The notes below the pieces were generated by a model. The model was not told the origin of the DNA. It worked only from the letters and a program-made list of their open reading frames with translations, and ran no database searches. A program made the translations under genes and the position numbers. Positions 1 to 64,000 of a stretch of 64,000 bases of DNA are shown piece by piece (the stretch's first letter is position 1; each line of letters opens with the position of its first letter). This DNA is from Dyadobacter fermentans. GTDB taxonomy: Bacteria > Bacteroidota > Bacteroidia > Cytophagales > Spirosomataceae. The stretch is taken from positions 1-64,000 of the forward strand of contig NZ_JAHXBN010000006.1 in NCBI RefSeq assembly GCF_019924045.1. Reading direction: 5' to 3'.

Positions 1-71
1 TCTTCAATCTCGCGAACTACCTCTTGTTTAAAGCTCAGACTGTACTTAATTACTGGCCGACGTTCATGCAT
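1..71 (-). CDS. Transposase N-terminal fragment (helix-turn-helix, IS3-type OrfA-like), cut by window edge
   Basis: On the minus strand an ATG at 71-69 opens a frame that runs out of the window. It begins MHERRPVIKYSLSFKQ and continues with EVVREIEE. This resembles the start of small helix-turn-helix transposase subunits (OrfA of IS3-like elements), which often begin with a Lys/Tyr-Ser-x-x-Phe-Lys pattern. A purine-rich AGGAA lies just before the ATG. The stretch 85-105 reads like the outer end of an insertion element, and a simple repeat starts right after it. Only 23 residues are visible, so the family call is tentative. Confidence 0.45.
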   Translation of the reverse strand, partial: MHERRPVIKYSLSFKQEVVREIE

Positions 72-106
72 GTTCCTATGATTTGGGTCAACCTATTTCA
101 GGACGC

Positions 107-226
107 GACACCCTTTCCTCCTTCCTCCCTTTCCCCCTTCCTCCCTTTCCTGCATTCTCCCTTTCTTCCATTCTCCCTTTCTTCCTTCCTCCCTTTCCTC
201 CATTCTCCCTTCCCCCCCTTCACCCC
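107..226. repeat. Pyrimidine-only 16-bp tandem repeat
   Basis: Five 16-bp units start at 125, 141, 157, 173 and 189, each opening with CTCCCTTTC, followed by a partial sixth at 205. The tract is almost purely C and T on the plus strand. It lies between the putative insertion-sequence end and the stop codon of the M28 peptidase. Long mirror-like pyrimidine tracts of this kind can form triplex DNA and slip in copy number. No gene is supported here; the frames across it are low-complexity. Confidence 0.85.
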
Positions 227-232
227 AAAAAC

Positions 233-1858
233 TTACTCCTTATGACTATCCACCACAATGCGCTCATCGCGGTTCACCAGTTCCCACGCCGTGTAAAACA
301 CCAGTTTTACGATCTCCGATTGCTTGTCGAAAAGGATTTTCTCCACGTCGTCGCCCGGACGGTGATAGTCTTCGTGAACACCCGTGAAATAGAAAATCAC
401 CGGAACGCCCATTTTGGCAAAATTATAGTGATCGGAGCGGTAGTAGAAGCGGTTGGGATCTTTCGGGTCGTTGAAAGTATAATCGAGCTTGAAGTTGACA
501 TATTTCTTGTTGGCCTCCTCGCTGATCTCATGCAGTTTGGAAGAAAGTTTATCGGAGCCAATCAGATATACATATTTAGGATCATTCTTATGCGCCTCGT
601 CCACACGGCCGATCATATCGATATTCAAGTCGGCGATTGTGTTTTTGAGTGGTAGCAAGGGGTGTTCGGAATAATACTCCGAGCCAAAAAGTCCTTTTTC
701 CTCTCCCGTCACATTCAAAAAGAGAATGCTTCTTCTTGGTCCTTTACCTTCGGCTTTCGCTTTGCTGAATGCTTCCGCCAATTCGAGCAATGATACCGTT
801 CCTGAACCGTCGTCGTCTGCGCCGTTATTGATTTCTCCATTCTCCGAAATACCGATATGGTCCAGATGCGCGCTGATCACCAGCACTTCGTCCTTCTTGT
901 CGGAACCCTCCATAAATGCCGCCACATTCTCGGTATCGATCGTTTCGCTCACACGGCCGACTTTCAACGAAACCGTATTCGCGAAGTTTTCCAAAACAGG
1001 CTTACCCGACTTATCGATCTGGGACTTCAATTTCATGAGCTTCGCAACCGAAGTGCCCAGCATTTCTGCCGCCCCTTTCGCTGAAAACACGAATGCAGCA
1101 GTTCCCGAAGGATTTTCTTGTACCGGTTTCAACGTGGGCGCACTGAACCGCCGGGCCATTACCGCACGCTGACGGATCTCTTTATCCAAATCCTCACCGG
1201 TTTTGTCGGTGATGATGAATACGTATTTGGCACCTTTTTCCTTCGCCAGTTTCGCTTTCGCCTGCCACGAAACAGGGCCGCTCCATTTACTTTTCTCCGA
1301 ATTGCCGCTGATCAGATATTTGCCGCCGGGAGTTTGAGGCTCGCCATCGAACATGATCACGGATTGGCCCTTTATATTGATACCGGCATAATCACTATAA
1401 CTTCCATCCTCGATGCCATAACCTACCGACACCAGGTCGGTAGTAACCTCCTCGGGGATATCCAGTAATCCATTCAGATAGAAGTCCTTATTGAATTCAT
1501 ATTTCTTGCCGTGCGCCGACACATATACTTCGCCCCAGCTCCTTTTGTACAATTTATACTTCTGCAAATAACTTTTGGAGCCGTCAGCATCGACTGCAAT
1601 CGGCTGCAACCCATATTGTTTGTAGTATTTCGAAACGTATTCTGCCGCCTTTTTCTGGCCCGGCGAACCGGTATCACGGCCTTCCAGACTATCGGAAGCG
1701 ATAATGACGAGGTGCTTTTTGAGATCGGAGGGCGTTATGCTTGCCGCATATTTGGCTGCATCGTCCTGCGGCAGGCGGTCCTGCGGCAGGCGATCCTGCG
1801 CCAATGCCAAAGTGCTGATAGAGAGGAATAATCCAGCCAGTAGGTTCTTGTTCATCAT
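233..1858 (-). CDS. Secreted M28 family zinc aminopeptidase
   Basis: This is a 541-residue exported metallopeptidase of the M28 family, which removes amino acids from peptides using two zinc ions. Residues 1-20 are a signal peptide ending ALA. A PA-like insert sits around residues 140-175. The metal-binding residues are visible in order: AHLDH near 330, NGADDDGSG near 345, the EE of TGEEKGLFG near 385, the Asp of NIDMIGR near 414 and the His of HEDYH near 495. Directly after the signal peptide there is an odd repeat QDRLPQDRLPQDD, encoded by two perfect 15-bp units at 1763-1792. The gene stands alone on this strand. The function as a peptidase is firm; the substrate is unknown. Confidence 0.93.
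   Translation of the reverse strand: MMNKNLLAGLFLSISTLALAQDRLPQDRLPQDDAAKYAASITPSDLKKHLVIIASDSLEGRDTGSPGQKKAAEYVSKYYKQYGLQPIAVDADGSKSYLQKYKLYKRSWGEVYVSAHGKKYEFNKDFYLNGLLDIPEEVTTDLVSVGYGIEDGSYSDYAGINIKGQSVIMFDGEPQTPGGKYLISGNSEKSKWSGPVSWQAKAKLAKEKGAKYVFIITDKTGEDLDKEIRQRAVMARRFSAPTLKPVQENPSGTAAFVFSAKGAAEMLGTSVAKLMKLKSQIDKSGKPVLENFANTVSLKVGRVSETIDTENVAAFMEGSDKKDEVLVISAHLDHIGISENGEINNGADDDGSGTVSLLELAEAFSKAKAEGKGPRRSILFLNVTGEEKGLFGSEYYSEHPLLPLKNTIADLNIDMIGRVDEAHKNDPKYVYLIGSDKLSSKLHEISEEANKKYVNFKLDYTFNDPKDPNRFYYRSDHYNFAKMGVPVIFYFTGVHEDYHRPGDDVEKILFDKQSEIVKLVFYTAWELVNRDERIVVDSHKE
1763..1807. repeat. 15-bp coding tandem repeat (QDRLP)
   Basis: Two identical 15-bp units, GTCCTGCGGCAGGCG, lie at 1763-1777 and 1778-1792, with a degenerate third at 1793-1807. 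Each carries the perfect palindrome CCTGCGGCAGG. They add five residues each just after the signal-peptide cleavage site of the M28 peptidase. A related repeat with the same 15-bp period lies in the arginine decarboxylase gene at 35806-35850. Confidence 0.85.
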
Positions 1859-1939
1859 GAGGTTTAATGGTATTTCAATCCTTACAAATTAACGAAACGT
1901 GCCGGCGAATGCAAAACCGCTTGTTACCCCGATTCTTCG

Positions 1940-1947
1940 TATCTTTG
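1940..1947 (+). promoter_or_regulatory. Bacteroidota-type -7 box (TATCTTTG) for the DUF4160 gene
   Basis: TATCTTTG fits the TAnnTTTG -7 element of the Bacteroidota primary sigma factor. It lies 24 bases before the ATG at 1972. A TTG at 1921-1923 is somewhat close for the usual -33 element, so the box call is better supported than the full promoter. Confidence 0.5.
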
Positions 1948-1971
1948 ATTTAACAACTTACACACTATATC

Positions 1972-2262
1972 ATGCCTGAAATTATCCGCTTCTTCGGTAT
2001 CGTTATCCGAATGTTCTTTGATGACCATAATCCACCGCATTTTCATGCAGAATTTCAGGCGCACCGGGCTATTATCGATATACAAAATGTAAGGCTGCTG
2101 GACGGGACTCTTCCTCCAAAACAGTTGAAGCAGGTTCAGGCATGGGCTTTGCTGCATCGGCAAGATGTCGCAAAAAGAAATCCCAACCCACTGACATTCC
2201 ACGCCCCTTTTTGCACTTCTTTTAGTTTAAAGGCTGTTTTTCACGGGATAACAATAAATTAA
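1972..2262 (+). CDS. DUF4160 domain protein
   Basis: This 96-residue protein starts MPEIIRFFGIVIRMFFDDH and carries the DUF4160 signature DDHNPPHFHAEFQ at residues 17-29. The next segment, IDIQNVRLLDGTLPPKQLKQ, also fits the family. These small proteins are of unknown role and often sit beside a DUF2442 partner in toxin-antitoxin-like pairs; no partner is present here. From about residue 62 onward the sequence no longer resembles the family, whose usual ending has an ENW-like motif, so the 3' end may be degraded or frameshifted. Identification of the N-terminal two thirds is good; the function is unknown. Confidence 0.75.
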   Translation: MPEIIRFFGIVIRMFFDDHNPPHFHAEFQAHRAIIDIQNVRLLDGTLPPKQLKQVQAWALLHRQDVAKRNPNPLTFHAPFCTSFSLKAVFHGITIN

Positions 2263-2295
2263 TTGTAAAATACTGTTATTCAGAGGAAAAGTACG

Positions 2296-2303
2296 TACCT
2301 TTG
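2296..2303 (+). promoter_or_regulatory. -7 box (TACCTTTG) upstream of typA
   Basis: TACCTTTG fits TAnnTTTG exactly. It would start transcription near 2310 and give typA an untranslated leader of almost 100 bases. No clear -33 TTG was found at the usual distance. I saw no strong hairpin in the leader. Confidence 0.5.
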
Positions 2304-2406
2304 CACCCTGTTTGGCCAACTTACATCCAGACAAAAGCCAAATCGGTCGTGACACGCAGTCGAGAGGATTTCGTGGCAGTGCCGTAAACATCTGATCTAT
2401 AAAACA

Positions 2407-4221
2407 ATGCAAGCCATTCGTAACATCGCAATTATTGCGCACGTTGACCACGGTAAAACGACTTTGGTCGACAAAATCATCCACGCGTCAAAGCTGTTTC
2501 GCGACAATCAGGAGTTCGACGACCTGATCCTCGACAACAACGATCTGGAACGTGAGCGTGGGATTACAATTGTTTCCAAAAACGTATCGGTGCGTTACAA
2601 AGATGTGAAAATCAATGTAATTGATACACCAGGTCACGCAGACTTCGGTGGTGAGGTGGAACGCGTACTTAAAATGGCGGATGGCGTATTGTTGCTGGTC
2701 GATGCATTCGAAGGTCCGATGCCACAAACCCGTTTCGTATTGGGTAAAGCCATTGGTCTTGGCCTGAAGCCTATCGTGGTTGTCAACAAAGTAGATAAAG
2801 AAAACTGCCGCCCGGAAGAAGTTCAGGAAAACGTATTCGACCTGATGTTCAACCTTGGCGCTACCGAAGACCAGCTCGACTTCGTAACCGTGTACGGATC
2901 GTCGAAACAAGGCTGGATGGGCCCGGATTGGCAGAAGCCAACCGAAGATATTACTTTCCTTTTGGACACGATCATCGAGCAAATCCCTGCTCCGGTAATC
3001 GAAGAAGGAAATACGCAAATGCAGATCACTTCTCTCGACTACAATGCATTCGTTGGCCGTATCGCCATCGGTCGCGTGAAAAGAGGAACGATCAAGGAAG
3101 GATCGACCGTGACGCTTTGCAAAGCAGGCGGTGTGATGAAGAAAGTAAAAATCAAAGAAGTTCAGCTGTTCGAAGGTTTGGGTAAATCCAAAGTAAGCGA
3201 AGTAAGCGCTGGTGATATTTGCGCCGTAACGGGGATCGAAGATTTCGAAATCGGTGATACGATCGCTGATGCTGAAAACCCTGAGGCATTGCCACGTATC
3301 GCGGTGGATGAGCCTACGATGAACATGCTCTTCACGATCAACAACTCTCCGTTCTTTGGTAAGGAGGGTAAATTCGTTACCTCACGCCACATCCGCGACA
3401 GGTTGTTGAAAGAAACTGAGAAAAACCTTGCATTGCGCGTAGAACCTACTGATACTGAGGACAAATTCCTGGTTTATGGCCGTGGTATCCTCCACTTGTC
3501 AGTATTGATCGAAACCATGCGTCGCGAAGGTTACGAATTGCAGGTAGGTCAGCCACAGGTATTATACAAAGAAGACGAAAACGGCCAGCGCCTTGAACCA
3601 ATCGAGACATTGGTAGTAGATGTACCGGAAGAAACTGCCGGAAAAGTGATCGAATTGGCTACGCAGCGTAAAGGCGAGCTGTTGATCATGGAGCCGAAAG
3701 GCGATTTGCAACACCTTGAATTCGAAATCCCTTCACGCGGATTGATCGGTTTGCGCTCGAACGTACTGACCGCAACCCAGGGAGAGGCTGTTATGACGCA
3801 CCGTTTCAAAAGCTTCGAGCCATTCCGCGGACCAATCCCGGGCCGTCAGAACGGATCGATCATTTCGAAAAACACAGGTCCTGCAACGGGTTATACCCTT
3901 GATAAACTGCAAGATCGCGGACGCTTCTTCGTTGATCCGGGCGATGAAATTTACGGTGGACAAGTAGTAGGTGAGCACAACCGTCCTAACGACATCGTGG
4001 TAAACCTGCAAGAAGCGAAAAAACTGACCAACATGCGTGCTTCCGGCTCGGACGACGGCCTGCGTATCGCTCCGAAAATCAATTTCTCTCTGGAAGAATC
4101 GATGGAATACATCCAGAAAGACGAATACCTCGAAGTGACGCCGCAAAACATGCGTATGCGGAAAATATACCTGGACGAGAACGAGCGCAAGCGCTACGCG
4201 TCCAAACTGGAAATGGCTTAA
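2407..4221 (+). CDS. typA: Translational GTPase TypA/BipA
   Basis: TypA (BipA) is a ribosome-binding GTPase of the EF-G superfamily that helps 50S assembly and adaptation to stress and cold. The 604-residue length is typical. The G1 motif AHVDHGKTT is at residues 11-19, the effector-region RERGITI near 50, DTPGHADF near 75 and NKVD near 128. The C-terminal part has the TypA-specific [10 protein letters not shown] segment near 443. It is a single-gene unit, with its own -7 box about 100 bases upstream and a strong terminator 25 bases after the stop. Nothing is missing or unusual. Confidence 0.98.
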
Positions 4222-4246
4222 TCCAAAGCCCGATATTCCAAACCCG

Positions 4247-4278
4247 AAAAGGAGGCAAAATTTTGCCTCCTTTTTTTA
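4247..4278 (+). terminator. Rho-independent terminator after typA
   Basis: A perfect 14-bp inverted repeat (AAAAGGAGGCAAAA at 4247-4260, its complement at 4261-4274) runs into a T tract. Confidence 0.9.
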
Positions 4279-4424
4279 TTTTTCCTGCATTTCAATATTT
4301 CCCCCGATCCCGCCAGAAAATTTGGGATTCCCGCCAAAACCTGTGGTATAATTTTAATGTTTGTCACTCCCCTGAAACATTCTACTCCTGTCATATTTTA
4401 TTACTATTTCAAGAAATTTTAGTT

Positions 4425-4457
4425 TTTTGCTTTTATAATAACAAATAGCGTAGTTTG
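4425..4457 (+). promoter_or_regulatory. Probable promoter of the glutamate dehydrogenase gene
   Basis: A TTTTGC at 4425-4430 is followed about 21 bases later by TAGTTTG at 4451-4457, close to the TTTG / TAnnTTTG pair of Bacteroidota promoters but with one base fewer in the -7 element. It lies about 60 bases before the start codon in an AT-rich stretch. Confidence 0.45.
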
Positions 4458-4515
4458 TATCGTCGGCTCACCCAATTTGAGCTAACTATTTTAATATCAA
4501 CACCTTAAAGATCAA

Positions 4516-5793
4516 ATGATGTCTTACATAGAACCGGCTCCGATTAAGGATAAAGACAATCCGTTGGAGTCAATGATGCAACGATTTGATAAAGCCGTAG
4601 ACCTCCTCGGGATATCCGAAGAAATGTATTATATCCTCAAAGTGCCCCGTAAACAGGTGACAGTCGGCCTGCCGGTAACCATGGACTCCGGCGAGATCCG
4701 GACTTTCGAAGGTTATCGTGTGATCCACTCCACCATCCTCGGCCCCAGCAAAGGCGGCATCCGCTTCGATCCCGATGTGAACCTCGACGAAGTGCGCGCA
4801 TTGGCAGCATGGATGACCTGGAAATGCGCTGTGGTGGATATTCCTTACGGTGGTGCCAAAGGCGGAGTGGCCTGCAACCCGCGCGAAATGTCCCCGGGCG
4901 AGATCGAACGCCTCATGCGTGCGTACACGACGGCATTGCTGGACGTTTTCGGACCGGACCAGGACATTCCCGCACCGGATATGGGTACCGGCCCCCGCGA
5001 AATGGCGTGGCTGATGGATGAATATTCCAAATCAAAAGGTATGACGATTCCCGCTGTGGTGACTGGTAAACCACTCGTACTCGGCGGCTCGCTTGGCCGT
5101 ACCGAAGCCACGGGCCGCGGGGTGATGGTATCTGCATTGGCGGGTATGGAAAAGTTGCGCATTAATCCCTACCGTGCTACGGCGGCGGTTCAGGGCTTTG
5201 GTAATGTCGGTTCGCACGCGGCCCTGCTCCTGCGTGAGCGCGGCACCGCCATCCACGCGATCAGCGATATTTCCGGCGCATATTATAATGATAAGGGAAT
5301 CGACGTGGCGGATGCCATTGCCTACCGCGATACGAACAAAGGCTCATTGGAAGGTTATGCCAAAGCGGAACTCATTTCCGGTGACGATCTTTTCAGCTTG
5401 CCCGTAGATGTATTAGTGCCCGCCGCGAAAGAGGACGTGATCACCCGCAAAAACGTATCCAGTATTCAGGCACGCATGATTGTGGAAGGTGCCAACGGCC
5501 CCACTTCCGCCAAGGCCGACGACATTATCAATGAAAAGGGCATTATGGTGGTACCCGACATTCTGGCGAACGCGGGAGGTGTGACGGTTTCCTATTTCGA
5601 ATGGGTACAAAACCGGATCGGCTATAAATGGACGCTGGAACGCATCAATCGTCGTACGGACCGCATTATGAAGGATGCATTCGACAAAGTGTATGAAACA
5701 TCGCTGAAATACAAAGTATCGCTCCGCATTGCGGCGTACATCGTGGCGATCGACAAGGTTGCGAGTACGTACAAGTATCGCGGGGGGTTTTAA
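4516..5793 (+). CDS. Glu/Leu/Phe/Val family dehydrogenase (glutamate dehydrogenase)
   Basis: This 425-residue enzyme interconverts glutamate and 2-oxoglutarate plus ammonia, joining nitrogen and carbon metabolism in the cytoplasm. The substrate-binding GPSKGGIRF is at residues 76-84 and the catalytic-lysine motif PYGGAKGGVACNP begins at 110. A Rossmann motif, GFGNVGSHAA, lies near 234. The length of about 420 residues fits the hexameric short-chain group rather than the 450-residue NADP biosynthetic type. The first two codons are both ATG, so the protein may start one residue later. The gene stands alone. Coenzyme preference cannot be told from these motifs. Confidence 0.95.
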   Translation: MMSYIEPAPIKDKDNPLESMMQRFDKAVDLLGISEEMYYILKVPRKQVTVGLPVTMDSGEIRTFEGYRVIHSTILGPSKGGIRFDPDVNLDEVRALAAWMTWKCAVVDIPYGGAKGGVACNPREMSPGEIERLMRAYTTALLDVFGPDQDIPAPDMGTGPREMAWLMDEYSKSKGMTIPAVVTGKPLVLGGSLGRTEATGRGVMVSALAGMEKLRINPYRATAAVQGFGNVGSHAALLLRERGTAIHAISDISGAYYNDKGIDVADAIAYRDTNKGSLEGYAKAELISGDDLFSLPVDVLVPAAKEDVITRKNVSSIQARMIVEGANGPTSAKADDIINEKGIMVVPDILANAGGVTVSYFEWVQNRIGYKWTLERINRRTDRIMKDAFDKVYETSLKYKVSLRIAAYIVAIDKVASTYKYRGGF

Positions 5794-5794
5794 G

Positions 5795-6165
5795 GTCAGG
5801 TGTGGTCACGGTTGGTCATTGATAGTCACAGGAATGGTCAAGTGTGGTCATTGGTAGTCAGGAATAGTCGTTAGAAGGCAGGTATTGTCATTTATCGTTA
5901 CTCCTTGAGCTCCGCCGAAATCGCATAGCGATGAAACATTGGTAGCTGCCGAACCGGATGCTGTATTCCGGCAAATGCCGTCAGGCATGTAACAACCGAG
6001 CATTGTTGTTGTATGCCTGACGGCATTTTTTCACAATTGGGCGGATTGCTTTTTCTACCAATGTTATATGCCTGACGGCATTTACCTCCGATCAAAAGCT
6101 GTGCATACAACTACGCACCACTATGCTTGACAATACACCTGACCACAAATGACAACTCTTGACGA
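5795..6165. repeat. Repeat-rich spacer: GGTCA words and three palindromic ATGCCTGACGGCAT elements
   Basis: This spacer of more than 300 bases holds no gene. Its left part (5795-5890) is a degenerate array of GGTCA/AGTCA words about every 10-14 bases, and its right end (6125-6160) carries similar words inverted. Three copies of a 16-bp palindromic element lie between them: AAATGCCGTCAGGCAT at 5973-5988, and the inverse ATGCCTGACGGCATTT at 6013-6028 and 6068-6083. An outer inverted pair, AACATTGGTAG at 5935-5945 and CTACCAATGTT at 6055-6065, brackets two of them. The whole can fold into large cruciforms. It resembles REP-type repeats. Confidence 0.8.
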
Positions 6166-6191
6166 CACCGACGGCACAGATCCCCAATCGG

Positions 6192-6208
6192 TTAACAATT
6201 TCTTAACA
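6192..6208 (+). promoter_or_regulatory. Direct repeat TTAACA-N5-TTAACA upstream of the histidine kinase
   Basis: TTAACA occurs at 6192-6197 and 6203-6208, spaced 11 bp apart start to start, the helical spacing that OmpR/PhoB-family regulators use for tandem binding. A third TTAAC lies at about 6253. A binding role is inference only. Confidence 0.3.
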
Positions 6209-6285
6209 AGCCACTTCCGAGGCGAAACCGAATCTAAACCGGTTTCAAAGTGTTAACTTTAAGGCTAAAATTTCAACAGATTCGC

Positions 6286-6315
6286 TTCACGCGGGAGAAA
6301 GTGCTTCCGCGTGAA
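6286..6315 (+). promoter_or_regulatory. Leader hairpin before the histidine kinase
   Basis: TTCACGCGG at 6286-6294 pairs with CCGCGTGAA at 6307-6315, leaving a 12-base loop, 18 bases before the kinase ATG. No T tract follows, so it is not a plain terminator. It could shape the mRNA leader or bind a protein. Confidence 0.45.
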
Positions 6316-6333
6316 AGCAAGCTTTAAAGTAAC

Positions 6334-7425
6334 ATGTCGTTAAGTCCCCGTTTCATTGCCGTCATTCTGGCGTTCCTGATATCCCTCATTACCACCACGT
6401 TCCTCGCATTTGTGGATGGGGTTTCAAAAGGGATGCTGTTCGTTTCGGCTATTTCCTCCTTCATTTCTTCCTTTTTCCTCGTGCTTTATGCCGTCGACAT
6501 TCTGGTTTTCCGCGAGGTGAACAAAATGTACCGGACTATCCACAAGCTGAAAATGCGGGATTTCAATATGGCCCCACGCAAAAAACTGATCAGGGAATCC
6601 AACCCGCTGAAAACGATCAATGACGAGATTTTTGTTTATGTAACCAAAAAACAGAAGGAAATCGATGAGCTGAAAAAGCTCGAATTGTTCCGTCGGGAAT
6701 TCCTCGCCGACGTATCGCACGAGTTCAAAACACCGATCTTCGCCGCACAGGGATTTATCCACACGCTCCTGGACGGTGCGATGGACGATGAAAATGTACG
6801 TGAACGCTTTTTACGCAAAGCTGCCAACAACCTCGACAGCCTCGACGTGCTCGTGAAGGACCTTCTCGTATTATCGCAGATGGAAACCGGAGATATTAAA
6901 ATGAATATCGTCCCCACCGACCTCCGCAAGCTTACCCTCAGCATTTTCAGCCGTCTCGAACACATTGCCAAGAACCGCAACGTGACCTTGAAAGTCAAAC
7001 CGGACGACATGCCAGAAGTGTGGATAAAAGCCGATGCCGACCGGATGGAGCAGGTAATGCTGAATCTGATCGAGAATGCGATTAAATATGGTAACGAGAA
7101 TGGCAAGGTGATCGTCCATTTCAGCGAGAGCAAAAAATACATTGAAGTGGAGGTAAAAGACAATGGTCCGGGCATTCCGCACGAGCATTTGAACCGTATC
7201 TTCGAGCGTTTTTACCGCATCGACAAGAGCCGCAGCAAAGAAATCGGCGGCACCGGTTTGGGACTTGCCATTGTTAAGCATATATTGAACGCCCACGACA
7301 CGAAAATCGCTGTGATGTCGAAGCCGGACAAGGGGACAACGTTTTCTTTCAAGCTCGAAAAAGCGTATCACCAGCAGTTGCCGGAAACAAAAACGGACGA
7401 TGTCGTCAATCAATTGAATCCATAA
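6334..7425 (+). CDS. PhoR-like sensor histidine kinase (orphan)
   Basis: This 363-residue membrane kinase has two close membrane segments (about residues 8-28 and 34-57) with almost no periplasmic domain between them. A short linker and a HisKA domain follow, with phospho-acceptor His129 in ADVSHEFKTP. The ATPase domain shows the N box ENAIKYG near 247, KDNGPGI near 276 and GGTGLGL near 303. It resembles the PhoR/WalK-type kinases of Bacteroidota. No response-regulator gene lies beside it, so its partner is elsewhere. With so little outside the membrane, it may sense something in the membrane or through a partner protein. A direct repeat and a hairpin lie in its upstream region. Confidence 0.92.
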   Translation: MSLSPRFIAVILAFLISLITTTFLAFVDGVSKGMLFVSAISSFISSFFLVLYAVDILVFREVNKMYRTIHKLKMRDFNMAPRKKLIRESNPLKTINDEIFVYVTKKQKEIDELKKLELFRREFLADVSHEFKTPIFAAQGFIHTLLDGAMDDENVRERFLRKAANNLDSLDVLVKDLLVLSQMETGDIKMNIVPTDLRKLTLSIFSRLEHIAKNRNVTLKVKPDDMPEVWIKADADRMEQVMLNLIENAIKYGNENGKVIVHFSESKKYIEVEVKDNGPGIPHEHLNRIFERFYRIDKSRSKEIGGTGLGLAIVKHILNAHDTKIAVMSKPDKGTTFSFKLEKAYHQQLPETKTDDVVNQLNP

Positions 7426-7454
7426 TCAATTTCTAACACCATAAACCATTATCC

Positions 7455-7754
7455 ATGTTTATCCACAACGTATTCTTCTGGTTGAAAGAGAAGGACAACG
7501 AAGAGGCCAGAGCCGCCCTGCTTGCAGGTATCAAATCACTTGAAGCGATCGAGTCTATCGAATCTGCGTACATCGGCCCTCCTGCCGCCACCCGCAGACC
7601 GGTTATCGACGCCACTTACGATTTCGCAGAGATTCTGATTTTCAAGGATGAGGCTGCGCACGACGTTTACCAGGTTCACCCTTTGCACAAAAAATTCGTG
7701 GAAGAATGCGCACATCTTTGGGAGAAGGTCGTGATCTACGATGTTGAGGCATAA
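7455..7754 (+). CDS. Dabb family (stress-responsive A/B barrel) protein
   Basis: This 99-residue protein opens with IHNVFFWLKEKDNEEARAAL and ends with HPLHKKFVEECAHLWEKV, the two conserved segments of Dabb dimeric alpha/beta barrels. Members of this fold act in plant stress responses and in small-molecule cyclisation, but most bacterial ones have no assigned function. It begins 29 bases after the kinase stop and may be co-transcribed with it. The putative DnaA-box cluster starts 13 bases after its stop. Confidence 0.88.
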   Translation: MFIHNVFFWLKEKDNEEARAALLAGIKSLEAIESIESAYIGPPAATRRPVIDATYDFAEILIFKDEAAHDVYQVHPLHKKFVEECAHLWEKVVIYDVEA

Positions 7755-7766
7755 AGCCTAATATTT

Positions 7767-7875
7767 GTTAACAAGTTATCCACACCGAAAATGTGCATAA
7801 CTTGTTAACAACTTTCGATAACACAGATTATCAGGCATTTAGCCTACATTTAGGCATTATCCACACTGTGGATAA
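7767..7875. other. Cluster of four perfect DnaA boxes; candidate replication origin
   Basis: Four exact 9-mers of the form TTATnCACA occur within 100 bp: TTATCCACA at 7776-7784, TGTGCATAA (inverted) at 7792-7800, TTATCCACA at 7857-7865 and TGTGGATAA (inverted) at 7867-7875. They form two inverted pairs. The first pair lies in an 18-bp inverted repeat (7767-7784 and 7792-7809, one mismatch). The second pair makes a 19-bp perfect palindrome. Between them is an AT-rich stretch with GATAA and TTATC half-sites at 7817-7832. This is what a bacterial origin or a DnaA-titrating/regulatory site looks like. dnaA itself is not in the window; Bacteroidota origins need not be next to it. Confidence 0.6.
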
Positions 7876-7962
7876 CTTTTTCCACCGCCTGTAATTTCTC
7901 CTTCTTCGGCACTATCCTTCTATCCAATTCGTTCTAGAACCAGTACAAAACGAACTAGAACC

Positions 7963-8259
7963 GTGAAAAAGAACAGTGTCTTGCTGTCGGTCATCATTAC
8001 GCTGATCGCAGCTATTTCGATTTCATCCTGTACCTATCGTTCCTACGAACCGGGCTATGATTATGGCTACCGGCATGGTTACAGGCACTATCACGCTCCT
8101 CCGCCACCACCGCGTGTGGTAGTGGTGACGCCACCGCCGCGAGTCATACATGCCGACCGCTACAAGTACCGCCGTCATGATAACCGTGCTTACCGTAAGC
8201 AATACCGTCACAACGACCATTACGGAAACAATGGCCGCCATCGCGGGCACAGACGATAA
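7963..8259 (+). CDS. Small His/Arg/Tyr-rich lipoprotein
   Basis: This 98-residue protein uses a GTG start. Residues 1-22 form a lipoprotein signal peptide with a lipobox ending SISSC, so Cys23 should be lipidated. The mature part is Tyr/His-rich (YGYRHGYRHYH), then has a proline run with PPPPP and PPP, and finishes with a strongly basic His/Arg tail ending HRGHRR. Such short basic lipoproteins are common in Cytophagales and uncharacterised. The His clusters could bind metal or anionic polymers, but this is a guess. It lies right after the DnaA-box cluster. Confidence 0.72.
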   Translation: MKKNSVLLSVIITLIAAISISSCTYRSYEPGYDYGYRHGYRHYHAPPPPPRVVVVTPPPRVIHADRYKYRRHDNRAYRKQYRHNDHYGNNGRHRGHRR

Positions 8260-8278
8260 TTTTGACATACCTTTCGAT

Positions 8279-8330
8279 AAAAAAGGCCCGATACTGTGCA
8301 TTAAGCCACTTTTATCTGGCCTTTTCTTTT
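8279..8330 (+). terminator. Possible weak terminator
   Basis: AAAAAAGGCC (8279-8288) can pair with GGCCTTTTC (8318-8326) across a loop of about 29 bases, followed by a T tract. The long loop makes this weak. Confidence 0.4.
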
Positions 8331-8343
8331 TATTTTGCAGTTT

Positions 8344-9993
8344 ATGGATATACTTGATGTACTAAAAACCAATGCCGGATTACATCCCGACAAACTTGCC
8401 TATGGTTATATTGGCAAAGAAGGCGAAATCACCGAGCAACTTCATTATCATGAACTTCATCAGCATGTACTAGCGGCATCCCATCTGCTGAGCTCCAAGT
8501 TCCCCGTCAACGCCAGGGTGATCCTCCTCCTGCCCGCAGAAGCGGCTTTTGTATGTTCGTTCCTCGGCGCTCTGCATGCGGGTATTATCGCGGTTCCAAC
8601 GCCCATCAGCTATTCCGAGCCGGGAATAAACCGCATTCTGAGCATTATGCGTGACTGCGCAGCTTCGGGGATTATTACCAATGCCAAAACCTACAAAATG
8701 CTGTTTCAGCGGAAAAACGATGCTTCTTCCGCATTACAGGAATACGACGCCGAATGGATTTTTACGGATGATCTGATGGCCGCGCCAGTCGCATCGGGCG
8801 CTATTCGCCGACATAAAGAATCCATCGAAACAGCCTATTTGCAATATACTTCTGGCTCTACCAGCCAACCTAAAGGGGTGATGATCAGCCATAGCAACCT
8901 GACGGCTAATCTGCGGGCGATCAACAATTGCTTCGGACGCACCGCTGAGGATACGTCGGTTACCTGGCTACCGCATTACCATGATATGGGCTTGGTGGAC
9001 GGCCTGCTTTCCCCGCTTTTTACCGGCGGTATCGGCTTTGTGATCTCTCCGCTACTGTTTATCACCAAGCCGGCGTTGCTGTTGCAAACAATCAGCACCT
9101 ACCACGCCGGATTTTGCGGTGGACCTGGCTTCGGCCTTGACCATTGCCTTGCGCGCATCCCTCAGGAACAGCTGGATGCCCTGGACCTTAGCTCCCTCCG
9201 CGTCCTCTACGTAGGCGCAGAACCGATCCGGATCTCGACCCTCGAAAGATTCGCTGCTGCGACGCAAGCCGCCGGGTTTAGAAAAAACAGCCTTGTCCCA
9301 TCCTATGGCCTCGCCGAAGCCACACTGGCCGTGAGCCTGCATTTGAACGGCACGCCCACTACCTATCGCAAACTGACGGATACCAAGGAAGTTGTCGCTT
9401 GCGGCCCTCCCGTAGAATTTACCGAGGTGTCGATCGTGGACCCTGTGAGCAACCTAAGTTTACCGGACGGGAAAGAGGGGGAAATATGGGTAAAAAACGA
9501 CGGCATAGCGGGAGGTTACTGGGAAAAACCAGACGCAACCAAAGCTACTTTCCAGGCTTACACCAGCAGCGGTGAAGGACCCTATTTGCGGACGGGCGAT
9601 TTAGGTTTTATGGAGAATGGTCTTCTTTTTATTACGGGCCGTACTAAAGAGCTGATCATCATCCGAGGAGTCAATTATTATCCGCAGGACATTGAAGAGG
9701 TTGTAAGCGAAAGCCACCCGGATATCCAGCCCAACGCGGCGGCGGCATTCTCCGTAGAGACAGACCAGGGCGAAGCACTGATGATTGTGAGCGAAGTACG
9801 GAGAGTGACACAAACGCCGGACGATGAGAAGATCATCAAAAACAAGATGGCACAGAGCGTCGGATTGGCATTCGGGCTTATTCCCCACGAAATCGTGCTG
9901 ATCCAGCCAGGCAAATTGCCCAAGACATCGAGCGGAAAGATTCAGCGCCTCAAGGCTCGTGAATTGTTCGCCAAAAAGAGTATTGTAGACTAA
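8344..9993 (+). CDS. Fatty acyl-AMP ligase (FAAL)
   Basis: This about 549-residue adenylating enzyme activates a fatty acid as acyl-AMP and passes it to an acyl carrier protein rather than to CoA. The P-loop YTSGSTSQPKGV lies near residue 170. TWLPHYHDMGLVDG, a segment typical of the FAAL subfamily, follows near 205. SYGLAEATLAV (A5) is near 320, YLRTGDLGF (A7) near 420, and the end has the catalytic lysine motif KTSSGKIQR. I chose the ATG at 8344 over an in-frame TTG at 8335, because TATTTTG at 8331-8337 looks like a -7 box. The ACP gene lies 93 bases downstream, and a symporter follows that. The product chemistry is unknown. Confidence 0.9.
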   Translation: MDILDVLKTNAGLHPDKLAYGYIGKEGEITEQLHYHELHQHVLAASHLLSSKFPVNARVILLLPAEAAFVCSFLGALHAGIIAVPTPISYSEPGINRILSIMRDCAASGIITNAKTYKMLFQRKNDASSALQEYDAEWIFTDDLMAAPVASGAIRRHKESIETAYLQYTSGSTSQPKGVMISHSNLTANLRAINNCFGRTAEDTSVTWLPHYHDMGLVDGLLSPLFTGGIGFVISPLLFITKPALLLQTISTYHAGFCGGPGFGLDHCLARIPQEQLDALDLSSLRVLYVGAEPIRISTLERFAAATQAAGFRKNSLVPSYGLAEATLAVSLHLNGTPTTYRKLTDTKEVVACGPPVEFTEVSIVDPVSNLSLPDGKEGEIWVKNDGIAGGYWEKPDATKATFQAYTSSGEGPYLRTGDLGFMENGLLFITGRTKELIIIRGVNYYPQDIEEVVSESHPDIQPNAAAAFSVETDQGEALMIVSEVRRVTQTPDDEKIIKNKMAQSVGLAFGLIPHEIVLIQPGKLPKTSSGKIQRLKARELFAKKSIVD

Positions 9994-10086
9994 TATCGGT
10001 TACTTAAAAAGACCCCTAATTTTTAAAAAACCTGCAAAAGTACTATTTTCACGTAGCATACAGTGCTTGTTACAAACTTCAACTAA

Positions 10087-10335
10087 ATGAGTAAAACATT
10101 TACCGAAATTTCCGGCTGGATAGTTGAGCGCATTGCTCACCATGCGGAAATAGATCCCTCCGAAGTAGATCTGGACGCCGAAATCATCGATTACCGATTG
10201 GATTCCCTTCTTATGGTCGACATTACAACCGAGTTACAGGAATGGCTCGGGATCGAGTTAAGCCCATCCATTTTCTGGGAAATGGGTACTATCAATGCTA
10301 CCACCCAATGGATTGTAGAACACCAGGAAGCCTGA
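10087..10335 (+). CDS. Acyl carrier protein
   Basis: This 82-residue carrier protein has the phosphopantetheine attachment serine at residue 40 in YRLDSLLMVD. It is acidic and of normal length. A conserved Ile/Phe-Trp-rich helix (SIFWEMGTIN) follows, as in carrier domains of polyketide and lipopeptide systems rather than housekeeping AcpP. It sits between the FAAL and the symporter. The FAAL most likely loads it. No ketosynthase, thioesterase or acyltransferase that would accept the acyl chain is adjacent. Confidence 0.92.
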   Translation: MSKTFTEISGWIVERIAHHAEIDPSEVDLDAEIIDYRLDSLLMVDITTELQEWLGIELSPSIFWEMGTINATTQWIVEHQEA

Positions 10336-10339
10336 AACC

Positions 10340-11740
10340 ATGCTGGCCTTTTCCATCCTGGCATACCTGCTGGCAAACCTTGGAATAGGCCTCTGGGCCT
10401 CCAAAAGAATCACTACTACCCAGGATTTCGTGCTTGCAGGCCGCCAGCTACCGCTGATCCTCGCCGCTTCCGCAACATTTGCAACGTGGTTCGGATCGGA
10501 AACTATCATGGGCGCGCCCACCGAGTTTATCGAGCATGGCGTATTAGGTATCATCGAGGACCCCTTTGGTGCTTCGCTGTGCCTCTTTCTGGTAGGGTTG
10601 TTCTTCGCCCGGCGGTTCTACAAAATGAATATTATCACATTTTGTGATTTTTTCAGGATCCGTTACGGGCGGAATGCCGAATTGCTCTCCGCCATTCTTA
10701 TCATTCCGTCCTATTTCAGCTGGATAGCCGCCCAGTTGCTGGCCATGGGCATTGTATTGAAAGTCGTGCTGGGCTGGTCGCTGCTTACGTGCATTCTCGC
10801 AAGTTCGTTCGTCGTGATCCTCTACACGATCTGGGGTGGTATGTGGTCGATATCGATCACCGATTTCATTCAGACGGTCATGATCATCGTCGGCCTGCTC
10901 ATTGTGGCCGCGGTGTTGTACCAGGAAGTAGGCGGTTTTCAGCCGTTGCTTGACGCTGCCCCGAAAGGATTTTTCCGCTTTTTTCCCGAAAATACACTCA
11001 AAGGCCACCTCGAATACTTCGCGGCGTGGATCACCATCGGACTCGGTTCGATTCCGCAGCAGGATGTTTTTCAAAGGGTTATGTCCGCCAAATCGGCCCG
11101 TGTATCGGTGCAGTCGACGCTGCTTTCATCGTTCATGTACCTCACGATTGCCCTGCTGCCGCTGTTCATTGGGCTTTGCGGGCACCATCTGTACCCCGGT
11201 GAAGAAAAGGACGGGCAAATGATCATCCCCAATATGGTGCTGAAACATATGAACCTGCCGCTTCAAATCCTATTTTTCGGCGCGCTGGTCTCCGCGATCC
11301 TCAGCACGACGAGTAGTGCAATTATGGCTCCGGCAGTTGTATTAGGAGAGAATATTTTCAAATACTTCAAGCCAGATCTCGACGATAAAGAACTGCTGAA
11401 AATCATTCGTGCTGGCATCATCGGCATCACGCTGGTGTGCATTTTCATGGCAGCAACCCGCGAAAGTATTTTCGAGCTCGTCGCGGAATCCTCTGCATTC
11501 AGTCTTGTATCGTTATTTGTTCCATTGGCCGCGGGACTTTACTGGAAATCCAGCACCCCCCTCGGTTGTATGCTCTCGATGGTCATCGGGCTGGCGGTGT
11601 GGCTGTTTTGCGTTTTCATCGAAACCGAATACCCGGCCCTAGTCTACGGTCTGCTCGCGAGCTTTCTGGGCATGATAGCGGGTTGGATTTGGGAAAAAAT
11701 CCGCCGGTCGCCGGACGCTGGACCATCGCGTGTATCCTGA
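10340..11740 (+). CDS. Sodium:solute symporter (SSS family)
   Basis: This 466-residue protein has about 13 membrane segments and the SSS family pattern: VLAGRQLPLILAASATFATW near the start, GSETIMGAPTEF in helix 2 and GLGSIPQQDVFQR near residue 235. It should import a small organic solute with sodium. It starts only 4 bases after the ACP stop, so it is very likely translated from the same message as FAAL and ACP. That linkage suggests its substrate feeds, or is modified by, the acyl pathway, which is unusual for this transporter family. It converges with the KefC gene, with only 5 bases between the stops. Confidence 0.9.
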   Translation: MLAFSILAYLLANLGIGLWASKRITTTQDFVLAGRQLPLILAASATFATWFGSETIMGAPTEFIEHGVLGIIEDPFGASLCLFLVGLFFARRFYKMNIITFCDFFRIRYGRNAELLSAILIIPSYFSWIAAQLLAMGIVLKVVLGWSLLTCILASSFVVILYTIWGGMWSISITDFIQTVMIIVGLLIVAAVLYQEVGGFQPLLDAAPKGFFRFFPENTLKGHLEYFAAWITIGLGSIPQQDVFQRVMSAKSARVSVQSTLLSSFMYLTIALLPLFIGLCGHHLYPGEEKDGQMIIPNMVLKHMNLPLQILFFGALVSAILSTTSSAIMAPAVVLGENIFKYFKPDLDDKELLKIIRAGIIGITLVCIFMAATRESIFELVAESSAFSLVSLFVPLAAGLYWKSSTPLGCMLSMVIGLAVWLFCVFIETEYPALVYGLLASFLGMIAGWIWEKIRRSPDAGPSRVS

Positions 11741-11745
11741 GGGAA

Positions 11746-13617
11746 TCAGGCTGTTTCGGCTTCCGCTTTGCGATCCCAGCCGGCTAGCGCATTCAAATTC
11801 ACCGCTTCCCTGTCGGCTTGCATAATCATTTCCAGCTCTTCCATATGCTGCCGTGCGGCGTGGATATATTCCTCGTCGTTCCGGATGCTCGACAAATGCT
11901 TCAAAGTCCGTTCGTCGTGGACAAAGAATGTCTTGGCCATGCGCGTCGCTTCGTGTGCGCGATGCCCGAGCAATTTCAATGCATCCACGCCCAAGCGAAG
12001 GCTCGTATCGAACGTCTCCCGGTAAATGTGCATCATCCCCGCATTCATGAGGTCGTACGCATCATTCCGGTTGGTCGAGCGCACGAGCATATGCAAGTGA
12101 GGGAAATGTTTTTTGACTGTTTCAATTAATTCCAGCCTCTTTTCTTCGTCGCTGATCGCGATGATGATCATCTGCGCGCGGCCCGCTCCGGCAATATCCA
12201 GTAATTCATAGCGGGTAGCATCGCCATAATACACTTTGAGCCCTATCCGGCGGAGGAAATCGACGTTGTCACTATCATTGTCCAATACTGTCGCCTCCAC
12301 GCCGTTCGCCCGCAAAAAGCGGCCCACGATATTTCCAAAGTGCCCGTAACCTGCTATGATCACCGGGTTATCCTCCTCTTCCACATCACTTGGGCGCTGC
12401 GCCGTTTGCAGCCCTGCGCTTACCAGGCAGAATCGCGTCAGGATAAATTTCTCATTCACCATCATCGCCAACGGCGTCATGGCCATGCTGATCGCCACTA
12501 CGGCTGTCATCGTATCCGAAACTTCTTTACCCAAAACACCTTCCTGAACCGAAAAACTGAGCAATACAAATGCAAATTCGCCGATCTGGCTCAAACCGAT
12601 GCTGAATATGAAATTCTGCGCATTCCGTACTTCGAATATTTTACCTAAAACGAAGAGAATAGCCATTTTCAGCAGCATCAATCCGGCTACTAGTCCGATA
12701 ATCAGCAGCGGCTTGGAAATCACCAGTGAAAAATCAATGGAAGAGCCGACCGAAATGAAGAATAAGCCCAGCAATAGGCCCTTGAAAGGATCGATAGAAC
12801 TTTCCAGCTCGTGGCGATATTCGCTGTTGGCGAGTACTACCCCAGCCAGAAATGCGCCCAGCGCGGGGCTAAGCCCTACCGACGTCATGAGCACGGCAAT
12901 ACCCACCACGAGCAGCAATGCAGTGGCCGTAAACATTTCGCGCAATGCGGTACGGGCCATCATACGGAAAACCGGCCGCAGCAGGTACTTCCCGGTCAGT
13001 ACAATCGCCGAAACCGACAGCAATACCACAATAGCCTGCTGCCAGGCGGGCAATGCACTTACGAGCGACCCGCCGGCGTGCCCGTCGGGCAATCCAGCGT
13101 GGTCAGCGAGTAGCGGAAACAACGCGAGCATCGGGATGATCGCGAGGTCCTGGAACAGAAGTACCGCGAACGAGCTCTGACCGGCAACGGTTTTCAGCCA
13201 GCCCTTTTCATTCAGCGTCTGCATGACAATCGCCGTGGACGACATCGCAATGATCATCCCCAGCGCGAGTGCCTCCTTCCAACCGATGCCGAACAGCATT
13301 GCAACTCCGGCCACAAGGACGGTCGTAACGCCTACCTGCAACCCGCCAAGCCCGGCAATGCTCTTGCGCATACGCCACAAGCGCGAGGGTTCAAGTTCAA
13401 GACCGATGACAAAGAGCATCATCACCACGCCGAATTCGGCAAAATGCATAATATCCTGGCCTTCCATTCCAATGAATTTCAGGCCCGCCGGACCGATAAT
13501 CACCCCGGCGACCAGGTAACCCAGCACCGATCCCAACCCCAGCCGTTTGGCAATAGGGACCATTACCACCGCAGACGCGAGGTATATCATTGCCTGAAAA
13601 AAGAAGGATTGTTGCAT
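11746..13617 (-). CDS. KefB/KefC-type monovalent cation:proton antiporter (CPA2) with RCK domain
   Basis: This 623-residue protein has about 12 membrane segments in the first 385 residues, then a cytoplasmic RCK/TrkA-N domain starting at NPVIIAGYGHFGNIVGRFL with the GxGxxG nucleotide fold. In the Kef systems, the channel-antiporter releases K+ and takes up H+ to protect the cell from electrophiles, and is held shut by glutathione. A KefF-like gene lies immediately upstream (3-base gap), as in kefFC of Escherichia coli. Most Bacteroidota are not known to use glutathione, so the gating ligand here may be another thiol. The family call is firm; the ligand is open. Confidence 0.92.
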   Translation of the reverse strand: MQQSFFFQAMIYLASAVVMVPIAKRLGLGSVLGYLVAGVIIGPAGLKFIGMEGQDIMHFAEFGVVMMLFVIGLELEPSRLWRMRKSIAGLGGLQVGVTTVLVAGVAMLFGIGWKEALALGMIIAMSSTAIVMQTLNEKGWLKTVAGQSSFAVLLFQDLAIIPMLALFPLLADHAGLPDGHAGGSLVSALPAWQQAIVVLLSVSAIVLTGKYLLRPVFRMMARTALREMFTATALLLVVGIAVLMTSVGLSPALGAFLAGVVLANSEYRHELESSIDPFKGLLLGLFFISVGSSIDFSLVISKPLLIIGLVAGLMLLKMAILFVLGKIFEVRNAQNFIFSIGLSQIGEFAFVLLSFSVQEGVLGKEVSDTMTAVVAISMAMTPLAMMVNEKFILTRFCLVSAGLQTAQRPSDVEEEDNPVIIAGYGHFGNIVGRFLRANGVEATVLDNDSDNVDFLRRIGLKVYYGDATRYELLDIAGAGRAQMIIIAISDEEKRLELIETVKKHFPHLHMLVRSTNRNDAYDLMNAGMMHIYRETFDTSLRLGVDALKLLGHRAHEATRMAKTFFVHDERTLKHLSSIRNDEEYIHAARQHMEELEMIMQADREAVNLNALAGWDRKAEAETA

Positions 13618-13620
13618 GGT

Positions 13621-14211
13621 TCAGTGTGGAAAAAGTTCGTTCAGATACTCGACGCGTGCTAACTCCGCAGGATCGATGCGATCGTTTACAAGCGCATCCA
13701 GCAACTCGGCATATTGCTCGCCGTAGGCTTTCAGCGTGTAGTCTTCAATCGTATAAGTTTCATGCACCACAAAGGGTGGCAGATAGTCCATCCGGCATAA
13801 ATAGGCCGTCTGGTTGAATGGCAGCAAATACTGCCCTACGGGAAAGCGATTGTACCCCGACGCCGTGTAGGCATCGCGCCCACCCCCGCACGACACCGCA
13901 TTGAATATCTTCTTGCCGTTCAATGCATGTCCTTTCGGCCCGTAGGCCCAGTTATATTCCAGCACAAGGTCCTGCCACTGTTTCAGGATCGGAGGACTGC
14001 TGTACCAGTAGAAAGGATGCTGAAATATGATGATATCGTGCTTTGCCAGCAACTGCTGCTCCCTTTTGATATCTATGAAAAGATCCGGATAATGTTCATA
14101 CAGATCATTAAAAGTCACTCCTTTTACCTTGCGGGCATATTTTTCCAACGTCTTTTGTACATTGGATTTACTGTGAGTGGGATGGGCAAACTGGATTAGG
14201 ACTTTGGACAT
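13621..14211 (-). CDS. KefF/KefG-like NAD(P)H quinone oxidoreductase (flavodoxin fold)
   Basis: This about 196-residue flavoprotein (MSKVLIQFAHPTHSKSNV at the start) is of the NQO1/MdaB/KefF family. The motif HDIIIFQHPFYWYSSPP lies at about residues 60-76, and NAVSCGGGRDAYTASGYNRF near 105 forms the flavin/substrate site. Family members reduce quinones with two electrons and, in Kef systems, activate the antiporter as an ancillary subunit. An upstream in-frame ATG at 14229 would add six residues; MSK at 14211 fits the family better. It ends 3 bases before kefC starts, so the two form an operon. Confidence 0.9.
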   Translation of the reverse strand: MSKVLIQFAHPTHSKSNVQKTLEKYARKVKGVTFNDLYEHYPDLFIDIKREQQLLAKHDIIIFQHPFYWYSSPPILKQWQDLVLEYNWAYGPKGHALNGKKIFNAVSCGGGRDAYTASGYNRFPVGQYLLPFNQTAYLCRMDYLPPFVVHETYTIEDYTLKAYGEQYAELLDALVNDRIDPAELARVEYLNELFPH

Positions 14212-14234
14212 AATAGGGAATTGATGCAAAAAAC

Positions 14235-15236
14235 TTACGGTACCAAAATTACGGAACCTATTGTTTTCCGCGCTTCGAGATCGGCCTGCGCCTGATATGC
14301 TTTCGATAATGGGTACCTTGTAATAGCGAGCTCTCCGAAGATTCCGCTGCTGAATGCATCGAAAGTATCGGCTGCATATTCTTCCAGCGTCTCCCGATCG
14401 GTGATGTACGCGCTGAGCGTGGGAGTTGCCATCACGATGGATCTTTCACGCAGCAATGCATGATCGATGTGCTCGGGTTGGCCCGACGACGATCCATAGA
14501 GCACGATTTTACCGCCCTTCCGGATCACATCCAGCGAATAGCTGAATGTATCTTTCCCTACCCCGTCGAACACGACATCCACACCACGGCCCTCCGTGAT
14601 TTCGAGCACCGAGTGTACAAACTCCCGGCATTCCGCCAGAAAAACGTGATCGGCCCCATTCGCCAACACCACTTCTTTCTTCTCTTCCGAGCCCGTCGTG
14701 CCGATGACCGTCGCGCCGAGTGCCTTGGCCCATTTGGTAACCAGGGTACCGACGCCACCGGCCGCCGCATGCACGAGCACCACGTCACCCGGCTTAATGG
14801 GGTTCACTGTTTTCAGAAGCATCCTGGCGGTAAAGCCCTTCACGAGCATCGCCGCGGCTTCTTCCGATGTGATACTGTCCGGAATATGAATTAATTGCTG
14901 CGTCGATACCACGCGGCTTTCCGCATATGCTCCGGGGATAAAGTGGTAACCCACGCGGTCGCCCACATTGAATTCCGTCACCCAAGGCCCCACCGCCTCG
15001 ATCACGCCCGCGGCCTCTACGCCCGGCGTATAGGGAAACGATTTGACGGGAAACTTCCCGTCGCGGTAATAGGTGTCTACAAAATTCAGCCCTATGGCTT
15101 CCTGCCGCACTCGTACTTGTCCGGGGCCCGGCTCCGTGATAGTCTCCCGTTCGTAACCCAGCACCGAAGGCACTCCTTGCTTGTAGATTTTTACTATACC
15201 TGATTTATTTGCTGTTGCTGTAATTAACCCTGACAT
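14235..15236 (-). CDS. NADPH:quinone oxidoreductase (QOR family, zinc-independent MDR)
   Basis: This about 333-residue medium-chain reductase resembles QOR: GLNFVDTYYRDGKFPV near residue 50, a Rossmann motif in VLVHAAAGGVGTLVTKWA near 145-162 and YGSSSGQPE near 250. It has no zinc-binding cysteines, as in quinone reductases. The longest frame begins at 15254, but a likely TetR operator lies at 15257-15272, so the third Met (15236) is a better start. It is followed by the kefFC pair and preceded by the TetR gene, all on one strand. The cluster suggests defence against quinones or other electrophiles. Confidence 0.9.
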   Translation of the reverse strand: MSGLITATANKSGIVKIYKQGVPSVLGYERETITEPGPGQVRVRQEAIGLNFVDTYYRDGKFPVKSFPYTPGVEAAGVIEAVGPWVTEFNVGDRVGYHFIPGAYAESRVVSTQQLIHIPDSITSEEAAAMLVKGFTARMLLKTVNPIKPGDVVLVHAAAGGVGTLVTKWAKALGATVIGTTGSEEKKEVVLANGADHVFLAECREFVHSVLEITEGRGVDVVFDGVGKDTFSYSLDVIRKGGKIVLYGSSSGQPEHIDHALLRERSIVMATPTLSAYITDRETLEEYAADTFDAFSSGIFGELAITRYPLSKAYQAQADLEARKTIGSVILVP

Positions 15237-15256
15237 GTCCGTAAGCATTGTCATTA

Positions 15257-15272
15257 TGGAATGCTTGTTCCA
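15257..15272. promoter_or_regulatory. Putative TetR operator upstream of the quinone oxidoreductase
   Basis: TGGAATGCTTGTTCCA is a 16-bp inverted repeat (arms TGGAA/TTCCA). A related 16-mer lies upstream of the tetR gene at 15883-15898 (11 of 16 identical; all differences are transitions). A matching pair at both promoters is typical of a local TetR repressor. Confidence 0.5.
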
Positions 15273-15284
15273 TCATTGGACAAA

Positions 15285-15863
15285 TTATTTCTTGATAGAT
15301 TTTATTAAAAATTCGGCTTGCTGCTGCACCAGTTCCCCATCACCATACACCAGGAAAGTCTGCCAGAAGCCGGTAAAATTCGATACGACGAAGTTTGCAA
15401 GCATAGCCGGATCTCTTTTATTGCTGATTTCCTCCGCTTTCTGAGCCTTTTTTAAAAGGTCTTTCAGCAAGGCCGTCAGATTGCTGGTGTTTTGTTTTAA
15501 CAAAGCATGCACTTCTTCATCCACCGAACCCAGCTCGAAGGTCGATTTCACACCCATGCAGGTCCTTTCCTCCTCCACCGTCCTGATCGCCGCCTTTTTG
15601 ATGATCTTTTCGATGGCCTTTATCGGCGACTTCGTTTCCTCCGCTACTTTCCGATAATCTTCAAACATCCCTTCGGTATAACTTCTGAGACATTGAAGGA
15701 ACAAGCTGTGCTTGTCGCCGTAAGTGTCGTAAATACTTCCGCGGTTCAACCCCATCGTATCGACAAGGTCTTGCATAGAGGTGGCGTTGTAGCCCTTTTG
15801 CCAGAAAAGGCATTTTGCCTTTTCCAGCCTCTCTTCCGGTTCGAATGCTTTATTGCGTGCCAT
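15285..15863 (-). CDS. TetR/AcrR family transcriptional regulator
   Basis: This 192-residue repressor has an N-terminal helix-turn-helix: AKCLFWQKGYNATSMQDLV followed by GLNRGSIYDTYGDKHSLF, spanning residues 15-55. The C-terminal segment RTCMGVKSTFELG fits the ligand domain of this subgroup. Its cysteines could react with electrophiles, as in NemR, but this is inference. It lies between the SDR and quinone oxidoreductase genes. A candidate operator sits just before its own start and a second before the oxidoreductase, which suggests autoregulation and control of the downstream genes. Confidence 0.92.
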   Translation of the reverse strand: MARNKAFEPEERLEKAKCLFWQKGYNATSMQDLVDTMGLNRGSIYDTYGDKHSLFLQCLRSYTEGMFEDYRKVAEETKSPIKAIEKIIKKAAIRTVEEERTCMGVKSTFELGSVDEEVHALLKQNTSNLTALLKDLLKKAQKAEEISNKRDPAMLANFVVSNFTGFWQTFLVYGDGELVQQQAEFLIKSIKK

Positions 15864-15882
15864 GACTATCAGACAATTATTT

Positions 15883-15898
15883 CAGAACGAACGTTCCA
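15883..15898. promoter_or_regulatory. Putative TetR operator upstream of tetR
   Basis: CAGAACGAACGTTCCA contains the perfect palindrome GAACGTTC and, read on the minus strand, matches the operator-like 16-mer at 15257-15272. It lies 20 bases before the regulator's start. A second small inverted repeat (ATTGG...CCAAT, 15901-15918) is next to it. Confidence 0.45.
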
Positions 15899-15949
15899 GA
15901 ATTGGCAAATATTCCAATCACACATTTAAAACACCCGCCGCGCAGCGTA

Positions 15950-16744
15950 TCAGATAATGAACTTGGCTACGCCACCGTCCACTTTCAGGGCAGCGCCATT
16001 GGTAGCTGATGAAAGCGGGCTTGCCACGTAAGTGACCAGGTTAGCTATTTCCTCTACCGACGCAAAACGCTGCAGCAGCGAAGTTGGCCGTGCATTTTTA
16101 AAGAAGTCCTTTTCAGCTTGTTCCGCAGACATGTTGTTGGCTTCCCCCAGCTGTTTGACAAAATCGGCGACGCCTTCGGATTTGGTCGGACCGGGCATGA
16201 CGGTGTTCACAGTAACGTTCGTGCCCTTGGTTAGTTCGGCCAACCCTCGGCTCACAGCGAGCTGGGCAGTTTTGGTAGTGCCGTAGTGAATCATTTCCTC
16301 GGGGATATTCACGCCCGATTCGCTGGAAATGAAGATGATCCTGCCCCAGTCTTTGGCGATCATTTTCGGAAAGAAATGTCTTGCCAGGCGCACGCCGCTC
16401 AGCACATTCACTTCAAAAAAGCGGAACCATTCATCGTCCGAAATCTCGGTAAATTGCTTCGGTTCGAAAATACCGGCATTGTTAACCAGGATATCGATAT
16501 CCGGCAGCTGTTGCAACAATGCATTCACTTCCTCCACCTTTGAGAAATCCGCCGCAATGCCGCTCACATCCGCCCCTGGTGTTGATTCTTTCAATTTCTG
16601 CACTGCTTCCGCGATTTTACTTTCCGAGCGGCCGTTAATGATCACATGCGCACCTTCTTTCAATAAACCTTGTGCAATGGCGAAGCCTATACCTTGTGTA
16701 GAACCGCTGACGAATGCGGTTTTCCCGTTGAGTTTCAAATCCAT
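15950..16744 (-). CDS. SDR family oxidoreductase
   Basis: This 264-residue short-chain dehydrogenase has the nucleotide motif GSTQGIGFAIAQG at residues 14-26, NNAGIFEP near 90 and the catalytic pair YGTTK near 158. The C-terminal GAALKVDGGVAKF is typical. It resembles the classical 3-oxoacyl-ACP-reductase-like SDRs whose substrates cannot be read from sequence. It lies upstream of the TetR gene on the same strand, with an 86-base gap that holds one of the candidate operators. Confidence 0.9.
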   Translation of the reverse strand: MDLKLNGKTAFVSGSTQGIGFAIAQGLLKEGAHVIINGRSESKIAEAVQKLKESTPGADVSGIAADFSKVEEVNALLQQLPDIDILVNNAGIFEPKQFTEISDDEWFRFFEVNVLSGVRLARHFFPKMIAKDWGRIIFISSESGVNIPEEMIHYGTTKTAQLAVSRGLAELTKGTNVTVNTVMPGPTKSEGVADFVKQLGEANNMSAEQAEKDFFKNARPTSLLQRFASVEEIANLVTYVASPLSSATNGAALKVDGGVAKFII

Positions 16745-16822
16745 AAAACTTTGATAATAAGAGCGTGATGAATGGTTGAAGAATCTATAATTTTATAACA
16801 CATCACCTAACAAAATGATCGC

Positions 16823-17701
16823 ATGAGACACATTTATCTTTTGCTACTATTGCTGCTTCCTACATGCCTGTACGCGCAAGGGCCGCGTGTTCTGATCGTT
16901 ACGGCTCATCCGGACGACGAAACCATGTTTCCAGTGACTGTTTTTAAAATTACCCACGAACTGAAAGGCTCTGCCGATCTCGCATTGATTACCGACGCCT
17001 CGGGCGGGTACAATGGCCTGGTAGCATCCAGCTATTACGGCCTGAACCTCGTGGATTCTGCAACGGGCAGGAAACATTTACCCTTGATCCGTAAAAAAGA
17101 GCTCATGGCCTCCGGAGAGGTGATGGGAATCGGCAATTTCTTCTTCCTCGACCAGCTCGACGATTACTACAACCGCGACGAGAAACCCTACTTACAAGGA
17201 AAGAACTGGGACATTGCCTTCGTGGAGAAAAAGCTGGACAATATCCTGGTCAATGGCAACTATGACTTCGTATTCTGCCTCATTCCGCACGAAGGCCAGC
17301 ATGCGCACCACAAAACCGCGTCCATCAGCGCGATACGGGCCGTGCAGCGCTTTAAAGGCGCAAAAAAGCCGATTGTATTAGGCGGACAGTCACAAAACAA
17401 GGGTTATACTTTCTCATTCGCGGGACTTACCGGCTATCCGGAGACCGATATTCTTAAAATTGCGCCTGTATTCGAATTTGACCGGTCTCACAGTTTCGGA
17501 GAGGACAAAAAACACAGCTATATGATCGTTGCAGACTGGGTAAAAGCGGCGCACAAGTCTCAAAGCGGCGATATGAATCAGGCCATGCACCGGGGCGATT
17601 TGGAAACATTCTGGTATTTCACGATCAATGGGGAGGATGGAATTGGGAAAACCAGGGCGCTGTTTGATGCGGTGAATTCCTCCGGGTATTCCAAAAAGTA
17701 G
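16823..17701 (+). CDS. Secreted PIG-L/LmbE family deacetylase
   Basis: This 292-residue zinc hydrolase removes acetyl groups from N-acetyl amino sugars or related compounds. Residues 1-18 are a signal peptide (ending LYAQ). The zinc motif AHPDDE is at residues 28-33, and the third ligand lies in HEGQHAHHKTAS near 158. Export is unusual for mycothiol or bacillithiol enzymes, so an extracytoplasmic sugar substrate is more likely. Its stop abuts the stop of the convergent methyltransferase gene with no gap. Confidence 0.9.
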   Translation: MRHIYLLLLLLLPTCLYAQGPRVLIVTAHPDDETMFPVTVFKITHELKGSADLALITDASGGYNGLVASSYYGLNLVDSATGRKHLPLIRKKELMASGEVMGIGNFFFLDQLDDYYNRDEKPYLQGKNWDIAFVEKKLDNILVNGNYDFVFCLIPHEGQHAHHKTASISAIRAVQRFKGAKKPIVLGGQSQNKGYTFSFAGLTGYPETDILKIAPVFEFDRSHSFGEDKKHSYMIVADWVKAAHKSQSGDMNQAMHRGDLETFWYFTINGEDGIGKTRALFDAVNSSGYSKK

Positions 17702-18469
17702 TCAGACTGACTGGAAGGTCATGAAAAGGGAACTACCGAAAGGTGCTTTGCCCAGAATGGCGGATTCGGTTTTAGTAATGGCTTTTAAAACTGCGTTGAC
17801 CGTGTCGCCCGGGTATTCGACATCCGAGTCGAGGTGATCGATATTGATTTTCTTCTTGCGGATCTGGTAATTCTGCCATTGCCGTACGAGCAAAATAGGT
17901 AGGGACAGTGCAAAGGGCCAGTAAGTGTTATAGCCCATGCGCAGCCCGGCAGCTTGGCCAAATGCCTGAAATTGCTCCAATTTGAAACGCCGCGAGCTTC
18001 CTACCGCGAGGTCGTGCGTGCCCGAGAAGGCTTCGAATGCGTGAATATTAATGATGATCAGCCCGTTGCGGTTCAGGCGATTTTTAAATGCAGTGAGTGC
18101 GCGGATGATCTCGTCGTCGGTCAGGAAATAGAGCGCGTCGTTGCAGGTGATGATATCGAAAGTCTCGCCCGGCTCGAATGCTTCCACATTCCGGAGATCA
18201 CCGAAAACGACATTCAGGCCGCGCTCGTTCGAGAAATCGATCGCATGTTGTGAATAATCGAAGCCCCGCAGATTGGAATAACCATTCTCCTTTAAAAACG
18301 ACATTAACCCGCCCGTACCGCAGGCAGCATCGAGGATTTTGAGATCGGGATCCATGGCCCTGAAATGCTTGCGGATCTGGCCCAAAACCTTACCATGGAG
18401 GATCTGATACCACCACAGTTTGCGCTCGGTTTCGTACATACGCTGGTATTCGAGCCGATTGTCGATCAT
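17702..18469 (-). CDS. Class I SAM-dependent methyltransferase
   Basis: This 255-residue methyltransferase has the SAM-binding motif I ILDAACGTGGLMSF at about residues 44-57, with ITCNDALYFL as motif II near 108. A hydrophobic stretch (WPFALSLPILLVRQW) near 205 may touch the membrane. It is the last gene of a four-gene unit; its start overlaps the stop of the glycosyltransferase gene by 4 bp. It probably methylates a sugar or lipid-linked sugar made by the upstream genes. The precise target is not known. Confidence 0.87.
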   Translation of the reverse strand: MIDNRLEYQRMYETERKLWWYQILHGKVLGQIRKHFRAMDPDLKILDAACGTGGLMSFLKENGYSNLRGFDYSQHAIDFSNERGLNVVFGDLRNVEAFEPGETFDIITCNDALYFLTDDEIIRALTAFKNRLNRNGLIIINIHAFEAFSGTHDLAVGSSRRFKLEQFQAFGQAAGLRMGYNTYWPFALSLPILLVRQWQNYQIRKKKINIDHLDSDVEYPGDTVNAVLKAITKTESAILGKAPFGSSLFMTFQSV

Positions 18470-19386
18470 ACGTGTTCGGAGCTGTTATATTTGATCACAT
18501 ACTGCGGCTGACCGCTCTGTGCCATAAAACTCTTACCGATGTATTCCCCCAAAACGCTCAGCAGCATGCATTGAATACCTCCGATGAAAATGATGGTCGC
18601 CGTCACTACCTGCCAGCCCTTCGGGTCCGGACCGATGATCCATTGGATGGTCAGGAAAAGCAAAAGCAAAAAGCCTAAACTGAACAATCCCACGCCAATA
18701 GGCACAAAAAAGCGAATCGGAAGGGACGAGTAACAGAAAAGGATATTGAGAAAGAGCGATATTAACTTATGAAACGTATAATTGGAAGCCCCTTCTTCGC
18801 GCTTCTGGTGCGCTACCTGCACGGTACCGATGTTCCGCGTCATCCGGAATATCAGCCCGTCGATATAAGGGTAGGGCCCGTGGTATTTGATAATTTCCTG
18901 CACCACTTCCTGCCGGATCAACTTGAAACTCGACAAATACAGATCCTTGGGTTTATTTAAAAGATAGCTGGTAAGCCAGTTGACAAACTTGCTGCCCATA
19001 TTGCGGCCAACAGAATGCTGCTTTTTGGCATAATAGGTGTAAACAACGTCGTAATCCCCCGATTCTGCGGTTTCCACCAGTTTCAATATCTCCTCCGGCG
19101 GGTTCTGAAAATCATCGTCGATCATCACGCAGTAGTTACCGTATGCCCAGTTGAGGCCGCACATAACCGCATTAAACTCCCCGTAATTCCGGCGCAGTGA
19201 AATAAACCGCACATTGGCATAGGCATCGGACAACTCGCGGCATACCTGCTCGGACCGGTCGCGGCTGCCGTCGTTGACCATCACGATCTCGAATGATATT
19301 TCTGATAAAGTGGCTTGTAGCTTTTCGATCAGCGGCCGGATGGTTTTTTCGCTGTTGTAAACCGGGATAATGACCGATAGCTTCAT
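18466..19386 (-). CDS. Glycosyltransferase family 2 (GtrB/ArnC-like), membrane-anchored
   Basis: This 306-residue enzyme has a GT-A domain with [13 protein letters not shown] near residue 39 and the metal motif [13 protein letters not shown] near 94. Two membrane helices lie at about 228-252 and 262-288. This is the layout of GtrB/ArnC-type transferases that place a sugar on undecaprenyl phosphate. Its reading frame overlaps those of the genes on both sides by 4 bp. It most likely transfers the amino sugar made by the two preceding enzymes. Confidence 0.93.
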
Positions 19387-20477
19387 TGACGATCGAATTG
19401 ATTGACGGTTTGTATGATATAGGCCACCTCATCGTCCGTCAAAACCGGGTTAAGCGGCAAGCTGATCACCTGCTGGTGGATCTGCTCTGTCAAAGGCAAA
19501 TGTAAATCTTTAAATTCTTGGTAAGCCAATTGTTTATGGATAGGCTTTGGGTAATGAACGTTCGTCTGCACGCCATGCGCATCCAGGAAAGCGATCAACT
19601 CTGCACGGCGGGGATGCCGTACTACAAAGAGGTGCCACGCGTCTTCCGAAATCCGGTCGGCGGGAGGTAAAATCAGCTCGCTGCATTTCAATTCCTGCAA
19701 ATACTGGTGGGCGATCTCCCTCCTGCGGACATTTTCCGGATCGAGGTAAGGCAGCTTGACGCTGAGTATTGCAGCCTGCATTTCGTCCAGGCGGCTGTTT
19801 ACACCCTGGTATTCGTTCTGATAGCGAATTACCGAGCCGTAATTGCGCAAGTAACGGATCTTTTCGGCCAATGCTGCGTCGTTGGTCGTAATGGCACCGG
19901 CGTCGCCTAAGGCCCCCAGGTTTTTGGTAGGGTAAAAACTGAATGCCGTCGCGTCCGCCCATGCTCCTACTTTCCGGCCTGCATGCGTGGCTCCGTGCGC
20001 CTGCGCGGCGTCGGTGATCACTTTGAGATCGTGCTTACGGGCAAGATCCAGGATTTGTGCAATTTCGCAGCTCCGCCCGTAAAGGTCGACCGTGATAATG
20101 GCCTTCGTACGCGGCGTAATGGCCTGTTCGATCAGCGCGGGATCGATCAGCATCGTATGCGGGTCCGGCTCCACAAAAATGGGCTTCAGGTGCAGGTAAC
20201 TCACCGGCAGCACCGAGGCAATATACGTATTGGCGGGAACGATGATCTCGCTATCCTTGGGCAGGTCCATTGCCAGCAATATCAGCGTAATTGCATCGAG
20301 CCCATTGGCGGTCCCTACACAATGCTCCGCTTCGCAATACGCGGCAAATGCGTTTTCGAATGCTTTCAACTCATTGCCCAGAATATACCACCCCGAGCGG
20401 ATCACACGGAGCGAAGCATCTTCGATCGCTTGCAGATAAGGGGCATTTACCTGATTTAAATCCAGAAATGGGATCAT
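19383..20477 (-). CDS. DegT/DnrJ/EryC1/StrS aminotransferase (FdtB-like)
   Basis: This 364-residue PLP enzyme transfers an amino group to a keto-sugar nucleotide. The lysine that holds PLP is near residue 186 in [23 protein letters not shown], the PLP-contacting Asp, precedes it near 157. The opening [14 protein letters not shown] is typical of the family. The gene directly before it encodes a dTDP-sugar 3,4-ketoisomerase, so the likely product is a dTDP-3-amino-3,6-dideoxyhexose (Fuc3N or Qui3N). The frames overlap by 4 bp. Confidence 0.94.
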
Positions 20478-20869
20478 TGAGATACTGTCTGGATTAGCTG
20501 ATTCAGGGGATAAGGATCGTCGATGTAATCGGCTTTGTCATAATATTCGTTGGACAATACCAACAGGATCGCATCGTCCGAGAAAGAGTCCATGATGTGC
20601 CAGTCTTTCGGTTCAAGGATCAGGCAGGACACAGGATTATCGAGAATGAAGATTTCCTCTTTCTCGCCGTCGTTGGAGTATATACGACAACTTCCGTGAA
20701 TACAAACCAGGGCATTCCACGTTTTGTGATGCCTGTGGCCACCTCGCTGCGTCTCACCCGCGCCGTAAATGTAAAACACGCGTTTAATTGTACCGGGGAT
20801 GATTTTTTCAAAGACTGTGAGATTGCCCGATCCGGTGTTAAATGTATCCAGCTGTACTAAAAGCGGCAT
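20474..20869 (-). CDS. dTDP-4-keto-6-deoxyglucose 3,4-ketoisomerase (FdtA/QdtA, WxcM-like)
   Basis: This 131-residue cupin moves the keto group of dTDP-4-dehydro-6-deoxyglucose from C4 to C3. The conserved histidines are in [10 protein letters not shown] at residues 43-52, and [14 protein letters not shown] near 90 is typical. It is the first gene of the four-gene unit. Whether the product is the galacto (Fuc3N) or gluco (Qui3N) form cannot be read from the sequence. The acetyltransferase that usually completes these pathways (FdtC/QdtC) is not next to it. Confidence 0.92.
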
Positions 20870-20927
20870 ATGGAAATTTCTAGGTTGTTAGGGTGTGGTC
20901 AAACTCTTTCAAATACACGATCTGCTT

Positions 20928-20935
20928 CAAAAGTA
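20928..20935 (-). promoter_or_regulatory. -7 box (TACTTTTG on minus strand) of the amino-sugar operon
   Basis: The plus strand reads CAAAAGTA, an exact inverse of TAnnTTTG, 59 bases before the ketoisomerase start. No good -33 element was found. Confidence 0.4.
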
Positions 20936-21122
20936 ACCTATTAATAAATGTCAGACATTTTTTCCTTTAAAATACAAAAATACCTTCCACATAAAAAAAT
21001 CGATTATCCTGAGGCAAGGCTTAATGATCATTTAATGCGAGCCGACAAGAAGTGCTGCCACTCTCGCGTTGACCAATGTTATCGGGTATTGGTTGGGAAA
21101 GGACGAAAATAATCGGCACTAC

Positions 21123-21164
21123 CCCTACCCGGGTGGCCCTACCCAGGCGGCCCTACCCGCATCC
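21123..21164. repeat. Three 14-bp GC-rich tandem repeats
   Basis: Three units opening CCCTACCC lie at 21123-21136, 21137-21150 and 21151-21164. The array ends exactly at the stop codon of the membrane-protein gene. It lies in a 295-base spacer (20870-21164) that otherwise shows only an AT-rich promoter region. Confidence 0.75.
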
Positions 21165-22364
21165 CTAACTAAACAGGCCCCATTGCAAACGGTGGTCGAT
21201 CAGCATGAAGATTTTCACAGGCAGCGGTTCCAGCCAGAGTATTTTATTATAACCCATGTAAAAAACCTGTGGATGGGCCACGCAGACGACCATCGTAAAA
21301 AACAGGATAAGCCGGACAGACGATGTAGAGGAGGTTTCGATTAATATAAAAACGGCGAGCAGAATAAACGGAAAACCGTATGACAATGCCCGGTCGATAT
21401 CGTGGACGTAGATCCCGGTAGCCACCAGTACCGCGAAACCGACCATGAGTGCCAGCAGGAGCCAGTAACGCCTCGTGAGGCATAGTACGGCAAAAGCGGC
21501 GATCAGGATCAGCCACGTACCTTCAAATGCACCCCAGATACTGCTCCCCAGCCCATTGCGGTGGGCATTTGCCAGCAATACAGGCGTTCCGATCGTAGAG
21601 TAGGAATGGTGTGGGAAATAGGTAGTCTGCACGTATTCACGGATGGTGAAATAGATCGCCCACGCTACCCACACGACCAGGCTCTCCCCCGTAAAAGCCG
21701 ATCTGATCAAGCCGGGAACGCCAAAATTATTATTCCGGTAAGCCTTTGTTCCCATCCACCAGAGCAGCAAATAGCCCCCAGCGACCACAGCCCGCTCGTC
21801 GGTGAAGAATGCGATCAGCAGCGAGAGGAATATTACCAGCGAGTTTCTGCTTAATAATGCCAGCAGGAGAAAGAAAAAGGCAAACTCGTCGCCGTACCCG
21901 TGCACATCCGCGAAAGCCCACACGCTCACGAAGATGTTGGCAATGGCCGTCACAAACAGCGCGGTGATTACTTTATCGCCCGACACCGAAAAGATATAAC
22001 CAGCTGTTTTATAAAGGAACAACACCCCCAGAACTGCCTGAACAATCAGGATTAACAGCACATTATGGCCTGTTAGAAATGAAAGGGCGGGCAATGTCCA
22101 GCGGAAGATCATATTCTCCCGGCGAACGTCGTAATCCATGTCCTTCGGATGCAGGATGTCCTGCGCCTGATTGTGAATAAAAACCCAGGCGTCGAGGCTC
22201 ACTCCATTGCTTCTTAAATGGTCAAGCAAGAGCGAATAGGGTGGAAATGCAAGAAAAAGCGATAGTGCGACAGCAAAAAAAGTGAGCTTCCACAACCAGT
22301 TCTTTCCAGACAACTGTGCTTCAATCCAAAGGAGCGACGACCCGTAAAAGTTTTCCAAAAGCAT
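21165..22364 (-). CDS. Polytopic membrane protein of unknown function
   Basis: This protein of about 400 residues has roughly ten membrane helices. I do not recognise its family with confidence. Visible features include FIHNQAQDILHPKDMDYDV in an early outside loop, FADVHGYGDEFAFF between helices, a short FFTDERAVVAGG, and DIDRALSYGFPF near residue 350. The layout recalls GT-C type glycosyltransferases or polymer-export proteins with acidic loop motifs. It is near, and on the same strand as, the amino-sugar operon, which would fit a role in surface polysaccharide, but a 295-base gap separates them. The frame is open up to 22409; the Met at 22364 is chosen as start because a hydrophilic leader precedes it. 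Confidence 0.7.
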   Translation of the reverse strand: MLLENFYGSSLLWIEAQLSGKNWLWKLTFFAVALSLFLAFPPYSLLLDHLRSNGVSLDAWVFIHNQAQDILHPKDMDYDVRRENMIFRWTLPALSFLTGHNVLLILIVQAVLGVLFLYKTAGYIFSVSGDKVITALFVTAIANIFVSVWAFADVHGYGDEFAFFFLLLALLSRNSLVIFLSLLIAFFTDERAVVAGGYLLLWWMGTKAYRNNNFGVPGLIRSAFTGESLVVWVAWAIYFTIREYVQTTYFPHHSYSTIGTPVLLANAHRNGLGSSIWGAFEGTWLILIAAFAVLCLTRRYWLLLALMVGFAVLVATGIYVHDIDRALSYGFPFILLAVFILIETSSTSSVRLILFFTMVVCVAHPQVFYMGYNKILWLEPLPVKIFMLIDHRLQWGLFS

Positions 22365-22412
22365 AGGACGGCTTGGCCAAATAGGCTCAAATATACATTT
22401 AATGTGCAATAC

Positions 22413-25400
22413 TCATTTCCAGCTCGGTACGATCCGGCTGCCTTCTTCGCTTTCGGTAATGCGCAGGTAGGTCTGGATTTCCTGTTGCAGGTCCTCCACG
22501 TGACTAATAATACCCACGATCCGGTTCTCCTTTCTCAATGATTTTAACGTTTCAAAGACCGTTTGTAATGCATTTTTATCGAGGGAACCAAAACCTTCGT
22601 CGAGGAAGAAAAAGTTGTGTTTCGATTCATTCCTGACGTGAATATGATCGGCCAGCGCCAACGCCAGCGACAATGCCGCCTGAAATTTCTGCCCGCCTGA
22701 GAGTGTTTTCAACAGCCGCATATGCCCGCCATTGAGCAAATCCCTCACCCAGAAACTGTTTCCTTCTCCCAATTCTAGGTGTAGCTGCTGGTGGGTCATC
22801 TGGTGGAACCGGTGATTGGCCGCCTGGATCAGGTTTTGCAGGTAAATGCTCGACGCGTAATCCACAAACCCGCTCGACCGGAACAGTTTCGCCAGGTCGT
22901 CGAGATGTTCTTTCCGAAGCTGCAAACGGCCTTTCTCTGTCAATAGCGTAGCTCTTTTGGCCAAATCTTCCGCCATTTGTTTCAGTCGCCCGCCGATATT
23001 TCCTTCCTCTTTCCGCTGGGCATTGAGGTTTTCGGTCAGCGTATTTTTTAATGCCGTTACTTCTTCGTGTTTTGCGGCATCATATTGCTCGCCGGCGTGG
23101 TCTTGCAGCAAGTTTTTCAGCTCGGCACCGGTTGTTTCCAATGCCAGTTTGAACTCCTCGATCGCCTTCCGCTCGGTGTCGATGCGGATTGGCCGTTGCA
23201 GGATTTCCGCCACCTGCGCTTCCGATTCGAATGCATAAGCGACTAATTCGCTATCGATCTTTTCCTGAACGATCACGAGTTCCCGCCTGCTTCCTTCCAG
23301 GGCGGCCAGCAAGGTAGCCTGGCTTCCGGAAAGTGTGTTTTGTTCTTTTTCCAATGCATCCACTTGCTTTTCAGCCTCTGTGAACGCGTTGGAAAGCTGC
23401 TGGTAATCGGCTTTGAGGGTAGCTATTTTCTCCGTAATAATAGTTTTTTCAACTGTTTCAAAATCCGCCAGATTCACCCTTGAAAGCTGTTCTGAAAGCG
23501 TCTGAACCGTGTTTTCAAACCTCAAAATCTCGTCCCTCAATACTTGCAGCGGCTTCTCGATCCTCTCTGTTTTCTCTTTGATGGCCACCTCGATTTGTTC
23601 CGCCAGTATTTTCAGAGTTGCTTCGCCGGCTTTGATTTCAGCCTGCAAACGGCTGCTTTCCGCAAATCGCCTTTCGAAACTTTCCCTGTCCGTTTTATTG
23701 AATGCCGGCCAAATAAAAGCTTCATCGTGCGCTTTCAACCGCCCTTGTGCCTCGGTGTAACGCTGTTTGATCGAGCCTTTTTGCTTTTCAAGGTTTTCTA
23801 TCTGGTTAAAAACGCGCTCTATCGGAGATTGCAGACGCCTCAACAGCCTTTCCTTCTCATCCAATGCATTCAACTGCTTTTCAATCGCCGCTATTTCTGC
23901 GGACAATGCGCCATCGGCAGTTAACACTTCGGGATGGTGCAGCGAGCCACAAAGCGGGCAGGGCTCTCCGTCTTCAAGATTACCCGCATACTGATGCAAT
24001 GCGACCCGCGTGTTGATGTGCAGTAACTGGCGGTTCAGCTCCTTTCGGCTATTTTCTCCCCCATCCAGGTATGCGGTAATGCCTTTTTGAAATGCCTCCA
24101 ATGAATGCTCCTCGCCAAACTGAATGCCGAAATCGCCCGTAATCTCATGCAAGCGCTGCGCGAGGCCGTCGGCAAGGGTTTTGATCTCCGCAGCCAGGGC
24201 TTCGGCCTCTACTTTGATCGCCTGGCGATCCGCTGCGAGGTCATCGACTTTCACGAACCAGGATTTGACGAGCCCCAATTCGAGCACATCGCCCAGACCT
24301 GCTTTGCGCTGCTCGTTGGCAGTTTCCAGCTCCTGTTTTTGTTGTTTTTGTATTTCAATGCCATTTTCCTTATCCTTCAACTGCTCTTCGCCACGTGTTA
24401 ATGCATCTTTCCGTTTGATAACCGCCTGCGAATGCTCAATAATCCGTATAACTTTTTCGAGCTCCTCCGCCGTTGCGAGCAGTTCTTCGCGTTTTTCGTA
24501 ACGCGGTTTAAGTATTTGCAATGTTTCCTGCTGCTTGCCAAGTAATGCGGCCAGCTCGGTAAGCTTGACCTGGTTCGTCACCGAAATACGCTCGTCCCGC
24601 GCTATGTCGGTCAGTAGTTTACCTTTTTGGTCAAAAATGGATTTGAAATGCAGCGAGCAGGTTTCAAAAGTCTTTAATGTCGCCTCGCGCTCCTGCATGC
24701 CAGTGCGCTGGGAATCAAGTGCCGCCAGGCGGCTTCGCAGCATCTGGATCTTCTCTGCGGCAAGTTTGAGTTTCTGAAAATTGCTTTCAAGTTCGGTTTG
24801 AACCACCAGCTCGTTCGAAATCTGCTGAATTTGCAGGCGAAGGTGCTCCAACTGCTGCTCGCCCTCTGCGAGCATTTCCTTTGTCACCTCTCCAAGACCC
24901 AGCAATTGACCATCGACGTTCGATAACACGAGGTCGTTCTGCTTACTTAGCGAGCCTACATTGCGGCTGAGGTCATACTTTTCTAGCTGAAAGAGCTCTT
25001 TCATCATCCGGGTGCGTTCGGCGTCTTTCAGTTCGATAAACTCCTGAAAACGCCCCTGCGGTATGATGATCGTCCGACGGAAATTGTCATAGCTGAGGCC
25101 GATAATGCTTTCGGTCGATTCGCTTTCTGCCAAAGGGACCCAGTCGTTCTCCTGCCAGACGTAGCCTTTCCGTTCAAAGGTTTTTACATCCTTGAAGTTC
25201 TTGCTATTCCGTTTTCCGCGCACGGTGAACCGGTAACGCTCGCCATTTTTGCCTGCAATGCATTCAAAATCGATTAGCAGATCGTCCGACCGCAGGTTCA
25301 TCATATTATAAGTACGATCGTCGCCCGACTTGTTGAGCCGCTCCGTGTCCCCGTATAATGCAAATGTGATCGCTTCCAGAATAGAGGATTTCCCGCTCCC

Positions 25401-25511
25401 CACAGCCCCGAAAATACCGAACAACGACGCGTCCGTCAACGGATCGAAATCAATTTCCTGCTCGGTTTGGTAAGAATATAGTCCTTTGATTTTTAAGCGT
25501 TTGGGGATCAT
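22413..25511 (-). CDS. sbcC: SbcC-like nuclease ATPase (Rad50 family)
   Basis: This 1032-residue protein is the ATPase subunit of the SbcCD double-strand nuclease that trims hairpins and broken ends. The Walker A motif GAVGSGKSSILEA is at residues 35-47. Long coiled coils follow, with the zinc hook CPLC near residue 517 (in GEPCPLCGSLHHPE). The ABC signature LSGGQKFQAALSLALA is near 935 and Walker B FFFLDEGFGSLD near 970. All parts are present. The partner nuclease gene sbcD usually lies directly upstream, but here there is only a repeat-containing spacer and then a GH3-family gene. Confidence 0.95.
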   Translation of the reverse strand: MIPKRLKIKGLYSYQTEQEIDFDPLTDASLFGIFGAVGSGKSSILEAITFALYGDTERLNKSGDDRTYNMMNLRSDDLLIDFECIAGKNGERYRFTVRGKRNSKNFKDVKTFERKGYVWQENDWVPLAESESTESIIGLSYDNFRRTIIIPQGRFQEFIELKDAERTRMMKELFQLEKYDLSRNVGSLSKQNDLVLSNVDGQLLGLGEVTKEMLAEGEQQLEHLRLQIQQISNELVVQTELESNFQKLKLAAEKIQMLRSRLAALDSQRTGMQEREATLKTFETCSLHFKSIFDQKGKLLTDIARDERISVTNQVKLTELAALLGKQQETLQILKPRYEKREELLATAEELEKVIRIIEHSQAVIKRKDALTRGEEQLKDKENGIEIQKQQKQELETANEQRKAGLGDVLELGLVKSWFVKVDDLAADRQAIKVEAEALAAEIKTLADGLAQRLHEITGDFGIQFGEEHSLEAFQKGITAYLDGGENSRKELNRQLLHINTRVALHQYAGNLEDGEPCPLCGSLHHPEVLTADGALSAEIAAIEKQLNALDEKERLLRRLQSPIERVFNQIENLEKQKGSIKQRYTEAQGRLKAHDEAFIWPAFNKTDRESFERRFAESSRLQAEIKAGEATLKILAEQIEVAIKEKTERIEKPLQVLRDEILRFENTVQTLSEQLSRVNLADFETVEKTIITEKIATLKADYQQLSNAFTEAEKQVDALEKEQNTLSGSQATLLAALEGSRRELVIVQEKIDSELVAYAFESEAQVAEILQRPIRIDTERKAIEEFKLALETTGAELKNLLQDHAGEQYDAAKHEEVTALKNTLTENLNAQRKEEGNIGGRLKQMAEDLAKRATLLTEKGRLQLRKEHLDDLAKLFRSSGFVDYASSIYLQNLIQAANHRFHQMTHQQLHLELGEGNSFWVRDLLNGGHMRLLKTLSGGQKFQAALSLALALADHIHVRNESKHNFFFLDEGFGSLDKNALQTVFETLKSLRKENRIVGIISHVEDLQQEIQTYLRITESEEGSRIVPSWK

Positions 25512-25539
25512 GCGGTGTTGCGGTATGTGGTGGCATCGG

Positions 25540-25692
25540 GAATGTTGACCATGGACCGCCGACCATGGACCATGGGCTCCGTTGAATGCTTTAAATGCCG
25601 TTAGCTATTATCAAGTTTGGTCAGTTATTGTCAGATTAGTAACAAATATGGTCGATGGTCTATCGTCCATGGTCGGCGGCGCCAGCCGCCGA
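25540..25692. repeat. Inverted repeats GACCATGG/GTCGGCGG bridging the sbcC-GH3 spacer
   Basis: CCGCCGACCATGGAC at 25556-25570 is perfectly inverted at 25665-25679. GACCATGG occurs three times in 25547-25575. A second perfect stem, TCGGCGGC (25673-25680) with GCCGCCGA (25685-25692), lies inside the last codons of the GH3 gene. The middle part holds GGTCAGTTATTGTCA, like the words in the 5.8-kb and 41-kb spacers. Confidence 0.7.
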
Positions 25693-27213
25693 CAAAGCAG
25701 CGAGCAAATCATCCAGATACTCCCGCGTATTGCTCAGCCTCGGCACCTTGTTCTGGCCGCCGAGCTTGTGCTGCTTGCCGAGCCAGGCGTAGAAGGTACC
25801 TGCGGGCGCAAAATGCACTTGCGGGCGTGTGAGGGCCATATCTTTGTATCGTTTGGCGTCATAATCGGAGTTGACTTCGCGTAATGCGGCGTCCAGCGCC
25901 TGCACAAATGCGTCGCGGTCTTCCGGTTCTTTGGTGAATTCGATGATCCATTCATGGCAGCCGCGCGAGCCATCGCCCATGTACACGGGTCCGGCGGTAT
26001 AGTTCGCAACCAGGGCGTCCGTCTGATGCGCGGCCACTTTAATGGCATGGTCGGCATTTTCCACGATCACTTCCTCACCAAATGCATTGATAAAATGCTT
26101 CGTTCGCCCGCTCACCTTCACGCGGAACGGGTAAGTAGAAGTAAATTTCACGGTGTCGCCGATCAGGTAGCGCCAGAGCCCGGCATTGGTCGAGATCACC
26201 ATGGCGTAGTTCTTCCCTACTTCCACTTCATCCAGCAACAATGCTTTGGGATGTTCCTTACCGAGTTCTTCAATGGGTATAAATTCATAAAAAATGCCAT
26301 AATCGAGCATTAGCAGCATTTCTCCTACCCTATTAATATCGTCCTGGATCGCGAAAAAGCCTTCCGATGCACTGTATGTTTCAAGGTACAGCACCTGGTC
26401 GGAAGGGAAATATTTAGTCATGAACAAATCGCGGTATGGTTCGAATGACACCGCTCCGTGCACGAAAACCTCAAAATCCGGCCAGATTTCAAGCATATTC
26501 TTCTTGCCAGTACGTTCGAGTATCTGGTCGAGGAGTACGATCGTCCAGGTAGGCACGCCGAGAATGCTGGTCACATTCTCCTGCGAGCATATCGACGCCA
26601 TCTTATCCAGCTTGCTTTCCCAGTGGTCCATCAACGCAACTTCCAGCGGCGGGGTGCGCATAAACTCCGCCCAGGAAGGCAGGTTTTGCATAATCACCGC
26701 CGACACGTCGCCGATCTGGGTATAATCGTCAAAAGGATTAGCATGCAAAGTGCCGCCGATGGAAAGGCCCTTTCCGTCGAAAACGCGGGTATCAGGCCGG
26801 TTGTTGATCAGCAGGGTCATCATGTCCTTTCCGCCTTCGTAATGGCATTCTTCCAACGCTTCCGGCGAAACGGGCAGGAACTTGCTCCTCGCGTTCGTCG
26901 TGCCCGACGATTTGGAAAACCATTCGATCTGCGATGGCCACAGTACATTGGGCTCGCCTTTCAGGACCCGCTCGATGTAGGGGTAAAGTTGCTCATATGC
27001 GGAAACGGGCACCTGCTCCTGAAATTCCTTGACCGATTTGATCTGACCGTAATTATAGCGGCTGCCCCATTCGGTGTAACGGGCGGTTTCGATCAATTCG
27101 AAAAATATACGCTGCTGGGTTTCAATGGGGTACTTCATAAACTGCTCGATCCGTTCGAAGCGCCGCTTCATAAACCAGACAGTCATATCATTTACCAGCT
27201 TCATAAAGGTCAA
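25660..27213 (-). CDS. GH3 auxin-responsive promoter family protein (acyl-adenylate/amide synthetase-like)
   Basis: This 517-residue protein belongs to the GH3 family of adenylating enzymes, which in plants join hormones such as indoleacetate to amino acids. Visible motifs are SSGTTNARSKFLPVS near residue 105 (ATP-binding), YSASEGFFAIQ near 282 and YLIGDTVKFTS near 347. In bacteria the substrates are unknown. The Gly-Ala-rich tail ending AAGAADHGR is written by the inverted-repeat element that overlaps the stop codon, so the original C-terminus may have been replaced. The terminator of the next minus-strand unit lies just upstream. Confidence 0.92.
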   Translation of the reverse strand: MTFMKLVNDMTVWFMKRRFERIEQFMKYPIETQQRIFFELIETARYTEWGSRYNYGQIKSVKEFQEQVPVSAYEQLYPYIERVLKGEPNVLWPSQIEWFSKSSGTTNARSKFLPVSPEALEECHYEGGKDMMTLLINNRPDTRVFDGKGLSIGGTLHANPFDDYTQIGDVSAVIMQNLPSWAEFMRTPPLEVALMDHWESKLDKMASICSQENVTSILGVPTWTIVLLDQILERTGKKNMLEIWPDFEVFVHGAVSFEPYRDLFMTKYFPSDQVLYLETYSASEGFFAIQDDINRVGEMLLMLDYGIFYEFIPIEELGKEHPKALLLDEVEVGKNYAMVISTNAGLWRYLIGDTVKFTSTYPFRVKVSGRTKHFINAFGEEVIVENADHAIKVAAHQTDALVANYTAGPVYMGDGSRGCHEWIIEFTKEPEDRDAFVQALDAALREVNSDYDAKRYKDMALTRPQVHFAPAGTFYAWLGKQHKLGGQNKVPRLSNTREYLDDLLAALSAAGAADHGR

Positions 27214-27253
27214 TTAGTTAGAAATACGCAAGTTTGTAAAAATAGCAATAAAA

Positions 27254-27292
27254 AATGGTGAGAGAACAGTTGCAAGCTGTTCTCTCACCATT
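27254..27292 (-). terminator. Rho-independent terminator after the S41 peptidase gene
   Basis: A perfect 16-bp inverted repeat (27254-27269 with 27277-27292) is followed on the minus strand by a T tract at 27253-27249. It ends the rocD-S41 unit. Confidence 0.9.
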
Positions 27293-27315
27293 CGGAAAAT
27301 TTTAGCGGCGCGCCG

Positions 27316-28707
27316 TTATCTGTCGAAGAACATATTGCTGCCGCCTGCCTTTTGGCTGATCGACGACGACAGTTCCGCATTTGCTTCCTCCGCCAGCACG
27401 CGTGCACTCCGGAGTTGGCGCGTCACGTGCGTACCTGTGATCTGGAAGAGCGCCTCGCCCAGCAAAGGGTCTCGGGGATCACCATACGGGTAAAGGATAT
27501 TACCCTCACTCACCTTCACATCAGGCTCAAAACCAACATGGTAGTCCGACTTTTTGTCCTTATTCAATGATTTGGACACAATCGGCTGTAATCCCACCTT
27601 AATACCATTCTTCTCGTCGCTGATCGTGACCGACCCTACATTCTTACCCACTGTTTTGCCTCCAACCAATGTTACCGTCATAAAAGGCTTCAACCCATTG
27701 ATCACCAACTCGCTCGCGGATGCGGTCCGCGACGACACCAGTATCACGAGGTGTTTCAGGTCGCTGCCTACATTCTGGCTTTTGGATACAAACTTGTCGT
27801 AGAAGTAGCTTTCACCGTATTTTTTGAGGCTCGTTTCGGTTACCTGCTTGTTGTATTCTTTGTAATAAAATACGTCGTTGGCCGTCACCTTGCCCATAAG
27901 GCTCGCCAGGTTGGTTGCAGAACTTACGTAACCTCCCGGGTTATAGCGCAGGTCGAGGACTAATGCATTGATACTGCTGTTTTTGAACTCCGAGAAAATC
28001 GCATCCAGTTTCTTGTCATACGCCTTGTTACTGGTTTGGTAAGGCTCTGGAATGAACTGGTGATAAACCACATAACCGATTTTGCTCGCTCCGATTGTAT
28101 AAACAGAATCGAAGAACACCGGATCTTCCTGCAATACGATGGGCGTCACTTCGCGCGTGGTCGTGGTTTCCTTCAATGCGCCGTCCTTAATGTCCGCCAG
28201 GGTATAAGTGGTCTTATCCTGGGTATTCAGCAGCTTCGAGTAGTTCGAGTCCGTCATTTTCTGGCCATTCACGCTGCTGAAAACATCGCCCCGCACAAAA
28301 CCGGCCTTGGCGGCGGGCGAATCCGGGATCACGTAAAGCACAATACCTACAACATTGCTGGTATTAGCAGGGAAATACACCAGTTTATACTCCATGCCGC
28401 TGGTTTTGGATTCGCCTCCCAAAGACGCTTCCAACTCCTTCGCACTTTCCTGCATCCATGAAAACCGGTCGCCGTCGGGGCGCGCCGTCGCATCATACTT
28501 ATAAAGGAGGGAGCTGAAAAAATCACTCGGCGTTTTGCTGTAATCGGGCGATGCCGTGATGTGGTCCGTCCAGTAATACCAATATTTCATGTTGGTATAT
28601 ATCCACTCGTTGGTCTCGGTATCATTCTTGGGATCGGCGTTTTTTTCCTTGCAAGAAAAAAGACAAACGGCTAGTAAAATGACAGGCAGGAGAAGTCTCA
28701 GTTTCAT
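27316..28707 (-). CDS. S41 family C-terminal processing peptidase, lipoprotein
   Basis: This 463-residue serine peptidase is exported as a lipoprotein: the signal peptide ends LLAVCLFSC at residues 11-19. A PDZ domain lies around residues 110-180 ([20 protein letters not shown]). The S41 domain has [12 protein letters not shown] near 247, and the catalytic serine in [11 protein letters not shown] near 327. The start overlaps the stop of the ornithine aminotransferase gene by 4 bp, so the two are co-transcribed although no functional link is obvious. The target protein is unknown. Confidence 0.92.
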
Positions 28708-29966
28708 AGATTTCCGTTCATTTCTAAAAATACCTCTTCAATAATGCGGCAAGCTGCATCCATCTGCGACTCATTGATCACCAATGGCGGTGCAAAACGA
28801 ATTTTGTTGCCGTGTGTAGGCTTGCACAACAGCCCTTTTTCCATCATTTTATAACAAAGGTCCATGGCCGTGCTGCTATCCTCGGAATCGTTGATCACGA
28901 TCGCATTCAGCAACCCTTTTCCTCTAACGCTTTCGATCAGAGAACATTGCTTTTGTAGCGCTAGCATTCTCCAGCGGAAGATCCGGCCCATTTGTTCGGC
29001 ATTTTCAGCCAGGTTTTCGTCCTGAACCACCTGTAATGCGGCTATCGTCACCGCGCATGCCAAAGGATTGCCGCCATAGGTAGAGCCGTGCTCACCAGGC
29101 GCGATCGTCAGCATGATCTCATCATCCGCAAATGCAGCCGAAACCGGCATTGTGCCGCCCGACAATGCTTTTCCGAGAACCAGGATATCAGGCTTCACCC
29201 CTTCCCAGTCGCACGCCAGACGTTTTCCTGTACGACCGATGCCGGTTTGCACTTCATCCGCGATGAAAAGGACATTGTATTTAGTACACAAATCGCGCAC
29301 GCCTTTCAGGTACCCTTCCTCAGGCACCACCACTCCGGCTTCGCCCTGGATGGGCTCCACCATGAAACCGGCGATGTTCGGATCACTTTTCAGCAAGTTT
29401 TCGAGTGCGGCAAGGTCATTATAGGGAATGATTTCGTAGCCGGGCAGGAACGGGCCGTAATCGTTGGTCGACGAAGGGTCTGTGGAAGAGGATATCGCCG
29501 CCAGCGTCCTGCCCCAGAAATTACCGGCCGCATACACTGTTTTCGCCTTACCCGGCTCGACACCTTTTACTTTATACGCCCATTTCCGGGTCAGTTTCAG
29601 TGCAGTTTCGCCGCCTTCCACGCCCGAATTCATCATCAGGACTTTATCATACCCGAAATAATCGCAAAGAAATTTCTCGCATTCGCCGAGGCGGTCGTTG
29701 TAAAAAGCACGGGACGTGAGCGTCAGCTTTTGTGCCTGTTGGACCATCGCATCCACGATCTTCGGATGGCAATGCCCCTGGCTCACCGCGCTGTATGCCG
29801 AGAGAAAATCGAAATACTGCTTTCCTTCCACATCCCACAAAAAAACTCCTTCGCCCCGCTGGATCACTACCGGCATGGGCTTGTAGTTGTGCGCGCCGTA
29901 GCGGTATTCCAGGTCGATGGCATGCTGGGAAGGTGATATATCGGTTGTGTCTGTATAGTTTGGCAT
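28704..29966 (-). CDS. rocD: Ornithine-oxo-acid aminotransferase
   Basis: This 420-residue PLP enzyme converts ornithine and 2-oxoglutarate to glutamate semialdehyde and glutamate. The opening part has [14 protein letters not shown] and [20 protein letters not shown], both diagnostic for ornithine aminotransferase. The PLP lysine is near residue 265 in [14 protein letters not shown], with [12 protein letters not shown] before it near 236. It is first in a two-gene unit with the S41 peptidase. An arginine decarboxylase gene lies 6 kb away. Confidence 0.95.
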
Positions 29967-30105
29967 TGTAATTCAGGAAGTTAATAAGTTGGCATTGAAA
30001 TATGTAAAAGTACAAAAAGCGTCTTAATATCCTGGTAGTTGGATCCGCGATAATAACAAGACGAACAATAGCAGCCCATTCCTAGCATCTTCCACTTCCA
30101 ACCCT

Positions 30106-30113
30106 TAATTTTG
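30106..30113 (+). promoter_or_regulatory. -7 box (TAATTTTG) before the TPP riboswitch
   Basis: TAATTTTG fits TAnnTTTG exactly and ends 12 bases before the riboswitch core, so transcription would begin right at the aptamer. Confidence 0.6.
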
Positions 30114-30117
30114 CAGC

Positions 30118-30205
30118 ATAATCTCAAGGGGTGCCCCACCGAACGGGCTGAGATCATACCCATTTAACCTGATCCGGGTAATGCCGGCGTAGGGAGAGAA
30201 AGCCG
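30118..30205 (+). ncRNA. TPP riboswitch (THI element)
   Basis: The conserved parts of the thiamin pyrophosphate aptamer are all present in order: AAGGGGTGCC near 30126, GGGCTGAGAT at 30146-30155, AACCTGATCCGGGTAATGCC near 30167 and GCGTAGGGA near 30188. It lies 75 bases before the TonB receptor start. In Bacteroidota it should shut off expression when thiamin pyrophosphate is plentiful. The end of the element is approximate. Confidence 0.95.
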
Positions 30206-30280
30206 GATCGGCTGTTTTCTGTTAACATTTTATCGAACTTTCTGATAGGTGGCCCCTGCCTGTTGTAATTATTGATCGCA

Positions 30281-32728
30281 ATGCGAAAAATTACTACCTA
30301 TCTGCTGGCACTCGTGCTCAGCACTACCTCACTCCTCACTTTTGCACAAAAAAGCGTTTCCGGCCGTGTGACCGATGCCGAAGACGGCAAACCGCTCCCC
30401 GGTGCAACTATCAAAGCCGGCGAAATCCGCGGTACGAGCACCGACAAGGATGGCCATTTCACATTGAAAAACATCTCCGAAAATATCGATGCCCTCGACA
30501 TTTCCTACATCGGCTACCAAACTTCGAAAGTCGCCATTGGCGCTGCGAATCAACTGGAAATCAAGCTCAACAAAAGTACTTACCAGGCTGATGAAGTGAT
30601 CATCAACGCCACCCGTGTGAACGACAAAACGGGGATGGCGTACACCAATGTGACTGCCGCGCAGATTGACAAACAGAACATGGGTCAGGACCTGCCGGTG
30701 CTCCTCAACTTCTCGCCTTCCCTCGTGAGCACGAGCGACGCGGGCGGCGGCGTGGGTTACACGGGTATACGCATACGAGGCTCCGACGCAACGCGCATCA
30801 ATGTCACCGTGAATGGCATTCCTTATAATGATGCTGAAAGCCAGGGAGTTTTCTGGGTAAATATGCCCGATTTTGCTTCGTCGGTGAGCAGCATACAGAT
30901 CCAGCGTGGCGTAGGAACTTCCACCAACGGCGCCGGCGCATTCGGCGCTTCGGTGAATATCAACACCAATGCATTCCGTGAGACGGCGTATGCGGAGCTG
31001 AACAACTCTTACGGCTCGTTCAACACTTTCAAGAACACATTGAAAGTAGGCTCAGGTCTGATTAAGGATAAGTTTACATTCGATGCGCGGCTGTCGCGCG
31101 TTTCTTCGGATGGCTTTGTGGACCGCGCTTCTTCGGAGTTGCATTCCTATTACCTCTCAGGCGGATATTTTGGCAAGAAGAGCTTTGTACGGGTGAATGT
31201 ATTTTCGGGAAAAGAGCGCACTTACCAGTCGTGGAACGGTGTGCCGGAGGCCAAATTGCGCGGCGATCGCGAGGGCATTCTGGCTTATATCGACAGAAAT
31301 TATTTAGGAGAAAAAGACGCGCAAAACCTGCTCAATTCAGATAATCGGACTTATAATTCCTATACTTATAAAAACGAGGTGGATAACTATCGCCAGGACC
31401 ATTACCAGATTGTTTCCTCCCATAACCTGAGTAATAAACTGACGTTCAACCTCAATGCATTCCTCGTCCGGGGACTGGGTTACTATGAGCAATATCGTTC
31501 CGGTGATGATTACGCCAAATACAATCTTCCCAATGTAATCGTAGGAAAGGACACGCTCAGCAGCACCGATTTCATCCGTCGCCGCTGGCTGGATAACTAC
31601 TTTTACGGAAGTACCTTCTCCTTCGATTATAACAGTTTCAAAAAACTGACAGCGAGTTTCGGTGGTGGCTGGAATCAGTACGACGGCGACCACTATGGCC
31701 AGATTATCTGGGCACGCAATGCCGGAAACATCGAGAACGAGCATCAATACTATTTCAGCACGGGTAAAAAGAAAGATTTCAACCTGTATGGCAAGGTTTA
31801 TTATGCATTCACGGATCGGCTGACTGCTTTTGCGGATTTGCAGTACCGTCGCGTAAGCCATGCCATTCACGGAACAGATAATGACCTGGTTCAACTAGCA
31901 TTTGATCAGTCGTATTCATTCTTTAATCCAAAGGCTGGTCTTACTTACCAATTGGCGGAGCAAAGCTCTGTTTACGCCTCATACAGCATCGGTAACCGCG
32001 AGCCAAACCGCGACGATTTCACCTCCTCAACTGCTAATCTTTTCCCCAAAAGCGAGCGTTTGCAGAACGTAGAAGCCGGTTTCCGTACGCAGCAGGGCAA
32101 ATGGGCATTTGCGGCGAATTACTATCTGATGAGTTATAAAAACCAGCTCGTGCTTACCGGCCAGATCAACGATGTGGGCGGCTCGGTGCGCGTAAACGTG
32201 CCGAAAAGCTACCGCACCGGTATCGAATTGGAAGGCGCTGTGGTTTTCAACAGCCATTTGAAATGGAATGCGAATGCGACTTTCAGCCAGAATAAAATCA
32301 AAAACTTTACGGAATACATTGTTGATTATGATAATGGAGGTTATAAAACCGTCGATCACGGCAAATCGGATATTTCATTCTCTCCGAATGTGATCGTCGG
32401 AAGCCAGTTCACTTACTCGCTCCGTAAAAACCTGGAACTGGCATTGCTGACCAAGTATGTGGGCAAGCAATACCTGGACAACACCTCAACCGAAACGCGC
32501 AAGCTGGACGCTTATCTCACCAACGACATTCGTTTGTCATGGACAATCAAACCATCTTGGGCCAATGAAATCGCATTCAATTTGCTGGTCAATAATATCC
32601 TGGACGAGAAGTATGAATCCAATGGTTATACCTACGGTTATATTGCCGGCGGCGCGCTCACGCAGGAGAATTTCTACTTCCCGCAAGCGGGGCGAAATTT
32701 CCTGATCGGGGTGAATTTCAGGTTTTGA
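30281..32728 (+). CDS. TonB-dependent receptor, probable thiamin-related uptake
   Basis: This about 815-residue outer-membrane receptor has a signal peptide (MRKITTYLLALVLSTTSLL, ending FAQ), a carboxypeptidase-like regulatory domain (residues 25-100, with PLPGATIKAGEIRGT), a plug domain with GYTGIRIRGSDATRINVTVN near 165, and a 22-strand barrel ending with Phe. The ATG at 30281 is chosen over an in-frame TTG at 30272. The TPP riboswitch in its leader strongly suggests that it imports thiamin or a precursor, as predicted for the THI-controlled receptor (omr1) of Bacteroidota. A strong terminator follows, so it is a single-gene unit. Confidence 0.93.
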   Translation: MRKITTYLLALVLSTTSLLTFAQKSVSGRVTDAEDGKPLPGATIKAGEIRGTSTDKDGHFTLKNISENIDALDISYIGYQTSKVAIGAANQLEIKLNKSTYQADEVIINATRVNDKTGMAYTNVTAAQIDKQNMGQDLPVLLNFSPSLVSTSDAGGGVGYTGIRIRGSDATRINVTVNGIPYNDAESQGVFWVNMPDFASSVSSIQIQRGVGTSTNGAGAFGASVNINTNAFRETAYAELNNSYGSFNTFKNTLKVGSGLIKDKFTFDARLSRVSSDGFVDRASSELHSYYLSGGYFGKKSFVRVNVFSGKERTYQSWNGVPEAKLRGDREGILAYIDRNYLGEKDAQNLLNSDNRTYNSYTYKNEVDNYRQDHYQIVSSHNLSNKLTFNLNAFLVRGLGYYEQYRSGDDYAKYNLPNVIVGKDTLSSTDFIRRRWLDNYFYGSTFSFDYNSFKKLTASFGGGWNQYDGDHYGQIIWARNAGNIENEHQYYFSTGKKKDFNLYGKVYYAFTDRLTAFADLQYRRVSHAIHGTDNDLVQLAFDQSYSFFNPKAGLTYQLAEQSSVYASYSIGNREPNRDDFTSSTANLFPKSERLQNVEAGFRTQQGKWAFAANYYLMSYKNQLVLTGQINDVGGSVRVNVPKSYRTGIELEGAVVFNSHLKWNANATFSQNKIKNFTEYIVDYDNGGYKTVDHGKSDISFSPNVIVGSQFTYSLRKNLELALLTKYVGKQYLDNTSTETRKLDAYLTNDIRLSWTIKPSWANEIAFNLLVNNILDEKYESNGYTYGYIAGGALTQENFYFPQAGRNFLIGVNFRF

Positions 32729-32751
32729 GCAAACCGATTTATCACTTTTCT

Positions 32752-32787
32752 AACGGTTCCGGCAGCACTTGCCGGAACCGTTTTTTA
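32752..32787 (+). terminator. Rho-independent terminator after the TonB receptor
   Basis: AACGGTTCCGGCA (32752-32764) pairs perfectly with 32770-32782 around a 5-base loop, followed by TTTTTT. Confidence 0.93.
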
Positions 32788-32832
32788 TTTCTTACTTGGC
32801 ACCTTTATTAAACTATTCACATACTAGCAGCT

Positions 32833-33510
32833 ATGAAGCCCTTCGACACCCAAAATGTAATTGGAATCGGCACTGGCATCTACACCTTGCCCGACATTGC
32901 GAGTATTTTGCATCTTCCTGCTTCGAAGGTTCGAAGGTGGATGCGTGAGTATTGGCAATTACGCTTTAGTTCAGCAGACCAATCAGAGTTTTCTTATGGG
33001 ACGGGCAAAGAGCTTGTTACCAACTTCCTCACATTAATTGAATTCTTTACCTTCTACCAGCTTCGGCAGGAGGGAGTTAGTGCGCAGAAAATCGTGAAAG
33101 CGCATATCGCTTTAGCAAAAACTTTTGGCACTAAACATCCATTCGCCAAATCCAGTATTCTGACTGATGGCGAACAGGTTCTGTTCAATGGTGACGCAGG
33201 AGAAATTATTCAGGCTGACGAAACGCTCCAATTCAAAATCAGAGAAGCAATTGAACCATTTTGCAAAAAGGTAGATTTCAATGAAGATCATATCGTGAAA
33301 TGCTTTTATCCCATGGGTAAAGATCACAGCATTGTTGTTGACCCTAAACGCCAGTTTGGCCAACCGGTGATTGGGGATACCAACGTACTGGCCGAAACTG
33401 TCTACAATCTGCACCGTGGAGGAGAGTCGGTAGAAATGCTCTCTGGCCTATATGACCTTACAGAGGATCAGGTAAATGATGCTATCAATTATTATCACAG
33501 GGCGGCATGA
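32833..33510 (+). CDS. DUF433 antitoxin with N-terminal helix-turn-helix (VapB45-like)
   Basis: This 225-residue protein has a MerR-like helix-turn-helix at residues 16-41 (YTLPDIASILHLPASKVRRW) and a C-terminal DUF433 domain near 165-222 with GQPVIGDTNVLAETVYNL and DLTEDQVNDAINYY. DUF433 proteins are the antitoxins of PIN-like toxins. Its last 4 bases overlap the start of the PIN-like gene. The pair is more AT-rich than its neighbours and sits between unrelated housekeeping genes, which suggests transfer. The helix-turn-helix should bind its own promoter. Confidence 0.87.
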   Translation: MKPFDTQNVIGIGTGIYTLPDIASILHLPASKVRRWMREYWQLRFSSADQSEFSYGTGKELVTNFLTLIEFFTFYQLRQEGVSAQKIVKAHIALAKTFGTKHPFAKSSILTDGEQVLFNGDAGEIIQADETLQFKIREAIEPFCKKVDFNEDHIVKCFYPMGKDHSIVVDPKRQFGQPVIGDTNVLAETVYNLHRGGESVEMLSGLYDLTEDQVNDAINYYHRAA

Positions 33511-33908
33511 CAAAAATCTACCTCGATGAGAATCTGTCGCCCAACATTGCAGAAGGTCTAAATATACTTGAAGCCCCCAATCGCGAGGGATTTGAAGTTC
33601 TATCTATCAGGTCCGTATTTGGGAGAGGCACTCCAGATGAAGAATGGATTCCCAAAGTCGGACAGGAAAATGCAGTTGTCATTACTCAAGACATTAACAT
33701 TCACAAAAACCACTGCCAGAGGTCGCTCTACCGCCAGTATAATGTCGGCGTTTTCTTCCTAAGTCCGCCTTCCAAAACGGGTTATCAATATTGGGAGATG
33801 GTCGAACAGATCATCAAACGTTGGCGTGACATCAAAAAGCATTGCAAAAGCCAACGACCGTTTGCCTTCCGATGCACCTCTCGAAGTACTGACTTTGAGC
33901 GACTATAA
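33507..33908 (+). CDS. DUF5615/VapC45-type PIN-like toxin
   Basis: This 133-residue protein begins MTKIYLDENLSPNIAEGL, the DEN(L) opening of PIN-like DUF5615/VapC45 toxins. It has EEWIPKVGQENAVVITQD, with the Asp expected in the active site, at about residues 50-67. It is thought to be a ribonuclease held in check by the DUF433 partner just upstream (4-bp ATGA overlap). The last 20 residues are Arg/Ser-rich and do not look conserved. The type of RNA cut is unknown. Confidence 0.85.
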   Translation: MTKIYLDENLSPNIAEGLNILEAPNREGFEVLSIRSVFGRGTPDEEWIPKVGQENAVVITQDINIHKNHCQRSLYRQYNVGVFFLSPPSKTGYQYWEMVEQIIKRWRDIKKHCKSQRPFAFRCTSRSTDFERL

Positions 33909-33944
33909 ATCGCCATCGGCTCTTTTCCATAACCACTTTCTCCC

Positions 33945-33952
33945 TACCTTTG
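33945..33952 (+). promoter_or_regulatory. -7 box (TACCTTTG) directly before hemE; implies a leaderless message
   Basis: TACCTTTG ends 4 bases before the hemE ATG at 33957. Since transcription usually starts 5-8 bases after this element, the message would begin at or near the ATG. Confidence 0.5.
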
Positions 33953-33956
33953 CCGC

Positions 33957-34985
33957 ATGAATCTGAAAAATGACCTTTTGCTTCGGGCGGCGCGGGGGGA
34001 GAAAACCGAACGCACGCCTGTTTGGATGATGCGCCAGGCCGGACGCATCCTTGCAGAATACCGGGCCGTTCGCGAGAAAGCCGGAAGTTTTATCAATTTG
34101 GCCACTACACCTGAAATGGCAGCAGAAGTGACCCTGCAACCTGTCGACTTGCTGGGCGTGGATGCTGCCATTATATTTTCCGACATCCTGGTAATCCCCG
34201 AAGCAATGGGGCTGCCTTACGAAATGGTGGAACAACGTGGGCCGGTGTTTCCAAGCACAGTACATTCATTGGCCGACCTGCAAAAACTGCACATCGCCGA
34301 GCCGGAAACGGACCTCAAATATGTGCTGGACGCCATTAAAATCACGAAAGAAGGTCTCGCAGGCCGCGTTCCGCTGATTGGTTTTGCCGGCGCGCCTTTC
34401 ACGATCTTCTGTTACATGACGGAAGGTAAAGGCTCCAAAACCTTCTCGGTTGCGAAAAAGCACTTGTATGCCGATCCCGAGTTTTCACATACATTATTAC
34501 AACAAATTACGGACAGCACGATCGCTTATCTGAAAGCGCAGATCGCGGCAGGTGCCGATATTGTACAACTTTTCGACTCCTGGGCCGGTATTTTGTCGCC
34601 TGAGCAATACCGCGTGTTCTCTCTGCCTTATATCAAGCAGATTTGCGATGCGATCACCGAAGTACCGGTGACTGTTTTTGCCAAAGGTGCATTCTTCGCC
34701 AGAAAGGAAATCGGGGAACTGAGCTGCTCGGTAGTGGGGCTTGACTGGAATATGGACATCACAGAGTCGCGCGAGCTGATCCCGAACAAGACACTACAAG
34801 GAAATTTGGACCCATGCGTGCTGTATTCCTCTTTCGACCAGATCAGGGCGGAAGTGAAGAAAATGGTGGACCAGTTTGGCACACAACGGTACATTGCCAA
34901 CCTGGGCCACGGCGTTTATCCCGACACCGATCCTGATAAAGTAAGGTGCTTCATCGAGGCGGTCAAAGAGTATTCTTCCCTTTAA
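33957..34985 (+). CDS. hemE: Uroporphyrinogen decarboxylase
   Basis: HemE removes four carboxyl groups from uroporphyrinogen III to give coproporphyrinogen III in heme synthesis. The 342-residue length is normal. The signature [18 protein letters not shown] is at residues 21-38, with the conserved Asp in [13 protein letters not shown] near 76 and [13 protein letters not shown] near 141. The gene follows the toxin-antitoxin pair and has its own -7 box. The next gene starts 2 bases after its stop, so they form a two-gene unit. No other heme genes are close. Confidence 0.97.
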
Positions 34986-34987
34986 AT

Positions 34988-35512
34988 ATGGCTTTGCATC
35001 AAAATAAATGCGTATTCCTCGACCGTGACGGAGTACTGAACGAGGATTGCCCGGATTATTTGTATAAACTGGAAGATCTCGTGATACCGGAAGGTGTTGC
35101 AGAAGCGCTCAAAATGCTGAAAGAGGCTGGTTATCTGCTCATTGTGATTACCAACCAGGCAGGGATTGCCAAAGGTCTTTACACGGCGGATAATGTGTAT
35201 GCCATTCACGAGGCCATGCAACAAGTGTCTGATAATGCATTGGACGACCTGTATTTCTCGCCTTACCACCCGTCGTATTCCGGCAATTCATTGTCGCGGA
35301 AGCCGGGTTCGTTGCTGATCGAGAAGGCCATAGCCAAATACGATATCGATCCGGCACAATCGTGGATGATTGGCGACCGGGACCGTGATATGGAAGCAGG
35401 AAAAAATGTGGGTTTGAAAACGGTTCACATCATCCCGAATGCAGAAGAATCGACGGGTGATTATGCCGCTGTGAATTTGCTGGAAGCAGCCAGGCTGATA
35501 TTACAGCAGTAA
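34988..35512 (+). CDS. HAD-IIIA phosphatase, GmhB-like (D,D-heptose 1,7-bisphosphate phosphatase family)
   Basis: This 174-residue phosphatase has the HAD catalytic motif FLDRDGVLNEDCPDY at residues 9-23, VITNQAGIAKG near 56 and WMIGDRDRDMEAGKN near 124. It is of the GmhB/histidinol-phosphatase type that removes the C7 phosphate in heptose synthesis for lipopolysaccharide. GmhB proteins normally have a zinc loop with cysteines; this copy has none visible there, so the substrate may differ. The ATG at 34988, 2 bases after the hemE stop, is a better start than the in-frame ATG inside hemE. Confidence 0.85.
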   Translation: MALHQNKCVFLDRDGVLNEDCPDYLYKLEDLVIPEGVAEALKMLKEAGYLLIVITNQAGIAKGLYTADNVYAIHEAMQQVSDNALDDLYFSPYHPSYSGNSLSRKPGSLLIEKAIAKYDIDPAQSWMIGDRDRDMEAGKNVGLKTVHIIPNAEESTGDYAAVNLLEAARLILQQ

Positions 35513-35514
35513 AA

Positions 35515-35643
35515 TTAAGCTTTTGCTACCGGCGCAGGCTGGGTTTTCTGTACCGATCCGTATGCAGGGCAGGCATGTTTGGTGCAAGATGATGCCACCG
35601 CCAATGTTCCGCAAACAGCCAGGAGAAGTAAGATCTTTTTCAT
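35515..35643 (-). CDS. 42-residue lipoprotein
   Basis: Read on the minus strand from an ATG at 35643, this frame gives a short lipoprotein. It starts MKKILLLLAVCGTLAVAS and continues SCTKHACPAYGS, ending in a Lys/Pro/Ala tail (TQPAPVAKA). The lipobox VASSC makes Cys20 the lipidated residue. The mature peptide is only about 23 residues with a second Cys in HACPAYG. Peptides with a C-P-A-Y motif are common in Bacteroidota genomes as tiny, uncharacterised lipoproteins. It is too short for usual gene calling. Confidence 0.7.
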   Translation of the reverse strand: MKKILLLLAVCGTLAVASSCTKHACPAYGSVQKTQPAPVAKA

Positions 35644-35687
35644 TTTCCAGTTCGTATAAGTTTTTGTCACTACAAAAATATCAAATT

Positions 35688-35743
35688 AAGTTCTTTGGAT
35701 GAGCGTTTTAGCCTAACTAATAACGAACTCATCCAAAGAACTT
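35688..35743 (-). terminator. Long hairpin between arginine decarboxylase and the small lipoprotein
   Basis: AAGTTCTTTGGATGAG at 35688-35703 is perfectly inverted at 35728-35743 around a 24-base loop. On the minus strand it lies 11 bases after the decarboxylase stop and is followed by an AT-rich run (TTAATTTGATATTTTT). The latter also looks like a -7 box for the small lipoprotein. Confidence 0.55.
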
Positions 35744-35754
35744 TATATACGGTA

Positions 35755-37248
35755 TCAGATTTTTGTTTCTGCCAGCTCCTCTATGGGCTCCACCGTTTTG
35801 GTATCCTTCTGCGGCTGACGGTCCTGCGGGGCACGGTCCTGAGGGCCGAATGGCTCTTCTCTGAAACCTAACACCCTCAACATCGAGTCGCTGTTTTGTT
35901 CCTCGGCAAAAACGCGGGTCGTCAAACGGCCTTCCTCGTCACGATCGATCAGCACGTGCTTCGGCGCAGGGATCAGGCAGTGCTGAATGCCGCCATAACC
36001 GCCGAGTGACTCCTGATAAGCTCCGGTATGGAAGAAACCGATGTATTGCGGCTCGTTATCTTCAAAAATAGGCATGTACAAATCTGCGCTGTGCATTTCA
36101 CTGTTATAGAAATCCTGCGAATCGCACGTCAATCCACCAAGATTTACCTTTTGATAAGGATTATCCCAGTTATTAATCGGCAGCATAATGTACTTCTGGT
36201 TCATGCCCCACGAATCGGGAAGCTGGGTAATGAACGATCCGTTGATCATATACCAAAGCTCCTTGTCGTTTTGCAGCTTTTTATCAATGATTTCATAAAT
36301 CACCGCGCCACTCTCTCCCACTGTGTAGCTTCCGAACTCCGTGAAAATGTGCGGAACAGGAACATTGTTCTTGTTGCAGATCCACTGGATGTTCTCGATG
36401 ATCTCGTCGATCATCTGCTGGTAATCATAGTTCGATTGCAGCGAAGTCTGGATCGGAAGGCCGCCGCCGATGTCGATCGAATCGAGATCCGGGCAGATCT
36501 TCTTCATTTCGCAGTATTTGAACATGAAGCGGGTCAATTCACTCCAATAGTAGGCACTGTCTTTGATGCCAGTATTAATGAAGAAGTGCAGCATTTTGAG
36601 CTTGAAACGAGGGTTTGGCTCGATCTTCTCCTTATACAGCTGCTGTACATCATTATAACGGATCCCCAGACGTGAGGTATAAAATGCAAAGTTCGGTTCC
36701 TCGTCCGTTGCAATGCGCATCCCGAAATGCACCGAGTCGGCCGTCACCTGCTGCTCGTACGATTCGATTTCTTTGAGGTTATCCAGAATAGGCACCACGT
36801 TGAAACCTTCGTTGATCAGCTCGCTCAGGTATTGCGTGTAGCGCGGCAGCTTGTAACCATTCGCCAGAATGTACGTACTCTTATTGACCTTGCCACGACG
36901 GTAAAGCTCCCGGATAATGGGGATATCGAAAGCGGAAGACGTCTCGATATGGATGTTATGCTTCAGTGCCTCTTCCAGCACGAAGCTGAAATGCGACGAT
37001 TTCGTGCAGTAACAATAGGTATAAGTGCCTTTGTAATTATGTCTTTTGAAGGCATTCCGGAAGAACATGTTGGCATTCTCGATGTGTTCTCCGATCTTGG
37101 GCAGATAATTGATCTTTAACGGCGTACCATGTTCCTTGATGATATCCATCAGAGGTACATTGTTGAACAGCAATTCATTATTATCAACGTTGAACTCCAT
37201 GGTGGGAAACTCGAACGTCTGCTGAATCAGGTCAATGTAGCTTTTCAT
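35755..37248 (-). CDS. speA: Arginine decarboxylase (Bacteroidota type, Orn/DAP/Arg decarboxylase 2 fold)
   Basis: This about 497-residue PLP enzyme makes agmatine from arginine, the first step to polyamines. The PLP lysine is near residue 86 in YTYCYCTKSSHFSF. The glycine-rich phosphate site is in SIDIGGGLPIQTS near 256. LGGLTCDSQDFYNS near 375 carries the active-site Cys-Asp. The longest frame starts at 37347, but MKSYIDLIQQTFEF at 37248 matches the family start. The C-terminus carries the repeat GPQDRAPQDRQPQKD, written by 15-bp units related to those in the M28 peptidase gene at 1763-1807. The call to arginine rather than ornithine decarboxylase rests on overall resemblance. Confidence 0.9.
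   Translation of the reverse strand: MKSYIDLIQQTFEFPTMEFNVDNNELLFNNVPLMDIIKEHGTPLKINYLPKIGEHIENANMFFRNAFKRHNYKGTYTYCYCTKSSHFSFVLEEALKHNIHIETSSAFDIPIIRELYRRGKVNKSTYILANGYKLPRYTQYLSELINEGFNVVPILDNLKEIESYEQQVTADSVHFGMRIATDEEPNFAFYTSRLGIRYNDVQQLYKEKIEPNPRFKLKMLHFFINTGIKDSAYYWSELTRFMFKYCEMKKICPDLDSIDIGGGLPIQTSLQSNYDYQQMIDEIIENIQWICNKNNVPVPHIFTEFGSYTVGESGAVIYEIIDKKLQNDKELWYMINGSFITQLPDSWGMNQKYIMLPINNWDNPYQKVNLGGLTCDSQDFYNSEMHSADLYMPIFEDNEPQYIGFFHTGAYQESLGGYGGIQHCLIPAPKHVLIDRDEEGRLTTRVFAEEQNSDSMLRVLGFREEPFGPQDRAPQDRQPQKDTKTVEPIEELAETKI
35806..35850. repeat. 15-bp coding repeat (PQDRx) in the arginine decarboxylase gene
   Basis: Three 15-bp units lie at 35806-35820, 35821-35835 and 35836-35850, the middle one opening GTCCTGCGG exactly as in the M28 gene. 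They encode PQDRA-PQDRQ near the C-terminus. Confidence 0.75.
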
Positions 37249-37799
37249 TGATTTGTTTGTCGCGATGGCAATTAGTGAATTGGGTGTTAAAAAATAGGAA
37301 CGAAAATGACCCGAAAATTGGGCAGAATATGTGTCATTTCCAAACACGGATCACTGTCAAATCATTCCCATTGAAAGGCAATTTATCGCTCTATTTGCCA
37401 AGTTCATACCTGAAATTACCCGCTTAATAATTTTTTAATTGACGAACCGGCCCCATGCTACCTATTTTCAGGCCGGAAATTCCGGAATCACCTCCAAGTT
37501 TTCCACTTCCCGACTCATTCACAGCGTTTTATATCAGACTATTTATTCTAAATATAATCCTATTTAAAATTTATACATTTCTCAACAGCTAAAAACCATT
37601 TCTATGATCTCCCTCAAAATGGCCGCGCTTTGCAAACGGCCTAAACACCGTCAAAACCGCTAATTATCAGCGTTTAAAGGCTTTCACCAGCTCGCCTTGT
37701 GCCCTATTTGCCAACAATTGACTACTAATGCGCAGAAAACTTTAAACATTCTCAGAGTTTTCTTAGTTTTTGTCATTCGAAAATTTCAAATTTGTCGCT
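37249..37799. other. AT-rich spacer, no gene seen
   Basis: This 550-base gap between the divergent arginine decarboxylase and TetR genes has no convincing frame. It holds several AT-rich runs (37425-37440 and 37530-37580) and a weak GGCCG...CGGCC hairpin at 37621-37641. It must contain the promoters of both flanking units. Confidence 0.6.
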
Positions 37800-38441
37800 G
37801 TGAAAGAGCGAATTATCAAATCGGCACTGAACCTTTTCTGGCGTTACGGCATCCGTAGCGTCACGATGGACGACATTGCCCGCGACCTGGGGATTTCGAA
37901 GCGTACCATTTACCAGCATTACTCCGACAAGGAGGCCATTCTCGCCCTGGTGATACAGGAAGAGATCCGGACGCAGAAATGCGAAATGGAGAAACTGGAA
38001 GAGCTCGCCGAGAACCCGATCGAGGAAGTGATGTACGCCACGGTGCAAATGCAGGAAACGCTGGCCGACATGAATCCCACGCTTTTGTACGATCTGAAAA
38101 AGTACTATCCCAACGCCTGGGAGCTGTTTCAGACCTACAAGCACGAGTACATCATCCGTAATATCCGCGACAACCTGGTGAAAGGCATTGAAATGGGCCT
38201 CTACCGCGCTGATATCGACGTAGATGTGCTCTCGCTCCTGCGCGTGGAGCAAATCGTGCTCGCATTCGACCCGACGGTTTACCCCGCCAAGAAATTCAAT
38301 ATCATGCACGTGCAAACCCAGTTTCTCGGGCATTTTTTGAGGGGAATACTTTCGGAAAAGGGCTTTGAATACTACAACACCATAAAAGATAAACCAGCAA
38401 CTGAACTCAATATCCATGAAAAATGCCAGAACAATACGTAG
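37800..38441 (+). CDS. TetR/AcrR family regulator of the RND efflux operon
   Basis: This about 213-residue repressor has the helix-turn-helix ALNLFWRYGIRSVTMDDIAR followed by LGISKRTIYQHYSDKEAIL. The start is uncertain: a GTG at 37800 gives VKERIIKSAL, the usual TetR opening, while a TTG at 37770 would add ten residues. It overlaps the TolC gene by 26 bp and so is first in a four-gene efflux operon, which fits autorepression released by a drug or bile-like ligand. The C-terminal half is typical but not assignable to a ligand. Confidence 0.92.
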   Translation: MKERIIKSALNLFWRYGIRSVTMDDIARDLGISKRTIYQHYSDKEAILALVIQEEIRTQKCEMEKLEELAENPIEEVMYATVQMQETLADMNPTLLYDLKKYYPNAWELFQTYKHEYIIRNIRDNLVKGIEMGLYRADIDVDVLSLLRVEQIVLAFDPTVYPAKKFNIMHVQTQFLGHFLRGILSEKGFEYYNTIKDKPATELNIHEKCQNNT

Positions 38442-39777
38442 CACTTTGATGCTGCTCGCGGCACTGATCTATTTTGTACCACTTCATGCACAAACCGGCT
38501 ACTCATTAAAAGAAGCCGTCGATTACGCGATCAAGCACAATCTGAATGTCAAGAATGCACAGCTCGACGCCGTTTCGGCCGAGGCGCGCATTGGCGAAAT
38601 CCGTGCAGCCGGATTACCGCAGATTACCGGAGCCGTGTCATTGACCAACAACATTATTATTCCGAAATTTTTCTTCCCGGCTAAGACTTTCGATCCGACC
38701 GCACCCGACGATGCACCGCCTACGCCGGTTGAATTCGGTATTCCATGGCAGGGTTCGGCTTCTGCAACTTTGAACCAGCTGATTTTCAATGGGTCTTATT
38801 TTATTGGATTAAAAGCCGCAGCAACCTATCGCGAGCTGGCACAAAAAACCACTACTTCTTCCAAAGTGACGGTCGCCGAAGCGGTTACCAAGGCCTACTA
38901 CTCAGCTCAGGTTGCCGAAGAGCGCGCCAAACTGCTCGACCTGAACATCGCACGCGTGGACTCTTCTATGCGCGAGACGAAGGCGATGAATGCAAGCGGT
39001 TTTGTAGAACTCCTCGATGTAAACCGCCTCGAAGTACAGATCAACAACCTGCAAACCGAGCGCCAGAAGGTGCAGAACCTGATCGAGTTGAGCTATGCGT
39101 TGCTGCGTTTCCAGATGGGCATGCCGGCCAACGAGCCTATTAAGTTGACGGACGACATCAATGCAGTAAATGTGGCCGAGCTCCGGTCGGAGTCTTCGAG
39201 CCTGGATGTGAGCTATGAGAAACGAATCGAGTATTCTTTATTAAATACACAGGAAAAATTGGCTATGCTCGACCTGCGCAATGTGAGGAGCGGCTATTTG
39301 CCCAGCCTATCGGGTTCGCTTGGCTATGGTTATAATGCGGGTATGGACAAATTCTCCCAGCTGTTTACCAACCAGTGGTTCAATAATATGGTATTGACAG
39401 TAAACCTGAACATCCCGATTTTCGACGGTTTCACCAAGAAATACCAGATCAACCAGAAAAAGATCGCGATCGATAAGGTTAAGAACAACCAGACCCTGCT
39501 GAAACAGTCGATCGATCTGGAAAACAATCAGGCGAGTATTAATATCAAGAATGCATTTGCCACGCTGGAAACCCAGAAACGGAACCTGACGCTTGCCGAG
39601 GAGATTGTGCGCGTTTCGAAAATCAAATATAAAGAAGGGGTAGGCTCGAACATCGAGGTGGTCAATGCCGAATCTTCTTTGAAGGAAGCACAGACGAACT
39701 ACTTCACCGCGTTGTACGACCTGATGATCGCCAAAGTGGATCTCAGCAAGGCCAAAGGCGAGCTTTATTCCGAATAA
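38416..39777 (+). CDS. TolC-family outer membrane efflux protein
   Basis: This 453-residue protein forms the outer-membrane channel of the pump. Residues 1-25 are a signal peptide (ending HAQ). Two outer-membrane efflux repeats follow: TGYSLKEAVDYAIKHNLNV at the start of the first, and long coiled-coil helices such as KIKYKEGVGSNIEVVNAESS near 408. The start lies inside the TetR frame. The next gene begins 46 bases after its stop, and the trio TolC-MFP-RND is complete. Confidence 0.94.
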   Translation: MKNARTIRSTLMLLAALIYFVPLHAQTGYSLKEAVDYAIKHNLNVKNAQLDAVSAEARIGEIRAAGLPQITGAVSLTNNIIIPKFFFPAKTFDPTAPDDAPPTPVEFGIPWQGSASATLNQLIFNGSYFIGLKAAATYRELAQKTTTSSKVTVAEAVTKAYYSAQVAEERAKLLDLNIARVDSSMRETKAMNASGFVELLDVNRLEVQINNLQTERQKVQNLIELSYALLRFQMGMPANEPIKLTDDINAVNVAELRSESSSLDVSYEKRIEYSLLNTQEKLAMLDLRNVRSGYLPSLSGSLGYGYNAGMDKFSQLFTNQWFNNMVLTVNLNIPIFDGFTKKYQINQKKIAIDKVKNNQTLLKQSIDLENNQASINIKNAFATLETQKRNLTLAEEIVRVSKIKYKEGVGSNIEVVNAESSLKEAQTNYFTALYDLMIAKVDLSKAKGELYSE

Positions 39778-39823
39778 TACCATTAACACTTAACGAAATT
39801 TGAAACAGCTACTTACCAATACC

Positions 39824-40954
39824 ATGAAAAGCAATATTCTGATTATAACCGCTATTGCCACCATTCTGGCCTCCTGCTCTGCCAAGAAAGAAGGCCTGGA
39901 AGGTAAAAAAGAAGAACTTGCCGCGCTGAAAGCGGGGCAAGTTGAGACTGCCAAGAAGATCAAGGAGCTGGAAATCGAGATCGCCAAGCTGGATCCGAAG
40001 AAAACGACGGAAGCCAAGGTGAAGCCGGTTTCGATCACGACGTTGAATGCCGAGACGTTCAAGCACTATGTAGAGCTGCAAGGCACCGTCGACGCGAAAA
40101 ACAACGTAATGGTTACGCCCAAAACAGGCGGTGTGATCGTGGCAATGTATGTCAGGGAAGGTGACGCGGTGAAAGCAGGAAGCGTGATCGGGAAGATCGA
40201 CAACAGCATTCTGACCGAATCCATCGAGGAACTGAAAACTTCGCTGAGCCTCGCCAATACGCTTTACGAAAAGCAGAAAAATCTCTGGGACCAGAAGATC
40301 GGTACTGAGCTGCAATACCTGCAGGCGAAAAACAACAAGGAATCGCTCGAAAAGAAACTGGTCACACTGAATACCCAGCTTTCGCAGACGAATATCGTAT
40401 CGCCAATGGCAGGCGTGGTCGACCTTGTGAATGTTAAAGTAGGTGAAATGGCTTCTCCGGGTGTGGGCGTAGTACGTGTAGTGAACCTCGCCAACCTCAA
40501 AGTTTTGGCCAAAGTATCGGACGTTTATGCTGCCAGCGTGAAAAAAGGTGATGAAGTGATCGTCAAATTCCCGGATCTGAAAAAGGAATTCAAAGCGCGA
40601 ATCTCATTCGTAAGCACTGCAGTTGATCCATTGTCGAGAACATTCACCATTGAGGCCAACCTGCCTTCCGACCGCGACATCAAGCCCAATATGATGGCGC
40701 AGGTACAGATCAACGACGCTACCAGCAAAAATGCGTTGGCGATTGATCAGAACTACGTCCAGAGCACGGAGAAAGGAAATGTGGTGTATGTAGCTGTGAC
40801 CGAAGGCAACAAAAAAGTAGCCAAAGCGAAAGAAGTGAAGACCGGCCTGAGCTACAATGGCAAAGTCGAGATCCTTTCGGGCCTTTCGGCAGGAGATCAA
40901 CTGATTACCCTCGGTTACCAGGAAGTTTCCGACGGCCAGCCGATTAGCTACTAA
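39824..40954 (+). CDS. RND efflux periplasmic adaptor (membrane fusion protein), lipoprotein
   Basis: This about 376-residue adaptor links the inner-membrane pump to TolC. The lipobox ATILASC at residues 11-17 anchors it. A coiled coil near residues 20-55, a lipoyl-like domain (VMVTPKTGGVIVAMYVREGD) near 95, a hairpin helix and a second lipoyl half (NIVSPMAGVVDLVNVKVGE) near 190 are all visible. I chose the ATG at 39824, which gives a proper lipoprotein signal, over the in-frame TTG at 39800. A 120-base repeat-containing gap separates it from the pump gene. Confidence 0.94.
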   Translation: MKSNILIITAIATILASCSAKKEGLEGKKEELAALKAGQVETAKKIKELEIEIAKLDPKKTTEAKVKPVSITTLNAETFKHYVELQGTVDAKNNVMVTPKTGGVIVAMYVREGDAVKAGSVIGKIDNSILTESIEELKTSLSLANTLYEKQKNLWDQKIGTELQYLQAKNNKESLEKKLVTLNTQLSQTNIVSPMAGVVDLVNVKVGEMASPGVGVVRVVNLANLKVLAKVSDVYAASVKKGDEVIVKFPDLKKEFKARISFVSTAVDPLSRTFTIEANLPSDRDIKPNMMAQVQINDATSKNALAIDQNYVQSTEKGNVVYVAVTEGNKKVAKAKEVKTGLSYNGKVEILSGLSAGDQLITLGYQEVSDGQPISY

Positions 40955-41074
40955 TACGAATAAGAGTGACGGCCGTAAAAGGTCAGTAAGAGTCAGTGAG
41001 TCAGGTATTGTCCATTATTCGGTCAACCACTCATTCAATCATTCAGTCATTCACTCATTCTCTCATTCAACATT
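40955..41074. repeat. Spacer with GGTCA words and 8-bp CATTCA(N) tandem repeats
   Basis: Inside the efflux operon this gap has GGTCAGTAAGAGTCAGTGAG followed by CAGGTATTGTC (41002-41012), the same 11-mer as at 5879-5889. From about 41030 it has at least five 8-bp units of the form CATTCANT/CATTCTCT. It ends just before the RND ATG, so it lies in the translated message as an untranslated linker. Confidence 0.7.
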
Positions 41075-44000
41075 ATGAAATTTAGCGAATATAAAACCTT
41101 AGGCTTCACCAACTGGTGCGTAGAGAACAGGACGACGATCTACATCTTTACGTTCATCATCACGCTGGCGGGGTTCATGGTATACAATAACCTGCCGAAA
41201 GAGCAGTTCCCGGACATCAAAATCCCGCAGATCTACATTAATACGGTGTATTTCGGGACCGCGCCGGCCGATATCGAGAACACGATCAACAAGCCGATCG
41301 AGAAGCAGCTCAAATCCCTCAACGGGGTCAAGAAGATTAAGTCCAATGCATTGCAGGATGTTTCGGTAATCCTCGTAGAATTTACGCCGGATGTAGCTGT
41401 GGAAGTGGCTTTGCAAAGGGTGCGGGATGCCGTGGATAAAGCCAAAACCGACTTGCCCCAGAATCTCGACTCCGGCCCGACAGCCCAGGACGTGAACTTC
41501 TCGGAGTTCCCGATCATGAACGTCAACATAGCCGGTAACTATTCTTTGAAACAACTGAAAGAGTACGCCGAAGACTTGCAGGACGGAATCGAAGCATTAC
41601 CTGAAATCACCCGCGTTGATATCCTGGGTGCATTGAACCGCGAGATCCAGATCAACGTGAACCTGGACCGCATGAAATCGACGGGTTTGACATTCTACGA
41701 CGTTCAAACGGCGATCCAGAGTGAAAATATCAACGTTTCTGGTGGCGAACTGAATGTACAGGGCGTTCGTCGTACGCTGCGCGTGAAAGGCGAGTACACC
41801 AACGTGAACGACATGGCGAACATCCGCATCCGCACGTCAACGGGCGCAACCGTCCGCCTGGGCGACATCGCCGAAGTGGTCGATAGCTTTGAAGAACAAC
41901 AGGATTTCGCCCGTCTGGCCAACAAATCAGTAATTACGCTAAACGTGATCAAGCGTTCGGGAGAGAACCTGGTCGATGCTGCCGACAAAATTGAAAATGT
42001 CATCGCGGATTATAAAGAGAATCGCTTTCCTGCCGGTCTGGATATTAAAATTACCGCCGACCAGTCGATCCAGACCCGCGCCGACCTGCACGACCTGATC
42101 AACACCGTTGTACTTGGCTTCATTTTCGTGGTACTCGTACTGATGTTCTTCATGGGTGTGCGCGACGCGATTTTTGTCGGGCTCTCCGTACCGTTATCAG
42201 CGCTGGTAGCATTTGTATTAATGCCGATCATCGGCCCGATGGTAGGCACCGAATTTACATTGAACACCATCGTACTCTTCGCATTCCTGCTGGGTATCGG
42301 TCTGGTAGTGGATGACGCGATTGTAGTTATCGAGAATACACACCGCCTGTTCAACATGCATAAGGATTGGACGATTCAGCAGGCAGTGAAAGCGGCGGCC
42401 GGCGAAGTATTCATTCCCGTACTTTCCGGTACGCTTACAACCATCGCGCCGTTCTTCCCGTTGCTTTTCTGGTCCGGTATCGTCGGGGAATTCATGAAAT
42501 TCATGCCGCTCACGCTCATTATCACGCTGGGCGCATCGCTTTTTGTGGCTTATGTGATGAACCCGGTATTTGCGGTGTCGTTCATGGGCCGCCATGATGA
42601 TGAGAAAGAAGCGCATGACACCAGTTTCAAAGCGATCCGCCGACCGGTAATTATCCTTGCAGTAGCCGCAGCAATCGGCTATCTGATCGACCGCGGTGTG
42701 GGTAATTTCTTTGTATTTATATTGATACTCTGGATTTTCAACCACTATATTCTGACACCGCGCATTCTGGTCCCATTCCAGGACAACTTGCTTCCTGCAT
42801 TGAAAAACGGCTATCGCAAGCTCATCGACTGGCTGCTTAGAGGATGGCGTCCGGTGGTAGCGATTGTGGGTGTGTTCATCCTGTTGATTGCGACCTTTAT
42901 CATTACCGGCATCGCGCAACCCAAAGTGTTGTTCTTCCCCAGCGGAGATCCCGACTACGTGTATGTATATAACAAGTTACCCATCGGAACAGACGCGCGC
43001 GTAACCGACTCCGTAACCAAGATCATCGAAAAACGTGTTTTTGATGTTTTAGAAAAGGAAAAAGCCATGGATATGGTCAACTCGGTGATTGCCAACGTCG
43101 GCAAGAACGCGGGTGACCCATACAACCCGGACCGCTCGGCCACGCCGCACAAGTCGAAGGTGACCGTTGCATTTGTATATGGTACAGAGCGCGGCGGCAG
43201 ATCTTCCGAATTGATCCTGCGCAAAATCCGCGACGCCGTATCAGGCATTCCGGGCGCTGAAATCTCCGTAGAACGTGAAGCAGTTGGACCGCCGACCGGC
43301 AAACCTATCTCGATCGAAATTTCCGGTGATGAATTTGAAGTGCTTCAAAAACTGGAAAAAGATGTTCTGAAAAAAGTGCAGGATTCAGGTATTGAAGGTA
43401 TCGACCAGCTCCGCTCCGACCTTGTAACCAACAAGCCAGAGATCGTGATCGACATCGACCGCGAGAAGGCGCAACGTGAAGGTATCAGCTCGCAGCAGAT
43501 CGCCCTGGCAGTTCGTACGGCATTATTCGGTCTGGAAGTTTCGAAATTCCGGGATGACAAAGACGAATATCCGATCATGGTAAGATTGGAAAAAGACGAC
43601 CGCGAGCAGATCGAGAAGCTATTGAGCCTGAATGTGGTTTACCGCGACATGAATATGGGCGGTGCATTGCGCCAGGTACCGATTACTTCCGTTGCCAATA
43701 TCCACTATTCAACGACTTTCAGCCAGATCAACCGACAGGATCAGCGCCGTATCGTAACATTAGGCTCCGACGTATTGCCGGGCTACAATGCCAACGAGAT
43801 CGTGGCACAGATCCAGACGCTGATCCAGGATATGGAGGTGCCTAACGGCTATATTATTAAAATGGGTGGAGAGCAGGAAGAGCAGGCCGAATCCATGTCG
43901 TTCCTCGGAACTGCATTCGGTGCGGCGATCATGCTCATTTACCTGATCCTCGCGACGCAGTTCAACTCCGTGATCAAGCCGTTCATTATCTTCTTCACGA

Positions 44001-44506
44001 TCGTGTTATCGCTGATCGGGGTATTGCTGGGCTTTGTGATCTTCAACAAAGACTTCTCAATCATCATGTCCGGTGTGGGTATCATCGCGTTGGCTGGTAT
44101 TGTGGTGAAAAACGGTATTCTCCTCATCGAGTTCATCGAAGAGCTCCGCGGGCGTGGGTACCCGATGCGCGAGGCCATCATTGAAGGCGGCGCGATCCGT
44201 CTGACCCCGGTATTACTCACAGCTTCTGCGGCCGTACTTGGTCTCGTACCACTCGCATTGGGTATCACAGTCGATTTCGTCGGCCTCTTCCGCGATCTCG
44301 AACCTCACCTGATCGTCGGAGGCCCGAGCTCGGTGTTCTGGAACATCCTGGCCTGGACGATCATTTTCGGTCTGACATTCTCTACCCTATTGACGCTCAT
44401 CATGGTACCATGTATGTATTACGTCAACGAGCGCATCCGCGACAAATGGTTCCGGAAAGGCAAGGTGGATGTCGTGAACCCGAACTGGCAGAACGAAAGC
44501 ATCTAG
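41075..44506 (+). CDS. RND efflux permease (AcrB/HAE1-like family)
   Basis: This 1143-residue proton-driven pump has the usual 12 membrane helices and two large periplasmic loops. Motifs include FPDIKIPQIYINTVYFGTAP near residue 45, the helix-4 motif GIGLVVDDAIVVIENTHR near 408 with the proton-relay Asp pair, and VGIIALAGIVVKNGILLIE near 1004. It is about 100 residues longer than AcrB, partly through an insert near 510-570 with two extra hydrophobic stretches. It is last in the TetR-TolC-MFP-RND operon. The substrate cannot be read from sequence. Confidence 0.95.
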   Translation: MKFSEYKTLGFTNWCVENRTTIYIFTFIITLAGFMVYNNLPKEQFPDIKIPQIYINTVYFGTAPADIENTINKPIEKQLKSLNGVKKIKSNALQDVSVILVEFTPDVAVEVALQRVRDAVDKAKTDLPQNLDSGPTAQDVNFSEFPIMNVNIAGNYSLKQLKEYAEDLQDGIEALPEITRVDILGALNREIQINVNLDRMKSTGLTFYDVQTAIQSENINVSGGELNVQGVRRTLRVKGEYTNVNDMANIRIRTSTGATVRLGDIAEVVDSFEEQQDFARLANKSVITLNVIKRSGENLVDAADKIENVIADYKENRFPAGLDIKITADQSIQTRADLHDLINTVVLGFIFVVLVLMFFMGVRDAIFVGLSVPLSALVAFVLMPIIGPMVGTEFTLNTIVLFAFLLGIGLVVDDAIVVIENTHRLFNMHKDWTIQQAVKAAAGEVFIPVLSGTLTTIAPFFPLLFWSGIVGEFMKFMPLTLIITLGASLFVAYVMNPVFAVSFMGRHDDEKEAHDTSFKAIRRPVIILAVAAAIGYLIDRGVGNFFVFILILWIFNHYILTPRILVPFQDNLLPALKNGYRKLIDWLLRGWRPVVAIVGVFILLIATFIITGIAQPKVLFFPSGDPDYVYVYNKLPIGTDARVTDSVTKIIEKRVFDVLEKEKAMDMVNSVIANVGKNAGDPYNPDRSATPHKSKVTVAFVYGTERGGRSSELILRKIRDAVSGIPGAEISVEREAVGPPTGKPISIEISGDEFEVLQKLEKDVLKKVQDSGIEGIDQLRSDLVTNKPEIVIDIDREKAQREGISSQQIALAVRTALFGLEVSKFRDDKDEYPIMVRLEKDDREQIEKLLSLNVVYRDMNMGGALRQVPITSVANIHYSTTFSQINRQDQRRIVTLGSDVLPGYNANEIVAQIQTLIQDMEVPNGYIIKMGGEQEEQAESMSFLGTAFGAAIMLIYLILATQFNSVIKPFIIFFTIVLSLIGVLLGFVIFNKDFSIIMSGVGIIALAGIVVKNGILLIEFIEELRGRGYPMREAIIEGGAIRLTPVLLTASAAVLGLVPLALGITVDFVGLFRDLEPHLIVGGPSSVFWNILAWTIIFGLTFSTLLTLIMVPCMYYVNERIRDKWFRKGKVDVVNPNWQNESI

Positions 44507-44520
44507 TTAACCAGGCATTA

Positions 44521-44569
44521 ATTGTTCGTTTCAGGTTAAATCAATTTTTTTCAACCTGAAATGAACAAT
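44521..44569. promoter_or_regulatory. Long hairpin between the RND operon and tRNA-Pro
   Basis: ATTGTTCGTTTCAGGTT (44521-44537) pairs with 44553-44569 (one G-T) around a loop that holds a run of seven Ts. It lies 15 bases after the pump stop codon. The T run is in the loop rather than after the stem, so it is not a classic terminator, although it may still end or stabilise the message. Confidence 0.55.
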
Positions 44570-44584
44570 AATCCAAAACATTCT

Positions 44585-44592
44585 TAGATTTG
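44585..44592 (+). promoter_or_regulatory. -7 box (TAGATTTG) of the tRNA gene
   Basis: TAGATTTG fits TAnnTTTG exactly, 39 bases before the mature tRNA 5' end. Confidence 0.55.
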
Positions 44593-44630
44593 CAACCCCA
44601 AAGAGCAGCCGTAAGGCATTCTTAGAAGTT

Positions 44631-44704
44631 CGGGATGTAGCGCAGCCCGGTAGCGCACTAGCATGGGGTGCTAGGGGTCGCAAGTTCGAATCTTGTCATC
44701 CCGA
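44631..44704 (+). tRNA. tRNA-Pro (anticodon GGG)
   Basis: The 74-base sequence folds as a tRNA: acceptor CGGGATG with CATCCCG (44697-44703), discriminator A44704, anticodon stem CTAGC/GCTAG with the loop ATGGGGT giving anticodon GGG, and a T-arm with GTTCGAATC. The 3' CCA is not encoded. It reads CCC/CCU proline codons. Confidence 0.95.
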
Positions 44705-44715
44705 CATTGAAAATC

Positions 44716-44751
44716 AGCCACTTACGACTTAATGTTGTGAGTGGCTTTTTC
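44716..44751 (+). terminator. Terminator after tRNA-Pro
   Basis: AGCCACTTAC (44716-44725) pairs with GTGAGTGGCT (44737-44746), with one G-T, followed by TTTTC. Confidence 0.85.
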
Positions 44752-44758
44752 ATTGGGT

Positions 44759-45187
44759 CTAACATAGGTCGAACACTTCGCGAGACTCCACTCCGATACT
44801 ACCGTTAGCAGGTTGTAGCAGGTCCCACAAATTACCGTACAAATCAGTGAAGACTGCTACTAAGCCATAACTATGTTCCATCAGTGGCCTGACAAAAGAG
44901 ACACCTTTTTTGAGTAAAGACGTATAGTCTGTCCAAAAATCGTCCGTATATAAAAAAAGAAACACTCGTCCCCCAGTTTGGCTTCCTACCACAGCTCTCT
45001 GCTCATTTGTTGCTGCCTTGGCCAGTAATAAACTGCATGCAGATCCTTTGGGCATGACCAGAACCCAACGCTTTTCGTCGCTTAACCGAGTGTCTTCAAT
45101 CAAATCGAACCCAAGTTTTTGAGTGTAAAAATCGATTGCTTCGTCATAATCGTGTACAACGAGGCTTACATGCGCAATATGTCTCAT
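44759..45187 (-). CDS. VOC family (glyoxalase/bleomycin resistance fold) protein
   Basis: This 142-residue protein opens RHIAHVSLVVHDYDEAIDFY, the first beta-alpha-beta of the VOC fold, with the first metal His at residue 6. The end has FTDLYGNLWDLLQP, the second metal-binding region. Such proteins act as glyoxalases, dioxygenases or drug-binding proteins; no substrate is suggested by context. It stands alone between the tRNA and a 280-base spacer, and is more AT-rich than the genes upstream. Confidence 0.88.
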   Translation of the reverse strand: MRHIAHVSLVVHDYDEAIDFYTQKLGFDLIEDTRLSDEKRWVLVMPKGSACSLLLAKAATNEQRAVVGSQTGGRVFLFLYTDDFWTDYTSLLKKGVSFVRPLMEHSYGLVAVFTDLYGNLWDLLQPANGSIGVESREVFDLC

Positions 45188-45467
45188 AACAAATCGTAAG
45201 GTATCATTTTCGGCGAGAGGTTAGAAACACCGCGAACGTGAGACAGCCACTTCATGCACATGATGCCCTGAATCAGTCGCGACGATCGTAACCGAAAGGA
45301 AAAGACTTATCCGAGCGTTTATATAAGCACCAAGCTGCCAGCACAAATAGCCCTTTATCCTGAATCATTCACTATTCAAAACCGGAGTAGGTTAGCCGAC
45401 TTTAAAGCTAACGCGCGACGTTGCAAAAATCCGGCATTTCGTTGACATAGTGATTGAAAATAAATTG
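45188..45467. other. Spacer, nothing identified
   Basis: No convincing frame, repeat or hairpin was seen in this 280-base gap. Confidence 0.5.
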
Positions 45468-45983
45468 CTACCTAACTATTCCATACTTACGATTTTGATC
45501 ATTATCTTCAAATTCAAACAAATATGGATTACTTCTTGAATACCTTAAATATATTGTATCGCCCCTGCTTAGTTCATAATTGAATCCAACCTTTCCCTGG
45601 CGTACCTTCCCATTGGCAACATATGTGAAATTCCGAGAATGATGCCAACTCCCTCTATAATATCTACTCGAAATCCCTGTCACTATTCCATACGTTTTTA
45701 CACCTCCCCGGTGAATATAACTCGATTTAATAAAGTTAAATATCAGATAGTTAACGTATAGTACAAGTCCGACAAACAATAACCTTCCAATGAAAAAAGC
45801 TATTATTCCTATTGCTGTTCGAGGCACCTGCCGATCAAAGCTCTGGTATAAAACCAAGCTCGCGATCACCACCACTAAGAATGGAAAAAACGTTACAGCA
45901 CTATTTTCCCCCAAACTTCCGTAAATGGCAAAAAACGAAAATACAATAATAATGCTCCCTAGAACAGCTCTGTAAATGATCAT
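45468..45983 (-). CDS. Small membrane protein, DUF3592-like
   Basis: This about 171-residue protein starts MIIYRAVLGSIIIVFSFFAI if the second Met is used (the frame is open to 46028). Three to four hydrophobic segments occupy the first 100 residues. The rest is a soluble part with YGIVTGISSRYYRGSWHHSR and TYVANGKVRQGKVGF, ending in GDTIYLRYSRSNPYLFEF. The last part recalls DUF3592 proteins, which have a small beta domain after a membrane part. The gene is clearly AT-rich compared with most of the window and is probably acquired. The function is unknown. Confidence 0.7.
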   Translation of the reverse strand: MIIYRAVLGSIIIVFSFFAIYGSLGENSAVTFFPFLVVVIASLVLYQSFDRQVPRTAIGIIAFFIGRLLFVGLVLYVNYLIFNFIKSSYIHRGGVKTYGIVTGISSRYYRGSWHHSRNFTYVANGKVRQGKVGFNYELSRGDTIYLRYSRSNPYLFEFEDNDQNRKYGIVR

Positions 45984-46212
45984 TCCTCCCGATGTTTGAG
46001 CTCTTAACATACAAAGAGATCTTTCCATCGGTTAGAATTTTCTTTCAAAGGTTTTACAGCCGGAGCAATGCTCCAAATCTGATTCAAAAGTCCCGCCTCT
46101 TGTGCAAAGCCAGGGAGCTAGCTGAAACCCTGTAAGTAACCCGTTTCTCAGACAGTCATTTCCAAGTGAGGCCTCAGGGTTGTAACAGCTGCTCGCCAGA
46201 TTACCATGCGTT

Positions 46213-46947
46213 CTAGCGCATTCCTCCCGAAACAGCTAATTTTTCACCAGTGATCCAGCCCGCATTATCCGAAGCCAGGAAAGCGACTGCCGGGGCTACT
46301 TCATTTGGTTTGCCGAATCTGCCCATCGGTATCGCGGCAATCATGCCCTTTTCGATGGCGCTACCTGCCAGGCCCATCGCCTTTGACCCTTCGGTATCAG
46401 TTGGACCCGGTGCCACTGTATTGACCCGGATGCGCCTGTTCACCAGTTCTCTTGATAAAGAAACGGTTAAGGCGTTCAGGGCCGCCTTTGATGACGTATA
46501 AATGCTGGTGTACGGCCCTGGATTTTGTCCGCCTACTGAACTGATATTGATAATGCTACCTCCTGTTGGGGGAAAATACTTCAAAGACTCCTGGATCGTC
46601 AGCATGGGACCTAATACATTGACCCGGTACTGTTCCAGAAAATCCTCCTCCGTAACGGCTTCGATAGGGCCGAATCGGGCGATACCAGCGTTATTCACCA
46701 GCACATCCAGCTTGCCAAACCGCTCCTTTACTTGTTTTAACAAATCAATAATATCGGCCTGAAGGGCAATGGCCTGCCCGCCTGTCTCCCGGATGGCGGT
46801 AACCACGCCTTCCGCGTCACTTGCCGCCGAGTGATAGGTAACAATGACAATCGCGCCGCAGGCGGCAAGTTCCCTGGCGATGGCAGCGCCGATACCCTTT
46901 GAGCTGCCGGTAACGATGGCAATCTTCTGCGTCAAATCTATTTTCAT
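46213..46947 (-). CDS. SDR family oxidoreductase
   Basis: This about 244-residue short-chain dehydrogenase has IAIVTGSSKGIGAAIARELA at residues 8-27, VLVNNAGIARFG near 80 and the catalytic YTSSKAA near 151. The C-terminus AGWITGEKLAVSGG is typical. The frame starts at 46965, but MKIDLTQKIAIV at 46947 fits the family better. It is divergent from an HxlR-type regulator with a palindromic site between them, a layout in which the regulator controls the SDR gene. Confidence 0.9.
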   Translation of the reverse strand: MKIDLTQKIAIVTGSSKGIGAAIARELAACGAIVIVTYHSAASDAEGVVTAIRETGGQAIALQADIIDLLKQVKERFGKLDVLVNNAGIARFGPIEAVTEEDFLEQYRVNVLGPMLTIQESLKYFPPTGGSIINISSVGGQNPGPYTSIYTSSKAALNALTVSLSRELVNRRIRVNTVAPGPTDTEGSKAMGLAGSAIEKGMIAAIPMGRFGKPNEVAPAVAFLASDNAGWITGEKLAVSGGMR

Positions 46948-47013
46948 GATATCTTTTTTTGACAAAGCTAAATGAACGAACTTTACCCCGGGAATGAGTT
47001 TCCCTTTAGAAAG

Positions 47014-47033
47014 TAGTTTCCTTCAAGAAACTA
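47014..47033. promoter_or_regulatory. Putative HxlR operator
   Basis: TAGTTTC at 47014-47020 and GAAACTA at 47027-47033 form a perfect 7-bp inverted repeat with a 6-base spacer. It lies in the gap between the divergent SDR and HxlR genes, 17 bases before the regulator ATG. Confidence 0.55.
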
Positions 47034-47049
47034 AGTTGCGCCAAGACAG

Positions 47050-47436
47050 ATGAAAAAGAAAGTATTTATTGATCAAAAGCCCCTGCACTGTCCAAGTCAG
47101 CTCAGGGCTATCCATGATACGATGGATATTTTAAGCGGCAAATGGAAAATCACTATCATTGGGTGCCTTGCATTCGGCGACAAACGTTTCATGGACTTAA
47201 TGCGGGAAGTAAAAGGAATTGGCTCCAAAATGCTATCCAAGGAGTTACATGAGTTGGAGATCAACGGTTTGATCAGTCGCACGGTGCAGCCAACCAAACC
47301 GGTCACGGTGGAATACGCGCTTACCGCTTATGGTGAGACCCTAAGGCCTATCCTGTGGGAAATGGCTGACTGGGGGCAACATCACAGGACAAAAGTAAAA
47401 GCGACATTCAACGAAGAATTGCCGATTCGGAAATAA
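47050..47436 (+). CDS. HxlR family transcriptional regulator
   Basis: This 128-residue winged-helix regulator has the family core DTMDILSGKWKITIIGCLAFG at residues 23-43 and GIGSKMLSKELHELEINGLI near 57-76. Cys17, in PLHCPSQLRAI, is the conserved N-terminal cysteine that in relatives such as HypR and YodB senses oxidants or quinones. It is divergent from an SDR gene. By analogy it would respond to an electrophile and control the SDR enzyme. Confidence 0.9.
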   Translation: MKKKVFIDQKPLHCPSQLRAIHDTMDILSGKWKITIIGCLAFGDKRFMDLMREVKGIGSKMLSKELHELEINGLISRTVQPTKPVTVEYALTAYGETLRPILWEMADWGQHHRTKVKATFNEELPIRK

Positions 47437-47846
47437 ATGAAATGGGCAGAGGCAACCGCTTCCGACTTGGATTTTCGTTGTATTTCAGCTAGTTAAAATT
47501 TCCTGTGTAAGCGATATCAGGTTTCATGGGCGAATGCTCTGGATCATTCTCACCAATGACTCAAAACCCTCATTCAGAGGATTTTACAACCGTTTTACTT
47601 TATAAAATTTCTCAGAAAAATACAGTAAACATCAGCGGATGCCGGGAGTCTCAATGTCAAGTCTCGTCATCCTCTCTGAATAATGAAACACTTCCTAATA
47701 CACCAAAGGTGACTTTCGACCTGCTGATTATCTGGCGCGGAAGAGCCTCATAAATTTAACATAATGGTCATGAACAGCCGTGACGGACGCCGTAAAAATG
47801 ATTACCTTTCGAGTTAATTTAAGCTCGTGAATAATCTGCGTTGTCA
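47437..47846. other. Spacer, no supported gene
   Basis: A 75-codon frame at 47526-47753 has no recognisable features. No strong hairpin or repeat was found. The promoter of the sigma-factor gene must lie here. Confidence 0.5.
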
Positions 47847-48404
47847 ATGAAAGACCAAGTTCCATATTGGGCCGAAAGAATAGCTCTTTACAGCGATCAA
47901 TCGGCCTATGAAAATTTGTTTTTTCATCTGTACGATCCCCTGGTGGGATGTTCATACGCCATTCTCAAAAACAGGGAGACTGCCGAAGAGATTGTATCTG
48001 ATGTGTTTATCAAACTATGGCGTGACCGTGGCAGGGTGTCGGAAATCCTCAATCTTCGCGTTTACCTGTATGTTTGCGTCAAGAATGACTCGCTGAAATG
48101 CCTTGCCCGTACCAGCCGTATGAAGGAAATCAGCTGGCACGACTTGCCTACCGACGCACAAACCGGAGCATCGCTGTCGCCGGAGGAAATGCTGATCTCC
48201 AATCAGACCGTCAGACAAATTGAAGCCGCAATAGAATCCCTACCACCCAGGTGCAAGGAGATTTTCAAAATGGTAAAAGAGGACGGACTTAAATACAAGG
48301 AAATAGCAGAAATGCTGAACATCTCCGTTAAGACGATCGACGCTCAGATGGCGATCGCCACAAGAAAAATCACGGAATCCATCGGTTTTCTGATGAATCA
48401 TTAA
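47847..48404 (+). CDS. ECF RNA polymerase sigma factor (FecI-like)
   Basis: This about 185-residue sigma factor has region 2 (YDPLVGCSYAILKNRETAEE, with SDVFIKLW) in the first half and region 4 (LPPRCKEIFKMVKEDGLKYK with IAEMLNISVKTIDAQM) at the end. The ATG at 47847 is preferred over the TTG at 47841. It heads the usual Bacteroidota chain: sigma factor, FecR-type anti-sigma, SusC with STN domain, SusD. The receptor's STN domain would signal through FecR to free this sigma factor, which then turns on susCD. Confidence 0.94.
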   Translation: MKDQVPYWAERIALYSDQSAYENLFFHLYDPLVGCSYAILKNRETAEEIVSDVFIKLWRDRGRVSEILNLRVYLYVCVKNDSLKCLARTSRMKEISWHDLPTDAQTGASLSPEEMLISNQTVRQIEAAIESLPPRCKEIFKMVKEDGLKYKEIAEMLNISVKTIDAQMAIATRKITESIGFLMNH

Positions 48405-48486
48405 AATTTAAAAAAACTTTCCCCGCGCTTAGGTGATTCCGCTGATTTCGGGATCCTTGGTTCAGAAGTCCTAATGAACCAGAAGC

Positions 48487-49620
48487 ATGACCAACGATCA
48501 AGTATACGAACTGATTGCCAGAAAACTCTCGGGAGAGGCCACTCCGGATGAGCTGAAGGCATTGGATCTTCACCTGAAAAACGAGCCCGAACTTGCCCAT
48601 CAGGCCGAACTACTTGATCTTTATTTCTATCAGCCAGCACCTGTTAAAACGGATACCGACGAAAAATCCCGCGCCTGGGAAAATCTTCGGTCGAAGCTGA
48701 ATGGCGAGTTTCCGGATGAATATCCTGTTAAATCGCTCGCCTCCAAATCCATCAGACCTGCCATTTTTATCCAATACAGAAGTTGGATAGCAGCCGCTGC
48801 GAGCGTGCTGCTCATTGTTTCATTGGCAGTCTTTTATTCTGGCTGGCGTAACCGGCACAACATATCTGCTTCTCTGGCCATTAGCAAAAAAGCATTTATT
48901 GAATTAAAAACGGAAAAGGGAACACGGCTTAGCAAGGTGTTACCCGACGGCACCAAGGTATGGCTCAATGGAGACAGCTACCTTTCCTACAATAGCGATT
49001 TCGGCAAAAGCAAACGCGATATCACCCTCGTAGGCGAAGCATTCTTTGACGTAGCGCATAATGCCAGCGTTCCATTGACTGTTCATGCGAAGGATGTAAA
49101 TATCCTCGTTACCGGCACTGCGTTTAACGTAAAGAGTTACTCCGGAAACAATAAAGTGGAGACAGCCCTGCTGCGCGGATCGGTGGAGGTTTCGCGCCAA
49201 AGCCAGCCTGAGCAGGTGGTCAAATTGAAACCCAATGAAAAAATCACCATCGATATCGACGATCCTGCGCCGGCATCCTCCCGCGAAGTACTTCCAATTG
49301 GCAAAACAACGGAACGCAACGGAGTATCCTCAGTGAAATATCATATCGAGGGCCTTAAGGAAAGTTCGGTGGCCAATATGATCCCCGAAGTTTCGTGGGT
49401 GAAGAATGTACTTCTGTTTGACAACGAGCCTTTCGGCGAAGTGATCGACAAAATGGAGAAATGGTATAACGTCGACATTCAAGTGCAGAATGAGGAATTG
49501 ATGTCGCGGAGGTTTTCAGGCGTTTTCAAGGATGAGAATATCGTACAAGCCGTTGAAGCCCTTCAAATCATCATACCGCTGCAATATGAGCAGCATGGAA
49601 AAACGATAATTATTAGATAA
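48487..49620 (+). CDS. FecR family anti-sigma factor
   Basis: This 377-residue protein has an N-terminal cytoplasmic part that would hold the sigma factor (residues 1-95), one membrane helix near 100-119 (SWIAAAASVLLIVSLAVF), and a periplasmic FecR domain with TRLSKVLPDGTKVWLNGDSY near 147 and GEAFFDVAHN near 185. The C-terminal DUF4974 domain (VLLFDNEPFGEVIDKMEKWY) starts near 303. It follows the sigma-factor gene by 82 bases and precedes the SusC gene. Confidence 0.94.
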   Translation: MTNDQVYELIARKLSGEATPDELKALDLHLKNEPELAHQAELLDLYFYQPAPVKTDTDEKSRAWENLRSKLNGEFPDEYPVKSLASKSIRPAIFIQYRSWIAAAASVLLIVSLAVFYSGWRNRHNISASLAISKKAFIELKTEKGTRLSKVLPDGTKVWLNGDSYLSYNSDFGKSKRDITLVGEAFFDVAHNASVPLTVHAKDVNILVTGTAFNVKSYSGNNKVETALLRGSVEVSRQSQPEQVVKLKPNEKITIDIDDPAPASSREVLPIGKTTERNGVSSVKYHIEGLKESSVANMIPEVSWVKNVLLFDNEPFGEVIDKMEKWYNVDIQVQNEELMSRRFSGVFKDENIVQAVEALQIIIPLQYEQHGKTIIIR

Positions 49621-49666
49621 CCTAAACCAACCTCTATGGCATAACCTCAACCATCCCCATAAACAA

Positions 49667-49690
49667 AAAGAGATGCGCTAACATCTCTTT
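49667..49690 (+). promoter_or_regulatory. Hairpin between fecR and susC
   Basis: AAAGAGATG (49667-49675) and CATCTCTTT (49682-49690) form a 9-bp perfect stem with a 6-base loop. Only three Ts follow the stem, so termination would be partial. It could lower read-through from fecR into susC or mark its processing. Confidence 0.55.
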
Positions 49691-49772
49691 GAGTTTACCC
49701 GATTTCAAAACGATACATACTTCTTTGAGCGGACGTCTGTATCATTTTTTCAACCTTCAGGTCTTCAAATTT

Positions 49773-52700
49773 ATGAAAAAAATGATTGTATCCCAATCAT
49801 CATGGGATACCCTTGCCAAATTCCGCAAACTGTTCTTAATCATGAAATTGACTGCAATCCTGTGCATTGTAGTGTGTTTGCATGTTTCTGCGATAGGCTA
49901 TGGACAAAATAAGATCAGCATCAAGGTCAAAGACATTGCGCTGAAACATTTGTTCACCAAGCTTCAAAAGCAGACCAGCTACCGTTTTCTGTATGAAGAC
50001 TCGCAACTGCCCAAAAATGCGCGATTTGACGTTGATGTGGAAAATGAATCCATTCAGGGAGTCCTGGACAACGCCCTGAGAAACAGCTCCCTGCAATACA
50101 AAATCCTGAACAACAATCTGGTGGTAATTACCTCGGTGGCGACCGGGCCGGCCGTCCGGATATTGAACGGGGAAGTCAGGGATGAAAGCGGCGAACCGCT
50201 TCCGGGAGCAAACATCCAGATCAAAGGAAGCAGGTCGGGGGCGACTTCCGACGCAAATGGCCGGTTTTCGATCGAAGTCACTGAGAACACTACTTTAATT
50301 ATCTCGTTCATCGGCTACATTACCCAGGAAATCAATGCGCCTGACAGCGGTTACATACGGGTCAATCTCGTGCCCGGCGATAAAAACCTGAATGAGGTCG
50401 TTGTGGTGGGCTTTGGTGTGCAGAAAAAAGCAAATCTCACGGGCGCCGTGGATGTGGTGACCTCCCAGCAACTGGAAAGTCGCCCGTTATCCGGCCTGGG
50501 TGGAGGGCTCCAAGGGCTCATCCCAAACCTGAATATCACCCTGGATAACGGACGCGCTACCACTGCGGCCAATTTCAATATTCGCGGTTTCACGAGCATC
50601 AATGGCGGAGAGCCGCTGATCCTCGTGGACAATGTGCCTTTTACGATGGCCGAAGTAGCCATGTTCAATCCTAATGACATTGAAACGGTGTCGGTTTTGA
50701 AAGATGCGGCAGCTTCTGCTATCTACGGTTCCCGTGCCGCTTTCGGCGTTGTGCTGATCACAACCAAATCGGCGAAGGGAAACAAAATGAATGTCAGTGT
50801 GAATGCGAATATGGCTTTCAGGACTGTGGGCAAGTTGCCGGAACTCGTAACAGACCCATACCTGGTAATGAAGTACAAGCATGACGCGGCCATCCCTCTC
50901 TACAACTTGTTTCCCGATGCGGCGCGCGTGTACGCGAAGGAACGATCGGAAAACCCTTCCTTGCCGGCCGTCATCACCAATCCGACCAACACGGCCAACT
51001 GGGCCTATTATGGTTCCACGGATTGGATCAAGGAAGCCTATGAAAAGGGCGCACCGACGTACAATACCAATATTAGTTTGTCAAAAAAATCGGAGAAGCT
51101 GAGCTATTATTTTTCAGGAGATTACTATCGCCAGGATGGAATGCTGCGGTTCGGAAATGATATTTACAACCGCTACAACGTCCGCGGCAAGGTTGACCTG
51201 AACGCAACGCACTGGCTTACATTCTCCAACAATACGCTGCTTACAGGCAATAAATATGATTCGCCGGTGTTTATCGACGGCGATTTTTTCTGGAATGTCA
51301 ACAGGACCAGTTCCCTTGACGTACCCAAGAATCCCGATGGAAGCTGGACCTCTGCCGGAGCCAGCCTCCTGGGCAGGTTACAGGAAGGTGGCCGCGCCGA
51401 CAGCCGCACCAACGATTTCCAGACCACATTTTCATTCAATGCGGCATTAGTGAAGGATGTCTGGGATGTAAAGGGAGAAGCTACCGTCAGACGCGGCGCG
51501 ACGTTTGTGAAGTCGTTCGATATCCCGATTGGCTATAAAACCGGACCGAACAACCCGATCGGCTATGCCGGCTCTACCAATACCTGGGCGCAAAACGGCA
51601 GCACCAACACCAACTACACGGTACTCAACCTTTATACGGATTTTCATAAAAACATAGGCAGCCATTTTGTGCAAGGACTCGTCGGCTACAATCAGGAATA
51701 CCGGATTGCAAAGACGTACACTGCGCGGCGCAACAACCTGATCGCCAACACACTCCCTTCCATCGGATTGAGCACCGGCTCCATGGTGGAATCGGAAAAT
51801 ATCGGAGATTATGCGTTGCGAGGATTGTTTTACCGGCTTGCCTACAATTACAAAAACCGCTATTTGCTCGAATTGAACGGAAGATATGACGGTTCTTCCC
51901 GATTTCCTCAAAACAAGCGCTGGGGATTCTTCCCTTCGGCATCTGCGGGTTGGCTGTTGTCCGAAGAGCAGTTCATGGCGCCTGTCAAGAGTGCCATTGG
52001 CCTCACATTGCTGAAAGTTCGAGGGTCATACGGCTCGCTGGGTAACCAAAGTGCAGTGGGAAACTACGATTACATTCCTACGATGAGCAGCGCCCAGGTT
52101 GGTCAGATATTGGGAACCGGGCGTCCGATGACGGTAAATGCTCCCGGCGCAGTTTCCGACAATTTTAGCTGGGAAACCGTTTCGACGCTCAATTTTGGCC
52201 TTGATTTAGGCTTTTTCTCCAACAGGCTTGAATTCAATTTCGACAAGTACACCCGTTACACGCGTGACATGCTGATTGCGGGAAAAACCCTGCCTGCTGT
52301 TTTCGGGACGTCGGTACCGCGCGTGAATGCCGGTGACCTCAAGACCAGCGGATGGGAATTGCGGCTGAACTGGAGAGATAAAGGAGAACTTGCCGGCTCG
52401 CCGTTTTTCTACAATATCAATTTCTCCCTGGCCGACAACCGGACCACCATTACCCGATTCGACAATCCTACCAAACTCCTCAGCAACTACTATGTCGGAC
52501 AGCAGATCGGCGAGATCTGGGGAGCGGAAATCGAAGGTTTCTTTCAAAATGAGGACGAACTTAAGAGCCACCCTAACCAGCGGGCTATGGGTACCGACGA
52601 TCAGTCCTACCAGTTTTTTGTAGGCGATCCGAAATTCAAAGACCGCAACAACGACGGCATTGTCGACAAAGGAAACAGCACGGTTGATAATCCCGGGGAT

Positions 52701-53216
52701 TTGTACAAAATCGGGAACTCTACCCCGCGCCTGGCCTACGGCCTCGATCTTTCGGGCGGATGGAAAGGATTCGATTTGCGGGCTTTCTTACAGGGAGTCG
52801 GCAAACGCGACTGGTACCCTGGTGCCTCAAATGTTTATTTCTGGGGTGTTTATGCCCAGCCATGGACCAATGTTACCGTGCAGAACCTCGATAGCTGGAC
52901 CCCGGACAACAGGGATGCCTATTTCCCCGCGATCCGTGCCTACACTGCTGAGGATAATATGGAGCAATTGGGAATACCCAACAAAAGATATCTGCAAAAT
53001 GCGGCCTACATGCGCGTGAAAAACATTACGCTGGGCTATACGCTGCCACGATCGATCCTCAAAAAGGTGGGTCTGGAAAAAGTACGTTTCTATATCAGCG
53101 GAGAAAACCTCTTTGAGATCTCGCATATCAAAGTCAATATCGATCCGGAATCATTCGGAAAGGCAGCTTATCCTTTCCAACGCACCTATTCATGCGGGTT
53201 GAACTTCAATTTTTAG
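49773..53216 (+). CDS. SusC/RagA family TonB-linked outer membrane protein with STN signalling domain
   Basis: This about 1147-residue outer-membrane channel imports a glycan or other large nutrient with a SusD partner. After a long signal region, an STN domain (about residues 45-105; DIALKHLFTKLQKQTSYRFL) contacts FecR. A carboxypeptidase-like domain (GEPLPGANIQIKGSRSG) is near 140-215, and a plug with the SusC motif NFNIRGFTSINGGEPLILVD near 270-290 follows. The C-terminus ends in Phe as expected. The frame is open back to a TTG at 49689; the ATG at 49773 is the likely start. Confidence 0.95.
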   Translation: MKKMIVSQSSWDTLAKFRKLFLIMKLTAILCIVVCLHVSAIGYGQNKISIKVKDIALKHLFTKLQKQTSYRFLYEDSQLPKNARFDVDVENESIQGVLDNALRNSSLQYKILNNNLVVITSVATGPAVRILNGEVRDESGEPLPGANIQIKGSRSGATSDANGRFSIEVTENTTLIISFIGYITQEINAPDSGYIRVNLVPGDKNLNEVVVVGFGVQKKANLTGAVDVVTSQQLESRPLSGLGGGLQGLIPNLNITLDNGRATTAANFNIRGFTSINGGEPLILVDNVPFTMAEVAMFNPNDIETVSVLKDAAASAIYGSRAAFGVVLITTKSAKGNKMNVSVNANMAFRTVGKLPELVTDPYLVMKYKHDAAIPLYNLFPDAARVYAKERSENPSLPAVITNPTNTANWAYYGSTDWIKEAYEKGAPTYNTNISLSKKSEKLSYYFSGDYYRQDGMLRFGNDIYNRYNVRGKVDLNATHWLTFSNNTLLTGNKYDSPVFIDGDFFWNVNRTSSLDVPKNPDGSWTSAGASLLGRLQEGGRADSRTNDFQTTFSFNAALVKDVWDVKGEATVRRGATFVKSFDIPIGYKTGPNNPIGYAGSTNTWAQNGSTNTNYTVLNLYTDFHKNIGSHFVQGLVGYNQEYRIAKTYTARRNNLIANTLPSIGLSTGSMVESENIGDYALRGLFYRLAYNYKNRYLLELNGRYDGSSRFPQNKRWGFFPSASAGWLLSEEQFMAPVKSAIGLTLLKVRGSYGSLGNQSAVGNYDYIPTMSSAQVGQILGTGRPMTVNAPGAVSDNFSWETVSTLNFGLDLGFFSNRLEFNFDKYTRYTRDMLIAGKTLPAVFGTSVPRVNAGDLKTSGWELRLNWRDKGELAGSPFFYNINFSLADNRTTITRFDNPTKLLSNYYVGQQIGEIWGAEIEGFFQNEDELKSHPNQRAMGTDDQSYQFFVGDPKFKDRNNDGIVDKGNSTVDNPGDLYKIGNSTPRLAYGLDLSGGWKGFDLRAFLQGVGKRDWYPGASNVYFWGVYAQPWTNVTVQNLDSWTPDNRDAYFPAIRAYTAEDNMEQLGIPNKRYLQNAAYMRVKNITLGYTLPRSILKKVGLEKVRFYISGENLFEISHIKVNIDPESFGKAAYPFQRTYSCGLNFNF

Positions 53217-53236
53217 GAATAAAATTTCTTACTGAC

Positions 53237-55027
53237 ATGAGACTCTTTCAATATATACTAACTCTCGCAGGCATTTTCCTCCTTGCGTCCTGCGACGACG
53301 ACTTTCTCCAGAGAACGCCGCAGACGGCGATTACCAAAGAAGATTTCTTCAACTCCCCCCGCGACCTGGAAACCTATACCAATGGCCTTTACGGGAACCT
53401 GGGCGCGAGCTGGGACGACATCTATTCCGACAACATTTCCATCTACACAGGTGGAAATGAAACGGACAATCTGATTCGCGGCGGTGTGACGCCCGCTACG
53501 GTAGGCGGATGGAATTCATGGGCCCAGCTTCGCAGTATCAACTATATGCTGGACAATACGTCCAAAACTACCGGTGACGCTTCGCTCATCAACCATTATG
53601 TGGGGGTTGCCCGTTTTTTCAGGGCGCTGATTTACTACCGCATGGTGAAAAGATACGGGGATGTGCCCTGGTACTCCCACGTAATGGGTACCAACGACGA
53701 GGAAATGCTTTATAAAGCAAAAGACCCGAGAACTGTCGTGGTCGACTCCGTTATGAGCGATCTGGAATTTGCTGCTGCAAACGTACTGCCTTCCCGTACC
53801 AACAACACTTTGGTGACCCGCTGGGCGGCACTGGCGCTTCTTTCCAAAATAGCTTTACACGAAGGAACTTTCAGGGCCTATCATGACGAGCTTGGGTTAA
53901 AGGCTTCTGCCCCCCAATTCCTCCAACGGGCAGCCTCTGCCTCGCAGGAGCTTATGGAGAAAGGTGGGTTCGAGATTTATAATACCGGGGCGGGAGCTGC
54001 CGATTTCCGTGCATTGTTTTCGAGCAATAACCTTTCTGCCAACAAGGAGGTGATATTCCTCCAAAAGAACAGCAAGGAAGAAGGCGTTGCCAACAATACC
54101 CACGTGGTACTCGACTGGCAATGGGCTCTGAGTGGCAGCCTGGCCAATGAATTCCTCATGAAAGACGGAACGGCATTTACCTCGCTGCCCGGTTATGATA
54201 AGAAAACGTTTGCCGAGATTTTCCGTGATCGCGACCCAAGAATGGCCGAGACGATCATGCCTCCGGGATTTTCGACCGTTCCGGCGACCAATAATCCATA
54301 CGTTATCAAACCGAGCTTCGGCGGTTATCTGCAACTCAAATTTTATCCCCGTGATCCCGCTTTGAGAGGAGGTTGGGCACTGAATTATACAGACCTTCCT
54401 ATTTTCCGATATGCGGAAATTTTGCTGATCAATGCCGAAGCAAAAGCTGAACTCGGAACAATTACACAAGGCGATCTGGACAAAACGGTAAACCTTTTAA
54501 GGCGGCGTGTAAAAATGCCCGACCTCAGTCTATCAGCGGCAAATTCATCCCCGGATCCTTATCTGGCAGCGCGGTACCCGGCGGTAACCGGCGCGTCAAA
54601 GGGCGTTATTCTCGAAATCCGTCGAGAACGCCGCACCGAAATGGCTTGTGAGGGCTTACGCTTCGACGATCTTTATCGCTGGAAAAGCGGTGCATTGCTC
54701 GGGCAGGATTCCAAAGGTATGTACGTGCCTGGATTAGGCGGACTGGATGTGACGGGCGACGGCGTTGCCGACATCGCCATCCTGAAAGCAGTAGGCGAAG
54801 AGGCTCCGATCGCCGGACTTCCCGAAGAAGTTAAATCGAAAGTGGTGAAATACTATCTGTCCGACGGCAGCTTTTACCTTTCGAATGAAACATCCGGCAA
54901 TATCATGTTCGGCAGGGACAAGCAGCAGCCGAGAAGTTTCAACGAAGCGAAATATTACTATTTCCCGATTCCGCTCGAACAAACGATTCTCAACAAAAAT
55001 TTGAAACAACCCAAAGGCTGGGAATAA
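53237..55027 (+). CDS. SusD/RagB family nutrient-binding lipoprotein
   Basis: This about 596-residue surface lipoprotein captures the nutrient for the SusC channel. The lipobox FLLASC is at residues 13-18, after MRLFQYILTLAG. TPQTAITKEDFFNSPRDLET follows, and the TPR-like helical part has VARFFRALIYYRMVKRYGDV near 132. The C-terminal signature EIRRERRTEMACEGLRFDD near 460 is diagnostic. I chose the ATG at 53237; the frame is open into the end of susC. No glycoside hydrolase lies with the pair, so its substrate is not suggested. Confidence 0.95.
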   Translation: MRLFQYILTLAGIFLLASCDDDFLQRTPQTAITKEDFFNSPRDLETYTNGLYGNLGASWDDIYSDNISIYTGGNETDNLIRGGVTPATVGGWNSWAQLRSINYMLDNTSKTTGDASLINHYVGVARFFRALIYYRMVKRYGDVPWYSHVMGTNDEEMLYKAKDPRTVVVDSVMSDLEFAAANVLPSRTNNTLVTRWAALALLSKIALHEGTFRAYHDELGLKASAPQFLQRAASASQELMEKGGFEIYNTGAGAADFRALFSSNNLSANKEVIFLQKNSKEEGVANNTHVVLDWQWALSGSLANEFLMKDGTAFTSLPGYDKKTFAEIFRDRDPRMAETIMPPGFSTVPATNNPYVIKPSFGGYLQLKFYPRDPALRGGWALNYTDLPIFRYAEILLINAEAKAELGTITQGDLDKTVNLLRRRVKMPDLSLSAANSSPDPYLAARYPAVTGASKGVILEIRRERRTEMACEGLRFDDLYRWKSGALLGQDSKGMYVPGLGGLDVTGDGVADIAILKAVGEEAPIAGLPEEVKSKVVKYYLSDGSFYLSNETSGNIMFGRDKQQPRSFNEAKYYYFPIPLEQTILNKNLKQPKGWE

Positions 55028-55052
55028 GATACCACTTGGGCTATGCTTTTTC

Positions 55053-55088
55053 AGGACATGGAACTTTGTTATCAAAGGTCCATGTCCT
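55053..55088 (+). terminator. Hairpin after susD
   Basis: AGGACATGGA (55053-55062) pairs with TCCATGTCCT (55079-55088), extended by CTTTG/CAAAG with one mismatch, around a 4-base loop. No T tract follows, so terminator strength is doubtful. Confidence 0.5.
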
Positions 55089-55140
55089 TGCATAACCGGA
55101 GCAAAGTCGGGTTATTTGAGTTTCTTTTTAGATCCTAGTT

Positions 55141-56229
55141 TTGAGCACGAACAATACCACCTCCACACTTCCACCAACCAAACAGCATTTCGAAATTCTC
55201 GACGGACTCAGAGGCGTTGCCGCATTAGCCGTTGTTGTATTTCACTTTATGGAATGGGTTTATACCGATCCCTCCCAAAACTTCATCGGCCACGGCTTCC
55301 TCGCTGTCGACTTCTTTTTCTGCCTTTCAGGATTTGTGATCGGCTACGCCTACGACGACCGGATCGGCAAAATGGGCCTCCGCCATTTTTTCATATCACG
55401 GATCATCCGGCTCCATCCGCTCGTTATCGCAGGATCGATATTGGGCCTGCTGGCGTTCTTATTCGACCCATTTGGCGGGCATCCCGAACTGTACAGCACC
55501 GGTAAAGTCATTCTCACATTTCTTTGTTCGATATTTCTCATTCCCTTTCCCACAATCGCCGATCGCGCATTCAACCTGTTCAGCTTCAACGCACCTGCAT
55601 GGTCGTTGTTCTGGGAATATGTAGCCAATATTGCTTACGCATTGGTGCTTTACCGGATTGCCCGCAGCTATTTGTTCCTGCTGACGATCCTTTCCGGTCT
55701 GGCTGTCTGCTTTGTAGCTTACCAATCGGGCAACCTGCTCGGCGGTTGGAGCGGCCCCACATTTTGGGATGGGTGCGCCCGCGTTTCATATTCTTTTTTG
55801 GCAGGATTGCTTATTTACCGTTCCAACTGGATCATCCAAAATAAGCTTGGATTTATGGGAATGGCGGCGTTGCTATTGCTTGCTTTCCTGATGCCTATTT
55901 CTCAATGGAACTGGCTATCTGAGCCCTTGGTAGTGTTATTTTATTTCCCTTTACTAATCGCTTTGGGTGCAGGAACCACGCCTTCGCCTCGCTTAAAAGC
56001 ACTTTCCCGATTCTCCGGCAAAATCTCCTACCCCTTATACATGACGCATTATGCGGCACTATGGATGTTCGGAAATTACTACACCAGCCACAAGCCGGAT
56101 GGTATGCAGTTGACTCTCATTATCGTCGCCGGAGTGATGGCTCTGACGGTGGCGGCATACTTGGTCATGGTGATTTATGACATTCCGGTGAGGAGGTATT
56201 TAAGCGCTAACCGGGCTGGAAGGGTTTGA
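55141..56229 (+). CDS. Membrane acyltransferase (acyltransferase 3 family)
   Basis: This 362-residue protein has about ten membrane helices and the acyltransferase-3 motif ILDGLRGVAALAVVVFHF at residues 19-36, with the catalytic His in FHF. LAVDFFFCLSGFVIGYAYDD near 57 is also typical. Such enzymes add acetyl or other acyl groups to sugars or lipids of the surface. The only start in a sensible place is a TTG at 55141; it overlaps a perfect -7 box (TAGTTTTG, 55136-55143), so either the start or the box is misread. It follows the SusCD genes after a hairpin. Confidence 0.88.
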   Translation: MSTNNTTSTLPPTKQHFEILDGLRGVAALAVVVFHFMEWVYTDPSQNFIGHGFLAVDFFFCLSGFVIGYAYDDRIGKMGLRHFFISRIIRLHPLVIAGSILGLLAFLFDPFGGHPELYSTGKVILTFLCSIFLIPFPTIADRAFNLFSFNAPAWSLFWEYVANIAYALVLYRIARSYLFLLTILSGLAVCFVAYQSGNLLGGWSGPTFWDGCARVSYSFLAGLLIYRSNWIIQNKLGFMGMAALLLLAFLMPISQWNWLSEPLVVLFYFPLLIALGAGTTPSPRLKALSRFSGKISYPLYMTHYAALWMFGNYYTSHKPDGMQLTLIIVAGVMALTVAAYLVMVIYDIPVRRYLSANRAGRV

Positions 56230-56250
56230 CAATCTGACGCAATCGCATTC

Positions 56251-59200
56251 TCATTTCATCATTATTACTTTCCCATTAAAAGTCTGAACTACCTCCTGCC
56301 CAACGCCGAGCAGCATTACTTTATATACATAGAGGCCATGTGATGCGTGGGTAGATTGCCAATACCATTCGGTAATAGAGGACAAAGAGTCCATTGCAAG
56401 GACTTTGTCTTCCACCAGTGTCCCCTGCTGACTGTAAATTTGATAGCGAACCGTTGAAATGCCGGCATCTTTTGCCTGTCTCAATTCGAATCGCAGATAC
56501 GAACCGACTGGATTGGGACTCACAATCAGTTCAGAAGATCCGTTTTTCTGATCTCCGATTTTGAAAGGCATCCGATATGAGGTTGCGGATGAATTGCCCG
56601 AGCGGTCTTTCGCATTGATCAATATTTCATACGACCCGGGGGCCCAATCCGTGTCATAGCGCAAGCGAAACGATTTCGGGCCATCCGCCTCCAAGGTGAG
56701 TCTACCTTCCGGATAGCTCAACTTTTCGAAATTGCATTGTTCGCCAGGGCAACGTTTGAGGAATACATCCACCAGCGCCGCATCGGGGTTCAGCGGTCTG
56801 TCGTCGGATACCATGATCGTCAGTACGGGCGCCGGATCGACTGCTTCATCTCTTTTAAGAATCCGCTCATTCAATTTTACACTGATCAGCGGCGCCACGA
56901 TGTCCTTGACATGCCCGCCAGAAAATGATGCCTCCTGCTTCACCACTTCCCAATCCACATCCAGTTCAGCGACATTGTTTTTTTCGTCGAGCTCAGTTAC
57001 CGCTTCCCCAGGATCCAGTTTTACCCGGATGTTCTGAATGTCTTTTGAATTACGGAACGCGACGGTGAGGGTATCTTCATAGGGGAAAGACTTTACAGAT
57101 TCCTGCTTGATTGTTTCGCCCTGCTTTCCATGCCAGGTTATCCTAACAGAAATCTCCTCGCCGGTTCTGAATCTACCATAATTTCCCATCGCTATCCGCA
57201 CGCGCAGAGAGTCGGAATCCTCCATGGTTTGACCCGGCGATTGAGAAAGCAACGTGATACTGTTGTCGGGATCAAGGGCATAATCAGGTCTGTCAATCGT
57301 AATCACTTTCAATGCAGGGTCTCCTTGCAGGATCGACTGGTGCGCATTGGCAATGCCGTACGCATCGCTTTTCAGAATAATATCTTTCGCAACAGCCCAT
57401 TGGATTTTCCCGACCGGCAGATCTTCCGTAGCGGGATTGGAAAACATATATTGGTACAATTTGGCAAGGTAACCCGATGCCGGGCCGACGAAGCTCTCAA
57501 ATGAGTTGGCAACAATCGCAATGGCGCCGCGCCTGGCAGCCAGCAACCAATCCAGTGACAGCGGGAGCCTGTCACTGGCCCTGGGAGTTTTTGGGGTCGG
57601 ATTAGAACGGCCGCTAAAAATGTTTCCGACTCCGCAGCCATTGAAATACATCATCGGATAACGATTGAGATTACTATATCCCCGGGCTGCATCGGTCGCA
57701 TACCCAATATCCGGGTCAGATTCCAGAGGTGAACCATGACCAAAAAATGTGATCAATCCGCAACCCGAATTTACATCCGTGGTAATGTTCACCCGTTCAA
57801 CCTCCTTCATAGCTTGCTGCTTTACGTATTGCACCACATGCCCGCCAGCAATCCCATTCCGGGCCAACGGCCCCAACGCCTTCAACATATCCCTGAATTG
57901 CGTTATCTCCGTAATGTCTCCTCCTCCACTCACATGCAGCATATTTTTTCTCCATCGGTAGTTGCCCGCGCTGTTGTGCTCGTAGTCTTTTATTTTTTGA
58001 AGGTAGTCAAGCACTTGTTGTTCTGTAAATGCAGAGAGCCGCCCCACTGGTATCGCAGGGACGTCTCTGCCCGCTCCCGCGATCCCCTCTACCAGGAGCA
58101 GATCCGATGCGGGATAGCCAATCGTCGGAACCTCGTCGGGTAACTCGCGCTTCATTTTTTCGTTTTGGCTGATTGAATGCCCAATGAGAAACAGCATCTT
58201 ATCAGTCCCTCCCTCCGTAAGCATGTAAGCCATGAATTGCTTGATCGCAACCGGACTCGGCTCTCCGTAGTTGAATTGATTATACAAATCCTTGATGTCT
58301 ACTATCAACGGTGTATAATTCCCGCCTGCTTCCGAGGCACGATATGCTGCCAAATATTTGACTGCGTTCAACAACCGCCCGGTCGTAATCACGATATAAT
58401 TGGGCTCTTTGGCCGGGTATTTCTTGAATTTCACTTCCTGTATCCTCGACGCGTCCACCTTTGTAATTTCATTGGTAACAAGCAAAACCTGGCGTTTGCC
58501 CGCATGCCTTTGCACCATTAGATTTTCCGGTTTCGATTCGATGATTACCGGGCTATTTTCATCTGAAATATCCAGGAACATCGCCTGAGCAGGCACGGCT
58601 GTGAACACAACTCTGCTCCAAGGCTCCTTTGAGGGTTCCAGCCTGAACTCCTTGCTCGATTGTCCATCCATACGGAATTCCTGTGCATATTCCAGGGTAT
58701 AGTAAGTGAGTGAAAAACCACTGTCACTGTCGGTACTCGTTGATTTCAACCTCAAAACACCATTCTGCCCGGTGTCCAGGTCCCCGGGTTGAACTTCCAC
58801 GGTGCATTTCACGAAATTGAAACCAACGATGGTAAGCGTTGCCGCCAACCTCAAACTCTTCACCGTTTTCCCGACGTAAACTTCGACCTTACGATCAGTG
58901 CCACTCCTTCCGTGTAACAACAGGTTCAAATAAGCTTTACTTGCTCCTTTCGCCCTGTACTTCAGGCTAAAATTCCGGATGCACAATGAGTCCGGATAAA
59001 CGACTTTGCCCGTGCGGCTTGCACCCCACTCAAAATAGCTGTTAAAGAATTTGGGCCGGTTGAAAACCAGCGTCGTAAGCGAATATTCATCCTTTAAGCT
59101 GGTCGTGTTTTTTTCAACATGTGATGATAATGGCGACAATTTTTGATCGGCTGGCTGATTGATTTCCCGAGCCCTCTTGCCCGGCTTATCACCCACCGTC

Positions 59201-59577
59201 AGAAAATACGCACCTTCATCCCCGTACATGCTGAAATACGGGTTCACACGTGAGCTCATGGGCCGGTAAAGCAGCGAATCGCTTGCGCCGTCGTTCGGAA
59301 CAGCATAAAAAATAATTTCCTGGTTCGACGTGCTGATGATGGACACCTCTTTGCCGCGCCTCCACAACTGCAATTTTTCGGGAGAATTAGTAGGAAAACC
59401 TTTCGGTAAGGATGAGAATGCAATCCGGTGCAAACCCTTTTTCAATATCCCGATTTTGACGTAAGGCTTATTGTAGTCGATCCAGTTGTTGGCATAGGGT
59501 GCCGTCCACTGGGCTTGTAATTGATAGCCGATCAGCAAAGCCACAACCAGTAGCGCCTGCCTTATGAAGTACCGCAT
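56251..59577 (-). CDS. Gingipain-like C25 cysteine peptidase with type IX secretion sorting domain (PorU-like)
   Basis: This 1108-residue exported protein has a signal peptide (first 22 residues, ending LQAQ). The C25 peptidase region spans about 390-750, with the expected catalytic His in GLITFFGHGSPLE near 609 and Cys in MMYFNGCGVGNIFSG near 647. The CTD starts near 1025 (SELIVSPNPVGSYLRFEL) and ends FNGKVIMMK, a type A sorting signal. It thus resembles a PorU2-like protein as well as a secreted gingipain relative. PorU itself is the sortase of the system. No other type IX genes lie nearby, so I cannot tell enzyme from sortase. Confidence 0.87.
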   Translation of the reverse strand: MRYFIRQALLVVALLIGYQLQAQWTAPYANNWIDYNKPYVKIGILKKGLHRIAFSSLPKGFPTNSPEKLQLWRRGKEVSIISTSNQEIIFYAVPNDGASDSLLYRPMSSRVNPYFSMYGDEGAYFLTVGDKPGKRAREINQPADQKLSPLSSHVEKNTTSLKDEYSLTTLVFNRPKFFNSYFEWGASRTGKVVYPDSLCIRNFSLKYRAKGASKAYLNLLLHGRSGTDRKVEVYVGKTVKSLRLAATLTIVGFNFVKCTVEVQPGDLDTGQNGVLRLKSTSTDSDSGFSLTYYTLEYAQEFRMDGQSSKEFRLEPSKEPWSRVVFTAVPAQAMFLDISDENSPVIIESKPENLMVQRHAGKRQVLLVTNEITKVDASRIQEVKFKKYPAKEPNYIVITTGRLLNAVKYLAAYRASEAGGNYTPLIVDIKDLYNQFNYGEPSPVAIKQFMAYMLTEGGTDKMLFLIGHSISQNEKMKRELPDEVPTIGYPASDLLLVEGIAGAGRDVPAIPVGRLSAFTEQQVLDYLQKIKDYEHNSAGNYRWRKNMLHVSGGGDITEITQFRDMLKALGPLARNGIAGGHVVQYVKQQAMKEVERVNITTDVNSGCGLITFFGHGSPLESDPDIGYATDAARGYSNLNRYPMMYFNGCGVGNIFSGRSNPTPKTPRASDRLPLSLDWLLAARRGAIAIVANSFESFVGPASGYLAKLYQYMFSNPATEDLPVGKIQWAVAKDIILKSDAYGIANAHQSILQGDPALKVITIDRPDYALDPDNSITLLSQSPGQTMEDSDSLRVRIAMGNYGRFRTGEEISVRITWHGKQGETIKQESVKSFPYEDTLTVAFRNSKDIQNIRVKLDPGEAVTELDEKNNVAELDVDWEVVKQEASFSGGHVKDIVAPLISVKLNERILKRDEAVDPAPVLTIMVSDDRPLNPDAALVDVFLKRCPGEQCNFEKLSYPEGRLTLEADGPKSFRLRYDTDWAPGSYEILINAKDRSGNSSATSYRMPFKIGDQKNGSSELIVSPNPVGSYLRFELRQAKDAGISTVRYQIYSQQGTLVEDKVLAMDSLSSITEWYWQSTHASHGLYVYKVMLLGVGQEVVQTFNGKVIMMK

Positions 59578-59825
59578 ATATTCAGGAATGTCTGATGAAT
59601 CCTCAATAAAACATTACCTGACGATTTCATCAGCTTCCTTCCAGCCAGCGTGATAGATGGATTAGCAACAGGCTTTCGCCAGCACTCCGCCTTTGTCGTA
59701 GCTTTGTTGAAATATTTCTACCCGTCGATTCGATAGACATACTACCCCCATGCCGCTCTTGAAAATGTATAATTTCTGGCACAGGATTTGATTTTGATGT
59801 TCCTGCATAAATCAACTCATGACCA

Positions 59826-60107
59826 ATGGACACTTTTAAGTTTATGAAAGACGATTGGGTGAAGGAAAAAGGCGGAGACCAGCTCATGCAGGTCGACGAA
59901 TACCAGATCGTCGAGACCGTGGTTAATCATAATGGATCAGCCACATATCCCGTCACCAGACGGGTGTTCAGCGGGAAGGTTTGGTGTACCTGGGTCAACA
60001 AAAACAAAGCGGTGATCACACAACCGTTTTGGGAAGACGATCTGGAGCCTGCTACGCACCGGCAGAACGACCAGTACATCCACTCACCCCTTAATCACGC
60101 ACACTAG
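59826..60107 (+). CDS. Small DUF2158 (YodC-like) protein
   Basis: This 93-residue protein has a lysine-rich start (MDTFKFMKDDWVKEKGGDQL) and the later segment VWCTWVNKNKAVITQPFWED at about residues 57-76. Both resemble YodC/DUF2158 proteins, which have a KxGDxV...GG...M pattern followed by VxCxW. The central part is longer than in most members. It stands alone, convergent with the next gene, with a shared terminator between. The function of the family is unknown. Confidence 0.72.
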   Translation: MDTFKFMKDDWVKEKGGDQLMQVDEYQIVETVVNHNGSATYPVTRRVFSGKVWCTWVNKNKAVITQPFWEDDLEPATHRQNDQYIHSPLNHAH

Positions 60108-60144
60108 TTCACGAAAACCTATTCTCTTCTCGAAACTAAACACC

Positions 60145-60171
60145 AAAGCCCGGAATCTCTCCCGGGCTTTT
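60145..60171. terminator. Bidirectional terminator
   Basis: AAAGCCCGG (60145-60153) pairs with CCGGGCTTT (60162-60170) around an 8-base loop, with T/A runs on both sides. It separates two convergent genes. Confidence 0.85.
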
Positions 60172-60192
60172 CAGTTTCGGATCTCTCCGTTG

Positions 60193-60558
60193 TCAGGGCT
60201 TTCCTGCGGGATCAGTTTGCGGTTTCGACGAAGTCGTGTCATCGGTCTCAGCCGTTCCTTTGCGGTTTTTACGCCGTTCCGAACGCTCTTTACGCTTATC
60301 ATCGGTAGGCATCAGCGTATCGTGAATCACGGCTCCCGAGCTTTTTTGTCCCTTAATGAGCGTATCCTCTGAGGGTATCTGAGCAGGTCGGGCAGGTGAT
60401 TGCGGCGAATTGAATTCAGGCTTCGTTTCAGGTGCTGTTGTCGGAACAGGACTTTGCGGTACTGGCTGTGGCACAGACGGTTCCGGCGTTACCGGATTCT
60501 GTGCAAATGCCCCTGCGATTCCCAGGAGCATCATGAACATGTATGCAAGGTATTTCAT
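60193..60558 (-). CDS. Secreted Pro/Lys-rich protein of unknown function
   Basis: This about 121-residue protein begins MKYLAYMFMMLLGIAGAFAQ, a clear signal peptide if the Met at 60558 is used (the frame opens 8 codons earlier). The mature part has a proline-rich stretch (PVTPEPSVPQPVPQSPVP) and a charged tail with KRKERSERRKNRKG. It looks disordered throughout. No known domain is visible. Such low-complexity periplasmic proteins are frequent in Cytophagales. Confidence 0.7.
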   Translation of the reverse strand: MKYLAYMFMMLLGIAGAFAQNPVTPEPSVPQPVPQSPVPTTAPETKPEFNSPQSPARPAQIPSEDTLIKGQKSSGAVIHDTLMPTDDKRKERSERRKNRKGTAETDDTTSSKPQTDPAGKP

Positions 60559-60791
60559 GGTCCATGCTGGTTTAGTGAACAAAAACTACCTCTACTATGG
60601 CGGCTTTTTGCACTAAAAGCATTCCAGAACCCCACGGCGCTCCCAGGCCTTCAAGGGCATACTTCGAAAGCGGTTCCAAATGCGTAGACCACAAAATGCG
60701 TAGCGATATACCCAAAATGGGCGACGCATCTTTGGATAAATGTTGTTTTAAAAACTTGCCTTCTACCTCGAAATACTTCGTAGACTTTTTA

Positions 60792-62732
60792 CTAGCTGTA
60801 CACCCTTTTCATGCGAATCTTCTCGCTCGGGGTTAACACCAGCGGCACTTTTTCCACTTTCACAGAGCTGCTATCGAGCCCAAACCATTTATCCTCCGAC
60901 GTAGTAATGCTTTTGATCCCGAAATAAATCTTCATGATCAGTTCCTCCATGAACGGCAAGTTGTTTTCAAGCGACAGGTAGCGTTCGAGCACAATAAAAC
61001 GGAAGTCGCCGGTGATATTCTGCCGGCTCAGCGACTCGTAGCGGCTCGTAATATCCACCTCTTTGTTAAGCACCATATCTTCCACCACTTTACGGAAGAA
61101 AAGGTTAATGCGTTGCTCGATCCGGAAGCCTAAACGGAACGTTACTTTGATCACATCGTCCTCCGCAAGGGTATTCACATGATAATCCATGGTATATGGC
61201 TCATCGGTGGTTTCCACGTGCACAAACCAGTAGATATCGGCGCGCTTCGGTCGTTTATAGAAGATCGAATAGATGATCTTGTTCTCGATTTCGCTCTCCC
61301 GCGAGGCATTAGACATGAATATCAGGTGCGTCGAGTATTTGGGAATACTGATGTCGTTGCTCAGCTCCTTCAACGGACCGATATACTTTTCCAGGCTTTC
61401 GAACTCCGTCAGTCGCATTTTGATATAATATGCTTTCAGCCAAACGGTAATTACCAGGCCGATAACCGTGGCCAGTACCAGCGAAACCCAACCGCCGTGC
61501 GTGAATTTCAACAGGTTCGCCGCCAGGAAAGAGCCTTCAATAGCCAGGTAAATGACCAGGAAAACAATCACAATCGACTTACTTACCCGTTTCACATAGA
61601 GGTATACCGACATGAGGATCGTGGTCATGATCATCGTAAGCGTGATCGCGAGCCCGTACGCCGCCTCCATATGCGATGACTCCTTGAAATACAGCACAAT
61701 ACCGATACAACCCGCCCAAAGCAGCCAGTTCACGCTCGGTACATAAAGCTGCCCCTTCTGATCGCTCGGGTATACCAGCCTTACTTTCGGCCAGAAGTTA
61801 AGCCGGATCGCCTCCGAGATAAGGGTAAACGAGCCGCTGATCAGCGCCTGGCTGGCAATGATAGCGGCAGTAGTAGCAATGCCGATCCCTGGCAGCAACC
61901 ACCAGTCGGGCATGATTTCGTAAAACGGCTTGCGGCCGTTCAGCAGATCGCCCGAATGCACGATCAGCCAAGCACCCTGGCCGAAATAGTTCAGGATCAA
62001 ACAGGTCTTTACAAAAACCCAGCTGATACGGATGTTTCCGCGCCCGCAATGTCCCAGATCGCTGTACAAGGCTTCTGCACCTGTGGTACACAGGAAAACA
62101 GCGCCAAGCATCCAGAACCCTCCGTGATGGTTGGCAAGGAGCCGGTAGGCATATACCGGGCTCAGCGATTTCATGATCTCGGGATGGTCGATCACCTGTG
62201 CAACGCCCAGCACAGCCAGCATGAGGAACCAAATCATCATCACCGGACCAAATGCGCGGCCGACGATCGTCGTTCCAAAAACCTGAATAATGAACAGCAG
62301 CGTGAGGATGCCGATCACAATCGGGATCGTCTGAATATCGGGATAAAGTATACGCAAACCTTCCACCGCGGACGACACCGAAATGGGTGGCGTAATGATT
62401 CCATCGGCTAACAGGGTACTCGCCCCGATAATGGCCGGGACCGTCAGCCAGGCTGCGCGCCTGCGTACGAGGGCGAACAATGCCAGGATACCACCTTCGC
62501 CTTTGTTATCGGCCCTGAGAATGAGGATCACATACTTGATGGTCGTTTGCAACGTAAGCGTCCAGAAAATGCAGGACACGGCCCCGTAAACGACATCATT
62601 CGTAATCTTGTTGGTACCGATTACCGCCTGCATTACGTAGAGCGGCGATGTTCCGATATCTCCGTAAATAATCCCTAATGCGACCAGAAGCCCGGCGGCC
62701 GATGCTTTATCCAGGTGTTTATGCGAACCCAT
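60792..62732 (-). CDS. kup: Kup/HAK/KT family potassium uptake protein
   Basis: This 646-residue transporter takes up K+ with protons. About 12 membrane helices fill residues 10-440, with the family signature GIIYGDIGTSPLYVMQAV at 20-37 and ADNKGEGGILALFALVRR near 73. The C-terminal 200 residues are the soluble part. The length is typical. It stands alone, and with the KefC-type antiporter at 12-13.6 kb it makes two potassium systems in the window, though they are 47 kb apart. Confidence 0.96.
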   Translation of the reverse strand: MGSHKHLDKASAAGLLVALGIIYGDIGTSPLYVMQAVIGTNKITNDVVYGAVSCIFWTLTLQTTIKYVILILRADNKGEGGILALFALVRRRAAWLTVPAIIGASTLLADGIITPPISVSSAVEGLRILYPDIQTIPIVIGILTLLFIIQVFGTTIVGRAFGPVMMIWFLMLAVLGVAQVIDHPEIMKSLSPVYAYRLLANHHGGFWMLGAVFLCTTGAEALYSDLGHCGRGNIRISWVFVKTCLILNYFGQGAWLIVHSGDLLNGRKPFYEIMPDWWLLPGIGIATTAAIIASQALISGSFTLISEAIRLNFWPKVRLVYPSDQKGQLYVPSVNWLLWAGCIGIVLYFKESSHMEAAYGLAITLTMIMTTILMSVYLYVKRVSKSIVIVFLVIYLAIEGSFLAANLLKFTHGGWVSLVLATVIGLVITVWLKAYYIKMRLTEFESLEKYIGPLKELSNDISIPKYSTHLIFMSNASRESEIENKIIYSIFYKRPKRADIYWFVHVETTDEPYTMDYHVNTLAEDDVIKVTFRLGFRIEQRINLFFRKVVEDMVLNKEVDITSRYESLSRQNITGDFRFIVLERYLSLENNLPFMEELIMKIYFGIKSITTSEDKWFGLDSSSVKVEKVPLVLTPSEKIRMKRVYS

Positions 62733-62785
62733 TCGTTAGTCTGTTGAAATGCGGTGCGAATTTAGAAAAATCCGGCTGCTCTTCG

Positions 62786-63757
62786 TTAAAAGGTATAAAA
62801 CTCGTATGTCACCTTCCATTTGATCTCCTGGCCCGGCTGAGCGGCGATCTTTATGTAAGGTTCGGGGCAGGAAGTGGTTGGGCAGGCCCAGTAAACCAGC
62901 TTTTCCAGCGGCTGATCGCAGGTAATCCTCACGCCCGCCTTTGTTTTGGTATTTTCAATCCGGATATCATAATCCTTTGCCGTAGGTCCGAATCCTTGCA
63001 GACCGGCGCTGAAAACCTGGTCGCCTTTAACCACCTCTCTTGAATAGTTCAGCATTTTACCATTTGCATTGATAATGCTCCCGAAACCTTTGCCTTCTCC
63101 CTTCACTTCAAAAGGGAACACAATGCGGATATTCTCATTCGACGGCTCGTTGTCGATCATGAAAAAATTGTGGTTATAATTACTCGCCACGATCGGTTTG
63201 GAGCCTGTGTTTTTCAATGTATGTTCCAAAACGAGCTGCGGCTTCCCTTTTACCAATTTCAATGTCTTATGGTAATCGTAGCCGTAGCCGGTTTCGTCCT
63301 TCAATTCATGGGCAAATGCGACCTGGTCCTTACCCTTCGTTACCGACCACTTACCTGGGTTTTTAATCGCATAATTGGTTGCGAAAGAGTACTTTTTATC
63401 GTCGGGCTTGGTCAGAACGCCTACACCGATCTTGACAAACTGCTCTCCCGGCTTTGCTTCATCGAAATTGAGGGGTGTGAATTCTTCCACGGGTCCCATG
63501 ATCGCGTCGTGCAATTTGGGATCATAAGGCGCCTGATTCCACGTGCCGAAGTAGGTATGCCCTTTGTATTCCAAACTCGGCACCACACCCGCCCAGTCGA
63601 AGCGGACGCCCCTATAATACCCTTCGTTTCGATCAGGTAAATACAGTTTTGCCTTGATCACTCCGTTTGAAATGTCGGTTTGTGGAAACTCTGCGATGGT
63701 AAATGCAGTGATAGCGAGGCATATCAATGCAGAAAACAGGATAAAGATCTTTTTCAT
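62786..63757 (-). CDS. Secreted aldose-1-epimerase-like (galactose mutarotase fold) protein
   Basis: This about 323-residue exported protein starts MKKIFILFSALICLAITAF if the second Met (63757) is used; the longer frame to 63817 adds a poor leader. The body has GVIKAKLYLPDRNEGYYRG and RFDWAGVVPSLEYKGHTYFG near the start, and a His in ASNYNHNFFMID near 190, as in aldose-epimerase-like proteins. The fold binds sugars, but the usual catalytic pair is not certain here. The C-terminus, VTYEFYTF, is a plain beta strand. It is a single gene followed by a hairpin on its upstream side. Confidence 0.75.
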   Translation of the reverse strand: MKKIFILFSALICLAITAFTIAEFPQTDISNGVIKAKLYLPDRNEGYYRGVRFDWAGVVPSLEYKGHTYFGTWNQAPYDPKLHDAIMGPVEEFTPLNFDEAKPGEQFVKIGVGVLTKPDDKKYSFATNYAIKNPGKWSVTKGKDQVAFAHELKDETGYGYDYHKTLKLVKGKPQLVLEHTLKNTGSKPIVASNYNHNFFMIDNEPSNENIRIVFPFEVKGEGKGFGSIINANGKMLNYSREVVKGDQVFSAGLQGFGPTAKDYDIRIENTKTKAGVRITCDQPLEKLVYWACPTTSCPEPYIKIAAQPGQEIKWKVTYEFYTF

Positions 63758-63822
63758 TTGAATGCAATGGTTTAGGAAGAAAAACGGACCGGACAGATAA
63801 CACTTCGAAGCCGCCATAAATA

Positions 63823-63870
63823 AAGGCAGTAAGATAAAAATGCGGTATCACATTTTCACCTTACTGCCTT
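63823..63870 (-). terminator. Hairpin between the oxidoreductase end and the epimerase-like gene
   Basis: AAGGCAGTAAG (63823-63833) is perfectly inverted at 63860-63870. On the minus strand it lies 21 bases after the stop of the molybdopterin enzyme and is followed by a short AT-rich run. Confidence 0.65.
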
Positions 63871-63891
63871 ACAATTTGCATGATTTAATAC

Positions 63892-64000
63892 CTACGAAAT
63901 GCCTTTGAAAGCTTCCTCATTAATAAAAGGCTGGTTCCTCAGGCGCTGCTTGGTCGCTTTATAAAACGCATTGGCCACTGCTCCTCCCGCCGGCGGCAAC
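63892..64000 (-). CDS. C-terminus of a molybdopterin-binding oxidoreductase subunit (xanthine dehydrogenase family), cut by window edge
   Basis: The last 36 codons of a minus-strand gene are visible, ending at the stop at 63892-63894. They read LPPAGGAVANAFYKATKQR, then LRNQPFINEEAFKGIS. The PPAGGAVANA...QPF pattern is the hallmark end of isoquinoline 1-oxidoreductase beta-subunit and related aldehyde-oxidase/xanthine-dehydrogenase large subunits. The rest of the gene lies beyond the window. Substrate unknown. Confidence 0.75.
   Translation of the reverse strand, partial: LPPAGGAVANAFYKATKQRLRNQPFINEEAFKGIS

Follow-up and report, generated by a model that had tools for sequence, protein, structure and literature searches.

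The site of four DnaA boxes in the 64-kb stretch of Dyadobacter DNA analysed here (the window) does not coincide with the chromosome origin, and its sequence features lead us to propose, with about even confidence, that it is a datA-like chromosomal locus for the control of DnaA, in which a bent spacer would loop bound DnaA molecules. A sequence-only reading of the same DNA had taken this site, hereafter W, for a candidate chromosome origin and, failing that, for a DnaA-titration or regulatory locus; it is the fallback that gains support, from the conservation of the site, its near-fixed geometry and its occurrence in single copy.

Boxes and palindromes of the site

The window belongs to a genome of 8.0 Mb in 173 contigs, and for the protein of the Dabb-domain gene next to W the match in the closest named relative, D. 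jiangsuensis, is 99% identical. The sequence-only reading was right that four exact DnaA boxes are present, the pattern TTATNCACA matching exactly at 7776(+), 7792(-), 7857(+) and 7867(-). Their crowding is also beyond chance, as had been claimed: the window contains nine matches to this pattern against 1.93 expected, and at least nine were seen in 0/100 shuffles. Seven of the nine fall within 6755-7875; the exact boxes at 6755, 7019 and 7459 lie within the histidine-kinase and Dabb genes upstream of W, and a box at the position of 6755 is present again in many relatives. Across the whole genome 82 exact copies of TTATCCACA are listed, and in this listing a density of at least three per 1 kb is reached at two places only, namely W and a denser box cluster on contig C121, hereafter O. 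Perfect DnaA boxes by themselves do not mark an origin. W is non-coding, being situated between the Dabb gene and a 98-aa open frame, and together with these neighbors it comprises the following features:

7455..7754, + strand: Dabb-domain gene (PF07876), the upstream neighbor, which adjoins the site in Dyadobacter
7765..7775, + strand: left outer arm TTGTTAACAAG, an 11-bp perfect complement of 7801-7811
7776..7784, + strand: DnaA box I, TTATCCACA, the left half of the inverted pair, an exact match
7792..7800, - strand: DnaA box II, TTATGCACA, the right half of the inverted pair, an exact TTATNCACA at a 7-bp gap from box I
7801..7811, + strand: right outer arm CTTGTTAACAA, complement of the left arm, with a tendency to covary across genomes
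7801..7866, no strand: spacer of 66 bp from box II to box III, a spacing pattern in Dyadobacter genomes
7829..7841, + strand: IHF-like motif TATCAGGCATTTA, 9/9 to WATCARNNNNTTR
7857..7865, + strand: extra DnaA box, which forms a 19-bp palindrome with box III and is exact in some species only
7867..7875, - strand: DnaA box III, reading TGTGGATAA on the + strand, an exact match conserved in the genus
7963..8259, + strand: 98-aa open frame, the downstream neighbor, without a Pfam match

Boxes I and II and the 11-bp arms on each side of them make up an extended palindrome at 7765-7811, with one mismatch between the two boxes. What had been described as an 18-bp inverted repeat does consist of inverted boxes, but these are two 9-bp boxes over a 7-bp gap and span 25 bp. 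Similarly, the 19-bp palindrome at 7857-7875 is present here, but conservation in the genus is found mainly in its right half (7867-7875), and the supposed AT-rich middle corresponds to the 66-bp spacer, which is 64% A+T and of nearly fixed length in the genus. Between W and the 98-aa frame, at 7890-7962, there is a conserved GGCACTAT followed by TCGTTTT..AAAACGA in many species, and these motifs resemble a promoter or an operator belonging to the frame. Elsewhere in the window are a TPP riboswitch at 30117-30213, upstream of an 818-aa frame, and a tRNA-Pro (GGG) at 44631-44705.

Conservation of the pair, its arms and its spacer

The exact inverted pair, TTATNCACA-N7-TGTGNATAA, is found in 74 of 200 genomes of the family, with one copy in each, and is missing from the other 126; the reversed control is found in 1/200. 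Dyadobacter (g1) has the pair in 29 of 34 genomes and genus g5 in 31 of 33, the further carriers being g3 (4/4), g16 (2/2), g19 (2/2), g25 (1/1), g30 (1/1), g21 (2/6), g2 (1/5) and g9 (1/5), with 0 in the remaining 26 genera. A test free of pattern bias is provided by 32 Dyadobacter loci, which were picked by their Dabb protein and not by their boxes: 29 of them have the exact pair beside the Dabb gene, and among the three that lack it L028 has one base changed in box II, while L031 and L033 have boxes at other spacings. Two of the five Dyadobacter genomes missed in the family count (G033 and G021) likewise show a one-base change. The conservation beside the Dabb gene that the sequence-only reading had raised is thus real within the genus. 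Outside Dyadobacter the presence of a Dabb gene does not predict that of the pair, which is found in exact form in 0/7 such Dabb loci (L035-L041).

In a sample of the order, exact pairs outside the family were confined to f12, where all belong to genus g47 and some genomes have two, and to five f19 genomes. In genomes of one f12 genus (loci L276-L291) there are often one or two exact pairs whose gap is likewise 7 bp, but whose surroundings differ and whose arms are not extended. None of the 20 out-of-family pair sites fetched has outer arms longer than 3 bp, and tblastn searches with 16 neighbor proteins (Dabb, ADH, bioF-like and others) gave no match within 1.5 kb of them. The f12 and f19 pairs were therefore not counted as the same element. 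Two g5 genomes contain a further inverted TTATCCACA pair, whose gap is 16 bp (G131:C1:1454373-1454406 and G188:C1:1667006-1667039).

In the window the pair starts 22 bp 3' of the Dabb gene. To describe its context in other genera, 20 of the 45 non-Dyadobacter genomes with the pair were fetched, and gene families were assigned by scanning three ADH and two bioF-like members and by BLAST clustering for the rest. The pair lies 7-82 bp past the 3' end of a gene of the ADH (alcohol dehydrogenase) family in 16 of these 20 loci, and a bioF-like gene is on one side in 12. In L221, L226 and L227 it is placed between Dabb and ADH; these loci join the Dyadobacter context to the others, which suggests that the Dyadobacter and non-Dyadobacter pairs derive from one ancestral site. 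Exceptions are L217, with the bioF-like side only, L224 and L225, where the pair is between an OmpA-type gene and serS, and L220, where it falls inside a glycosyltransferase gene and is probably a chance occurrence. The pair is kept while its neighbors (Dabb, ADH, bioF-like) differ between genera.

The two facing boxes usually lie in a longer palindrome, within which the sequence of the 7-bp gap is free to vary, with 48 distinct gaps among 50 loci. Outer positions 2-12 were compared in 30 Dyadobacter rows (the window included; L028, L031 and L033 dropped), where 268 of 330 are complementary against a mean of 239 when the arms are shuffled between genomes (0/5000 shuffles), and in 20 other loci, where 110 of 220 are complementary against a shuffled mean of 81 (2/5000). 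In a further set of 35 of the 50 sequences, hand-picked to reduce near-duplicates and leaving out L220, 82.4% of the cells pair against 71.3% in shuffled versions, two-sided changes are found in 92 cells against 42.8 (sd 4.8), and the covariation score is 0.255 against 0.097, with slid versions reaching at most 0.099; the box columns of this set are hardly able to vary, having been selected by pattern. The signal is weaker in the two measures that relatedness distorts least: 12 pairs differ on both sides against 10.3 (14/500 shuffles), and further pair types number 37 against 33.0 (41/500). The outer arms tend to covary across genomes, and this could mean either that a hairpin or cruciform matters or that the arms are copied onto each other via template switching.

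The third box is at a similarly constrained position. As TGT[G/T]GATAA it begins at a distance of exactly 66 bp from the pair in 27 Dyadobacter rows (the window included), and 1-bp shifts are seen in L015 and L017 (67 bp) and in L019 and L026 (65 bp). The full layout boxI-N7-boxII-N66-boxIII, with at most one mismatch, is present in 38 of 48 Dyadobacter genomes and the reversed control in 0; G018 is excluded from the 38, its sole match having three mismatches and reading the palindrome from the other side. Among the ten other genomes, G017, G018, G040 and G045 represent 1-bp shifts by coordinates, and in six (G015, G047, G014, G030, G042 and G046) the layout is absent beyond a 1-bp shift, the first two being the genomes of L033 and L031 mentioned above. 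Dyadobacter is the only genus in which a third box at 66 bp was seen. In the IHF consensus WATCAAnnnnTTR, which otherwise follows PMC10380432, R takes the place of a final A. When all offsets and strands are compared across 27 loci, the spacer agrees best with WATCARNNNNTTR at a single constant position (29-41), with a mean of 7.52 of 9 (range 5-9), and 1/1000 column shuffles is equal or better; this IHF-like motif is short and degenerate, the window itself having 9/9. A search with E. coli IhfB found no IHF/HU gene in 2.05 Mb of Dyadobacter DNA, a sample that is far from whole genomes and in which the Dabb query used as control worked.

The chromosome origin and the place of the site

O, located at C121:5496-5853 of the genome to which the window belongs (L042), packs five exact TTATCCACA and eight TTATNCACA into 0.36 kb and adjoins a conserved gene of 538 aa that matches no NCBIfam family. 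It is built of the same box sequence as W and lies near the skew switch described below. Of 48 Dyadobacter genomes that have the neighboring gene, 30 loci are listed, and in these the number of TTATNCACA close to the gene ranges from 3 to 9. In the g3, g5, g9 and g19 loci checked there is no such box cluster beside this gene.

For GC skew, three closed relatives were sampled in stretches of 20 kb (40 in G011, 20 each in G043 and G006), several of those around O containing masked N. In G011 (6,967,790 bp) the skew is negative in 25/25 stretches from 1.40 to 4.60 Mb, which span W at 4.1606 Mb, and positive in the other 15/15, with the switch at ~4.62 Mb and O at 4.6335 Mb. In G043, with O at 3.102 Mb and W at 3.58 Mb, it is negative in 11/11 stretches up to 3.105-3.125 Mb, one stretch just beyond O still being negative, and positive in 9/9 from 3.15 Mb. 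In G006, where O is at 5.512 Mb and W at 6.013 Mb, it is negative in 9/9 stretches at 2.7-5.535 Mb, zero at 5.56 Mb and positive in 7/7 at 5.65-6.6 Mb, with the switch 20-140 kb beyond O; its three stretches at 0-1.8 Mb show mixed signs. Each of the three relatives has its switch at or within ~140 kb of O and about 360-480 kb from W, and none shows a sign change at W. O is therefore likely to be the oriC of Dyadobacter, and W is not. The claim that W is the chromosome origin could draw on its four exact boxes and moderately AT-rich spacer, but the uniformly negative skew across W in G011 and the switches near O and far from W in G043 and G006 leave it next to no probability. W is moreover not the densest box cluster of the genome; skew and box density were both among the grounds on which the sequence-only reading itself would have given up the claim, and we reject it.

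W and O are 438-618 kb apart in 11/11 Dyadobacter genomes with both on one contig, corresponding to 6.4-9.0% of the genome (mean 7.2%), with genome sizes rounded for 8 of the 11 and with O marked in G014, G024, G032 and G046 by its gene alone, the boxes not being seen. Judged by strand and order, G029 and G046 carry W on the opposite arm, and in G024 it is flipped. As a control, Dabb paralogues were found 16.9-42.2% from the origin marker (12 hand-picked placements in 10 of the 11 genomes). Because these paralogues also keep a band, though a broad one, the distance to the origin is weak evidence of selection and does not serve as proof of it; gene order alone keeps rough distances. The distance between the pair and the main TTATCCACA cluster in four g5 genomes is 0.7, 1.9, 4.1 and 11.6%, with a noisy skew check in G186 only; this genome also has a second group of three boxes, 194 kb away from the pair.

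Proposed DnaA control and other readings of the site

What is understood of DnaA control outside the origin comes largely from E. coli and B. subtilis. Like W, E. coli datA is non-coding, is near but outside oriC and has several DnaA boxes; it also has an IHF site, to which the IHF-like sequence motif at a fixed offset in W may correspond. In work on datA, the spacing of the IHF site to the essential boxes is reported to matter and a loop between DnaA at boxes 2 and 3 is postulated (PMC10380432), the bending by IHF being thought to gather DnaA for ATP hydrolysis (PMC10380432, PMC10950094). The E. coli control regions are further reported to hold relative distances from oriC (PMC4585315, PMC5010248). 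We scanned DARS1, DARS2 and datA of MG1655 for boxes with at most one mismatch. Unlike W, datA has other gene neighbors and no 7-bp-gap inverted pair among its boxes with 0-1 mismatch. The core of DARS1 and DARS2 opens, as W does, with two facing boxes (+ then -), but their boxes are at +0, +14(-) and +26(-) whereas those of W are at +0, +16(-) and +91(-), and this spacing excludes membership in DARS. With a layout that differs from both datA and DARS, W is thus by structure a member of neither. The B. subtilis clusters resemble W in being DnaA boxes outside oriC, but there are several of them, whereas W is one palindromic element. At the 'double DnaA box' targets of E. coli, DnaA is reported to bind paired boxes with strict spacing (PMC11317965); those boxes are 2-3 bp apart, in contrast to the inverted boxes of W, which are 7 bp apart.

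W could also be a plain titration sink, which would lower free DnaA by binding it and leave its nucleotide state unaffected, and this would agree with consensus boxes in non-coding DNA near the origin, with the early initiation reported after loss of six B. subtilis clusters (PMC5295017) and with the accumulation of E. coli DnaA boxes towards oriC (PMC12371093). We nonetheless consider it unlikely: the 3-4 boxes of W are few compared with the 82 exact TTATCCACA listed genome-wide, and titration alone does not require a fixed 7-bp gap and a near-fixed 66-bp spacer. It appears more doubtful still that W acts as an operator by which DnaA controls a neighboring gene, namely the 98-aa frame in Dyadobacter and the bioF-like gene in g5. 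W is indeed upstream of the former, and the pair is near the start of the latter in the 8 g5 loci fetched, but the promoter-side neighbor varies among genera, and no promoter is expected at L221, L226 and L227 because the pair there lies between the 3' ends of convergent genes. Changing and convergent neighbors thus disfavor a transcription operator.

Two further readings invoke the folding of the palindrome. Were it to act in RNA, as a terminator or 3' stabilizing hairpin of the Dabb and ADH messages, one could point to the strong predicted RNA fold of 7755-7885 (z -9.4), to the usual position of the pair 3' of a gene, to the terminator-like score of 7857-7875 and to the tendency of the arms to covary. 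This seems improbable, however, given that the DnaA consensus is retained by the inner 9-bp arms in 29/32 of the Dyadobacter loci picked by their Dabb protein while the gap and outer arms vary, that each family genome carrying the pair has a single copy, that no T-run follows the pair in the window and that in L224 the pair adjoins a separate inverted repeat with a T-run. In the A-site of R6K a DnaA box is situated in a hairpin stem, and the predicted single-strand DNA fold of 7755-7885 (z -9.1) similarly places both boxes in one stem; yet a DnaA-dependent helicase-loading hairpin or backup origin of this kind is, in our estimation, slightly less probable again, as the orientation of the site to the fork seems variable (the locus in G024 being flipped by strand) and the skew does not change at W.

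On the preferred reading of W as a datA-like control locus, DnaA would occupy the inverted pair and box III, an IHF/HU-type protein would bend the 66-bp spacer, and the resulting loop would put the DnaA molecules in contact. By analogy with E. coli datA, the most likely outcome would be faster hydrolysis of DnaA-ATP, or the holding of DnaA, soon after passage of the fork, by which oriC would be kept from firing again; the direction of the effect, datA-like inactivation as opposed to DARS-like reactivation, is a guess. Hda carries a Bac_DnaA domain. The genome to which the window belongs has one match to this domain, and hence there is no sign of an Hda homologue. With somewhat less confidence than we attach to the datA-like reading, we suggest that W may be a Bacteroidota element for the control of DnaA activity that is independent of E. 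coli datA and DARS, with the arms acting as a hairpin or cruciform and the Dyadobacter spacer looping in a third DnaA. Among the open-licence papers listed in our literature searches, a DnaA-control locus of Bacteroidota is described in no title or abstract opening. Besides yielding a likely oriC for Dyadobacter, the analysis would, if the independent element is real, point to a DnaA timing switch in bacteria without sign of Hda, and a DnaA locus of this kind in Bacteroidota would suggest that loci controlling DnaA from outside the origin evolved more than once.
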